This document shows, piece after piece, positions 1 through 64,000 of a DNA stretch of 64,000 nt. A program made the position numbers and the translations under genes. The stretch comes from Owenia fusiformis (taxonomy: Eukaryota > Annelida > Polychaeta > Sabellida > Oweniidae): assembly GCA_903813345.2 (NCBI GenBank), contig CAIIXF020000009.1, positions 28,556,740 to 28,620,739 of the forward strand. Direction: 5' to 3'. Under the pieces are notes generated by a model, which ran no database searches, was not told the DNA's origin, and saw only the letters and a program-made list of their open reading frames with translations. Position 1 is the stretch's first letter. Each line of letters begins with the position of its first letter.

Positions 1-21
1 TATTACAAAGAGCCTTGGCAT

Positions 22-272
22 CCTCTCTTTGTCAAATTACACAAGCAGGATCAGAAGAACTCTATATATTTTCAAATATAGAAAATTTTGTATGAACATT
101 ATTCATTATAATGAATAATATATAGAGCATCATGATTGCCTCTCTTTATCACATTACACTGTGCATGACTGACAGAATTCAAGCAGAATCAATACAACTC
201 CATATATTTCCAAATATAGAGGATTTTGTATGACATTATTCATAATATATGGATAATATATAGAGCATCATA
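22..272. repeat. Two direct repeats of about 117 bp
   Basis: Two imperfect tandem copies start at about 22 and 139. Each begins CCTCTCTTT, continues through an AT-rich part with an ATATATAG-like core, and ends near AGAGCATCAT. They lie in the annexin intron between repeat-4 exons. The rest of 273-1139 is AT-rich intron with short repeats around 500-580 (GTCAGTAATATATCC) and 1080-1125 (CACCTAATGTG). Confidence 0.7.
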
Positions 273-1139
273 ATGGCCACATCATGGTAAGGGCCCAATC
301 ACATGCAAGTAACACTACAACCATAAAGTAGATCAGAGAAATAGTGCAAACCTACACCTCATTTGCATCTTAATTATAATATACAAGTTCAGTAAAATCA
401 TATGCTGCTTTCAATCTTTTTGAGAGAAGAACAAATTCATTCAGTCTACTATATCTAGTATTCAAATGAAACTGACTCCCATGTCAGATATTAATACGCA
501 ATGGTCTAATATGGGCAGGCGTCAGTAATATATCCAAATATGGAAAGGTGTCAGTAATATATCCTAATATGGACAGCCAACGAGTGTTAGTAATATCCTC
601 TTGTAATCCCCTGAACAGTCATCCTGAAAGTACACAAAGTATATATATTTGTTGGTTTTGATGCAATACATGATCAAAGCATTCTCTTGCACTGTTGTTT
701 GTGATCAAATTAAAGTAATTTATAAAAATCTCAGATTTTTATTTATAATATATTAAATCTTTCCATAACGATATAAAATCATGTCTTACAAAAATGCACA
801 TTAAGAGTCCCATGATGTACCAAATAATCAATGGCTAATTTAATACTGATACGAGCATATCCATATAATAACTTAATAGCGTAGAATAACTTAAGTATCA
901 CCCAATACCAAAAGACATGAATATTCTCTGTATCATGCAAATTGTAAGCTGCAATAATTGGATATGACTTCACACATATCTATTATATGGATGATCATAT
1001 TCAATTGAATAGTTATGCATAAATATGATAACACCTGTTGGTCGCTCAATTATGTACCATCCTTAAGACCCCTAATGCAGCTAATGTGCACCTAATGTGC
1101 ACCTAATTAGCACCTAATCTGCATCCCTGATACACCTAC

Positions 1140-4100
1140 CTTTATAAACTGGTCTAGGGACTGATGGTATAGCTTCTGGAACTCTTGCTTTATCTGCACC
1201 ATGTCTACCTCAGAACGGGTAACAGTCACTCTTATAAGAGCCTGGTCATCTGTTCCCAAACCCTACAAGTAATATTTACATGTACTTACATGTATATATC
1301 AAAATCAATATCACATTAATAATGTAGATTGATATAGTCTTGATTGAATAAAATGACAGTGGATTGGATTGGGGGTGTATTGGGGGTTATTTTCCTTGTG
1401 AAAGGTTGTTTCTTTTGCTTGATGTGTTTTGTAACTTCCCCTTTTAACTCTTAGCAGCCTGCCATTGAGTGAACTTGCAAAGTGGCTTTCTTCTGGTGTC
1501 CCCTGATTAAACACCTCTTAAGGATAACAGTTGGGAAATGACGCAGTTAGTTTCCTTGGGGGGCAAGGGATAAATTATGGCTTCATTAGCGAAGAATTTT
1601 AATATTCAAATGAAAACATAACATTTAAAAAATTTTGGAGATGAGGAAAGGGGGTTCAAACAGAAATTAACTTCATTCTTCAATGTCTGTTGTTAATTAG
1701 ACACCATCCCTTAAACACATGCTATTGAAGAATGGCAGGCCACATGTGCAAATGAGAAATATTCCCGACTTCTTACCTTCATTGCTCTGTAGAGTTTAGT
1801 GGCAAAGTAGGCAGGCCCATTGCGGACACATCCAACTATAAACCAAATTGAAAGAAAAATAAATTATTACAATTTAGATAAAAATCAAATAAAAATGATA
1901 AATAACTAAACTAGTATGTCCACTTAAATCCAAGCAAAGTGACTATGACGCATCATATTTAATAATTCTAAAATCAGAAATATTTCAGCCACAAAATAGT
2001 AAGTAATTCTCACAAGAGTTAAATAAAAAAAACACTCAAATAATTTAAAATGAGCGTACATATTCAAACATATATCTTAACTTGTGCCAACTACTGATAT
2101 ACCTTATCCTCTTTAATTTGTAAGAATTAAACAAACCTATTGCAAGCATTCCATTTTCAATATCACCGGAGAATTCTCGCTTTACTGCCGTTTCTATAGG
2201 GTTCTTTGAGATTAGGGCATACTCGTCAAACACACATCTCAGCTGCTCAAAACTTTGAGAGCAGAGGATCATGTTGAAAACTGATTCATCTGTTCCCCAC
2301 CTAGCTTCACCCGCTTCATATAGGCGCTGAAAAGACATTTTCAATGGTCATTACGTAGGAATTTATTAATCAAATGTACCACATACAGCACTTGTAGCTG
2401 TTTTGAGGATTTTATTTTTGAATTGTATGGCTATTTTGGTACGAAGAGGAGGTTTTGTAAACAATGTATTTGGTTGCTGTGGCGACATGATTATTTGGTG
2501 GGTAATCATTTCCATCAAGTGTTTCCAATTCCACTTTCAGAAAAGGGAAAACTCATTAAAAATGTCTGTAAAAAGTTTGACAACCCTTATAGTATTTGCA
2601 ACCCCAGTAGCACAATCCCACATCAACATTAAAGTATCATCCAAAACTTACAGCACTCATTCACCAAGAAACTATATTGGTCGAGCCCATTGACTATGAT
2701 TATCAGGTATAGTCTGTATAATTGACTTACAGGGGGTGAGTAGCATTAATCATAATGGTATTAGGGGGAGGGGGACAACTGAATGAGAAAATAAAGAACG
2801 GATGGGGCTTTGTCAATGTTAATGTAAGTATACACACCTTAGCATCCTGCTTTGCTTTGTTCCTATCAACAGGTTGGTTCTCTTGTCTGCCTGCCTATAA
2901 TGGTAGAAAAGACAACATCTTTACTACATATACAACACACCTCATGTACATAGCCACAAGAAAAAACACAGAATATCATGTAATCAGCTTGTTTAATTTA
3001 ATATGGATTTCTTGGGGTCTGTGTTGGACTGCCATAAAATAGAAGTGAAATAAACAGGTTCATTCAATTCAAAATTTAAAAAAAACAATACAAATAAAAT
3101 GCTTATAGAAAGGAAACAATTGTACAAATGGAATAAAGATGTTAGCATAAATTAGTAGCAGAGATCTATTAATACATTATAATCTGAGACAAGTGTTAAG
3201 TCTTCTAAATTGTTAATGAAATGTTGTGCAAAAAAATATTATAAAAAAGGAAAAGACTCATACGGACTAAAAATTCCCTACAATGAATGATTCATAATTT
3301 CATATGTTCATGGAAGTGGTGATAAAATAAGGTTTTCTTCAAACTCAATATCAATTTGGTTCTAGAATGTTCAGAAGGTTTTCATTTTACAGAAATTGAC
3401 ACGAAATACAGCTATGTTAGTATTAAAACACAATATATCAAAAAGTGACACTGAACACTATCTAATTACTCACAGTCGACAATGCCACCAATAATCTTCT
3501 AAAGTGACCAGAAGTTTCACTGATTAGATCTTTTTCTAAATTTCTCCGAAATACTGAAAACATGAAAAATTTCTCAATTATTTTTCTGATTGCTAGGTGG
3601 AACTTAAGAATGAGTTTTGTGCATGCAAGTGAGTGAACTGTTGCTATGACAACACCGGTTTCATTTCCACAAAGCAGACATCAATGACAACACAGAATGA
3701 ACAGAAAGAGACATTCAGTTGCCATGACCACAGTGGTTGTTATAGCAACTGTTGTTGCTATGGCATTGTTACTCACAGCAGCCATAGAAATCATGAGACG
3801 TTTGAAGTGTCCAGAGTTCTCTGACATCAAATCTTTCTCCATTTCCCGACGGTAATCTGGAAAAAGAATATTACTTGCACAATACAGATCATGGGCAAAA
3901 GCCACACCAAACATCCATGCACCCAGTGCAATAGCAGCAATATAACCAGGTCTTATTGGTTCTCATACTGGAAATGTTTACGAAGTAGTACAAAGGAGGA
4001 ACAATGCAATAATGGAGCGTCTTTGATTCAATTTCTGGGTACGTTTCATGGTTGAAATTTTACAAATGGTACTGACATTGGCAAAAATGGGATTGCTACA

Positions 4101-7100
4101 GAAACAGCACCATATTACACTTATTTTCAGAAAATGTTGGTCTCTAAAAATGACCTAAATAATACTCTGCCAACCATATCAAATATACCCAAACAAACAC
4201 TTACCATGGACACACAATACATACATGTAGTTTAAAAAGATTTATGGATGAGTATTCCTGATATCACATTTACGGCCTCCTAGAGTTCCATGCATGAAGT
4301 CTTCAGTTCCCACCTTTCTATGCATGTTCCTTAAAAACGGAACCTCATTCTCACAACTTGAACATCAGTTCTTTAGTCATGGACCAGTAGAGAAATAAGT
4401 TGGAGAGAGAAGAACTGGTGGTTCACAACTAAAGAACTGATATTCGTGGATAGCGAGGTCTGAACTGAAGACTGCATGAGTGGAAGTCTAGAAGGCCTGA
4501 TTTAGAAATAGCAACTCAATAGAAATCCACAAACAACATACTAGTAAGTATAAAGTGCTGACAGTAGACTGGAACTAGTAAATTGATATTTAGCATTGGT
4601 TTTATAGGGATTTGAGTTGATATATGTTTTTGCCACAAGTCCTTTATGCTCTTTCATCCTCGACTCACTGTGGGCAAGTCCTGCAGCATTTGAAATGTCT
4701 TTTTATACCCTCTTCGTGTCCAATGAGTGGGAATATTTGTATGTACAGTAAAACCTGCCTGAGTGGAACACCTCTGATACCTCTAAAAAGTGCTAGGTGT
4801 TTCACTTAAATGGAGGTTCATTTAACATTAAGTCAGTGATTGGTCCTGGGACTCTGAAAAGTGTTCCACTAACAGAGGTGTTTCACATCAAGAGGTGTTC
4901 CACTTTACAGGTTTCCTTTTATATCATATTGAAATGATATCAAAATAAAAGTCTCAAATCTCAGAATAATTTAAAACATGCAATAAATATCTATCAATTT
5001 TGACACAAGATATTGTTTTGAATACACCTTTTATAATAGCTATGATGCAAATGGCATTGTATTTCTGCAAAATGTATTACGTCCATAACTAAAGCTTATA
5101 TTATCAAGATCCAATATATATCCTTAAATATTTCTCTTATTCTTTTCCCTGTGTCATCATAACATTAATATGATTAATATGAGAATCAGTCGTTCACTTA
5201 CGGACTTTATAGGATTGTTTTATTGCATTGATTTCTGCATTGCTTCTGGTACAAAGGATCTCAATTAGGACTTCCTCATCTGTTCCAATTCCCTACAAAT
5301 AAAATGAGTGAAAAAACCATATACTATGAACTTCAAATGATTTATAATTTTTTACAAGGTTAAGTATTATACCAATATTGAATTCATGTAAATACAATGA
5401 GATGTTTCAGTGTTTTAGAAACAATTTACTTGGTGGAAAATTGCCAGATGATTTCGAAGATGTTATTGTGAAAATGATATTAGGAACTTACAGGCTATTT
5501 ATTTTTCAACATATTTATGTATATATCCATTCATCTTTAAGATGGTGAATAAAATAAAACAGCATAATATAATACATTGTAATGTGGAGGGCCTAGGTCG
5601 AAATTATAACTGGCTCTTTATCACGAAATTAGACATTATACACTTATATAGGTACGTTTTATAAAAAAAGGATTGATCAGATTTTCTCCCTTTACCTTCA
5701 TAGCACGTCTAAGTTCAGAAGCATCATAATCATCTCTCGGCATCATCATCCCAAGGATAACATCCTCCAGTTTACCCCCAAGCTCACTCTTCAACTCTTT
5801 AATCAAGTCCTACAAAAAAAACCAAACAAGATTCTCATTTGGAAAATCTACATGTACATTCATTATTATGGATGCAGTTATAGGGAGTCACAAAATTGTC
5901 AACAAATAAACAAACTATTATATAATAAACCTAGTACATGTATTACATTTTTTTTCTCTATCGTTAATCATGAGTTTAAATCATAATTGTTGAATAATAT
6001 TTATGTTGAAGTTTTTGTTGTTTGACTCACTGACATTTTTGCAGAATTTGCAAACTTTTGCATTAATGTAACGTTGACTGTTCAAAAGTTGAATTCTGTG
6101 CATCTTTCCCATCTCCATGAAACTTTAATATGTGAATATGTCTCCTTTATATATTTCAAGATTCCAGAGTCACTACATTATCATACATTGTCTGGGAGAG
6201 TAATGAGACCTCAACAAGTGATAACACACAGAGACAGAAAGAGTGCAGCTAGCACAGATCAGAGGCTATTTGGTGACATAGAAGGACCACAAGGATATAA
6301 CACTTAACAGCACTTAAGTACATGCTGTTGAAAATGTTAAAGAATCATCAAACAGAGGTTCATGTCAAAGGGAGGGGAACAAAAATTGACATAGAACCTA
6401 GCAAGGAAAAGAAAACATCTAAGTAAACACCAGTCCTGAACAATATATTTTTGTAAAACACAATTCTCACTTATTATCAATTCATGACAATAACGACAAT
6501 AAATCAGATCACCTACCTTTCCATACATTGTCTTGAAAAGTAGTGAGATCTCTTGTCTTTGTTTGTTACTTCTGTGGCCCAGAATATCAATGACAGCCTT
6601 CTCATCAGTTCCTATACCTTTCATGGCTTTACGTAGGATCTTTGCATCATTTTCTGCGCTAAATGGACTGGCTGCCTTAACAGTGCCCTGTGTCTGAAAA
6701 TATTTACCATAACAGGCATTTTGAGAATTTTTATCAATAAATGTAAAAGAGCTATCATGAAATTCAATTTTAACATTAATGCTAGTGTTAATAAATCATT
6801 GAGTTTCCCATTTTCTCTATCTCGACATAATAATGAGGGCCATACATTGTTTGTTTAATTTTAATTTTCTGTTTTTATATTTTTATAAACATAAACTCAA
6901 GACTCTTGCCTCAGGTGATATTGACCTCAATGTATAAATCAATGTTAGGTTTGTTGTTTTCACTATATTGGCAGTACATGTATTAAGTTGACAAAATAAA
7001 CTGAAAAGTGAAAAATATATGCATGACTGTAATTAAACTATAGGTATGAATTGTGTGTATTTCTTAAGTGTTATTAATGGAGGCTGCTGGAAAACAGCTC

Positions 7101-10100
7101 ATTGAATAGCTTACATGAAAACTAATATTAAAATTCAAAATGAAAACTCAATATTAGCCATAATTTAACATGTATTTACCTCCATAATGTGAAATTCTTT
7201 TGCTGACAAATTCAAATATCCAGTGTTCCTCAATCCAATCAAACAACTGTTGAATGCTTGATAAAGTATAATTTCTGATTCCTATTCTAATTTGATTTTA
7301 TGTATTTGCAATCTTTATGATGTCTTCAATGCTGATACACTAACATGGAGTAAACAACTTAGGTCTAATGCAAATATACTTTTCTTCAGTTTTACATTCG
7401 TTTTAATGATGACGAATTAGCTCAACATGTAACCCTTTAAGTGGTATATAATCTAAAACAAAATATCACATGTCATATGATGTTTAAACATCTGAAATTT
7501 GATGCATAATTTCCTTGAACTTATTATTCTTCACTATTAAAATCCTCAATGCACTTAATTGGATTCAAAGGTCAAACTATAAACAAGTATTCATGAGTCA
7601 TCTAAAATTCATAAATAAAAGCTACAGTCTTTCTATTCCCTTTCTCTATTTTACTTGAAATATGTAGCTGTTTGCTGAATGAAAGATGTATATATCCTTT
7701 ATAAAAGTTCCAGTGGTGAATTTGTTGAACAATTTCTAGACCGTAAATTGCTTGGTCTATTTCATTCAACTCATAATAATCTCTACTGAATCTCATAAAT
7801 ATATTACTTTTGTTCTAAATACCAAAATCGATAGATGTTTAATAATCTGTCCAACATGTTTTTCTCAACATTCATAAATGTTTATGACCTTAGAAATATG
7901 TGCATATGGCTGAATAGAGTAAAGTGCAGTGTGACATTGAAATTAAATAGGCATAAATCAAAATCTAAACTTTGAAATGACAGCAAAAGGTTCCTTTAAC
8001 CATTAATAAATGGCTAACTGACTAACTAAGGTAGCATTGGTATAAAGGAGTGTAATGAATTATAATACCAGTAAATGACTACTAAAAAAGAGTCATGGAC
8101 TACAGTAAAACCTCTATATCCGAACACCTCTCTAATCTGAACACCTCTTGATGTGAACACTTTTTAGTCCCACTATTCAAACTGCCATAGATTTCCAGGC
8201 CGTCCAATTGTCCCACAATTTCAATATTGTCACGCATTTGCTGAAAAAATTGAAGTCACGCCCATTTTTTGCCGTGAAAGAATATGTCACGCAAATATGC
8301 ATTTTTTCTGATTATTGAATAATCATAAGAATTATATGTCACCGAATTTTCTTGTTCCCTGAAGGTAGATGTTAAGTCACTCATTTTAGGTGTTCCCAGG
8401 TTGACAGGCCTGGATTTCCATGTTGAAAAAAAAACTTGAAATGTGGCCTCTTATCAATCTGAACACCTTTGGCTGGTCCTTGTGATAGATTAGAAAGTTT
8501 TATACTGTAGTTTCTAGGGTAATTACTAGGGACCAAGGTACAGCACCTCATTCTGATTTACTTCTACTCTATTTTGCTTTCCTGAAAGCCTGCCTCATAT
8601 TAGAAAAACTAGATTTGCCCAAAAAACATAATTTTGTATGTTTCTTTCAAAACTTTTTGTGATTGACCATTGGTGCCCCAAAAAGGTTCAAGTAGGTAAT
8701 ACATACCTTAACTTTTTGAGTTCCACCTATATTCATGTTCTTCATACCAGCAACAACACCTCCTGTCCCCCCTGGGTAACCGGGTCCTTTACTTCCAGGA
8801 GCTCCATACCCTCCTGCCTGTGGGGCTGTTGGGGCAGGAGCTGAGGGATATCCTGGAGTTGGAGTGTTGTAATTTGCCGCAGGGGGAACCCCACCTGCTC
8901 CATACCCAGGCTGGCTGGGGTATCCAGGTTGTGCAGGTGCAGGGGCTGGGTATCCAGGTTGTGAGGCAGCTGGAGTGGGGTATCCGGGTTGTGCTGGGGC
9001 AGGTGCTGGATATCCGGGTTGTGCACATCCCGGAGTGGGGTATCCAGGTTGTGCTGGGGCAGGCGCTGGGTATCCTGGTTGTGAGGCACTGGGTGCAGGA
9101 TATCCAGGTTGTGCTGGAGCAGGATATCCAGGCTGACCTCCTGCTGGTGGGTATCCGGGTTGTCCCACTGGAGGGTAACCTGCCCCACCCCCGGGATAGG
9201 GAGCAGACCCTGGACCACCTACTCCCTGAAATAGATAATTTTAAATAGAACTAGAAAACCAAATCATAATTCATGGTTGATTTTAACCAATTCATGCTTT
9301 TGTGTGATTTTTTGTATATCTTTTACCTAAAGACATTTATTATTGGATTTAGAGCATACTTGCAGCAACCCTTACCTCAAAGCCTAATCCTCCTCCCCCA
9401 GGTTGGGCTGGGTAAGGTAGACCACCACCTCCACTTGGATAGGGGGCACCACCATATCCCCCTGCCCCTGCAGATTCTGGGGTCGGCATAGAAACTCCTC
9501 CCTGTTCATAAAAATATTGCAATAAGGTTGTTTTGAAATGATTTTATAGAAAAAATATCATGGGTTATTATGGTAGGACAATATACAGAAAATATATAAT
9601 TTTGAATTAAAGGAATTCTAGGCGATAAAAACAAAACAACAAAATATTGCTTCTGGGACAAGATCAAACAACTTTTACATATTCTTTACCCTACCTATTT
9701 TGTAATTTAACAATCAGCACTAGTATACCACAGGAAGTTGTATTAAGTCCTTTTTTGGCCCTAACGGAGCCTTTTGCCCTTCCCCACTCTCACAACAGAT
9801 GAATATATGTTCTGAGAGTGGGGAAGGGCAAAAAGCTCTGTTAGGCCCAAAAAGGACTTGATACAATTTCCTGTGAAGTATACATACCATATTTCAGCAG
9901 TTATCAAAAAAATTCATAAAAGATTTTTTGATCGATACAATCATGGATTATAAAACAGGAAGTGTTTTCTCTGAGGTCCGTGTGGAATATTTTAATTATT
10001 TCAAATTTTGCAGTTGATTCGATTTTAAATACTTCTTAATGATCGACAATGCTTCCAATGATTTCTATTTGTAATGTTTTGACTTCACCAGTTCATAAAA

Positions 10101-10611
10101 ACAACATTATCACCATTTCACTCAACTTGAAAATTCACTTCCAGTCTGTCGTAATGCAGATGAGCTGAAAATTGTTGTGAACCCCTCAGTCTAAATATGG
10201 CTTTTCAAGGTTCTTGACAGACGACTTTGAATGGCATGCATGCATAGTTCGAAAATAGAATCATCATAGAAGGTTTTAAACCATGAAATTGACTCTAAGG
10301 CCTGATAAAAAAATGTTTGACCATTTTGTCAGCTCTATGTTACAATATGCCTTTAAGTACACATAAAGAATGTAGTAAAAAGAAAATCATGGATTACAAT
10401 AGTAGTAGACAAATTAAGATCGAATTCAGAGGGACCACCCTAAAACAAGGATAATGGACAAATGTAAGATACCATTGTATGGGACTTTATGATTGTATTA
10501 ACATACCTGAGCAGGGTACCCCCCTGGTTGAGGGTAACCAGGCTGCTGGGCCCCGGGGTAGCCACCTTGGGGAGGGTAGGGTTGACCTCCTCCATATGGA
10601 TTATAGCTCAT
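1140..10611 (-). CDS. Annexin A7/A11-like gene (partial, last exon off-window)
   Basis: Coding exons, 5' to 3' on the minus strand: 10507-10611, 9376-9501, 8707-9225, 6517-6693, 5696-5809, 5202-5292, then 3777-3856 or 3474-3553 (alternatives), 2838-2894, 2137-2326, 1777-1835, 1140-1262. All junctions are GT-AG and phases agree, giving 547 aa before the missing final exon. Residues 1-250 are Pro/Gly/Tyr-rich; the rest is the annexin core. Repeats 1, 2 and 4 show the calcium-loop signatures [15 protein letters not shown] and KGLGTDD; repeat 3 has RWGTDES, as usual for repeat 3. Annexins bind acidic phospholipid membranes in a calcium-dependent way; A7 and A11 also have self-associating N-terminal regions (family knowledge). 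The initiator ATG (10609-10611) directly follows an acceptor AG, so a non-coding 5' exon probably lies upstream. The expected terminal exon with the end of repeat 4 was not found in 1-1139. Orthology to A7 versus A11 is not resolved. Confidence 0.93.
3474..3553 (-). other. Annexin alternative exon 7b
   Basis: This 80-nt exon has the same entry and exit phases as 7a, acceptor ATGTTTTCAG and donor GTGAGT. It encodes an equivalent segment with core [12 protein letters not shown]. By eye it shares 14 of 26 complete codons' residues with 7a, with conservative changes elsewhere and no stop. Joining 7a to 7b would add 160 nt and shift the frame, so one mRNA can use only one of them. Confidence 0.85.
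3777..3856 (-). other. Annexin alternative exon 7a
   Basis: This 80-nt exon is entered in phase 1 and left in phase 0. It encodes the second half of annexin repeat 2, including the [12 protein letters not shown] core; the Glu before Asn-Ser-Gly aligns with the acidic calcium cap residue of other annexins (inference from the family pattern). The acceptor is TTTTTCCAG and the donor GTGAGT. It lies 220 nt upstream of a second version (7b) with the same length and phases. Confidence 0.88.
4745..4915. mobile_element. MITE with TACAGTAAAACCTG-type ends
   Basis: The left end reads ACAGTAAAACCTGCC followed by GTGGAACACCTC; the right end reads GTGTTCCACTTTACAGG, an imperfect inverted repeat. The interior repeats GGTGTTTCAC and TTCCAC motifs. 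Related sequence occurs at 36717-36880, 8103-8515 and 18245-18672. It has no coding capacity and lies in an annexin intron. Confidence 0.6.
8103..8515. mobile_element. MITE of the CAGTAAAACCT family
   Basis: The left end is TACAGTAAAACCTCTATA followed by several GAACACCTC motifs; the right end carries GAACACC and ATACTGTA. The arrangement matches the element at 18245-18672, and it is non-coding. The middle (8160-8400) has a segment rich in GTCACGC motifs that may be a separate insertion. It lies in the annexin intron between exons 3 and 4. Confidence 0.5.
8707..9225 (-). other. Annexin exon 3: Gly-Tyr-Pro repeat region
   Basis: This single 519-nt, phase-0 exon (173 codons) encodes most of the low-complexity N-terminal region. 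The motif QPGYP with small spacers of Ala, Pro and Ser recurs about ten times, followed by a Gly/Pro/Ala stretch. At DNA level the repeats show as a GC-rich imperfect minisatellite, so long open frames in other phases here are shadows. Such regions in annexins A7 and A11 drive self-association (family knowledge). The two upstream exons (10507-10611 and 9376-9501) have the same composition. Confidence 0.9.
9729..9875. mobile_element. Foldback (hairpin) element, arms about 68 bp
   Basis: A near-perfect inverted repeat: the left arm starts CACAGGAAGTTGTATTAAG and the right arm ends with its complement, TACAATTTCCTGTG. Arms include the GC-rich block GCCCTTCCCCACTCTCA and its complement. The loop is only about 12 nt. 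It lies in annexin intron 2 and looks like a short foldback MITE. Confidence 0.75.
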
Positions 10612-11641
10612 CTATAAGACAAGATGAAATAACATAAATTTCAGTGATCTCCCTCGATCTCCCAAAGACAATTGCATTTACTGAGTGTATGAGCCAAAAA
10701 GTGAAGAAGCAGCCCAGATAGTTCACTGCAAATAAACCTAGACAGGGATCCTCCATGCACTTGGGGTTTCTTTTTCAAGATTTGAAATGGCAAGACCTTA
10801 ATTTACGGATCTTGTATGGCAATGCCCTCATGAAATATTTGACTATAGTATTTGACAAATTGACAATAGTAGATTTTTCGCGATCTCTGGTATGAGAAAG
10901 CTGGTGAATGATATGCTACACTGTACCAAATTCACATCCAGAATTTGAGCTTTAGATCTGCCTCCATCTCAATTTTTAATTCAATTCACTATATCCAGTT
11001 ATAAAAATGAGCTCTCTTCCAATATTTTGATGCTAGGTATTTTATTGGTTCCATATTTATACTGTTATTTGAACATTTAATATGGTTTTGGGGAGATATT
11101 TGTGTACTTTCCAAATTATAATGTATGAATTGGTTGGTTGGTATTGAATCATAAGTACTGATTTGTCAGTTTGCACAGAATAAAATGAGTCCCTCCTTGT
11201 ACTACAAGTGGACATGTATCAAAATAAGATTTTTGAAGCCATCCCATCATTATGTAACGGATTTAGATCTTAGTATGTATAATTTCTAACTTATATTATT
11301 TACATAATGGCTGAAGGTCTTCATATTGTGGTCAAGCTGTATTGTCATTTTCAACAAATCTATTAGCATTTAGTCTTATAGTACTATTAGTTATGGTTTA
11401 TATTGAGGCTGGTGGCTGTTTTATAGGACACCTCCATTGTATTTTTCAATCTCACAACTCAGTATGGTCATGTTCAGTCCACTTGAGTTTTGAGTTAAAT
11501 GTACTTTTCTATACGGTATATTATTTTAACACATCAGGAACTGTCTTTTATTCTTGGTACAAATTCAAAGTTCAGGAGAAGTCCTACATGAATGACATTG
11601 CCTACCCATTCTCTATATTCCCTGACTATCCAGAGAAAAGG

Positions 11642-13148
11642 TAGGCGTGGAGACCCTATCTGTTGCAAGACTTATGCCTGGCACAACCGTCACCATGTTA
11701 TTAAGTGTTTTAAGTTTCGCAAGGATCCTGCCATGACTGTGGTAGTGTTATCATGATAGCCTGGTATAACCGTGACAATGCTATATTAAATTGCATGGCC
11801 TGTCATGACCGTGGTAATGTTAAAGCCTGATATGACCGTCACAGTGCTATACTATATTGCAAGGCCTGACATGACCGTGGTAATATTAAAGCCTGATATG
11901 ACCGTGACAATGGTTGCAAGGCCTGTCATGACCGTGGTAATGTTAAAGCCTGATATGACCGTGACAATGGTTGCAAGGCCTGTCATGACTGTGGTAATGT
12001 TAAAGCACCATATGACCGTGACAATGGTTATATTATTTGAAAAATCAACTTTTTTGACCTTTCAAAAGGTCATCGAAGGTCAAGTAATGGTGTAAAGGTC
12101 AAATCCTAAAACTAATGTCAGATTTGAACTCCTGGCAACTTGTAGATGATTTTAATAAATAATTTGGTCAAATTGAAGCAAGTTGAAAAATAACTTATTT
12201 TTAATGTTTTTTGACGTCAAATATCTCAAAAACGGTAAAAATTTGATGCTGACATATATTGAGCAATATGTAGGGAATGCTTAAATCTAGTAATGATGTA
12301 ATTCATTGCAAGAAATGATCAAGTATAAGGCAAACTTTGAGAAACTTGTCAATCACAAAACATGCCATTGACTTTATACATGAGAAAGTTTCCTGAAAAT
12401 GAGTAAGTCCTACTTTTTGTCAAATTTTATAAGAGTAAACAACAAAAACTGTAATTCCAAGAGCTTTGAAATCTTCAGACATAAGTTTCATATACAGCAA
12501 CTACTTCAAGTTTTTTGAAAGTTCTACTACAACAAAGTATCTAGTATTTACAGAAAATTTGATTTAACAGTTTTAATTTGTGCGGCGATTGTTGATGGAC
12601 GGATGGACCAACGGATGGACAGACAAACAGACGGACCAACAGACAGACGCCTGGTCGATCCCATAGGCTCACTGTGTGAGCCAAAAACACTTCATAACAT
12701 GGCGAGGGTTGTACCTAGACTATATCCTCTAGTCTGAAATTTTTTTGAAATTTGGAATGAAAATATTCAGACTATAGCCCACATATGTTAAAATTTGGGA
12801 TTGAAAATTATTTGTTTACATAGGAAGTGCCATTCAAAATGGCCGACTGGGTAAATTAATTTGCATATTTGTTACTTCCCCTAGCTTTATTTCCATTTGA
12901 CAATATGCTGAGTTACTTTTTATAGCATTTTATTGTACCTTACTACTAAATTGAATCGTATAATGCTTATTTTTGGGAAGTGAAGTTTCCTAAAATTGAT
13001 AATAGTTTGCAGGAAATTTCCTGTTTTTTCCCACAGGAGGGACATAATGCTCAATAGACTGAATTCTCAGGAAATTCAGTCTATTGGATATAGACTAGGG
13101 TTGTACCAGGCATAAGTCTTGCAATGGACAGCATGTGTGGGCGTGGCA
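11642..13148. mobile_element. Composite element with inverted ends
   Basis: The left end contains GTTGCAAGACTTATGCCTGG and the right end its complement (CCAGGCATAAGTCTTGCAA), each with a GGCGTGG outer block. Inside are a minisatellite (about 11790-12035), a GACGGACC-type tetranucleotide tract (about 12595-12650) and AGGCTCACTGTGTGAGCC (12665-12682). The 12085-12280 part recurs almost unchanged at 16040-16235. No transposase reading frame is visible, so it may be a non-autonomous DNA transposon or two overlapping repeats. Confidence 0.5.
11790..12035. repeat. Minisatellite, unit about 57 bp
   Basis: Roughly four units alternate CATGACCGTGGTAATGTTAAAG with GATATGACCGTGACAATGGTT motifs. The open frame across it is a by-product of the repeats. 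Confidence 0.75.
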
Positions 13149-13869
13149 TACTGATGATGTCATTTCATGAAGCATAAACCTGACAATGTCTGATTGATAT
13201 AGAGAATTTGACAATTGTGGTAAATATAATACTTGAGTAACCTGGAGTAGATGACTCAATGTCAGCCATTTCAGACTCAGCAGATAGCTGAACAATCAGA
13301 ATCAGAACCCCAGAAAATATCAAATTTATATAAATAAATGTTTATACAATTTTGGTGTAAAAGCGCTAAAAATATGATCAATTTAGATCAAATGATAAAG
13401 ACATTTAAAAATTTACTTATTTTATTTAGTTTTACTTACTGTTATCTGCCGTAAATCACACAAAACGATAAGAAAAATTTATTTATTTTTAAGGCGGAAG
13501 TGGAATATTTGTTGCAGTAAATTATCGAACGACCATCAGTTTGAACATTGATGTGCATAAAAATTACGAACATCAATATTCCTTGATAACACATCATAGG
13601 CTTGAGAGCCCCAATGTTCATCCGATTTCTTACAGCCAGCACCATCTATCTAATATCTAATATAATAGAATCTAATATTGAATAATGAAGATTGATAGTG
13701 GTCACTGTGCGATTTCTCCATTTTATTTCATCTGTTTTATTCTAAATAGGAGTAATTTTTACTGAGACCATCATAAATATTTTATGTTAGTCTCATATCT
13801 TTACAATTAATTTTTGCAGTTTCTTCTAATACTATAGAGATTATCAATATAGATATATAAGGTGTCCCT

Positions 13870-14040
13870 TAGGAACACTTACTGTACTTTAATTTGGCAG
13901 AAGTTTTAATTTGGTCAGGTTTAATTTAATTTTAATTGTCAAAGTCCAGCAAATTAAGTTGCCGCCAAATTCAATGTAATATCAGTACCATGTAAATTAG
14001 TACCATTAGTACATTGTAATGTTGTAAGTTCGCCATATCG
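13870..14040. mobile_element. AATTTGG-rich MITE-like repeat
   Basis: It carries the blocks TACTGTACTTTAATTTGGC and TTAGTACCATTAGTACATTG. Related copies are at 20870-21010 (opposite orientation) and, more distantly, 54278-54500. No coding potential. Confidence 0.5.
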
Positions 14041-15628
14041 TCACACATCATTTGAACTTTGTTTATTTGACTGCCCAAAAAACACATTAATCATGATTTG
14101 TTTCTCATTCACATCTTCCGATTACAGGGCTTCAAAATCCAGAATATATTCTTTCTTTTTACCCCCTGCGATAAGCAGTTACCATTTCCCTGATTAGAAC
14201 TCGCAAACTGATTGGCTGTTGCAACACTGCGACAGAAATTATGTAGAAGTCATTGCTAATAATTAGATCACATGATTCAGTTAAATCGGGCGCTTCCAAA
14301 TTGGTTATAGCAGGGGGAGGAAAAGGGTACGGATTCTGGACACCTGCTTAGGAGGATGCTCATTCAAGGCTTTGTGTTAATTTGGAAGTATCAACTCTAT
14401 ATCAATTAACACAAGGGAAATTAGACACCTTTACTTGTCAATGAATACATGGGCTTTTCAAACCCCATGATCAATAGAATGCTCATTCAATGTCTCACTT
14501 TCTTGGCTTCCACTCTTCAAGCAGTGTTCTTAAATGCATATTCAATTCCTTAACTCCGGAACGTACTCTTTAAACTGCATTCTCATAAGCATTCTCAACA
14601 AATACATATCCATGAGTAAAATCTCAATAATAATTCTTCAATCATTCCCAATTCCACCCCTTCTGTGTCCTGTCTGATTCAAGTACATCTAAGTCAATTG
14701 ATTCATGTTCAGAAAGAAACAATACACAAAAACATACACAGTACTAAATTGATGTCACTGACATTTATTTCTGTACTATCAAAATAAATATACAAATATA
14801 CATTATTTTGAACATCAATTAAAATGAATATTGCGCTTTGAAAGGAATGTTGTTGATAGACTGACTGCAGTTTAATATAATCTCAGATTCAGATTTTTGT
14901 TAATATTTCCTTTCAGATGATATATAACTAATGATAGTCCAAACATGCTCTTCATGTTCATCTATTAAATACTAAACTATTTTATGTTATATCACAACCT
15001 TCACAATTTATTAGACACTAGGCTTGATGATTTTAGGATATTTAAAAAAACTATTCTATACACAAGCAGTAAAGCTTCTTACAATCTCTACTAATGTAAA
15101 AATGCCTCTATGAGGATTCTGTCTATAATACATACAAATGAACACATAGGCATTTTCTGGGCACCATATATTCCATTCACTGATTCTGCATGACATTTGA
15201 AGAATATGTGTTAATTAAAATAAAGTATTTGTTCCTCATATGATCCACATCAGCAGGCACTTTATATGTCCCTTGTGTTTGTTTATGACCCATATAATAG
15301 ACAGTATATCTGTATATACTCAATTTCTATTCATCATATTAGCCAAATCCATCAGTCCATGACAAATTCATTAAGCTCAACTGATCCATTCATCCATAAC
15401 TATGAACAATATGACAATAAATTGCATTCAACAATCCGTCAACAACCCAGTGTCATCAAATGTGTATTTGAACACCTAGTTTATGCACTTATACAATTTA
15501 AGAGAACTGGCTTCTTTTACTGTAAGTTCTACGACAACTCTATTATAAGCCACATTGGTCAATACTGACTTAAGCCTATATATGAGCCACACTTTAACAT
15601 CTTGGTACATGTGATGTTTTCCACTGCA

Positions 15629-18600
15629 CTAATAGACAATAGCTTTCCTCTTCTGGCCTGGAACACTTGTGGTGGGACGTAGGGCTAGAATAAAAAAAAT
15701 TCAATTGATTCAATCCATAGTGACTATTATATATTATATGGCACAAAATTAAAATTCTCTGCTAACCAAAATCAAATGAAGAACCCATAGTCTACCACGG
15801 TCCTGTGCTCACACATTTTGGAACCTTCAGAGGAATGTATATCCTGACTTTCAAACAAAAATATTGATTTGGATTTGTAGTCTCGAACTTTGAGAAACTA
15901 AGATAGCACAGTTGTTTGACCTAGTTTGATGACCTTTGACCTTGAAAATTTTACTTATTCAGAGCTCAGAAAGGTCTTTTGTGATTAAGCTGACCAAAAT
16001 TTATATCCAAAAATCTTTCGAAGGTCACTGAAGGTCAACTAAAGGTCAAATCCTAAAACTAATGTCAGATTTGAACTCCTGGCAACTTATAGATGATTTT
16101 AATAAATAATTTGGTCAAATTGAAGCAAGTTGAAAAATAACTTATTTTTACTGTTTTTTTGACGTCAAATATTTCAAAAACGGTAAAAATTTGATGCTGA
16201 CATATATTGAACAATATGTAGGGAATGCTTAAATCTAATCTTAAATGTTGACGAATGGACGGACGGACGGACCAACAGACGGACGCCTGGTCAATCCCAT
16301 AGGCTCACTGTGTGAGCCAAAAAGTGTCTCTTAGACTTACTTTTTCATAAACTAACTATCATATTATGAGGTGAAATATCTCAAGAATACAAAGAACCAA
16401 GACAAATTATTGGTCTTATTGAATTGACTGATGACAAGTTGAGATCTAGTTAACAATCCAGATTATACTCAAAATTATCCACATAATTGTAAAAATGTCT
16501 ACCTTGGTTGACTAGCTTCTCTGCCTGGTTAGGGTTGCTATAGTGACCTACAATTGTCTGTTCGTCTGTCAGCTGCACATCCTGGCCACCAACTTGGTTA
16601 CTAAACAAAGAAAATGGTCAATTTATACAGTGTGCATACCTACATATGTTAGAATAGTGAAAATTGTCACATGGAACACCTCTGTGTAGTGAGTAAAACA
16701 CAATGCAAGTGGAACAGTTTTTAAAACTTCTACTTTTTGTAGTCATTTCACTTACACAGGTTTAAAGGGTGACGCATATCGTTTAGCAAATCGAACGCTC
16801 GTTTCTGGTGTTGCTCACCGTTTAGTATAAAAGGCCCGATCCCGGAATAATACTCAAGGGTTCACAGGTTCGATGTCGTTGTGTCAACACCTCTAACTGT
16901 TATATAGCATAAGTATATTATAGATCGTCACACATTTATAAAAGGGTGATTTTTATTTTGACAAATCAATTCCAAATTTATGGGTGAAGTTTCAGGATCT
17001 TCTATTTGTCTATAATAAGGAAAAATTGGCATCTAAATTTCCCCATAACGTAATAGCACACAGCTTGCTGGCATATGAAATATCCTACAAATGAAACAAA
17101 GCAACAAGGATTTATATTGGCTGTTGTACATGTACTGTTTGAACGCAATCACTCCATGGATAACGTTTTCAAAATCATTATAAACAGATTACTTTATCTC
17201 AAAGACAATTTCAATAAACTGGATTTTACAGAACTCCCCTTATTTCTTAAAAATGGACTGATCCAGTTGATTCGCCTGGAGCCGCCATATTGTTTTTATA
17301 CGGGATGCTTATCGGAACCCTTTAACAAATCTTTCAAAACTACAGTATTTCCTTTTTGAATGAAAAGCTTTTAAGCTAAGAAGATCCTGCAGTTTTCTTA
17401 AAATCACAATTTTGTTAAGGACGCTGAACATAAAAAGGTGCTTATAAGTTATAACAATAGCTCAACACTACTGAATTTTAAAACAGTTGAACTAGACAAA
17501 AATCACCTGGTACGTCTAGGTGCATGCAAAAATTGCTTATCGAATGGTACTTCTCACTGAATGCAAAAATTGCTTGAGTTATCACATGATACTCCGCGGT
17601 GAATTCTAAAATTACTCGAGTTATCGCATGGTACTCCTTGGTGAATGCTTAAAATTGCTCGAGTTGTCACATGGTACTCCTATTTGTATTGTGATGGCTT
17701 ACTTCTCACCTTATGACAGTATGCTTTTCTTTTCTTAGTAGTTCTTTATCTTGAGTGAACAAGATCGTGTGGTATTTCTGTGGCAAGTCTAAGGTTGGCA
17801 GTATACCTCTTGCTATGGGAACACAGGCCTCTAGTTGGCCATTGTAGACAAGGAGATCATCAACCAATAGCTGGAATATTATAGAATGAGTAATTCAATA
17901 CAAACAACGTAACAGAGAAGAATACACAGTTAATATAGTAGCCCTCAAAGGGCGCTATAAAAATATTGTACCCAAAATAGTCCGTTTTCAGAAGATGCTA
18001 GTACCTTTCAAAAGGGCAAAATATTTTCTAAGAAATAATTGAATAACATGTTTTACTCAATGATATTTAGCATGTAGAAGATATTTTAAAGAACCATCCA
18101 CCCCTAGAAATGACTTACAGCGAAATCTTTCACCCCTCTCTGTGATGTCTTGCTATAGTTCCACAGTTTAATCATAGAAACTGTAACTGGTTGGTCAAAT
18201 ATCACAAATACACTGTTCACCTGCAATAAATTACAAAATAAAATACTGTAAAATGGGTGATTATAAAATTGGGGCTGAGGTGTTCAGATAAGAAACAAGG
18301 AGGATTGACTCCCAGGGATCCAACTCGATATTCGACTTTGATCTCGATCGATGACAACATTGAATATGACATTATTTTCTGACATTATAACTGACTATAA
18401 ATCAGCAATGCAAAAGATTTCAACTAATATCTTGATCACTTATTGTGTTTTGAATTTATAGCTTGGAAAAACAAAGACCAAAACTTGCGATTCAAATTCT
18501 GAAGTGAAAAAATGGTGGCTGTTTGACTTTGATTTTTTTAATCACAACATGATGACTCCCTGTGATAATAAGGTCAAGACCATATCACCATATAGCAGAA

Positions 18601-21600
18601 TATTGAGCTGGAACCCTGGGAGCCAATCCTCCTTGGATTAGAAAGGTGTTCAGATTTACAGGTTTTACTATAAAATAGTCAATCAGCTGTGTTGTCTTAA
18701 ACATAAACTAAATATTATAACATAAAAGAAAGGTTTGATGAATTCTCACAAGGAAAGGAAATTCATATCAAAGTTTATTTGATTGAAGATGCTTCATAAT
18801 TCATCATGTAATTATATACAAGATAATTGGACAACACAGACTTAAGACAAGTTGTAATTTAGATAGTTCTTCTAATTGCTTCAAGTACATGTATTATACT
18901 TTGCTCTTTGGATTCTTACAATGACTGACTATTAGTATGACTTGTCTCATCCTGGCGAAACATGACTACGATTTTAATTTCTTACCATATTAGGGAGTTC
19001 TTACCATATAAGGAAGCACTTACCATATTAGGAAGTACTGGGGCCAGCCACATGTGTCTCCCATCAGTGGTATCATTAACATCATCTATTAACTTATCTG
19101 GAGTTCTACAGTCATGCTGTACACCCTCCAATACATTTACACTATCTGGGTAACAGGCTATATCTGAAGAGAATATGAACAATATCCAGATATAAAGCTT
19201 ATTGTGATTTAAACTCACAAATTGCACATTTTATATGCATAAACATGATAAATGGCTTATAAAATCTCTCCTTGACAATATCGTCAAAACTGTCGATTAT
19301 AGAAAGGTTTTGAATATCAGGTACGCGTATATACAAAGAGAGATATCTACCAAATGTTACCTCATATCCCTTACTCTACAAATCCATATAAGTGTATAAG
19401 ATGCTTCCTAGTCAACTCGTACCCAAGACAACTGGTACCCAAGACAACTGGTACCCAAGACAACTGGTACCCAAGACAACTCGTACCCAAGATTATTTTC
19501 AGTATTTGGGTGCATATTAGGGAAAAAATTGAGTTTGTAATGCTTTCATGTTATAATGTGAATCAAATAAGTCTCAATATTTTTTTGAATTTAGACGACA
19601 TTTTTTCTCAATGGATCAGTAAAGCATTTTTTTATTAAATAAAAGAAGTGCTTCGAGCGCTTGTTCTCAACATTTTTTTGTCATTAGATCTGACACTTGT
19701 TCCAAACACTCATAAACATACAATATTTTGAAAAATGATTATGAATATGTGAAATAAACATATGTCTCTTCACTCGAACATCCTGAATCTGTGACCAATA
19801 TAAAATAATAGTCAATATAAATTGACACTCAGCTCAAAATGTCACAAAATTAAATCAATTTCTTCCAAAAATTCTTATTCAAACTTTAAACTATTCTGAA
19901 CAGTATGTTACAATTATAATATGTATACTCGTATCTATTCATATTCCCAGTCCAATGCTTGATTCAAAACAAAATATATACTTGGGTACGAGTTGTCTTG
20001 GGTACCAGTTGTCTTGGGTACGACTTGTCTTGGGTACGAGTTGACCAGTTACCTATAAGATGCAACAATGATGCAGCACAAAAACGTTAGCATAAGATTG
20101 TATGGCTACAATAACAAACTTTTACATTGCATTTATGGAAAATAAAGACTTACTATTATCAGTGAGTTGAATCTTCCTCCCATTTGCATCATAGATCTCT
20201 ATTCCATTAAGGCCTACATAATATGGGTCTCCCCATGTTGAAAGTAGATGTAACTGGTAAATAACTGGTCCAGGTTAAGGATTTTAATAGACACAGAATA
20301 TGAAAATATGGATATATGGTTTCTCATTATACTGTAGATACAGATATTCTTGTATGAATAGCTTTAATATAAAAAAACACGACATTGTAACTGACTAGAA
20401 TCAAGATGTCAGCTTAACCATGTGTTGATCACTCTCATATGAAAGACAATTCATTAGATTACGCATGACTCTCTATATTCAAACATAACCCTTTAAAATA
20501 ATTGCACCACTTAATACCATTATATTTAAGATGATTCCTGAGATACAATTGTATAAACACATTGTTAAGTGTAAATACTGCTTTCAATTTTGCCCCCCCC
20601 CTTGCTCTTTAGATTCCAACTTGGATCGATGTATTAATGAAAGGATACAGCCTCTTGGCATCTGGACGGATTCATAGTCTGCATTAATATCATTTGATAT
20701 ATCGCCACACCTAAAATACACATATTATTTCTACGTAATTGTCACTGTATGCCTACAATTTTAAGAGTTGAAGTTTAACTTTGCAATAAAGATATCTGAA
20801 CTTCTAATTTTATACAAATTACTCATTACTTAAGCAACCAATCAAATAAGAGCTTATTGTGAGGTTTCTTGGAGTACTGTACTTCTACTTAATTTGGTGC
20901 TACTTATTTTGGCAGATTTGCTGTTTTAAACATTTGGCGGCTACTTAATTTGGTGGACTTGCAATATTACAATGTACTTGCGGTACTAATTTACATCGTG
21001 CTAAAATTAACAGGGAACGTGTTATTTTCCTTTCTACCTTTTATGGTTTTAAATAGTTCTTTAATCTACGATTTTTTCAAATGTACTAAGATTACACAAA
21101 GGCTTTTTTACCCTAAAGTGATTTCTCTTGGACGGATTTCAGCATATTTCAGCATACTACTCTGATTGAAGAGGACTTCTTGAGCAAAGTCAAAGTGACA
21201 GTTCCCAGGAGCCTTACGTAACAGGAAGCCATCTGGTGGTGAGATCAACTGGCCATCAAGTTTGATATGGACAAGTTTTGCCTGAAATAAGTTTAACATG
21301 TGCGTTGCTATCATTTCTGAAGTTATTGCAGATGTTCTAGTATATGTACAGCTAGACTTTACTCACTAATTCATAATTTATCAATCAAACTACTGTGGCT
21401 TTGGTCTTAATGGTTGCATGAAATTCAATGGGTGGGACTGTGGGATTTGTCTGAATGACGTACAATACATTGATAGTACAATGAATGTTTTAACTACATT
21501 GGAACATATGCATTAGTTTGAAGATATATTCACACTGTCACATATAACAAGCACAGAATTAACAATTACCCCTCTATAGGTGCACTCCTTGCTTTTATTG

Positions 21601-24600
21601 TAGTTCCAAAAGCGTATACCAGTGAGGACAGTTGTCTCTCTCAGGTTAATGGTCACTGTATGAGGCTCTCCTTCAGTATAAGGCACCATCCACATGTTCT
21701 CATCTGACATGGTTATGTTAATGTTATTTACAAGCCTGAAAATACAAATCAATACTTCTAGGTTCTTATAGGTATATATAGTGAAAGCTTATTTTTGGAA
21801 AAAGGACAAAGCGACTGGACTTTCTTCCTATTTCTTCCTCCATGGTGGAACAAAGCATGTATATGAAAGAAATCCTAAAATGCAAAAAATTGGTAGGAAG
21901 GTTTCTGGACACCTAGGTACGCACTACTGTATAACATTAATGAAATGTAAAAGACCTTTTTGAATGGTTATATTCAGTCATGACAGCGTGTAGATTTTGT
22001 TGAGTGTTCTAATTTTTGAGGCCTTGTATTCAACTCTCATATCAAGTCCCATCTCCTTTATACTGATCATACAAATTGGGCAAGTATATATACATTGTGT
22101 AATCACACAAATCTTGTTACAAAATGATATAAAATGCATTGAATTAATGCTAGTAAACGCAATACTTTTTTCTGAAGTACTTCCTCTAGGTTTTCATTGG
22201 GTAAAAGTGCATTTTAATCACTTACTTGTCCAATGTCCTATCATCTAGCTGGTGACCATCCAACATTCTGAGATCTCTTGGGTCTGCATCTAGCATATCC
22301 ATATTAAGTGGTATAGGCTCACCATTCACACCAGCAAGTTCTAAGCCAGTTAAGCCAAGGTAGTATGGGTCACCCCAAGTTGCAGTAAAGTTCAGTTGAA
22401 TACCTATAGAAAGTATATAAAGGAATACAATATATTCACCATTCACACCAGCACGTTCTAAGCCAGTTAAGCCAAGGTAGTATGGGTCACCCCAAGTTGC
22501 AGTAAAGTTCAGTTGAATACCTATAGAAAGTATATAAAGGAATACAATATATTCACCATTCACACCAGCAAGTTCTAAGCCAGTTAAGCCAAGGTAGTAT
22601 GGGTCACCCCAAGTTGCAGTAAAGTTCAGTTGAATACCTATAGAAAGTATATAAAGGAATACAATATATTCACCATTCACACCAGCAAGTTCTAAGCCAG
22701 TTAAGCCAAGGTAGTATGGGTCACCCCAAGTTGCAGTAAAGTTCAGTTGAATACCTATAGAAAGTATATAAAGGAATACAATATATTCACCATTCACACC
22801 AGCAAGTTCTAAGCCAGTTAAGCCAAGGTAGTATGGGTCACCCCAAGTTGCAGTAAAGTTCAGTTGAATACCTATAGAAAGTATATAAAGGAATACAATA
22901 TATTCACCATTCACACCAGCAAGTTCTAAGCCAGTTAAGCCAAGGTAGTATGGGTCACCCCAAGTTGCAGTAAAGTTCAGTTGAATACCTATAGAAAGTA
23001 TATAAAGGAATACAATATATTCACCATTCACACCAGCAAGTTCTAAGCCAGTTAAGCCAAGGTAGTATGGGTCACCCCAAGTTGCAGTAAAGTTCAGTTG
23101 AATACCTATAGAAAGTAATATAAAGGAATACAATACAAAATCAACATAAACCATTTCTGTACATTCTGAATCTCTCTCTCCCTGCTGCATAGAAGAAGGC
23201 AGAAGGACAAACCTGGAGGATGTGGCTTACAACAAGGTGATGTGTAAGACAAAAAATTAACCTTGTAACCCTTAAGAAAGGCTAAACTCTTTAAATTATA
23301 TAATTTTTTGACCATATATCAAAACTCTAAAATTATTTATGTACTGTACTACAAAAGATTTTTACTATAATATAAATCTCTATATATATAATAATATTAA
23401 TAATTATATCAAATAATGATATATATATATATATAATGACTATGAAAATCAGTTATAAATCTATTTTTAAATGCATCGATATCTAGGCTCTAGGCTGTAA
23501 GTTGAAATAAGTAAAACCTGTATATTTAGGTTGTATCTCGTATAAACGTTTACCTGTACATGTCTAAGGGTAATGTGACTAGCCAATACAGATTCAGAGT
23601 ACCAAATAAACTTACATTTGCCCTCATACACTCCATCTTCATTATAAGTAGCATTATTAGTAAAGGACGGAACAGTCTCCATATCTACTGTGTCAAGTTT
23701 TTGTATAGGTGTCTCTGATGGCTGGTTGGGCAATTGACGTGTTGCCCTTGTAACTGGCCTCTCCTGAAAACATACTAAATCATGTTTACTTGTGTACACA
23801 CAATTTTTACAGTTTATGAGCAAATACTTATGCATAGTACTGTTCAAAAGTAAGAAAGTGTAAGAAAATCAAAAATAATCAAAAACTCAAGATTGTAACT
23901 TTTCAAGAAAAAATGATCAAAATGATTAAAATTGAGTTTTCTCATTCATACTACTCTGAAGTGATAACTTAAGGTGTGCAAGTACTTTAATAAACCATTT
24001 GTTTAATATTATTCTTTGATTCTATGAGTGATTAGTATTGTTCTAATGTTGACTTTGATGCATTGTTTTGTATTTTAAGCATGCACAGTGAAACAACCAA
24101 GTTATGAACCATCCACCAATAGCATGCAGTTTGCGAAATACGGGGAATGAGTCATGCACAGAAAAACCCCATAAAAGGCATTAATGCAATACAAGGGATA
24201 ATTAGGAATACAAGATTACGTTAAGTTTCACATTTGTGTTCTAAATACTTTTTGCATTTTCTTAGTATTACATTTTGCAATTTCCAACAATACATACACC
24301 TTCTACACATATCCTGTCATGTTTTATAGTGTTACATGCTGTGCAACTGACACAACAATATTCAATATAGATAAACAACATTGTTATGTTACTTCACCTT
24401 TCTATTACAAACTTACAGTTTGATTAAAATATCCATTTTGATTGCCTTTCAATTCAATTTTGATCCTGGATTAAAAGGTTTCTCTATCTTGTTTTATAAG
24501 TACAAGTAATTTGTGTATGGTATCTGTTTTGTCATGCATTTTTCTCTGAACGAAATAGGCAATACAATAATGTATCACTTGTATTTGTACTGTGTTGTTA

Positions 24601-27600
24601 GTGTAAATGCATGTGCTTTATTTCTTATTTTCATTCTCATTCTTTCTTATTCTGGATCACATGTTGGAGTTTCGATTTTGCCTATTTGACAGCAACTGTC
24701 AAAAATAAGGCATTAACATGCAAAATGTCACCACCTGCCATTTGTTACACTGAATGCCAACCGCTGTCACAAAAAGTTGGAGACCATAACAATATGTCAC
24801 CAAAATGCATAAATCTGCTAAATATTTGTCAATTTCTTACTTTAATTCATTCAGAACTCTATTCATTTTTATTTTATTTTTTATATCTCAAACCATCAGC
24901 CAAAAAACTGAAACATTGGTAACTAAAGAGGAAGATCTAAAGAAAGAAAAGGAACTGGTTTGCCGATCATTAAAGGAGTGTGGGTACCCGGAATGGCTGA
25001 TTAAAGAAGGTGAAAGACATGCGACAAATAATGTAAACAGAACAAGAAATGATGACGATATAAGGTGTACTGCAGTTCTTCCGTATATCCCTAGTATTTC
25101 CAACCAGTTACGGCGTATTTTAAAAAGGCATCGTGTCCGAGTATGTTTCTCATCGCAGAATACTATCAAGAAACAGTTGGTGCATTTAAAGGACAAAACT
25201 AATGATCAAAAGAAGTCCGGTGTAATTTACAAAATTGATTGTAAAGACTGTATTGCCACTTATGTAGGTGAAACAAAGCGGGAACTAGTTACTAGAATCA
25301 GAGAACATCGTAGACCCACATTACTGTCGACTGGAGGTCTTGCTTCTGCGGTTATTGAACATTCCATGGAATATGATCATAATATAAACTGGAACAATGT
25401 AAAAATCATTGATAATGAGAGTCATGATCTTAAACGTAGGGTTAAGGAAGCAATTCATATTAAAACAATGCAACCTAAAATGAACAGAGATAATGGGTAT
25501 CAGTTGGACAATTTGTATCATAAAATATTGTAAATTAAGAATGGTATAGCAAAGTATGCAATAGTAATATTTGAGTTTAATTGTTACCATAACGATGATA
25601 TATTTATCTTAAGGTTATTATTAGGTCATTCGTTTTTTCGTATCTATGTTTTTTGTTGTTGTTATTATTTTTTAGGTCACTAGGTCATTTGTTACATAAT
25701 TAAATTTTCCATTGCCTGTTTATGACGTCACATAAATGTATACATGCTGTTATATTTTGAAAAAGACTAAGGGATATTAGTCGAAAGTCTCAATAAATTA
25801 AAAATAAAAATATTCTCTGAAGTAAAGAATTTGACTTGTTTCTAAGATATATTAATTATATATTATTATATGACAAAATTATCTCCTGTTTTTTATAGAC
25901 ATTCACTTTTAAGTTCTTGTTTTAATACAAGTTCTGTCTTATTCTATAACAAATAGTACTATGACAATAATTTTCTTGGGCAATCCATTGAAAAAATGTC
26001 TCAAATGATTCTTTTATAACTCCCGCTGCAGTTTGATTTAGCACGTGGAATTCTCCCAGCATGCAAATGCAGTTTATATTTTCTCTTTCCTCTTCGCTGC
26101 ATACCAAATGTGAAAAAATACAGTAATATAAAAGCAACAATAAACAAAAGGAAAATAAGAGGATAAATGTAAATCAATATAAAAAGCTGTTAATTATGCA
26201 TATGATATCTTATTATTCCCCATCATTTCTATAAGTTCATCTTCAAATGTTTGAAATTATTTTAAAACGTATTGTGACTTTATTTCACATTAAACATCCA
26301 TGATCTCCTGTATATGTACTGATAAATACATGTACACTGTATTTACTTTTTAAAATACTGCGCATTTTCAAAATTAGAAGTAAAGTTAATATTTTTCAAT
26401 TTGGAATCAAAAAGGAAGTTATTGCTTATTGATCACAAGGTAGTCTTGCCAAGACCCCCCCCCTCACCCTAAAACAACAGTTTGTTTTTCAAGTAAATAA
26501 GAGGGGGGTCCAGGATAAGCTGGAAGATTAGCGAAACTTAAAAATAATGGAGAATAAAGAGACATTCATTCAAACAAGTAACATTCAAGCTTTAAATAAC
26601 CAATAACCTTCCCCAGTTATTTCATGGTGGTCAGACATTTAAGAACTTCAAAAACTTTTTCATTTCATTTTTAATGGAGTAACAGCGAAAATATTGAGGT
26701 CAAACTTAAATATACACTGAAACTCTCCCCTCATCCAAGTCCAATTTTATAAAAAAAATTTAAAATATACACTGAAACTCTCCACTCAAACTTTTTTAAA
26801 TTGTAAAATCTAGTTTTTGAAAATAGAACATATGACTACCATGATGATTGTGATACTTAGAAATGAAATATTGACTAACTGCAGTGTTGAGGAGGGACAT
26901 TATGACCTTTTCAGTCTTATCCCAAGGAAACTGCAAAGTAAAGTAAGTCTCTTGCTATTGTGCTACTTGGCTTATTTTTTTATTTTTTACATTCAAATCT
27001 ATTCCATGAACATGAGCTCATTTTGCCATTAATTTTTTCAGATTTTTTCTGTGAAATGTATGAAACAAACAAAAAGGGATGTAGTCCACATTAAAAAGGT
27101 ATAAGATCAGTTAAGGGACTGATCATTTTTGAAATTTCTTCCAAATATAAGAAAGTCATGGATGGAATAGATTTGATTGTATGTACATGTATATTGACAC
27201 AAAATCATAATTATAAGTGAAAATACAAGAGAATATGTAGCACATCTATTTATTTATGTCTTCAAATAAAAGTGTAATCAAGTGTCAAAATTGAGGAGAT
27301 CACAGTTACCTGAAGTTCTTCATCTGCTGTTCTTGGGCGTTCAAACGGGACGTCATCTTCCCAATCGTCATCACTGAAAGCCTCACTCTCATATGCGTCA
27401 TCATATCTTGAAACATTCTCTAGGATTTCTTCATCAGTAGTGAACAAAATGGTCTGAAAAGACACAGAGTAGTATAATCACTTATAATATGTAGATCTTA
27501 AGAGGAATTAACCTAGCATTGACATATGGTCTTTTTTTCAAATTAACAAAAAACATTTTGCGTACATTGTGTTTAGCTTGAGAGGGATTTTCTGAATGTT

Positions 27601-30600
27601 ACACATCAACAGGTAATGCAAGGTCATCTCACTTGACACTCCTCCTCAATGAATGCAATTTCAATGGTTAAATGCAATTTCAATGGAGAAATGCTATTTC
27701 AGGGGAGAAATGCAATTTCTATGGAGAAATGCAATTCCAATGGAGAAATGCTGTTTCTATGGAGAAATGCAATTTCAATGGAGAAATGCTGTTTCTATGG
27801 AGAAATGCAATTTCTATGGAGAAATGCAATTTCAATGGTAAAATGCAATTTCAATGGTGAAATGCAATATCAATAGTTAAATGCAATTTTAAAGGAGTTA
27901 GGATTCATAAATGGCAAGTAACTAATTGAAATTCATGGCTTGTACATCAGGACCTTCCAGTTAAATGTTGTATTAAAACATTTATAATATTCCAGTTTAT
28001 ATTAAATTTTAACCCAATTAATTCTTTGCTATCTATTGCCAGTCCTAAAAGCCATTGTAAAACGGTTCCTATACTCACATCTCCAAAGGCTTCTGTTCCT
28101 CCCATAACCCCTCCACAAGCCCTTGCTATTTCCCCCTTGAAAATATAGTGACCATCCAAGCACATTTCAACAGTCTTTGCACCTCTATAACTGTGAATCC
28201 TGGACTTGTTATAATTCTGTAAAACATCATAGTATCACATATAAGAATAAGCGAGAGCTTATGTTTTGGGAAGAGCTGGTATTAGTCTGCATATTGTTGG
28301 CATGCATCAGTTTTTGAATGTTCAGCAATTTAATCTGAACAAAAATGAGTGAATGTTCAATAAGCTTTTTGTGGGGGAAAATTTAAATTATAACATTTTG
28401 AAACAAGGCAAAAATATTGACCAGGTCTAATGGACATTCATCGCTGAAACAAGGCATTTAATATTCACAATGTCACCACCTGACATTTGTTACAGACACC
28501 GAATGCCAAACACCATCCGCAAAAAAGTTGGAAACCATAACAATGATGTGGTGACATAATAATGACATTTTGAAAACACTCACACATTAACCCATATGAA
28601 AGAATGGCTTGTCTGCACAATATAGTCAAAAATGCACAGATTATTCAACAATTGAACAACATTTTCCATAATGGGTGCTTGGGCTAGCATAGTTATATGA
28701 AAAACATGGTTACTGCTTCCTGAGAAGTACAACTCAAGGACAACCTATAGAATGCTTACCCAAATCCTCAGTAGTGCTATACTACATGGTTTCTCAAATG
28801 TAATATGTATAATATGATTACTGCCTGCAGTGTATGGGGCCAGCCACATGTGAAAGTCATCTCGGGTCTTATTCACGCCATCTATAAGGTTAGTTACAAC
28901 ACGGGGATCTTGTGAATATCCAGGGAGAATATTAATATCTGCTGGGTCAGCACTTATCTGAAACAATAAAAAAAAATTGTTGTATAGTTGCACAGATCTA
29001 AAACATATATAACTTAGTCTAACTTCCGTCAAGTATGCATAATACACTGACTCATCAGTAACACAAGAAACAACTTCGATTAACTCTAGATATATTGTAT
29101 AGACAATCATACTCACAGACTGTACAGAAATAGGCTCCCCTGATTTAGAGAAGATGTCTATTCCATTAAGGCCAACATAATGTCTGTCACCCCATGTAGT
29201 GAGTATATTGATGACAAGCTCCCTACCAGTGGGGAGCTCAGGAATTACACACTCTTCAGCTCTGAAGTAAAACAAACACAACTCTTTAAAGGGAATGCCA
29301 AGTTTTGTCTCCTATAAACTTGATAAGTTAGAATAAAAATAAAGCTTTCAATATATCATATCAGTGAGCTGAGGTGAAGTATATTGGGCCACAAATCATT
29401 TAATCTCAGTTTTTATTCCTTAAATATATTACATCCATAGAATGAATGCCAGTATATCTCTATGTTCTTCTGGGTCACTAAGGAAGATTATATTGTTTTA
29501 ATATTTCCATATTTATTCATTTGACATATTTCAAAATCTCATACTCAGGTTCATTTATAGTTGCATCCTTTTCCTCTTGGATAGGGGTAGCCCTACGTTT
29601 CTCTAGATATTCATCCATGACATCACCCTGCATATCGAGACATATTCTCCCACGCTGGGATTTGTTGAATAAGTTTAAAGATGACCAAGATTCTTCTAAC
29701 TTCAACTCCTCTTCCTTTCTCCATTTATTGCGTGAATTTTCTATTCGTTTCATTTGAGATTCTGCTTCTTCGATCTCAGAGTCATCTGACATTCGACGAT
29801 TACGCCATTTTCTGTCTTCATCATCACTTAAATGACCCTGCCCTGAAATATTAAAATGTCCATAGAATTGGGTAGGCACGACACAGAATTATAGTCTGAT
29901 CTATCTGATTTTACCTTTGAACTACCTTCTCATGTTCTGATATTTTTGGAATTTATCATTTTCCTTAATAAAGAACACTGACCAACTCACTATAGTGAGT
30001 CATTTCTGTGCCGACTCTGTTCAGGTCTATACCAGCTGTACCATAAAGGCATGATGAAATTTCTTAGGTGTGAAGACACCCTTTTTCTTCAATGATTCCC
30101 TTCATATTGATCATTGGTCGGTGTCACAAATTATTAGATCAAACGCACATCCTTCTTCCCTAGGATATTCTCTAAAACAGTCCCCTACATAAATGTAATA
30201 AATGTAAAATACCTGTTTCAGATTGCATATATTTTGGCACTGCTGATTCTAAGTGGGATTCATCATCTAATAGAGTCTTGAAATCTTTCTGTCGAGAGGC
30301 AGTTTCCGCACGACTCTGTGTTGGGTTGCTGGGACTACTTTCTCTTCCGGATCTACTTTCTGGAGGCACTTCAAATGGTTCTACAAATAATGGAATGAAG
30401 GTTTATCTTAGACGATCCATGGTGTATTTATTGCAAATAAGTGGTCTGAATTACTAAACTCAGTGATACACATGCTGAGTAGTAAAGTTCATGGAATTCA
30501 TTCGCATTAGTAAAACTCAGCTTGATTTTAAAAACAAATGATCTTACCATTTTCCATATCTGTAGATTTAAGCCATGATGGTTTGTTTTTTGGTTTATCT

Positions 30601-33600
30601 TTACTGGTTTTCTTCTTTTCTTCAGAGAGCCACTTCGGTTTTCCTTGAGAAGATTTTCTGAAAAATGAAATCTTCAAAATATAGATAAACTGAACCTAAA
30701 ATCCCATCAGCATCAATGACAAATGACTAATGCAAACAATGTCACAAACTTGATAAAGGGAAGGGTGACAAGGGCCATTTGTATTTTGAAAAGGGATATA
30801 TTTAGTTATGATTTATGCACCCTTGAATCTCCATCAGCTAACCACATTACCCAAATCTAATGGATATTTTTAGTTTTGACATTGATTTCTTACTGTTCTC
30901 AAATGCAGCATTCATGGCCTTTATGTGAGTTTGAATTGAAGGTTAGCTTCTGATAATGATTTTGCGTTTGTATATTCTGATTGGAGTACCCGCTAGATCT
31001 CCAAAATATTACTAATCTTAAGAAAGAAGACAAAGTCATATTCCTCAAATCAATGTTACAAGAACTGTTTCAAATGAACATTGTTGGCTTTAAACAACCA
31101 GATAACAGTATATTTTGAGGCACAAGAGTAGTCAACCAATTTCTCACCTTGTCATTTCTCTGATTTGCTGAAGCATGGGGAGATCTTCCTGACTAGACCG
31201 GGTCACATTTTCTGTTGATTGAGTAGTATTGCCTGATGTATCCGTAACAATTTTAGTTGATTGTTTAGCCTCTTCTGGTTGTTGATTTGGTCCTAATTTT
31301 GCCGCCATGCGCTTAGAGGATCTGGGTGTTTGAGATTTCTTTGTTCCTACATTACATTTCAGTGATTAACTTCTCAAGAACCAATCCAATAGATCATTCC
31401 AATAAATCCTGCCACCTTTGATGTATCAGAAAAACTATGATATATTGGCTAAACTGATGTTGTCATCCTTTGCAGGTAGAAATTTGACCATGCAAAACAA
31501 GATTAACTTATTGCTGATTTTATAACCTATGAGATAATCAAGGTGGCCAATATATCAAAGTTTCTCTGATATATCAAAAGATGACAGGATTTATCTGAAC
31601 ACTCTATTAGAAGGGTGTAAACCATAAAACATTTATATTAATTTGTGACTGGCCCCTTTATTATCTCCCCCAAAAATCTGAACATCAAGCAAATTTTTCA
31701 AATTAAAATTAATTTAATGGTATTCAATTCTCTCTTCTGAGTGTAGTTTTAATAACATTAATGAGTTGTACAATGTACATTGACTTTACATGTAATTTGT
31801 GAAACCTCGAGCTTGCTAATATGTCGAAAATTACAATACCTTTATCAGATGAATGTCTCAGCGAAGTTGATTGTCTCGGAGAGTTTGTTGGTTGAATGGG
31901 ACTAGATATACCTTTAGTTTTATCACGAGGAGATTCTACAACTGGTAGTTCTAAAGTTGCATCTGTTGAATGTCTTAAAATTCTAGTTTCACTTCTAGTG
32001 GGGCCTTCAATTTTACTAGTTTCAGCCAGCATTGCTAAGTCATTATCTAAATCAGCCATTTTAGATTGAACTGATGACTCATCAATGCTTGTGGTGATGT
32101 CATCACTATGTGTGTCAATGTGCACTGTTGAAGGGGTAGATCCTTCAGAGGATGGAGTTGTACTGTTAGGGTGTGAAATATTGCCTAAGTTGCCTCTAGG
32201 TGTAGGTGTTAAAGCATCATTGATGTTAATTGTAGTGCTATAGTCAAACACTTGGTTGCCACAGCCACGTTCGATCTGACCCTCGTATAATAGTTCACCA
32301 CCAAGGAACACACGGATGTCTTTAACGCCAACTGTCAGTTCCTACAAGATACACAGTTGATAAAACAAAATCATTAGGTCAATAAGTTTATATCATATTA
32401 TGTGATTTACATATATGCAAGCAATCTTCTTATCAGTCATTCAACCTACTGTATAATCCCATCTTCTGTATAGACCCACACCAAATCTACCACTGATACA
32501 TCTGTCATAGACACAAGTAGAATCATCTGTTTTAGTCTATTTAAGGAAAGGTATCAGACAGAGTGAACAGAAATATTTATTAGTCACATTTGACTCATGA
32601 ACTTAATATATTGATCGTTAAATTAACTTACTGTTAAACTTTTATTAAAATTCCATAGCTTTATTTTCGACAAGCCAAAGTTCTCTTCCACATCTGGGTT
32701 CTTCAATGTAAACACAAATTCTACTGGTTCCCCCGGAGTGAAGCTACAGCTCCACATATTGCGCTCTTTGGTGCTCTACAAATCAAATGTACAGGGTGAG
32801 CCAAAAAAGGTAACCCAAACAAATGTTAGTAACTCAGTTCTTCAGTTTGTGTTTAAGGTCATATTTGGTACAATTAAAGCTTGTTCAATGTTCTTTCATT
32901 ATACCAAGTTTCATACGTCTATTTGAAATGCTGGATGACTGAATTATCAACTTTGTTAAAGTTACCTTTTTTGGATTACATTCTATTAAGTGACACAATT
33001 TTGCTTTGATAGTGGCAAAAAATGTTTTACAGTCTTGGTAATAAACTGGCATTTTAGGGGTTTATTTTTTAAAAAATTCAAAATACCAAAACACTTATTC
33101 AAAATCATCCTGCATCCCATAAGACCCAAAAGTCATAATACATAAGGGTTATAAAAGTTCCTCTTTTTGAAAAACAGAACTCATCCTCACCTTGAATTTG
33201 CCATTGAACAGATTGTTTAAATCTCCTTTAGGTTGTTTGACCCCATGAAGCACCAAATCCGACTCATTGATTGGAATACGTCGCTTCTCCATATCAAAGA
33301 TCTGTATTTCTGTTAAACCAATACGACTCTTATGTCCCCAGTTTGAGAGTAATTCTATATGGAGCTCAATCAAAGGAGGACACTCCAGGTTTCTAGGGGT
33401 CACGCTTGAGTACCTTGGTGTCTTATCAGGGTCCTCCTGTTTAGAATAAGTAATATTTGATGGTTCAGTAGATAACAACAAGGCACTGACATCAACAAAA
33501 TGCCACCACCTGGATATAACTGGTGATGCTTTCATAAGCCAGGAGAAATTTTCAAATGGACATGTGGATTACATAGTTATAACCCACACAAAAATATACT

Positions 33601-36600
33601 CGTTTTTGGGCCATGATCATGATACCTCATTGTCAATATGTCTATCAATTACTTTGAATTCATTTAATCAAGGGACAACAGCAACAATATTATTGGGATA
33701 ATATGCACGCCCATAAATAACAAAAAACAATTGAAGACAGAAAACTATAAAAAAATTTGAACCAATATTTTGAGTTTCTCTCTGTTTCAATATTCTACAC
33801 TTTCATATAATATAACATGGAAACTATGAATGCTACACTATAAAATGGTATACTGCAAACAATATACTGTATACGGAAATGAAAAATAAATTCCAAGTAC
33901 CATAAATACATCAAAGAGTAATATTCTAGCATTTGTAAGTTTTACATCTCATTTTTTTACATCTCAAGTTTTTCAGAATAAGAAAGGTTTGATGTTACCT
34001 GACTTACTCTGGGTGTTAAATCACTATCTCTTGCTGTTCTATCTTTATTTCTAGGTGTTCTGTTATCATTTCTAGGTGTTCTGTCCTCATTTCTAGGTGT
34101 TCTGTCATTATTTCTAGGTGTTCTATCATTATCGGATGGGGCCCTAGGAGTCCTAGGGGTGCCTGGTTTTGAAACAGTCTTCTCTATCTTCACCAGAGCT
34201 TTAAAAAGCTTCTTTTGATCCCTACAATTACAATGTTAAATAAAATGCTATTGTTATAAGGTTGTCATTTTATTTTAAACAACACTTATTGGAACAAACA
34301 TTTTCACTTTAAAATGCACGATAATTTAATTTAAAATTTAGTTTAAAAGATCCTTGGACATATTAACATATCACATCATTTCCAAAATGAAAGAAGTGTA
34401 TTTCCCACTTTGAACGCCACTGAGAACAGTCAAAAGTGTTCTGATTAGCAGGTAGGTGTTCACATTTCAAAGTTTCTTACTATGTAAATTCAAGGAAGGT
34501 AACAAAACTGGGCATGAGAAAAAGTATTAACATTGAGAGATGTTTGGCTTTAAGAGATTTTCGAATATACAGATTTTACTATAATATAAATGTACATACT
34601 TTGAATCCATCTTTGTAACCTTGTCCACTACTTTCAGTAGGTTTTCATCTGACAATAGGTTGGTCGGAGACTCACGAGGTACGACATCTTCTGATTGGCT
34701 ATCGAATAAAGCAGAACCAGGTTCTGTACTTCTTCTATGATCTTCCTGAAATTCAATGTCATATGATTTTAGATAGTCATTATAAAATATATATTAGTTC
34801 ACATATATGTAAATGTAAAATGTGAAAATAATTACAAACCCACAGAGATAAAACCTGATGATAAATCATCAATTGGGCAAAAGATATTAAATTTAACAAT
34901 CTTGTATAGGTGATTAACACATAATAAATAAGCCTGGCCAAAGGAAAACCGGTCTTATCATGGCAAGTCAAGTCATGGCTCATTTGAAAGGTCTTTTTGT
35001 GCTTTTTAACATAAACAAAAAAACAAAATATTGAAAAATCTGTGATAAGACCCCTTTTCCTGTGGCCTGGCTCATATGTAAAATCTAGCCTACCTCATCT
35101 CTGTTAGTTACAGCACTTTGCTTGGCCATCTTTTCAACCTGATCATTTTCAGCTTTTAAGGCAGCAAGTACCGCTGACGTATCAGCCGTGGAATCAAGTA
35201 CATTTTCACTTTCCCGACTCTTCCTTTGGGCTGCTGACAGAGGACGAGACTTTCTTACAGGAGTCGCTAAAATTGATGAATAATTTCAATAAATGACAAA
35301 TATGACACAAAATCAATTTCTTATGTGAATTCACTGAATCATAAACAAGCATGAAACTTTAATACCTGAAATATACTGTATGTTTTATATCATTATCAAT
35401 TTAAATTGACATCTTTATACATTTCATACTCTATTGTATACCCTAATGAAGGAAAAGCACAAAAAATACATATAGTACTGTATATTATTAGAGCATTGCG
35501 AGAATCCTGGTATTCCAATTTGTTAATGCAGTAACATGTTGCCAGAAATGCCATCGCATTTTAGGTTTCACATCAGCCCAATAATTCATGAAGTGATAAA
35601 ATATGCTTTCCCTGCTAAACCATCCTGAATGTCTGAATGTCTGACAAGGACAATAAATAATAATAAATATTTCATTTTTTGTTGGAAAATTGTTGCATGT
35701 TCAGTAATTTTTGCGCAGAATGAAATATTCGCTCAATGGACATCTCTCTCACATGAACATATATCTTGATATTACACAGTTCATTATGTTCATAAAATTG
35801 AACGTACACAAAATCCAGGAAACATGATGAAGAGAAAGAAGAGAAAGAAGAGATGGTCACTTGGCTACAAAAATAATTTCACAGTAGTACTTACTAGGTT
35901 TAAGATCAATTGAAGTTTTTGGTTTGGGAACATAATGTTTAGGTGATGATTTAGATTTCCTGACTTGGCTGATCTCTTCTGCATCTGGCCTTCTTGCAGC
36001 TGATAAGTCACGCTCTTGTTTCTTACCTGCAACAGGAATAAACAGGGGTTTCACGAGCAGCAAGCAACAGGCAATTTTCACAAGTTGTTTTCACAAAATC
36101 TACTGTTGTTTTCAGGGACTTTTCAACTTTTCCATGTTAAATTTATGATTTCCATTAATTTGCCTGTTGTTTTCATTTATTTAGACTGTTTCGAGAAATG
36201 CCAGTGAAACCCCTGAATTTATGTACATTACTTAACAATTTTCTCAAGAACTCAATCTTTTTATCATACTTTCTTCATTCCTTGACTATTCCGCTATGTT
36301 CAGTGTAGTGGAGTGGGCACACATTAGGAATTGGGTGCTAACACCAGTGATTATGGTTGGCTAGATCAAAGAATCATGTCAATTTAAAGAGTGGAGACGA
36401 AGGAACCTTTTTTAAAGGGTATCATACCTGGATTGGTAGGTCCAAATTCAAGTACCAATGTCTCCCCTGGATCAAGAAAAGAGGAATGTTTAGCCCTTGG
36501 AGGAGATGGTTCAATTTGCTCTTCGATTACCTCTTCTATGATATCTTCCTCCTCAAATATATCATCATCATCATGTATATCACTGCCACTATCATCCTGT

Positions 36601-39600
36601 GCAAGAGACAAAGTGGTAACGTTAATGATATTAGTGTATGCTTAATGCTCATGTAATATACATTCACTTAGCTTCCTTGGTTGGTGAATGTCATGGACAC
36701 AATTATTTCACTTACAGTCAACCTCAAATATTCATATCTGTTCGTGCAATACTTCACAGAGTCCCAAGACCAATTGATTTAATGTTAAATGAACCTCTTT
36801 AAGTGGAACAACTCCCAAGTAGAAGACTTTTAGAGATACCAAAGCTGTTCCACTTAGCCAGGTTTTACTGTATATAAATGTTTAACTTGAGGAAGCATCC
36901 AGTTGCTCCAAATGCTTGCGAGATACCTGTAGTGTTGTAAGTATTAACGTATTAGTATTATAAGTATTAACTTACTGTACTGATTTCTTCAGCTATACTC
37001 TGCTTTATGCTGGCATTCATTTCTAGACTCTGCCTCAGTTTCTAAAAACATTAATGAAAAATTTGTCCTTCAAAGTTCAGTCAAATTTTTGTGTAAAGGT
37101 GAAGTCTCCTCCAAGATCTAAAGGTGTTCCTTATAAAACAATATGACTTACCTTTACATCTTGTATGCTAAGTAAGAGTTGTTCATTTGTTTCTTCATCC
37201 TCTTCTTGTACTGTATTAAGTCTATGTCTCCCTGCATCAATCTCAATATCACTCTCACTGCTCTCAGTCTCAGTCTCCTTCTCCAACACCATAGTCATAT
37301 GCCTCATAAGCTACAAATAATGTCAAATATGCCTCATAAGCTACAAATAATGCCATATATGCCTCATAAGCTACAGATAATGCCATATATGCCTCATAAG
37401 CTACAGATAATGCCATATATGCCTCATAAGCTACAAATATAACAAGAAATACTAAGGTTCATATCCTATTTTGGATTTTAATGTACATGAACACAATACG
37501 GAGCACAATTTTATATAGATGAGCCAAAATAAATTGCTCTCCAATCTTAATTCGTTGTCATCTTACAGAATAGTATTCCCCTCCTGATTATTTCTTTTCA
37601 TGCTCTTATCTCTAGGTTTTAAACTAACCTCAGATTGATCATCATCAGTCTCACTCTCGCTGTTGTGTTCCTCAAAGTTCTCACTGGTGTACTCCTCAAA
37701 GTCCTCGCTGTAGTTGCCAGTCACCTTACCTTAAAAAATATTAAAATGATGATACATATATGCGTATATGATGATGATTATCATAGAGATGGTGCCCCAC
37801 CTATAATGGATGAAAATAGTCCCTCATTGGGATTCTGGCAAATATTTAGAGGTTTTGTCACTATCGTTGCATATATGCCCGAGGGTTTCAGTGATATATG
37901 GCCCAACCTTGGGAGGGACATTGATCACTGAGAACCGAGGGCATATGTGCAACTATAGTGACATAAACGATTTATAACATACCTATGATGATCTAGTCTG
38001 GTCAGAGAGTACTGTTTTCTTATCTAATTGACTAGCAATGGTTTGGAATTGATGATTTATTCCCATGTTTGTATCTTACGAATGTACAAGTCAATTTGAC
38101 CTAGGCCTAATGTATGACGCAGTAACAGCGCTTGACCAATCAGAAAGTTAGCGGGCACAGGCTTTTCAAAAGTTATATTGGCCCGCTGTCTTGTGAACAG
38201 TTTACACTATACATCATCATAGGTATGTTATAAAAGTATATATTTGTAACAGGTTCAACAGCAACAGAATCATACAAGGCATTAACATGCAAAATGTCAC
38301 CATCTGCAATTTGTAACAGACGCCAAACTCCCAACACCACCCATCAAACACTGTCATTAGAAATGATGGAGACTTATAACAATATGTCACCACTTTTGGT
38401 AGTGACATAATCAAAATGGAAGATGACACGAGTGGTGTTAATTCAATTCAGATTTTTGCTTTATGGAAGATGACACTAGTGGTGTTAATTTAAAACAGAT
38501 TTTTGCTTTATGGAAGATGACACTAGTGGTGTTAATTTAAAACAGATTTTTGCTTTATGGAAGATGACACGAGTGGTGTTAATTAAAAACAGATTTTTGC
38601 TTACTTGGAGCCTTGACTTTGACCTTTTCTCCTTTTCTAGTCTTGATGTCAATGGAACCTGCAAGCCAATTCTTCCTTGGAGCTGGTGCAGTCCTGGCAC
38701 GTTTTGCAGCTTCCAACTCTTTGAATTTTTCCTCAGCTTTAAGTAACTCCTCTTCAGTTATGATCTGCTTAGCACGAGGTGCATCTTGAAATAAATCGTG
38801 ATTGAATATATGATCGTGTAAGACAAAAGATAATGACTGGGTGCATCTTGAAATAAATCACGATTGAATATATGATCATGTAAGACAGATGATAATGATG
38901 GGGTACATCTTGAAATAAATCACGATTGAATATATGATCATGTAAGACAAAGCATAATGATGGGGTACATCTTGAAATAAATCGCTATTGAATTTATGAT
39001 CATGTAAGACAAAGGATAATGATGGGGTACATCTTGAAATAAATCGTGATTGAATATATGATCGTGTAAGACAAAGGATAATGATGGGGTGCATCTTGAA
39101 ATAAATCGCGATTGAATATATGATCATGTAAGACAAAGGATAATAATGATGGGGTGTATCTTGAAATAAATCACGATTGAATATATGATCATGTAGTGCA
39201 AAGGACAATAATGATGGGGTGCATCTTGAAATAAATCACGATTGAATATATGATCGTGTAAGACAAAGGATAATGATGGGGTGCATCTTGAAATAAATCA
39301 CGATTGAATATATGATTGTGTAAGACAAAGGATAATGATGGGGTGCATCTTGAAATAAATCATGATTGAATATATGATCATGAAAGACAAAGGATAATGA
39401 TGGGATGCATCTTGAAATAAATCGCGATTGAATATATGATCATGTTAGACAAAGGATAATGATGGGATATCTTGAAATAAATCGTGATTGAATATATGAT
39501 CATGTAAGACAAAGGATAATGATGGGGTACATCTTGAAATAAATCGCGATTGAATATATGATCGTGTAAGAGAAAGGATAATGATGGGATGCATCTTGAA

Positions 39601-42600
39601 ATAAATCGTGATTGAATATATGATCATGTAAGACAAAGGATAATGATGGGGTACATCTTGAAATAAATCGTTATTGAATATGTGATCATGTAAGACAAAG
39701 GATAATGATGAGATGCATCTTGAAATAAATTGTGATTGAATATTTGATTATGTAAGACAAAGGATAATGATGGGATGCATCTTGAAATAAATGGTGATTG
39801 AATAAATGATCATGTAAGACAAAGGATAATGATGGGGTACATCTTGAAATAAATGGTGATTGAATATATTATCATGTAAGACAAAGGATAATGATGGGAT
39901 GCATCTTGAAATAAACCTTGATTGAATATATGATCATGTAAAACAAAGAATAATGATGGGGTACATCTTGAAATATATCAAAATATATTCATTGCGCTTA
40001 AAACAAATATGCTTAATCTAACAAATGTTTAAAAACTCAAAACATCAAAACAAATTCAATATAATATCTAACAAACATTAAAAACAGCTTCTTCATGAAC
40101 TTCTTTTAGTCTACCTCTCCAGAAATAATCCTTGCGAGAACCTTTGGGAAATAAGTACATCATACATCTATTGCATACTGTACAAAAATGTTAAGGAAAT
40201 AAAAAATAGCTGATTTTAAACGACATGATACAAATATTTCCATTTTATACAACATGGCATAAAACAATACACATGTAGTCTATCATGTCAAACTGTTCCG
40301 CCTTACCTCCTGCTGTTTTAGTTTTGCGTAATTTCCCTCCACCAGCCCCTCCCCCTCCTGAGGCTGCCTGTTTTGGAGATTTGTGCTTGGGAGCTGTAGG
40401 CCCACTGTTTCCATAGGAACCATTAACATAGAGACTGAAGCCATGTTCTTTTTGTTCAAGTTCAATCTCCTGTTGACTTTTCTGTTTCAATTTTTTGACC
40501 AATCTGAAAAAAGAAATACATTAAGATTAAGGTATAAAATATTTAAGTTAATTACTCCGATGCGATAGGTAGTTACCAGTTTTGCCACCAGGTGGCTGAT
40601 TCGGGGGAGATAACATGGCAGGGTATTACAAAGTTCCCTTAAACTTCAATATTCATCAGTTTTAGTGGTTCACTTTTCATATTACCCTTATGTATCTCTT
40701 AGTTATACAAATTAAAATATGTCCAGTAAAGGAAAATGTTATCTGCCCAACAAAAGAAAAGATATTTCACTTTTTGTGGTTTTACAACATGGGGTCTATG
40801 GGGGATCTCCCCGACCTAGAAGTCACATTTTCAAAGAAAATTAAATTTTCAAAGTTGATAAACACTTATCAAAACCACATTTCTAGATGTAGTTTTACAT
40901 GTACGATTCAAAATATGACATCAGTTTGACTGTTTTTTTAAATTTTTAATGACGTAAATCAAGATTATTTCTACTCGCACCTAGTTATTGCCTAATGTTA
41001 TTCTGCCTTTAAAATAACATGAAATGGAAGAGCAAAATGTTAATCTTAATTTCCCTTCAGTTGTATAAAGGATGATTTCTTAGCATTAGTTTCCCTATTC
41101 CACTTTAATTCAGCTTATGTATCTCATATTTGCATAATAATTACATGTACTATAAAACATGGATACTTACTTATTCCTCTGTTGAAGGAGTAACAGATAT
41201 TCCTCATAGTTTTTGTCTACTTCTTTCTGTGAAAGCTTACTCTGTAAACAAAGTAAAATATTTGCATACTTTATAATGATTATCTCTTATGTATTTCAAC
41301 TTAAGTGCATTTTGTGCCTGGGGGGATCAGTCATGTATAAGGATTTCTTAACAACTTGTCGAAATTTGATTGCAGGCAAAATGTCATCTTATTTTTATCG
41401 AGGCATGCTGAGATTAGAAAATTTATTAGAAAAATGGCAACACAGGTTTTTAAGCAAATGGTCTAAAAATGAATTTCGCAAGACAAAAATGGAGGCCATT
41501 TTGAAAATAGGCCAGCTTTTGAACCAGGAGTCATAAGGGGTTTTTTCTCAATTGATGTTGAACAAAATAACTTAAAACAGGAATCCCATTGACAGAGGTT
41601 TTAAAACTGGCAAATTGTTGACAGACTGACAGACAGACGGACAAGTGAATGATTGCAATAGCTCACCATGTGAGCTAATAATAAGTCCCAATATAGACTG
41701 TTGTCTTCTGTTTCATTCTATATGATAAGATAAGATAACCAAGGAAACAAATCACTCAACTGACTCAAAACATCACTCGAGTGAACAACATCACTCACCT
41801 GAATATCATCTGGTGGAATTTTCAGATTCACATCTGCTTTGCCCCACTTCTTACGTCCTCCTGAAAAATAATTTGTGAGTATACAGACAGGATTGACATA
41901 TGAATTAATTTTATGAAGGCCCCCACGAAGTAGGCAGTTCCTTTTGTACTATGGAACGGGCTTGGACCATTCACGTGACCTAAGTCCCGCCTTTGTTATA
42001 TGGCAAATCATCAAGGCAACTGCCAAGTTGTCAAATGATGTGATTGTGGTTCCAATATATGACGTACATGTATCACATAAACTTACTACGATGGCAGTCA
42101 CATATGTACCCCATCAAATAACTACAAACAAACAAATAATTGTGGTGGAAAATTGTTTTGTTTTTTTTTCTTTTAAAATAGTCTTTATTTCATTCATTTA
42201 CTAAATATATAGACAGTACATGATTTATAAAAACAGGTTTACATAATCTCATTGCAGTAGTTTGGATAATAAATTCCATTTGGAACAATAATACACATTT
42301 TTTCTACAATTAATTTCATATTTTAACATAAAAAGTATCTTTTCAAATGTTCTTTGTTCTTTACTATTCAGTTCTAAAATGTAGGATTTGTAAATGCTGT
42401 AAGCAACTATACTTGTAAAATAATTCAGAAAATTAGTTTGAGAGTCTTGGCCATTATAACCAATTATTATTTTTCTATACGAAATATTGAGACCACATGT
42501 GTTGTATATAAATTTCCATATATCCTTTGACAAACAACATTCAAAAAGAATATGTTTCAAATCACATAAGTGATTGCAAATACTACAATGATAATAATTT

Positions 42601-45076
42601 GTTATACCATAGATAAATAAGTCAGTTAACCCAGGAAGTATGTTATTAATTAGTTTGAAATTAAAATTGGCAACTTTTTTGTCTTTAATCTTGATGATCT
42701 TGCTAACAAAAAAATTCTGCCAATTTATTTCATCTATTTTACATTGATTTGTTATACAGAAATCTTTTTCCCATTTTTTTGAGACAAACCATTTTTCAGA
42801 TTTTTTATTCTTCAATATGTTATAAAAGAAATTGGATTTTTGGCCTCTAAAATCTAATTGAACATTTTTTACTTTGAAATTGAGTTTTCTTGATATATTT
42901 GTGAAGTTTGCTTGTTCTATGTTAATGATTTTTTTTATTGATTTCATTGCAATTGAGACTTGAAAATATTCTGAAATCCAATTTATTTTATTCCTCAATT
43001 TTTCTAGAATATAGTTTACATTTAAAAAATCATTTCGAATGATAAGATCTTTGACATAAATAATACCACTATCTATCCAAGATTTTAAGAAAAGTGGTTT
43101 GCCTTTTAATTGAAATAATCTGTTATTCCATATGGTTTGCTGGACTATTTCATGGTGTTTCAGATTTTTTATTTCATCAAGATCAAAAGTGGTGGAAAAT
43201 TGTGATAATATCAATATTTTTTTCTGGTATTACAGGGTGTCCAAAAAAAAACAGGAACGTAACAAAGTTGAATAACTCGGTCAATTTTGCATATTTTGCC
43301 TTGATATTTAAGAATTGTTTAGTTCATTCAATGTGAATTTTGTTCTGAAAGTTTGATGATAATCTATTTATTGTGTCAAAAACTACAGTCCTTTACAAAA
43401 CATGCTCAAAGTGGGCACTTCTCCTCTCTATGCACAAACGAATCCTGCGAACAAAGTTGTTAATGACCCTTACCTATACACATTAATGTGGATGGTAAAT
43501 ATTGGGGTAGTTATTGCCCTCTTAAGATTGTTAGGGGCCTGTCAGTATACACATTGGCTTTGAGAAATCCTCAAAGATAAAAATTTGGGGGATTTAGATC
43601 AGGCTGCCCATATGGTTTGCGTTCTGCAACTGATGAGCTGACCACCAAAGCATTGCCTAAACCATTTCAGCATATCATTTGCAATGTTGGGGTGGTATTA
43701 GCTTGTTGAAACCACTGCTTAATTATCTCCTTAGATGTCCCTTCTGGTGCTTAGTGACCTCCAAAACTTGGTGAGAACTTACTGGTCCTTGTTCATGGTG
43801 ATAGCAAGTCCCCAGTCACCTTCGAACCAAAAGGGACTGATGATTCCATGTTTCCTCATTGCCACCCAGGGAGTGTATTGTTCAGAATGCAATGGATGCT
43901 TTAACACTTCATCAGGGGGATGTAAGTCCCAGTAGCAATTGTTCTTGGAACAAACTTGTCCATTCAGAAAGACTTGTGTGTAGGAGGATCATCAACAGCT
44001 TTGTTCACCGGATTGAATTGTGCATAGAGATGAGATTTGCACATTTGGGGCATGTTTTGTAAGGGGCGGGGTCAAAATATCAATGTTCATATGGAGACGA
44101 AAGTAATTTCGTTTGGACAACAACCCCCCACCCCCCCTCTAGACGAAAGCTTAGGTCACTTAAAAAAACATTGATTTTGAGAGGCATAATCGTATCCTAT
44201 TTGCCGGGTTATTATTACGGTGAATTAACACACGTTCGCAATTTAACTGCATTGAACTCTTCAAAAGGAGGAGGGAAAAGTACGGAATTTATTTGAAAAA
44301 TGATCGAATTATCGTCTTTATCTACCGATATTTTGGACCTATCACACAAAAAAGCTCACGAACTATTGAAAACAAGCCTTTTTATCAGAACATAGCGCCA
44401 GAAAAAGTGGGAGAGTCCAATTATTTTTTGTATATCAGATCCGAATTATCGATGTTTTTTTGGTCAACGAAAGTGCCCAAAAACCCCCTCCCCCCTCGCG
44501 AAAGTACTTTCGTCTCCATATGAACATCGATATTTTGACCCCGCCCCTAAGGAGCTGTAGTTTTTGACTCCATTGGTAGATTATTATCAAACTTTCACAA
44601 CGAAATTCACATTGAATGAACTAAATAATTCTGAAATTTCAAGGCAAAATATGCAAAATTGACCGAGTTATTCAACTTTCTTACGGTCCTGTTTTTTTTG
44701 GACACCCTGTACCTTCATTATACATCATTATCATCCTTCTGTGCAATATATAAGCCGCTGATCATATAAATTCGTATTTTAAAGGTCACTATTATTCAGC
44801 TGTCCAGTGCTCCGTGGGAGAGCCATAAGTTACTCCTTGTTGCGCGTTAAAAAAGGCAAGAACTTAACTTCGACATGTGAGTGTTAAAGTGGGGGACAAA
44901 AATAAACCTCAACCATCAAAAGTTGTCACAATGAGCTAAATTCTAAGTTTCGTGCCTGAAACTCTCCCAAGCGGTAGAAAAATAATTCCCATTCACATTA
45001 AGTAGCACAATAAATGAATCCAAAGCTTCATACCTGCAAATGATGGATAAATCCCAAATCGAACGAATGTTTTCAT
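15629..45076 (-). CDS. KATNIP: Katanin-interacting protein (KATNIP/KIAA0556-like)
   Basis: 35 coding exons (minus, 5' to 3'): 45034-45076, 41799-41860, 41171-41241, 40307-40503, 38605-38784, 37629-37729, 37152-37310, 36976-37041, 36428-36596, 35895-36026, 35094-35266, 34600-34745, 33999-34221, 33191-33436, 32632-32775, 31840-32341, 31148-31346, 30548-30657, 30213-30380, 29545-29842, 29117-29261, 28760-28957, 28079-28216, 27310-27453, 23616-23763, 22226-22403, 21570-21735, 21112-21281, 20649-20710, 20154-20264, 19024-19163, 18119-18220, 17710-17870, 16503-16600, 15629-15684. The sum is 5406 nt, 1801 aa plus stop, with all phases consistent. Matches to human KATNIP, from memory, include HGFSLYVNG near the N-terminus, WLAPVLPNM and the C-terminal ALRP. 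In vertebrates KATNIP is a ciliary base and microtubule protein that interacts with katanin and is linked to Joubert syndrome (family knowledge). The extra length over the human protein (about 1618 aa) lies mostly in acidic and Ser/Thr-rich linkers. Exon 13 could instead end at 34008. Confidence 0.93.
15940..16322. mobile_element. Second copy of the GACGG / GTGTGAGCC repeat family
   Basis: This closely matches 12060-12280 joined to 12600-12686: the AAATCCTAAAACTAATGTC block, then a GACGGACGGACC tract, then CCCATAGGCTCACTGTGTGAGCC. It lies in the last KATNIP intron and is shorter than the first copy by an internal deletion of about 300 bp. Confidence 0.7.
17525..17690. repeat. Minisatellite, about 56 bp x 3
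   Basis: About three units share GAATGCAAAAATTGCT, then GAGTTATCACATGGTACTCC. It lies in the intron just downstream (transcript sense) of KATNIP exon 33, starting about 20 bp from the exon's donor. Confidence 0.7.
18245..18672. mobile_element. CAGTAAAACC-family MITE interrupted by another MITE
   Basis: Outer ends: TACTGTAAAA then GAGGTGTTCAGAT on the left; AGGTGTTCAGATTTACAGG and TTTACTATA on the right. An inner element (18296-18635) with its own inverted ends, CAAGGAGGATTGACTCCCAG and CTGGGAGCCAATCCTCCTTG, sits inside the outer one. The same inner family occurs at 45097-45224. Both lie in a KATNIP intron. Confidence 0.65.
18982..19039 (-). repeat. KATNIP: Triplicated 5' splice site of KATNIP exon 31
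   Basis: The exon ends with AATATG then the donor GTAAGT. Two further copies of TATGGTAAG follow downstream in the transcript, spaced 19 and 19 bp, so three consensus-like donors lie in a row (about 19020, 19001 and 18982 on the plus strand). The first keeps the frame with exon 32; using the others would add 19 or 38 nt and shift it. Confidence 0.7.
19405..20052. mobile_element. Foldback element with 16-bp tandem repeats in each arm
   Basis: The left arm has about five copies of CCAAGACAACTGGTAC, flanked by TCAACTCG. The right arm has about four copies of the complement (CTTGGGTACGAGTTGT) and ends GAGTTGACCAG. The interior (about 19500-19980) is AT-rich with no coding signal. It lies between KATNIP exons 31 and 30. 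Confidence 0.75.
20870..21010. mobile_element. AATTTGG-rich MITE-like repeat, second copy
   Basis: Shared blocks with the 13870 copy are TACTGTACTT, CTTAATTTGG, TTTGGCGGC and GTACTAATTTACAT, in opposite orientation. It lies in the KATNIP intron between exons 28 and 29. Confidence 0.5.
22319..23136 (-). repeat. KATNIP: 117-bp tandem array spanning KATNIP exon 26 and its acceptor, 7 copies
   Basis: Seven units start at spacings of exactly 117 bp (TTGAATACC at 22396, 22513 and so on to 23098). Each holds the first part of exon 26, its acceptor CTTTCTATAG and about 36 bp of upstream intron. Only the copy nearest the donor (22226-22403) continues into the rest of the exon. Copies are almost identical; copy 2 has a Leu-to-Arg type change (GCACGTTC for GCAAGTTC). 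Because 117 is a multiple of three and the intron part has no stop, the frame is open across all copies. The 36-nt intron-derived piece is too short to be removed as an intron. Confidence 0.92.
24805..25533 (+). mobile_element. Penelope-like retroelement 3' part with GIY-YIG endonuclease
   Basis: An open frame encodes a domain with V-I-Y-K-I-D-C, Y-V-G-E-T-K-R and R-x-R-E-H, the GIY-YIG signature in the arrangement seen at the C-terminus of Penelope-like elements. The CKDC motif beside it fits the same family. The reverse transcriptase part is missing, so the copy is 5'-truncated; the real coding similarity starts near 24900. About 230 bp downstream is a small hairpin (GACTAA/TTAGTC, 25765-25782) followed by CGAAAG and AATAAA-like sequence. 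It lies antisense in a KATNIP intron. Confidence 0.75.
27645..27895. repeat. Minisatellite, 19-bp unit, about 13 copies
   Basis: Units of the type AAATGCAATTTCAATGGAG vary at a few positions (CTGTTTCTATGG). It lies in the KATNIP intron between exons 24 and 23. Three overlapping open frames here are repeat artefacts. Confidence 0.85.
28455..28565. repeat. Dispersed repeat of about 110-140 bp (ATGTCACC family)
   Basis: Four related copies: 24706-24810, 28455-28565, 38275-38415 and 60880-60990. They share AATGTCACCACCTG, TTGTTACAGAC, CCAAACACCA, GGAGACCATAACAATATG and GTGACATAAT. No inverted ends or coding potential is visible. Low-copy SINE-like or MITE-like; class not determined. Confidence 0.6.
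31404..31596. mobile_element. MITE with about 48-bp inverted ends
   Basis: The left arm ATAAATCCTGCCACCTTTGA with GATATATTGGC is matched by GCCAATATATC and GATGACAGGATTTAT on the right. It lies in the KATNIP intron between exons 16 and 17. Confidence 0.7.
32790..32985. mobile_element. Decayed mariner-type MITE
   Basis: The left end ACAGGGTGAGCCAAAAAAGG resembles the CAGGGTG ends of the elements at 43231 and 48033. The right end AAGTTACCTTTTTTGG is a partial complement but lacks the final bases. It begins only 15 bp upstream (transcript sense) of KATNIP exon 15. Confidence 0.5.
36717..36880. mobile_element. MITE related to 4745-4915
   Basis: It carries ATGTTAAATGAACCTC, GTGGAACA, TGTTCCACTTAG and AGGTTTTACTGTATA, matching the 4745 element in inverted orientation. 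It lies in the KATNIP intron between exons 9 and 8. Confidence 0.55.
37295..37440 (-). repeat. KATNIP: 30-bp tandem array of the KATNIP exon 7 acceptor, 5 copies
   Basis: Five units ATGCCTCATAAGCTACA..AATAATG start at the exon 7 boundary (exon 37152-37310) and run into the upstream intron. On the transcript strand each unit contains ATTATTTGTAG (or CTGTAG) followed by CTTATGAGGCAT, so the acceptor and about 13 nt of the exon start are copied four extra times. Confidence 0.85.
37855..38231. mobile_element. Two adjacent inverted-repeat elements
   Basis: 37855-37972 is a foldback with GTCACTATCGTTGCATAT and its complement ATGTGCAACTATAGTGAC. 37973-38231 has ends TATAACATACCTATGATGAT and ATCATCATAGGTATGTTATA. 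Both lie in the KATNIP intron between exons 6 and 5. Confidence 0.7.
38414..38604 (-). repeat. KATNIP: 47-bp minisatellite abutting the donor of KATNIP exon 5
   Basis: About four units of the type ATGGAAGATGACACTAGTGG, TGTTAATTTAAAACAG and ATTTTTGCTTT. The last unit runs straight into the exon 5 donor, whose complement reads GCTTAC at the exon edge (38605). The array therefore begins inside or next to the 5' splice site. Confidence 0.8.
38785..39975 (-). repeat. KATNIP: 62-bp minisatellite made of KATNIP exon 5 acceptor copies, about 20 units
   Basis: About twenty units of roughly 62 bp share CTTGAAATAAATCGCGATTG, AATATATGATCATGTAAGAC and AAAGGATAATGATGGG. The first unit includes the true acceptor: on the transcript strand each unit reads ATTTATTTCAAG followed by ATGCACC or a variant, the last bases of the intron and first bases of exon 5. 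So up to 19 decoy acceptors lie upstream of the real one. Units differ by a few substitutions; the array fills most of the intron's 3' half. Confidence 0.9.
41340..41690 (-). mobile_element. Partial copy of the GAGCTCACATGGTGAGC repeat family
   Basis: The blocks GAAAATAGGCCAGCTTTTG, ACCAGGAGTCATAAGGG, ACAGGAATCCCATTGACAG and AATGATTGCAATAGCTCACC match, in opposite orientation, the larger element at 56026-57222. It includes a short GACAGACGGAC tract. It lies in KATNIP intron 2 and is non-coding. Confidence 0.7.
42157..43188 (-). mobile_element. 5'-truncated LINE insertion (L1/Tx1-like C-terminus) with 15-bp target duplication
   Basis: An intact reading frame of about 310 codons ends in a Cys/His cluster (C-S-I-C..H-x-x-F-E-C-C..W-K-F-I), like the zinc-finger region after LINE reverse transcriptases. 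The region before it has a W-I-D-S-G-I-I-Y-V-K-D-L block, also typical of L1/Tx1 ORF2 C-termini. A T-rich tract at 42157-42170 on the plus strand is the poly(A) tail. The 15-bp sequence GTGGTGGAAAATTGT flanks it exactly (42142-42156 and 43189-43203). It lies in KATNIP intron 1, in the same orientation as the gene. Confidence 0.85.
43231..44711. mobile_element. Mariner/Tc-type element with long inverted repeats
   Basis: The ends are TA-CAGGGTGTCC and GGACACCCTG-TA, as in Tc1/mariner elements. Inverted similarity extends about 240 bp inward on both sides (for example CATTCAATGTGAATTT and AAATTCACATTGAATG). A coding relic on the plus strand near 43980-44060 reads R-I-I-N-S-F-V-H-R-I-E-L-C-I-E-M-R, like the C-terminus of a mariner-type transposase; no intact transposase remains. 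The right arm is interrupted by a second element at 44063-44547. It lies in KATNIP intron 1. Confidence 0.8.
44063..44547. mobile_element. Nested 485-bp MITE, Harbinger-like (TAA duplication)
   Basis: The ends are GGGGCGGGGTCAAAATATC and GATATTTTGACCCCGCCCC, with inner matches TTCATATGGAGACGAAAGTA and TACTTTCGTCTCCATATGAA. It is flanked by TAA on both sides (44060-44062 and 44548-44550), the 3-bp duplication typical of PIF/Harbinger elements. It splits the right inverted repeat of the mariner-type element: ATGTTTTGTAA resumes with GGAGCTGTAGTTTTTGAC, as in the left arm. Confidence 0.8.
45034..45076 (-). other. KATNIP: KATNIP exon 1 and start codon choice
   Basis: The ATG at 45074-45076 gives 14 codons plus one base and joins exon 2 in the correct frame (GRKKWGKADVNLKIPP). 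An upstream ATG at 45084-45086 has a good context (A at -3, G at +4) but is in another frame. After splicing it would stop early in exon 2, making a short overlapping uORF. The annotated start is the only one in this exon that keeps the conserved frame; an unseen upstream exon cannot be excluded. Confidence 0.7.
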
Positions 45077-46161
45077 GATTCGCCATATTTGTGATCCAAG
45101 GAGGATTGACTCCCAGAATGCAACATCAGGTAACCTTATTTACTCGTGACAGATTTCAAAATGGCGGAACGGCATTTTGAAAGCTGACACGTGTCATGTT
45201 GCATTCTGGGAGCCAATCCACATTGCGGCGCAAACGGGCTCCAAAATCACCTCAATATTTGAAGAGTCTGCATTAGCATGTGAATTCCACTTCAAATTTT
45301 TAAGTTCTTATTTGTCATTATGGACACGAATTCCACTATATCTAGACAGTGAACACCGCCTCTAATGCGCTGGATTGTCGTATGGACTTACATTAGGCCA
45401 ACACGATCCTCAGAGACCCAGAGGGTGCATGAATGCACCTAACTATATCTGGACTTAGGACGGCGAAAATAGAGCACTGAATACACTGAGGTAAGAATTT
45501 ATTACATGTGCGACAGAATGTAATTTCCATAGCTTTTGTAATTCTTTATGTCCCCCACTGTACACATCTCTCAAAGTGAGTAAGTCAGGCGATGAAAAGG
45601 GTAGTAAACTGGGATGTAAACAAAAACGACACGTAAAATGTACAGAACATTTTGTCAATAATTTAATTCTACTTTTCAAGTGTACTTACGATCCATGTCC
45701 AACCTCTATTTTGCCTAGTAATGCAAAACGAGCAAAAGATTTGGGATTTTCATTTAAATTTTTGCAGAATCCAATATGGCGGGTAAACAAATCAAGTGTC
45801 TCATAATGAAGTAATGGTTCCCAAATATTACCAGTTCTTTTGGAGTTTACAAAAAATATCATTCCATTAATGCTTTTTATGATTCGTTGTTATTGCTTTA
45901 GACACTAATATATTAATTTTATTACGGAAAGTTGATTATTTGTATCATTATCACAAATTTAAATGGAAAAATATAGCAAGTGTGTAGATGTAGGAGACAC
46001 CAATCCAAAATGGCAGCCCCCATGAAATATTTTTTAAAGTGTTAAAAAATCCTTATTATAGGATTTGTCTGGGTGTCGTGACGAAAACATGATACCATGT
46101 ACAAGATGAATCAACGTTTTTAACATTTCGTCTGGGATTTCGAATCCTTTATTCAGCGATC
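45077..46161. promoter_or_regulatory. Bidirectional promoter region of KATNIP and TSEN54
   Basis: The two start codons point away from each other, about 1.1 kb apart, with no other supported gene between. No TATA box is placed convincingly. A MITE occupies 45097-45224. The open frame at 45576-45806 has no recognisable similarity. Core promoter positions cannot be set from sequence alone. Confidence 0.55.
45097..45224. mobile_element. GGAGGATTGACTCCCAG-family MITE at the KATNIP start
   Basis: The ends AAGGAGGATTGACTCCCAG and CTGGGAGCCAATCC, with inner ATGCAACAT/ATGTTGCAT, form an inverted repeat of about 28 bp around a 70-bp centre. It lies 21 bp upstream of the annotated KATNIP start codon, so it is in the 5' leader or core promoter. 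A related element is at 18296-18635. Confidence 0.7.
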
Positions 46162-49100
46162 ATGGCGGGAAAGATAAAAATATTGAGGTACAAAACCTAA
46201 AAAATAAGAAATCAAAAGATCATTGTGCAATAATATACACGATGTTGGCCAGATCGTTTTGTAGTAGGATCTCATAGGCTCAAATAATTCGAATTATTCT
46301 TTGAGCTTCTGATCCTACTACATACATTTGTTTTTGGATTGCTTAGTTTAGCTCATAAAGTGTGTGGTCTCTTATATTTGGATGCTTCTCTGCCATGTTA
46401 TTTTCAGTAAGATAACTTGGATGAAATTCTTTAAATTACAAGAGAGCACAGGCTTATTGCAATAAACAATTGTCATTCATGTACAATATGAATATACTTT
46501 ACATGTATTTTATTGCACAATGGTCTCCTGATTTGATCGGGCAAGTTGGGATTCGATGGGGCAAGGAAGGACTCAATGGGGCAAGTGGGATTTTTCCCAA
46601 TTGGTTAATATTGGGATTTACTTGTAGTTGTGGATTGGATAAATTTTTGACACACGTGTCTTGAAAAATCTCATAGATGGCACTGGTCCTTTCTTCAAAA
46701 TGGATTGGTTGCTTGAATGAAGGCCAGTAAAAAATAAATCGAAAGTACATGTACCTTTTTAATAACCCAATTTCCACCTTGTGTCTAGCTTGTTTGTCAG
46801 CTGTAATCTCAGTAGAGGTATTTCGTAAGACTCTCAGAGTGTCCCGGTACTTGTTATTGCATCTAGTAAATTGATGGTTTGTCTTTATTTGACATTTTTG
46901 TTAAGTATATTAAAAAAGTATGAGCATTCTGCCAGGCTTGAATGACCTTGTTACATCATGGACAGGGGCGTAGCCAGCTTTCAGTCAGGGGAGCACCAAA
47001 ACAATTTTGGTTTCCAGACAGTCAGGGGGGGGGGGTGCGATTGTGGCATAAACAAGCCAAAAAATTAAGATTTATCTTGAATTTTACAAAAGTTGATGTA
47101 ACTTCCTTCAAAATTGAGCTAGAAGTTTAAAATAAAATGCATTTTAAAGCCCTACCCATCGCTCCCCCCTGGCTATGCCTATGATGGATTACCCTTGACC
47201 ATTGAAACACATGTCTTTGAAATTATTGATAACTTCATAAAATAATACCTCAATTATACTTGCCAGGGTAGCAAGTATGAGAACCCTGGTCAGATACAGG
47301 CATGAAAGAAAGTGAATGCTCCATGTGTGAATCAAACCCAAGATCCTTAGATTCAAAGCCTGGTGCTCTACCATTACCAACTGAGCTATAAAGGCTTAAG
47401 CCAATATAGCTGTACTATCCTGTAGTAGCAATTCGTTACATTACCTTTGCCCACAGGGAGCTATTCACACTGTTTTATGTGGTTTTAAAAAGGAAAAAGC
47501 CCTATGACACATGTAGTCTAGATCATATCTTCATTAAGATGTTTGGTGGACTTGTTGCAGTTTATGCAACTAGATTCAATTCTGTTACTTAAAATGATTA
47601 ACAGTAAATGTGATACATATTTATAACCTTGTATGACCTGGACTGTTAATTTTTTGTTTTTTAAGTGCTGAAGAACTTATTAAAAGACGTAAAGTGGCAG
47701 ATCAAGAACTACCTCAAAGAAGTGGAGGAGTCCAAAAAGAATTTGCACCTGATGGCTCATGGCTTCAAGAAAAACGAATAGAAAAGTATTATGAAGATAG
47801 ACAAGATCTCTTGAATGAAGAGCGTGTTGAAAAATTGTAAGTACACATGCTGTACTCCCCTCTGTTACAATCTCCAAGCCTTTAGTTCAGTGCAATCCAT
47901 GCCTCCTTTACTTGAAGGTACGCAACGAACGAAATGCATTTTGAGAATGCCTCTGTTAATTTTCTTTTCCTCACTTTTTGTGGTATAGAAATATAGAGTG
48001 AAATAAGTTAAAGAACAATGGATTTCATATTATACAGGGTGGTCCAAAAAAATTGGAACATTTGTTAATTGAACGCAAAACCTTTATTTTTCATCTAAAA
48101 TGCACCAAAATTTTACTGAGCATAGGTCAGTCATTTATGCCCACTTATTTATCTGATGTAAAGTTAGAGTTAACACCTTAAACTAGTCAATGTTTCATAG
48201 GACCCCCTTTTCTCAAATATACACTTGTCAATTTCGCCGCTACTTTTTCAAGTATTCATTATTTCAAAGCTTTAATGAACATGTTGATTGCTATACACAT
48301 TTGGCAAAATCATATTCAGTTGACAAGAGGTATTTATATCTATGGTTTACAAGAAAACTACTGTGTTATTTATTGTCAACTAAAGAATACCCCAAATCTT
48401 TATTTTTATTTAAGTGTAGGAAAGAAAGAACATGTCAGAGGTGGGCGATTGCAAAACCCATACAGCTACCAACGTGACAAAGTCATTGTTTCCATTTTCA
48501 GTAGAGAGGTGACTGACCAGTTATTTACAAGGCTTTAAGCCTATATAATATATTATTTGTGTTCTGGGAGGCCCCTTTATGATATTGATATACATATATT
48601 GATATATTCAATGAGTATTATTCAAATTAGAACAAGCAAGGGGATGGATCTTCATTTACCAGTCAAAACGGACTGCCCTGGTCTCTTTCTTGAGAATATT
48701 CAATCAGTAATACACCCAACAATATTACAATAGCTATCAAAATATGCTTGATACTCAACAATTTAGATGAAAAAATGTTGAATATGTTACTAGATTTGAT
48801 CTTCCAAGGCAAACATGTAAGAAGTTTGGTCAAGCTGAATTTTTTAATCAAGATTGCTTGGACAAACAAACAAACAGCAAACTGAATTAATCATTTCAAA
48901 ACGGAGTCCCAGGCTTGAACTTGTAATTCAAGAGAAGAGGGGTCATATCAAACATTGTCTAGTTTAATGCATTAACTATTTGTTGTTTGCACCTATAAAC
49001 TTTACATCAGATAAATAAGTGACTGAACAGCAAAATTTTGGTGCATTTTACAGGAAGAATAGCGATTTTGAGTTCAATTATCAAATGTTCCAATTTTTTG

Positions 49101-52100
49101 GACCACCCTGTATACATGTATAATTTTTTTATCTTCAATCCAAATTCATGTATTTACAAATTTTTGGTCTGTTTGAAATATTTATTACAAAATTCACAAT
49201 AAATTAATGATTTGAATAATTGAAGTGCTGAATGAGTACATAATTGGGCCAGTTGACCTTGGACTCATTTGTTAAATATCAAGTTGCAACTTATTTTACT
49301 GTATTTAATGCTATATATATATAATGTTGTATAATTACAGAGGATTGTTGGCAAGGGCCCATTGGAATCCTGCAAATAAGATTGTTGAACTAGAAAAACA
49401 AGTAAGGGAAATATTAACTATTTTTTAGTTTTTGATGAGTTCTGTTTCTGCTTTGTGCAATAAATGTACTCTTCCATTCAAAACCTCAAATGTTAGTGAG
49501 TCACTGATTGATGTTATTTAGAAATTTGAACAGATAGTCATGAAGAGGGAAATTTGTTGGAAGCAATATTTTCAACACTCACACAAATTCTTTCCCCTCA
49601 ATCTTAATTTATTTTGAAAAAAGGAATAGAGGTATCTGATCAAATGTCTTATTTTTCTTTCCCAGACAAATGAGTTAAGGACTGTATTTCAGCAATGCAT
49701 CACAAAAAGTTGTAAATTCCTTTTAGGTGAAATTCTGGCAGCATGTCGGGTATGTAGAAGATGGGAAGTTGCTATTATATCCTGAGGAGGCTGTATTCCT
49801 CATGGAAATGGTGAGTCTGAAATCAATTTATGATTTTCTATACATCCTCAGATGATTTAATGATTACATAGAAACTCCAAAATCAGAAAACAGATGGAGT
49901 GAAATGAAAACACAATTTTTGGATTTCATATATGACCATTAATACAAGGCCATAGCCTGGATCATAAAATAGGTGAGGCAAATTTAAATAGGTGAGGCAA
50001 AACAGCAACATGATAGGTGAGTTGAAAGCAACAGGATACATGTACTATCATTAGTTTTCGAACATTTTGGCCTCAGTTGCCTCATCTGCGTCATGCCTGG
50101 CTACGCGTACGCCTATGTATTATTTAATGTAAATTATAATATTTCAGGGCAACTTAGAAATTGTGTATAATGATGTTCCAATGAGTCTACAGCAGGCATA
50201 TTCTACTCTCTTGGCTGAAGAGCATTCTGAAGACAAATACCTGGTGTATTCACATCTTTGTAGAATGGGATACTTGGTACATAGATACTCACATAGGTAT
50301 GTTCGCTGTGTGCTTTATACATTTAGTAAATAATATAGATAACACATTTTAGTCAAGGGTAGGTATGAGGTCTTGCAATGTGCCCTTGCACAACGTATAC
50401 TGAAATTGATAGTTCATTTCGAAAAGGTATGAAGAGAGAGATTGTTTAAACCAATCACAATCAATAAATTATAGTTATTAAAATATTCCTGTATGTGTGT
50501 CAAGTTGTCAGGTTCAATAAAACTAATAAATGAACTTAAGTGTCTGATTTCATTAAACAAATTACTATATTGTATTTATAATCACAAATAATTAATGATA
50601 TGATATTAGACTCTCGTTAATTCACGTGCAATGCATTATCTACTATAACGTCTGTCTACGTACAGCATAAAACCAAGTGACTATTATCACATTCATAGAG
50701 TCTTATCCAGTAACGTCGATGTGAATATAAACCGACTCTACCAACACGTCCAGCCAGTATCTTCACGTGGTGAACGTGATATTAGACTCTCGATAGTTCA
50801 CGTGTATTGTATCATCTACCATAACGTCCGTCTACGTAAAGCATAAGCCCAGTAACCTTCCACGTATCCAGTGTGCATGTTTTGCAGCATCAGCCGTCCA
50901 GTTTTATGTGTAGTATTAGTGTACTTTCTACTTTGTCTATTTTTGTAATTAATGATTTGTGATTATAAATACAATATAGTAATTTGTTTAATGAAATCAG
51001 ACACTTAAGTTCATTTATTAGTTTTATTGAACCTGACAACTTGACAATGTGTACACATACTTGTATCTTCATATATGACTCTCGCTTGTTTTTCCTCAAT
51101 GATTCGCTAAACTTTTGCGGTGCTGTTATCTAGCTCCTAAAATTATTATCTATTTTGGCTAAAATATTTTGATAATTCACCATTTTAATAGGATAAAAAT
51201 AGATTTTAACGGGGTCCAGAACCCTGTTTCTCCGATGCTATGGAGATCACTGACCATTTTTATATTTTCAGACCTGACATTACATTATATGAAAGACTAA
51301 TTGGATTAACTGACTCTACAACAAAGAAACGGAAAAACAAACAAAATACAAACAAAGATTCTAAGAAATGCAAGAATTCAGAAGAAAAGAATGATACTGA
51401 TAAAGTTATAAAAAACAGTGATGTGCAAATGAAGGATGACAAAGTGGAAACAAAGGAAATGAAATGTGATGCAATTTTAAATAATGATAAACGAACCCGA
51501 GTGAACACTGATTATAATGTACCTAATAGTACTGATGATGTTCAAATGGATGACACACCTCATATTGATCATCTGATTGATTCCAATATAGCAAAAGTAC
51601 AAAAAACACAAATATCAGCCTCTATTGATAAGGCCAGGAGTAGTAAGGATACTATGAGAACTGATCCACATCTGTTTATCTGGGACTATGAAAATATTCA
51701 CCCATTCCCAAATATTGCTGGCAAAGGAAATTGCATAGAAATAACTAACTGTTCCCCAGAATTCCTACCTCCTGATTTAGAATTTAATACTGAATCAACA
51801 ATCTTAAATCTTGAAAAGTTAACAATATGGCCAAAAAAGTTAACTGCGAAACAGTTACAGTTAGAAGAAAGAAAAAAATCAAGACAAGCTAGACAGCGTG
51901 ATTTAGAAGCATCTAATACTGTGCTTCAATTCTCATTCCCTCAGATGGCGGGAGTTGTTAGAAAGTCGACAAATTGTAGATGTTGGAGTGAGTATAAACT
52001 CGAACCCAAGAAATGTAAAAAGGAGACTGATCTTGAGGAGTTGAAGGGGTCTCCAGGAGGACCCCTTTGGAAAGGTGATGTGGTCCCCCTTGTCAGACCA

Positions 52101-53660
52101 AGTAATGCTAGATCCACAGGTATGTTTAGAAAATATATTTTAGTTTTTCATTGGTTGGGCTAATAGACCAAATATGGACTCTTTACCTTGTATTTGTAGG
52201 AATTTTTAGGAGAAACAGATATCTGACACCATCTGTTTTTGCAATGATATATTTACAGTAGATTAAGGGAAATGCCATACAAGTTTCATTTTATCATTAT
52301 CTCAATACACTACATATTATTTTGTTTTTTTCAGCATCAATCCTTGGTCGACTAAAGGTAGTTGAAAATATCCATTTTTCTAACATGAATTGCAGGTAAG
52401 ATTCATGACCATACCCTTCCCAAGAGGCTGACTTCACATTCACTCTTTGAATAAGAAATGATTCTTTGATCTGGTGAATTTCCAGAGTATGTAGTCAGAA
52501 AACATGAACCCTCTCAGATTAATTTTTGTGTGACTAGATCATAGGTTCTGCTAATTAACACATATTTTATTTGTGAGGGCCTAAAGACACAGTACAGCTA
52601 AATGAACTCAACAGTATTTTCAAATAGCCTAAATATAGAAATATTTTATTTCATGTGACTTTGAATAATAAACATAAGCAACAAATAGTAGTGTATCCCA
52701 TACCTACTAAGGTTTTAAGGAGATGATATACTGGATCAGAATATCTATTGTATTTAAGGAGTGCTATGTATGGTCAGTTTTAATCACAGGGTTTATCCCC
52801 AGGGGAAAAAATGTATCTTCCTCGGTCTCTCAGGATTTACATATATTATTCAAACCACCCATCACATAATCTTTATATATTTGCCTTACTATTTCTATGA
52901 TCTGGATACATCTTATTTGGATTTGAAATGGCCAGTTTTTCTTACAGTGTGACGGATGCCCCTAAAATCAGCTTTGATGTCTACCTACCTTCCTTGCAAT
53001 ATAAGAAGTCTAATCCTGGACTGCCCAATCACAGGATAGTTGTCACCAGGTACATCTACCAACTTCTTTCTCCCTCTTTTACTTACCTTCTTTATGGTTA
53101 AATTCAATACTAGTAGTAGTAGTAATTTCAGTGTTTAGTATATTTTCTGGGTGTAAAATCTTCAACTTCAAAGTTCTGCCCACAGATGGCCAGTTGATAT
53201 GCCAGTTTTTTAATGATCATTTTAAACTTCAAATTGGAGCAAAAGTGTTTTCAAGCCTATTTTGACAGTATTTTGGCTTTTAATGTGATTTGTTTTTTGC
53301 TCACGTTAAAGCTAACCACAGCTAGAATATAATCACGTAAATGAGATGGGACCTGAGCTCAAATCAGAGCAAATCCTACTTTGCTGCCTGGTCTTGAGAT
53401 TTCCAAAGTCTTTCATTCCTGCCTTGGCCCCAATAGACGCTCTCACCTTCATATTCAAAATGTTCAGTCTAAGTCTTACATTATGATTTCTTCCGTTCAT
53501 TTTCAGGGTTGAAGATCCACCACCAGATTTGGCCATACTTAGTTCTTTACACCAGACAAAAGATGGCGTACCTCTCCACTGGGCTGTCATAGATAGCGGG
53601 GATGTATCATTCTTCTCATTTAATGATGTATCACTTGGACAAGACATTTATATGGGATAA
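46162..53660 (+). CDS. TSEN54: tRNA-splicing endonuclease subunit Sen54
   Basis: Coding exons: 46162-46187, 47666-47836, 49341-49401, 49727-49810, 50148-50296, 51272-52119, 52335-52395, 52948-53049, 53507-53660. The total is 1656 nt (551 aa plus stop; human about 526 aa), all GT-AG with matching phases. The N-terminus reads MAGKIKILSAEELI, then ELPQRSGG and EFAPDGSW, the conserved start of the Sen54 N-terminal domain; R-M-G-Y-L-V-H-R follows at about residue 160. Exon 6 encodes a long, Lys/Ser/Asp-rich, poorly conserved middle. The C-terminus has SFPQMA, CRCWSEYK and the terminal G-D-V-S-F-F-S-F strand. Sen54 is a structural subunit of the nuclear endonuclease that removes introns from pre-tRNAs, supporting the catalytic Sen2/Sen34 subunits (family knowledge). 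Exon 1 is only 8 codons; it was chosen because its AG plus T restores Ser before AEEL. Confidence 0.94.
46263..46321. repeat. Short perfect-like hairpin
   Basis: TAGTAGGATC and GATCCTACTA enclose GGCTCAAA, TAATTCGAATTA and TTTGAGC, a stem of about 24 bp with a palindromic centre. It lies 76 bp downstream of TSEN54 exon 1 and may be a tiny foldback element. Confidence 0.6.
46973..47183. mobile_element. hAT-like MITE (CAGGGGCGTAGCCAG ends)
   Basis: The left end CAGGGGCGTAGCCAG is matched on the right by CTGGCTATGCCTATG, with GGGGAGC and GCTCCCCCC inside. Such ends are widespread in animal hAT-type MITEs (general knowledge). A run of ten G is inside. It lies in TSEN54 intron 1. A related right-end sequence is at 50085-50115. 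Confidence 0.65.
47255..47397 (-). mobile_element. tRNA-derived SINE fragment
   Basis: On the minus strand the sequence begins like a tRNA: TATAGCTCAGTTGG, TAATGGTAGAGCACC (A-box region), then GGGTTTGATTCACAC (B-box region), followed by a non-tRNA tail. The anticodon arm does not fold cleanly, so it is not a functional tRNA. It lies in TSEN54 intron 1. Confidence 0.65.
48033..49112. mobile_element. Mariner-type element with long inverted repeats
   Basis: The ends are TA-CAGGGTGGTCCAAAAAAATT and AATTTTTTGGACCACCCTG-TA. Inverted similarity continues inward (CACCAAAATTTTACTGAGCA; GCAAAATTTTGGTG) for about 150 bp. The interior has no recognisable transposase. It lies in TSEN54 intron 2. Confidence 0.8.
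50491..51060. mobile_element. Foldback element with about 110-bp arms and internal direct repeats
   Basis: The left arm runs TGTGTGTCAAGTTGTCAGG to AATAATTAATGA and the right arm carries its near-perfect complement, ending CCTGACAACTTGACA. Between the arms a 70-bp segment (GATATTAGACTCTCG, ATTCACGTG, TCTACGTA..GCATAA) occurs twice in direct order, at 50601-50670 and 50777-50850. It lies in TSEN54 intron 5, just upstream of the large exon. Confidence 0.75.
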
Positions 53661-54277
53661 GTGCACAGCTTTACTTGGAGAAAAGGAGGTTAGAGTGTCT
53701 AGGAAGACAGCATTTCAACCTTGGTTTGTTAGTAGTGTCATAAGACTGGACACTTACATTAAATAAGGACACAGTTTGAAGACTAGTGATACTGGTAACT
53801 GGACATTTTTTTCTACTGGACATTTGTTTTGTATAGGATAAGTACTCAGCTTAAAAGCTTGTGTCTTAGAGATGGAACATTTGTATGGATGAAATAAAAA
53901 GTATGCTTAAGTTGAAGGGTAGCCTCTCTGGGTTGACGCAATGGACACATGAGTAAGAGATAAAGTCAGTAATTAATTTTGGAAGATTATGTAACAAATG
54001 AAATCAAATGACAAAATAAAAGCAAAAACAATGTAATATGTTTTGGTGTAATTTACTCATTTATTTACTTTTTACAAAATACACTTTATAAGTATTTTTT
54101 TAGATAATTATATATTGCACTTTAAATATACTGTGCACTAGCAATGTGCTTAATTAGTATAATTACATGTGTTACACACAAATTCTGGAATGTTACATTT
54201 CTGTTTATACAAAATAAATCAAATGGCAAGACACCAAACCCACCTACACATCTCACATAATCCACATTGAAATCTAC

Positions 54278-54500
54278 TTGGTACTATAAATTGCTTTAAT
54301 TCGACAGTAGTTTTAATTAAGTCGCTGCCAGCCCCCCTTGTGAAAATCTGGAAAAACACAGATAAAATGTCAATTTTAAACTAGAACCTGTTGGTTTAGA
54401 CAAATCGTTGGCAAGCTGTGAAGTGAGTACTAATCTAGTAATACCTATGATGGTCAATCCACCAAATTTAATAGCGCCGAATTAAAGCAATTTACAGTAT
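54278..54500. mobile_element. MITE with AATTGCTTTAATTCG ends
   Basis: The left end ACTATAAATTGCTTTAATTCG-type and the right end CGAATTAAAGCAATTTACAGT form an inverted repeat of about 20 bp. The interior mentions the same TTTTAATTAAG and CCACCAAATTTAAT blocks as the 13870 family. Non-coding. Confidence 0.65.
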
Positions 54501-55189
54501 TGGGTTGAGCCATTTTTGTTCTTTTTGAGTGGAGCTCTACCAACATTTTTACTACAAAGCATTACCGTAGATACAATCATATACAATTCCCCATAATAAG
54601 CTATATAGTTTTAACAGTTAAAGAGAATTTAAATAGAACATAATGGACCCCAAGCATGGTCTAAAGTATAATGCAGAATGGTAAGCTTGGGATACATTTT
54701 TAAAAAACTACTAAAAAGAAAATAATTTTTAACTACTGTATTAATTTCATAAAAGGCCTACTGAAATTGTACACAGGTTTTACTGTTCACATATCCCAAT
54801 TTAGATCAATATGAAATCATTTCATAATATAGATACAATTTGGCACCACTTGCAACTTGATTGAATTGAATCTTTTACAAGGATAAACTGATTTATTTAT
54901 TATTTATTTAGAATCTACATCTTTGAAACGATGGCACGCTAAAATTAAATTATTATAGGTGCGTCTAGAACATGTTACTGTTCACATATCACAATTTAGA
55001 TAAATATGAAATGATTCCATAATATAGATACAATTTGGCCCCACTTGCCACTCTATTGAATTGAATCTTTTACAATGGTGAACTGATATGTGTTCTCAAA
55101 TACAATGATGTACATGTATTGATATCATGGATATCAAAATAGTGTTTTTTTTACAATGATGAACTCATATGAGTTCTCAAATACAACTA

Positions 55190-55968
55190 GATAATGGCAA
55201 CTCCGCGGAGTAGCAAATCCCAACGAACAAAATATCAATTACCGAATTACAATCAATTATACTCATTACTTTGGTTAAAATTGAAAAAATTAGATTTTAG
55301 AATTGCGAATTCCTGCAAAGCAGCCATTTTGAATTTTATGAGGTTCAAATCTGAAAAATAATACCATAATTGTGATCTACTCCGAAATTCCTTCAATTTG
55401 AGTATAATATAGCCATACTTTGAAGGGATCGAAAAATTATTGCAAAATCGTAGATTAGATGGCCATTTTGAATTTTACGAGGCTCGAATCAGAAAAAGAT
55501 ACAATATTTGCAATCTACTCTTAATTGCCTTTCATTTGAGTATAATAAAGCTATACTTCAGAAAGATCTAAAAATTAGCAAAAATTTCTATTTTCCTTTC
55601 CCCCCATACACGGCCCCTGGGGGTCAGGATGAAAAACACGGAATATATGTGAAATAGATAAATGTTGTGAATATACTACCAGAATTTCAAACAATAATAT
55701 TAATTACTTTAGTTTAGAATGAAAAATTTATGATTTTTGCGAAAAAGTCCCGTCATTTTTAAAGCGGCGGCCATTTTGAAAATTTTTTTTTTTGCGTAAA
55801 ACTGTTCACCAATATACATCTTTCCACTAAATATGAAGGAAATCTGTCTACTAGTATTTGAGTTATCTTCCGGACAGACGGACAGACTGACTGACTGACT
55901 GAATGACGGACTGACGGACGGACGGAGGGCTTCACTATATCCCTCCCGAACTTCGTTCGTTGGGATAA
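55190..55968. mobile_element. Element with CCCAACGAAC / GTTCGTTGGG ends, inserted in the satellite
   Basis: The left end ATAATGGCAACTCCGCGG, GCAAATCCCAACGAACA; the right end TCCCGAACTTCGTTCGTTGGG. Inside, two related blocks (about 55300-55440 and 55430-55570) repeat GGCCATTTTGAATTTTA. A GACTGACTGACGGACGGACG tract lies just before the right end. Non-coding. Confidence 0.65.
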
Positions 55969-56025
55969 TGATGTATTGATATCATGGATATCAAAATAGT
56001 ACATCAAAATAGTTATGTTGTTTTT

Positions 56026-57222
56026 AGCTCACATGGTGAGCTTTCGCAATCACTCACTTGTCCGTCTGTCCGTCCGTCCGTCTGTCTGTCCGTCAACAAT
56101 AGTGGCACGTTTTAAAACCTCTGTCGATAGGATTCCTGTTTTAAGTTATTTCTGTTCAACATCAATACAGAAAACTCCCCTATGACTCCTGGTTCAAAAG
56201 CTCGCCTATTTTCAAAATGGCTGTCACTTTTGTCTCGCGAAATTCACTTTTGACCCATTTCCTAGCTTTGCAAATAATTTCAGGTGTCCTACATAGTAAA
56301 AATCCATGTCAATGTAAAGGGTAGATATATGAAATAATTTTGTTACAAAAAATCAGCGAAAAATTATATCCATTTTTTTATTTTCAGCCATTTTAGTTAA
56401 CATTGATTTGTCTATCTGACTCGCGAAATCCACTTTCCCTCAATAACAGTGGCACGTTTTAAAACCTCTGTCGATAGGATTCCTGTTTTAAGTTATTTCT
56501 GTTCAACATCAATACAGAAAACTCCCCTATGACTCCTGGTTCAAAAGCTCGCCTATTTTCAAAATGGCCGCCATTTTTGTCTCGCGAAATTCAAATTCAC
56601 TTTTGACCCATTTCCTAGCTTTACAAATAATTTCGAGTGTCCTACATTGTAAAAATCCATGTCAATGTAAAGAGTAGATGTATGAAATAATTTTGTTACG
56701 AAAAATCGGCAAAATATTATATCCGTTTTTTATCTTCAGCCATTTTAGTTAACATTGATTTGTCCATCTGTCTCGCGAAATCCTCTTTTGGACCATTTGC
56801 TTAAAACCTCTGTCGATAGGATTCCAGTTTCAAGTTATTTTTGTTCAACATCAATACAAAAAAAAACTCCCCTATGACTCCTGGTTCAAAAGCTTGCCTG
56901 ATTTCAAAATGGTCGCCATTTTTGTCTTGCGAAATTCAATTTTGGCCCATTTCCTAGCTTTACAAATAATTTCAGGTGTCTTGCATTGCAAAAAGCCATG
57001 TCACTGTAAAGAGTAGTTGTATGAAATAGTTTTGTTACAAATAATTTGCAAAAAATTATATCCGTTTTTTTTCAGCCATTTTACTTAACATCGATTTGTC
57101 CATCTGTCTCTCAGTCAGTCCAAAATAGTGGCAAGTGGCTTAAAATAATTTTGTTACAAAAAATCAGCAAAAAATTATATCCATTTTTTTCTGTCACCAT
57201 GTGAGCCCAGTACCCACGGTTC
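56026..57222. mobile_element. GAGCTCACATGGTGAGC element with a threefold internal repeat
   Basis: It begins TAGCTCACATGGTGAGC, followed by a GTCCGTCCGTCTGTCTG tract, and ends CACCATGTGAGCCC. Inside, a block of about 355-370 bp (AAAACCTCTGTCGATAGG, GACTCCTGGTTCAAAAGC, TTTCAAAATGG, TTTGTCTCGCGAAATTC) occurs three times, at about 56110, 56455 and 56800. A partial relative sits at 41340-41690. Confidence 0.7.
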
Positions 57223-59131
57223 TAATTTTTTCAATGATGAACTGATATTTGTTCTCAAATACAATGATGTATTGATATCATGGATATCAAAATAGTACCT
57301 CAAAATAGTTGTGTTGTTTTTTCAATGATGAACTGATATTTGTTCTCAAATACAATGATGTATTGATATCATGGATATCAAAATAGTACCTCAAAATAGT
57401 GTTTTTTTACAATTATGAACTGATATTTGTTCTCAAATACAATGATGTATTGATATCATGGATATCAAAATAGTACCTCAAAATAGTGTTTTTTTACAAT
57501 GATGAACTGATATTTGTTCTCAAATACAATGATGTATTGATATCAAAGATATCAAAATAGTACCTCAAAATAGTGTTGTTTTTTACAATGATAAACTGAT
57601 ATGTGTTCTCAAATACAATGATGTATTGATATCGTGGGTATCAAAATAGTACCTCAAAACAGTTTTTTTTTATATACAATGATTAACTGATATGTGTTCT
57701 CAAATACAATGATGTATCGATATCATGGATATCAAAATAATACCTCAAAATAGTTTTTTTTACAATGATGAACTGGTATGTGTTCTCAAATACAATGATG
57801 TATTGATATCATGGATATCAAAATAGCACCTCAAAATAGTGTGTGTTTTTTTACAATGATGAACTAATATATGTTCTCAAATACAATGATGTATTGATAT
57901 CATGGATATCAAAATAGTACCTCAAAATAGTTTGTGTTTTTTTACAATTGTGTTCTCAAATACAATGATGTACTAGTATTGATATCATGGATATCAAATT
58001 AGTACCTCAAAATAGTGTTTTTTTACAATGATGAACTGATATGTTCTCAAATACAATGATATATTGATATCATGGATATCAAAATAGTACCTCAAAATAG
58101 TGTTACAACTACAAAGGTGCATTCTGCAATAAGTTAATGAGTAACTGAGTTCTGACCTGTTTCGCTTATGGTGGTGTTCCATTACAAGTTTATTGTAACT
58201 GGATGTGTGAGGGATAAGGGACATTTGTTCCTCTTGTTTATTTCACATCATAGAGGATAAATGTCTAAAGGAAGCTACTTGTTAAACTGTTGAAGGGTTA
58301 TTCCTTACGAGCCAATAGCTGTCTTGACATGGCTATGATCAATTATAAAAATATCAACAATACTAGTGAAAACATGAAAAGTTTTGGCTAGATCATATTT
58401 GATCATTTATAAATGTATTGTTCATTTCAACTTAGCTGCTATTGTAAAAGATCTCTAACAGGAAGTATATAATTTGTGCAAATTCATCTCTTAACATTTT
58501 CAAGAATTTAAATTCCAGGTATAATATCTTCATTTTGCATACCTTTACAAGCTTTAGATTCTTCACTTGAATGCTACTGCAATTTGTCTATAAAGTCCCT
58601 TTATGTTTCAACACAAATTGAAGATATACATTTAGAACCCTTAGAAATACAATATGGCCCTTACAATCATACAGCTGATATCTGGGATAATAAAATAATA
58701 AAATAATTGAAGATTTTGATGCAGGAATGTCCATATTTAAGAAAACTGCAGTTTCACTTTTTCAGAATAATTGCCCGATAACCTTGAAAATTAAGGTATT
58801 TTAATGCAATAAATTTATAATTCTTAGACTGGTAAATCTCAATTGAATTGTAAAAATGACAGATTGGATATCCTGTACTCAACCCCACCCTTTATTCCCT
58901 CTTGAAGCTGCATAAATACAATACGGATAGGAAAATGACTTAGATCAGTTTAAATAATACATGTAACTCATTATGTGTTATAAAAGTAAATTCCATTCTT
59001 GTAAAAATATATTGATTTCTTTACTGTTCTTTGCCACAGCAAAGTGTTGATTCAAATAAAAATAAATATGCAGTTTAAATAATTTCATATGATAAAAAAA
59101 TAATTTTCTTTAATGTTACTCATACATGTAT

Positions 59132-62100
59132 TTATGTTTCAATATATTTTGGGATGGCTTTGTGGCTTGATCTAAGGCTATACTGGCTCCACACGAGCAA
59201 CTGTACTGCACCCAAAATGACTGGCAAAATCGTTGCCATGGCAAACATTGCTGCATGAAGTTCTTGTAATCCTGAGCCAGAATTCAATGTTCCCTCTTTT
59301 AGCGCATTGTAACCAAACTGATTCAAAATGGCTACTGCTATCATTGGTGCAAAAGACTGCGCTGGTTTTGTAATGAGTGCATTTGTACCAAATATCATGG
59401 AGGAGAGAGGGTGCCTGAAACAAATGTTGTGTCAATGAGTACACTTTTGCAAATTATTTTTTCAGCACAAAAGATATCAAATTTATTGTCCCTGGAAAAA
59501 AAATCATATATACTCGAAAAATCATATTGTCCCTATTTTTCTCAAAAAAGTTCATTTTTTCAAAAAAATCAGTTTCATTTTTTCAAAGATTTTCATTTTT
59601 TCAAATATTTTCATTTCTGAATCGTTTTTTTCAAAAATTTTCATTTTTTCTACTCGCTACGCTCGTTCGGTCAATATCATATTTCCCTCGGTCAATATCA
59701 TATTACCCTGAAATAAAATTCATATTGAAAATCAAGCATGAAATAACCTATATGTATATTATTAAGGATATATCATAAGGCAGAAAATTGGATTATTTAC
59801 TAAAAACTGGCATTTGGGTATGAATATGGTTGACTAAGTTTTGATACAGTGTATTATACAAACTCATACGAATTTTAAAAAGAAATAAAAAAGATTCCAG
59901 ATTTTTTTTTCGATTAGTAACAGTCTCCATGACTGTCTTGGTTTTTCCAGTTTCTTTATTTCACTTTACAAAATGAGCATACAAATGACAGGGCCGAGGC
60001 TGAATTCAGGATTTTTGTCTGTTGTTCTCATTCATTTGCCTGATCTATTCAACATGAAAAAGACCAGAGTCTATACTAACAATTATGCCATACCTTCTTC
60101 CATATTTTTCTACATCATCATCTATGATATCTGACAGTGAGATGTTGAACAAGGAAAATGTTGCACTGGACAGTCCACTGAAATTAACAGAAACACGTTA
60201 CAGTGCGTACAACATTTCATGTTTTCTCACAATATAATTTTTAACTGGCCAAAGTAAACATATTTTACTTTAGTTTTTAGTTTTTCATTCTAAATTTAAT
60301 AATTATCTTAATATATTAACCCACCCTTCATTGTCAATAAAATTTTGATATATTCACTAAAATTAGATTTATAAATAAATATAATTTAGTTTTACTGACA
60401 TCATTTGTGCTTGAGCAGTCAGTTATATCACTCACCTATCAATTAGGAAGAATATTAGGAGAAAGACAGGGTGTATGATCCCTACAGCGTACACCATAAG
60501 GCCAATTATAATCTTCAATATAAAGTTCATTCTGATAATTTTGTAAGATCCAACACTAGATACCAGTGAAGCGCCAAATATCACTATCAGCTGCAAATAA
60601 AGTACACAACAGTTTATTGCTTATTTTGGAAAGAACTGGAAATCAGGCAAAATATTCCAACAAGGCTTTAACATGACAAAACCTGCAAATGGTTACAAAA
60701 GTGTAACAAATGCTACAGATGTTGTCCCAACTTGGTAGGTATTTTGTGATAACAGCTAACTAAAATTTGGATCCAAAAAATCAATTTGAAAAATAAACTA
60801 TCAAAGGTCACTGAAGGTCAACCAAATGTCAAATCTGAAATGATGAATTTAAAAAAAAGGTCAATTTGACACAAATTGAAAATGACCCTTTTTACAGACA
60901 CCAACCGCCGATCACCAACCACCAACCACCGCCACAAAAAACAGAGACCATAACAATATGTAACCATTTTTTGTTTGTGACATAATAAAAAGCATACAAA
61001 ATATGTTTCACTCATTTTCCTCAGATTATACCCCTCAAAGGAATATTAAACATATATGGTGAACTTTGAATGGCCTTATGCCCAATTATATTGGTTTTTG
61101 GATCTTACCTGTGGAAATATCATTAGGACAGCATAGAAGCTGCTTCTCATGGCACTTGGGAGCTGTTCTTTAGGAATGAGATTATCCACTAAGATTGAGA
61201 TAAAATTGGCGTTAAATGTCGTATGAAACACCTGGCAGAAGTTCATAAGTACAAAACATATGAAGTTGCGATCTCTGATGATTTGTAAAGTAAGTGACCA
61301 CATGGAGTCCGATTCTGAATCGCGTAGCATTTCTCCCGAGGAGTCTTTGATACGTGTGGAACTATCTGATTCCTCAACAGCACCTAGTAGCTGTATATCA
61401 TATATAGTGTTCGCATTTTTACCTGTGTATGTCATACAAACATATGCAATTATTGCTATAGCAATGCAGACCCCTTGGAATGTTAGAAAATTTTCTAGGT
61501 TATTTGACGCCATATCACAGATAAATACACTCATAGAGCCAATTAGAGATCCAACTTGGGAATATTTCACTAATCGTAAGCGATCTTCATGTCTTTTCGA
61601 CATCTCTGTGAATAATGCACACTGGGCAAGAAGTACAAATGTGAATAAGGCATCATATATACATAGTGCTGTAATTAGGTGAATTCCACACATTATACTG
61701 TCTTTTCCATAGGAACCCCAAGGAAACCAAGGTCCAAGGAAACTCAATGCGAAAAACGGTGCTCCATATAGGATGGAATGTCGACGACTTTTCACACATG
61801 TCCAAGTCGCATTGTCTTGCCAATACCCAAACAATGGATCATTTATTGCATTCCAAATCATAAAGATTATTTGTGCAACTTCAAACCACCACTGAGATAT
61901 ATTATATCTGTTGAGAAAAACTTTTACATAATAAAACATAAACACTGAGTTCATCATCGCAGCAGCTAATGACGTCGCGGAATATGCAACGCTTGGCATA
62001 TGTAGTTTAGACATCTTTCTTGATTGCGATGACGATTCCCAAAACTTTGACCAGGTTTGTCTTCTAGCAAGTGTTGGGATTCTTAAGGATATGGTGTTGT

Positions 62101-62151
62101 TGATACGGTTACATGGTGTTCCTGATGTAGATGTCCTGCTCACCCAACCAC
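59132..62151 (-). CDS. MFSD13A: Major facilitator protein, MFSD13A/TMEM180-like
   Basis: Coding exons (minus): 61109-62151 (part), 60436-60590, 60094-60177, 59132-59414; phases agree and the stop is TAA at 59132-59134. The large exon encodes many hydrophobic helices, with F-Y-Y-V-K-V-F and W-N-A-I-N-D-P-L-F-G-Y in the early part and H-T-T-F-N-A-N-F later. The last exon encodes N-A-L-I-T-K-P-A-Q-S-F-A-P-M and W-S-Q-Y-S-L. These match the human MFSD13A order as I remember it. It is a multi-pass membrane protein of the MFS/sugar:cation symporter type; its substrate is unknown to me. Start: the first in-frame ATG in this exon that fits the family is 62012-62014. The frame is open upstream to the acceptor at 62152, so a further 5' exon is equally possible. 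Confidence 0.88.
59480..59660. repeat. T-rich simple repeat
   Basis: Repeated TTTTCATTTTTTCAAA-type motifs lie within the last MFSD13A intron, followed by GTCAATATCATATT direct repeats near 59671-59705. The overlapping open frames are low-complexity artefacts. Confidence 0.7.
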
Positions 62152-62950
62152 CTGCAAATATTGAAGGGTTGAGAAAAATATATTTTTGATAGATTTCCCA
62201 TTATTATTCACCTGGTCCAGGTATGACATGTTCTCGATCTGGAGCAACCCCAAAACTTTTAGTAGTCAGAATGAGATATTGAAACTTTGGGTCAAAATGT
62301 ACAGTAAATGGATAATACACATTCTCTGAAAATTTCATGAGAATGCGTGAATGGCAGATTGGCAAAATGTTTAAATGGCAGATACAGTCACATTACTTCA
62401 CCCCAAGTATGGTGTATTCTAACAGTTTGGGCACTTCAAAGCTTGGCACTGTGTTTGTGTTCAAATTTTGTGAAAATTTATGAATAAATCGCTGAATGAA
62501 TAGGTGCATGGCAATGACACACACCCAAGGACACACATTTGGTGATGATTATGTCATCTATTAGTCTTATCACAGGTTACGTGCAGACCTCAACTACTAA
62601 CTTGATTTCTAGCAAAAAGATTGACCTGCACATTGGTGACATTGCCCTTTTTAAAAAGATCTATCAGTTAAGAAAAAATCATAGAAAATCTTACAGATAA
62701 TGTGTACCTATTCATTTATATATTAACAGTGATAGAATTTGAATAGAATATAATTCAAAACATAACATTTAAAAATAGATCTATGGTTTACAACTCATTT
62801 AAAATTGAAAGGTTGGCCCCTGTACCCCCCTAGATAGTCCCTTTATGTTGAAATACCCTGGGGCGACTGCCAGGCTACCGCGTTGACATTTCCCCTCTTT
62901 ACCGGTAGTGCAGGCTTGTTGCTGTGCACTGGGGACCTTTTACATTAGAT

Positions 62951-63402
62951 CTATATTAAAAACACACCTATTAAATTACAGTTATTGTTATAGGCATAGT
63001 ATGATGATTTAAAACTACTTAGACTGTCACAGTTTAAGATGTCACCAGGTAGAGTGTTCCATTTAGCTATTGTTCTAGGGAAATAGCTAAATTTGTATGC
63101 ATCCATTCTAGTTGATGGTTGTATGAACTTAGAAGGATGATACAACCTAGTGTTGGTATTGATCTGTTGGCGGAAGTATGGAGGCACGTCGGTAGCTGCT
63201 AGGTTCTGCTTTCCTTTGTAAAAAAGGAAAACTCAGTAGCAGTCTCTCGACGCTCCTTCAGTGGCTCCCACTGTAGGTCTTGAAGAGCTTTGGTGACGCA
63301 TCCTGGTTCCCTCGAGTGACATTTGGTTACAAACCTGGCTGCTCTTCTCTGTACCTTTTCCAACATATCAATATCTGCCTGAGAAAGCAGTATGTGCGCC
63401 AA
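62951..63402 (-). pseudogene. LINE reverse-transcriptase C-terminal relic
   Basis: Two fragments in different frames: 63199-63402 has L-E-K-V-Q-R-R-A-A-R-F-V-T and L-Q-W-E-P-L-K-E-R-R; 62951-63187 has Y-F-P-R-T-I-A-K-W-N-T-L-P and S-L-S-S-F-K. These are hallmark 3'-end motifs of non-LTR retrotransposon ORF2 proteins (CR1/L2/RTE-like, clade not resolved). A frameshift lies near the A-rich run at about 63185-63225. The copy is 5'-truncated. Confidence 0.75.
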
Positions 63403-63560
63403 CCCTGGAAACCTTTAAGAAGAGGATGGATGATCCCTGGAAGAGGGAGCACTATATGCTATAGGTTTCTTTTGTTTTTGTCTTGTTAAATGAAATGAGA
63501 AGCCAGGTGGCTTAAGTAATGAGAGGACGACATTACTGGCTCAGTCCACTACGTCCTTAT

Positions 63561-63581
63561 GATGATGATGATGATGATATC
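63561..63581. repeat. (ATG)n microsatellite
   Basis: Seven ATG/GAT triplets in a row (ATGATGATGATGATGATGAT). Confidence 0.9.
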
Positions 63582-63939
63582 TTTATTTTTCTTCGGTATG
63601 GATCCCATGCCAAACTGGCATATTTTAAATTAGGCCGTATTAGTGACTAATACGCCCGAGCCTTCACTTTTTCAGGGAATTGATGGAGGTTGCACCTTAG
63701 ACTGTATCCTTCGTCTGAATAAATATTCAGACTGTAAGTCACCTATTGTAAAATGTGGTGTTGAATAAATGTTACAAATAAGTTTGTTAAATGATAAAAT
63801 GATTACCTTATAAAGTACTTAAAATATTATTTTTTCGTATATTGTCCTCTTACTGAAGATATTCATAAAATGTACAGACGCTTCTTGTAGCGAAGCCATT
63901 GATTAGGTCAAGCCATTTTGGCAATGCCAATTCTCACGA

Positions 63940-64000
63940 TAAACGAGATTTAGCCAGTGACGTCAGTCTATTTGTAAACAAATAACACGTGGAGCGGACG
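63940..64000. promoter_or_regulatory. Possible promoter edge: CRE, forkhead-like and E-box motifs
   Basis: Within 35 bp are TGACGTCA (63958-63965, a full palindromic cAMP-response element), TTTGTAAACAAAT (forkhead-like palindrome) and CACGTG (63986-63991, E-box). Local GC rises at the window end. It could be the 5' end of the MFSD13A gene or the next gene; no exon is visible. Confidence 0.3.

Follow-up and report, generated by a model that had tools for sequence, protein, structure and literature searches.

Mutually exclusive exons are already well described. Clusters of them occur in Dscam, muscle myosin heavy chain, and dynein heavy chain genes (PMC3228551), and exons 9 and 10 of PKM form a mutually exclusive pair (PMC3498831). 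Among human clusters, exon length was not divisible by three in 377 (60%), and the RNA criterion given for a pair in the same study is that junction reads bridge each exon and no productive read joins both (PMC5740500). In annexin A7, a cassette exon yields tissue-specific isoforms of 47 and 51 kDa that differ in the N-terminal domain (PMC1087847). Bombyx annexin IX isoforms arise through an alternative carboxyl-terminal exon, going by a mention and a reference title in PMC3426547. Our literature search, in a collection that covers few subscription papers and no annotated isoforms, found no annexin with a mutually exclusive exon pair in its core among the matches listed, most of them judged by title and the start of the abstract; the word annexin is absent from the main text of PMC3228551, PMC5740500, and PMC3923563. 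As far as we could find, the annexin core would be a new site for such exons; two isoforms may already be annotated in the genomes of related animals.

Here we describe two neighboring 80-nt exons, 7a and 7b, in an annexin gene of Owenia fusiformis that lies in a 64,000-nt stretch of genomic DNA (the window). Very probably they stem from an old tandem duplication and serve as a mutually exclusive pair. Such a pair, which a sequence-only reading of the window had proposed, appears to be the interpretation that the gene structure, the logic of the frame, and the signs of selection favor most. Like the members of known clusters, 7a and 7b are neighboring homologous exons that are similar in length, agree in phase and splice type, and encode one and the same structural element, and their length is likewise not divisible by three (compare PMC5740500). 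Unlike those clusters, they sit in the annexin core, and the pair is known here from sequence alone. The annexin A7 cassette exon is comparable as alternative splicing of an A7-type annexin, but it is a single N-terminal exon, whereas 7a and 7b are two homologous exons in core repeat 2. The likeness to Bombyx annexin IX lies in alternative exons that change the annexin protein sequence; there the choice is, by the title, one of terminal exon, whereas 7a and 7b form an internal pair held by the reading frame.

An A7/A11-like annexin gene with two versions of exon 7

The window holds a complete annexin gene on the minus strand (564 to 10611), in which we placed 13 coding exons. Internal exon borders have AG ahead and GT behind, and the frame from the chosen ATG to a TAG comprises 566 codons whichever exon 7 is used, giving a protein of 566 amino acids via 7a or 7b. 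Translation of exon 1 (10507 to 10611, the coding part from the chosen ATG), exon 2 (9376 to 9501), and exon 3 (8707 to 9225, with GYP-rich repeats) gives a GYP/PGY-rich N-terminus; a long N-terminus of this kind is a mark of A7/A11 annexins. The core consists of four annexin repeats, and Pfam Annexin matches each of them once. It begins with exon 4 (6517 to 6693, first part of repeat 1) and exon 5 (5696 to 5809, 114 nt). Exon 6 (5202 to 5292, 91 nt) encodes the GIGT calcium loop of repeat 2, exits in phase 1, and is the upstream partner common to exons 7a (3777 to 3856) and 7b (3474 to 3553). Their common downstream partner is exon 8 (2838 to 2894, 57 nt), which encodes the linker between repeats 2 and 3. 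Exon 9 (2137 to 2326, 190 nt) covers repeat 3 and is followed by exon 10 (1777 to 1835, 59 nt), exon 11 (1140 to 1262, 123 nt, repeat 4), and exon 12 with the stop codon (564 to 623). From exon 5 onward the sizes are thus 114, 91, 80, 57, 190, 59, and 123 nt, sizes that agree with those of vertebrate annexin genes, with 190 = 94 + 96. An 80-nt exon is thus normal at this place, and this gene has two.

Among the best 60 of 78 PDB matches, the top single-core chain was annexin A7 8w5s (289.5 bits for the whole sequence), followed by annexin XII 1aei (268.7 bits). Only two double-core annexin VI entries in that set exceeded 8w5s in total score, and their best half reached 212.0 bits versus 257.7 bits for the main stretch of 8w5s. 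No A11 core appeared among the best 60 of 78 matches, so A7 and A11 are not separated; with that limit, the earlier label "A7/A11-like" agrees with both the GYP-rich N-terminus and the best single-core chain.

Several repeats lie in the 5′ part of the gene and beyond it. Within exon 3, the GYP-rich coding sequence forms a 30/60-nt tandem array (8913 to 9123), whose length, at a guess, could vary among individuals. Intron 1 contains a long imperfect hairpin (9729 to 9875) with 49-nt arms that are 90% complementary and 4 nt apart; it is extended by 32-nt arms (91%) and resembles a short inverted-repeat element. Upstream of the first coding exon, a further tandem array (11790 to 12029) has a 57-nt unit in about 3 to 4 copies.

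Structure and homology of the exon pair

Both 7a and 7b are 80 nt long, enter in phase 1 and exit in phase 0, are flanked by AG and GT, contain no stop codon, and encode 27 residues including the split first codon; the exon bounds are those first proposed. The intron between them is 223 nt (3554 to 3776), and several GTTGCTAT/ATAGCAAC-type palindromic pieces can be seen in it by eye. Recomputation returned the same residue at 14 of 26 full codons, the count that had been made by eye. The two exons align with a BLOSUM62 score of 89, which is 68 to 70% of the self score, and with a DNA identity of 43/80. A published predictor of mutually exclusive exons required a score of at least 15% (PMC3228551), taken here as a fraction of the self score; with regard to the sequence criteria in the same paper, 7a and 7b have approximately equal length, matching splice sites, a kept frame, and homology.

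In peptide searches of the 498-Mb genome, 7a and 7b found each other (E = 1.7e-4). With the limit relaxed to E = 10, four places matched 7a and five matched 7b: both found the pair itself and two places in an annexin region on C1, and 7b alone found one further weak place on C8. A profile of exon 7 built from five outgroup sequences, with neither 7a nor 7b included, gave 53.5 bits for 7b and 47.3 bits for 7a; the third-best 80-nt frame in the window, both strands considered, scored 9.0 bits and had no splice sites. Judged from these searches, the likeness of 7a and 7b is not due to chance. Repeat 2 scored 90.9 bits against Pfam Annexin (cut-off, 25) when joined through 7a and 95.5 bits when joined through 7b. 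As 31-residue segments alone, 7b passed that cut-off (27.0 bits) and 7a failed it (21.7 bits). When the first 11,000 bases of the window were searched with the core by tblastn, no other core exon turned up in a second copy.

The exons encode the second half of repeat 2 and differ at 13 of 27 residues, the split codon included. The claim that the calcium-cap Glu and the SGHF motif are kept was borne out for both; numbering from the first Gly of GIGT puts the Glu at residue 43, which we take to be the calcium-cap position in annexin A5 numbering. By sequence, the type II calcium site residues of repeat 2, namely, the GIGT loop and Glu 43, are present with either exon. In a post hoc count, 7a contains four Met, all at positions occupied by Leu or Ile in 7b, and 7b contains none. 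At two of these Met positions each of the five outgroup sequences has Leu, and an Asn in 7a replaces a Thr that is constant in those five. Exon 7a may repack the second half of repeat 2 and leave calcium binding in place.

Age, selection, and ancestry of the two exons

Silent sites between 7a and 7b are saturated (NG86 pS = 1.02, or 16.8 changes at 16.5 silent sites), and pN is 0.30. The resulting pN/pS of 0.29 had a bootstrap range of 0.16 to 0.50, with 0 of 2,000 replicates at or above 1. In neutral simulations that placed the same 37 differences at random (10,000 runs from each exon), 18% of the simulated exons derived from 7b and 21% of those derived from 7a were still open, and the observed protein identity was reached in 0 of 10,000 runs from either exon. 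Flanking intron identity was 14/40 and 15/40, versus 43/80 within the exons. Saturated silent sites, low pN, the simulations, and the unlike flanks together indicate that the duplication is old and that both copies have long served as coding sequence. The unlike flanks also argue against a recent copy and against an assembly duplicate. That two haplotypes were assembled in tandem is, accordingly, scarcely credible, given the low DNA identity of the exons and an inter-exon intron that matched only itself in a DNA search of the genome.

A Pfam search of the genome for annexins returned 26 matches in five regions, 4 of them in this gene; the other 22 were examined in seven excised stretches (L001 to L007). 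The nearest relatives are a pair of A7-like annexin genes in this genome, both located on C1 (L001 and L002); their exon 7 segment aligns gap-free with that of the window gene. Each has one exon 7, and no second one was found in the excised stretches. In both paralogs exon 7 is joined to exon 8 without an intron, whereas the window gene has one; the intronless joins lie at L001 2476 to 2616 and L002 8787 to 9110, and in one paralog exon 9 is joined as well. About 7 kb between L001 and L002, taken as inside the first gene, and parts of the C8 cluster fall outside the excised stretches, and the annexins of L003 to L007 have diverged too far for an exon 7 to be assigned with the profile, so the absence of an exon 7 duplicate elsewhere in the genome rests on the peptide searches. 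A peptide query with exon 9 gave 2 pattern matches in virus contigs and 65 in prokaryote contigs, none of them confirmed, as expected.

Compared with the two C1 paralogs, 7a is identical at 11 and 13 of 26 residues and 7b at 14 and 16; 7a has five exclusive residues and 7b two; and pN/pS is 0.64 and 0.42 for 7a versus 0.29 and 0.30 for 7b. Identity to annexin A7 is 13 of 26 for 7a and 16 of 26 for 7b. For annexin VI, the counts are 8 (7a) and 13 (7b) against repeat 2 and 13 for each exon against the repeat in the second half. From these comparisons 7b looks like the ancestral version, and 7a looks derived or less constrained.

This asymmetry is also what would be expected if 7a were a relic, that is, a duplicated exon once used and now skipped, with 7b as the sole exon in real messages. 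Beyond its greater divergence and higher pN/pS values, 7a scores lower than 7b on the outgroup profile, falls under the Pfam cut-off when taken alone, and has a low-scoring acceptor. Since the pair pN/pS averages over time, a recent loss of 7a use would go unseen. Yet 7a retains an open frame, the exact length, and intact AG/GT, and it shows strong protein constraint across saturated silent change, when about four-fifths of neutral simulations close the frame and none from either exon holds the protein identity. We regard the relic as improbable and a mutually exclusive pair, with both 7a and 7b presumably used in RNA, as the reading to which these data point.

Reading frame and the fate of exon combinations

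An exon of 80 nt is not divisible by three, and the frame therefore accommodates one exon 7 per message. The sequence-only reading held that including both exons adds 160 nt and breaks the frame. The frame break stands; the 160 nt applies only relative to a message with neither exon, and relative to a single-exon form the addition is 80 nt. With 7a and 7b together, a stop follows after 409 residues, at the sixth codon past the joint and 494 nt before the last junction. With exon 7 skipped, translation ends after 386 residues; the stop then lies nine full residues beyond the split codon of exon 6 and 403 nt ahead of the last junction. Under the usual rule, such early stops make a message a target of nonsense-mediated decay (NMD), and both the double-inclusion and the skipping messages are predicted NMD targets.

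An early stop so close to the 7a-7b joint would also suit a role of 7a mainly as a poison exon, which, when joined to 7b, would lower the amount of annexin. A poison exon needs no annexin sequence, yet 7a reaches its 47.3 bits on a profile made without it, and the pair pN/pS is well below 1; we consider this role very improbable. If 7a and 7b are instead mutually exclusive, exon 6 would be joined to either 7a or 7b, followed by exon 8, to yield two full-length annexins, and wrong exon combinations would presumably be removed by NMD.

Possible basis of the choice between exons

Several explanations of exclusion were considered. Steric exclusion, in which the 7a donor would be too near the 7b branch point, is unlikely because the intron is 223 nt long, with 163 nt from the donor to its last 60 nt. 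A conflict between U2 and U12 sites is not indicated, as all relevant sites are GT-AG. RNA folding gave a z score of -2.10 for the 383-nt stretch (2 of 100 shuffles as good) and -1.34 for a 227-nt intron part (22 of 200). When intron-intron duplexes were compared with 60 shuffles, intron 6 with the 7a-7b intron beat 60, the 7a-7b intron with the 7b-8 intron beat 59, and intron 6 with the 7b-8 intron beat 30; these duplexes are long and gapped and the shuffles were mononucleotide, without dinucleotide control, and nothing is drawn from them.

Splice sites were scored with a small position weight matrix from 10 sites of this gene. The donors of 7a and 7b (2.7 and 4.1) and that of exon 6 (1.8) are the three lowest of 12, and both exon 7 donors fall below 9 of the 10 other donors. 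The 7a acceptor (-2.1) is the second lowest of 12, with 1 of 10 others lower. Weak splice sites of this kind fit regulated exons and would also fit an exon that is decaying or weakening.

Eight sets of splicing-factor motifs, two of them overlapping, were counted. The introns flanking 7a (1,568 nt) contain 4 copies of TGCATG, one of them at position 150 of the 7a-7b intron, versus 3 copies in the remaining 6,699 nt (Fisher P = 0.028, uncorrected, one of eight sets). For the QKI-type motif ACTAAY, the 579 nt after 7b contain 2 copies, the 1,568 nt around 7a none, and the remaining 6,120 nt one. The RBFOX-type sites close to 7a offer a weak hint that splicing factors make the choice, and the QKI-type sites near 7b may be taken as a lead only. 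On the proposed mechanism, splicing factors would determine which exon is joined.

Implications for annexin diversity

Because the reading frame allows one exon 7 per message, the animal can probably make two versions of this annexin, a membrane protein that depends on calcium, from one gene. The residue differences suggest that the version with 7a would have a repacked repeat 2, with altered calcium or membrane affinity or a different choice of partner and no loss of calcium binding, and the exon switch may in this way alter membrane or partner binding. On a bolder account, which we hold to be less likely than not, mutually exclusive exons would switch the folded calcium-binding core of this annexin, and it would be the first annexin of that kind to be described. 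The tissue, perhaps acting via the RBFOX-type motifs around 7a, would decide whether repeat 2 has a Leu-rich or a Met-rich second half, and the two membrane-binding proteins, differing in calcium or partner preference, would have been kept for a very long time.

Gene duplication and differences among N-termini are mostly credited for annexin diversity, and the core is regarded as invariant. If both exons are used, core versions that differ at 13 residues with the calcium ligands kept would amount to a natural experiment, one that would probe the role of the core residues around the calcium site in membrane and partner binding.
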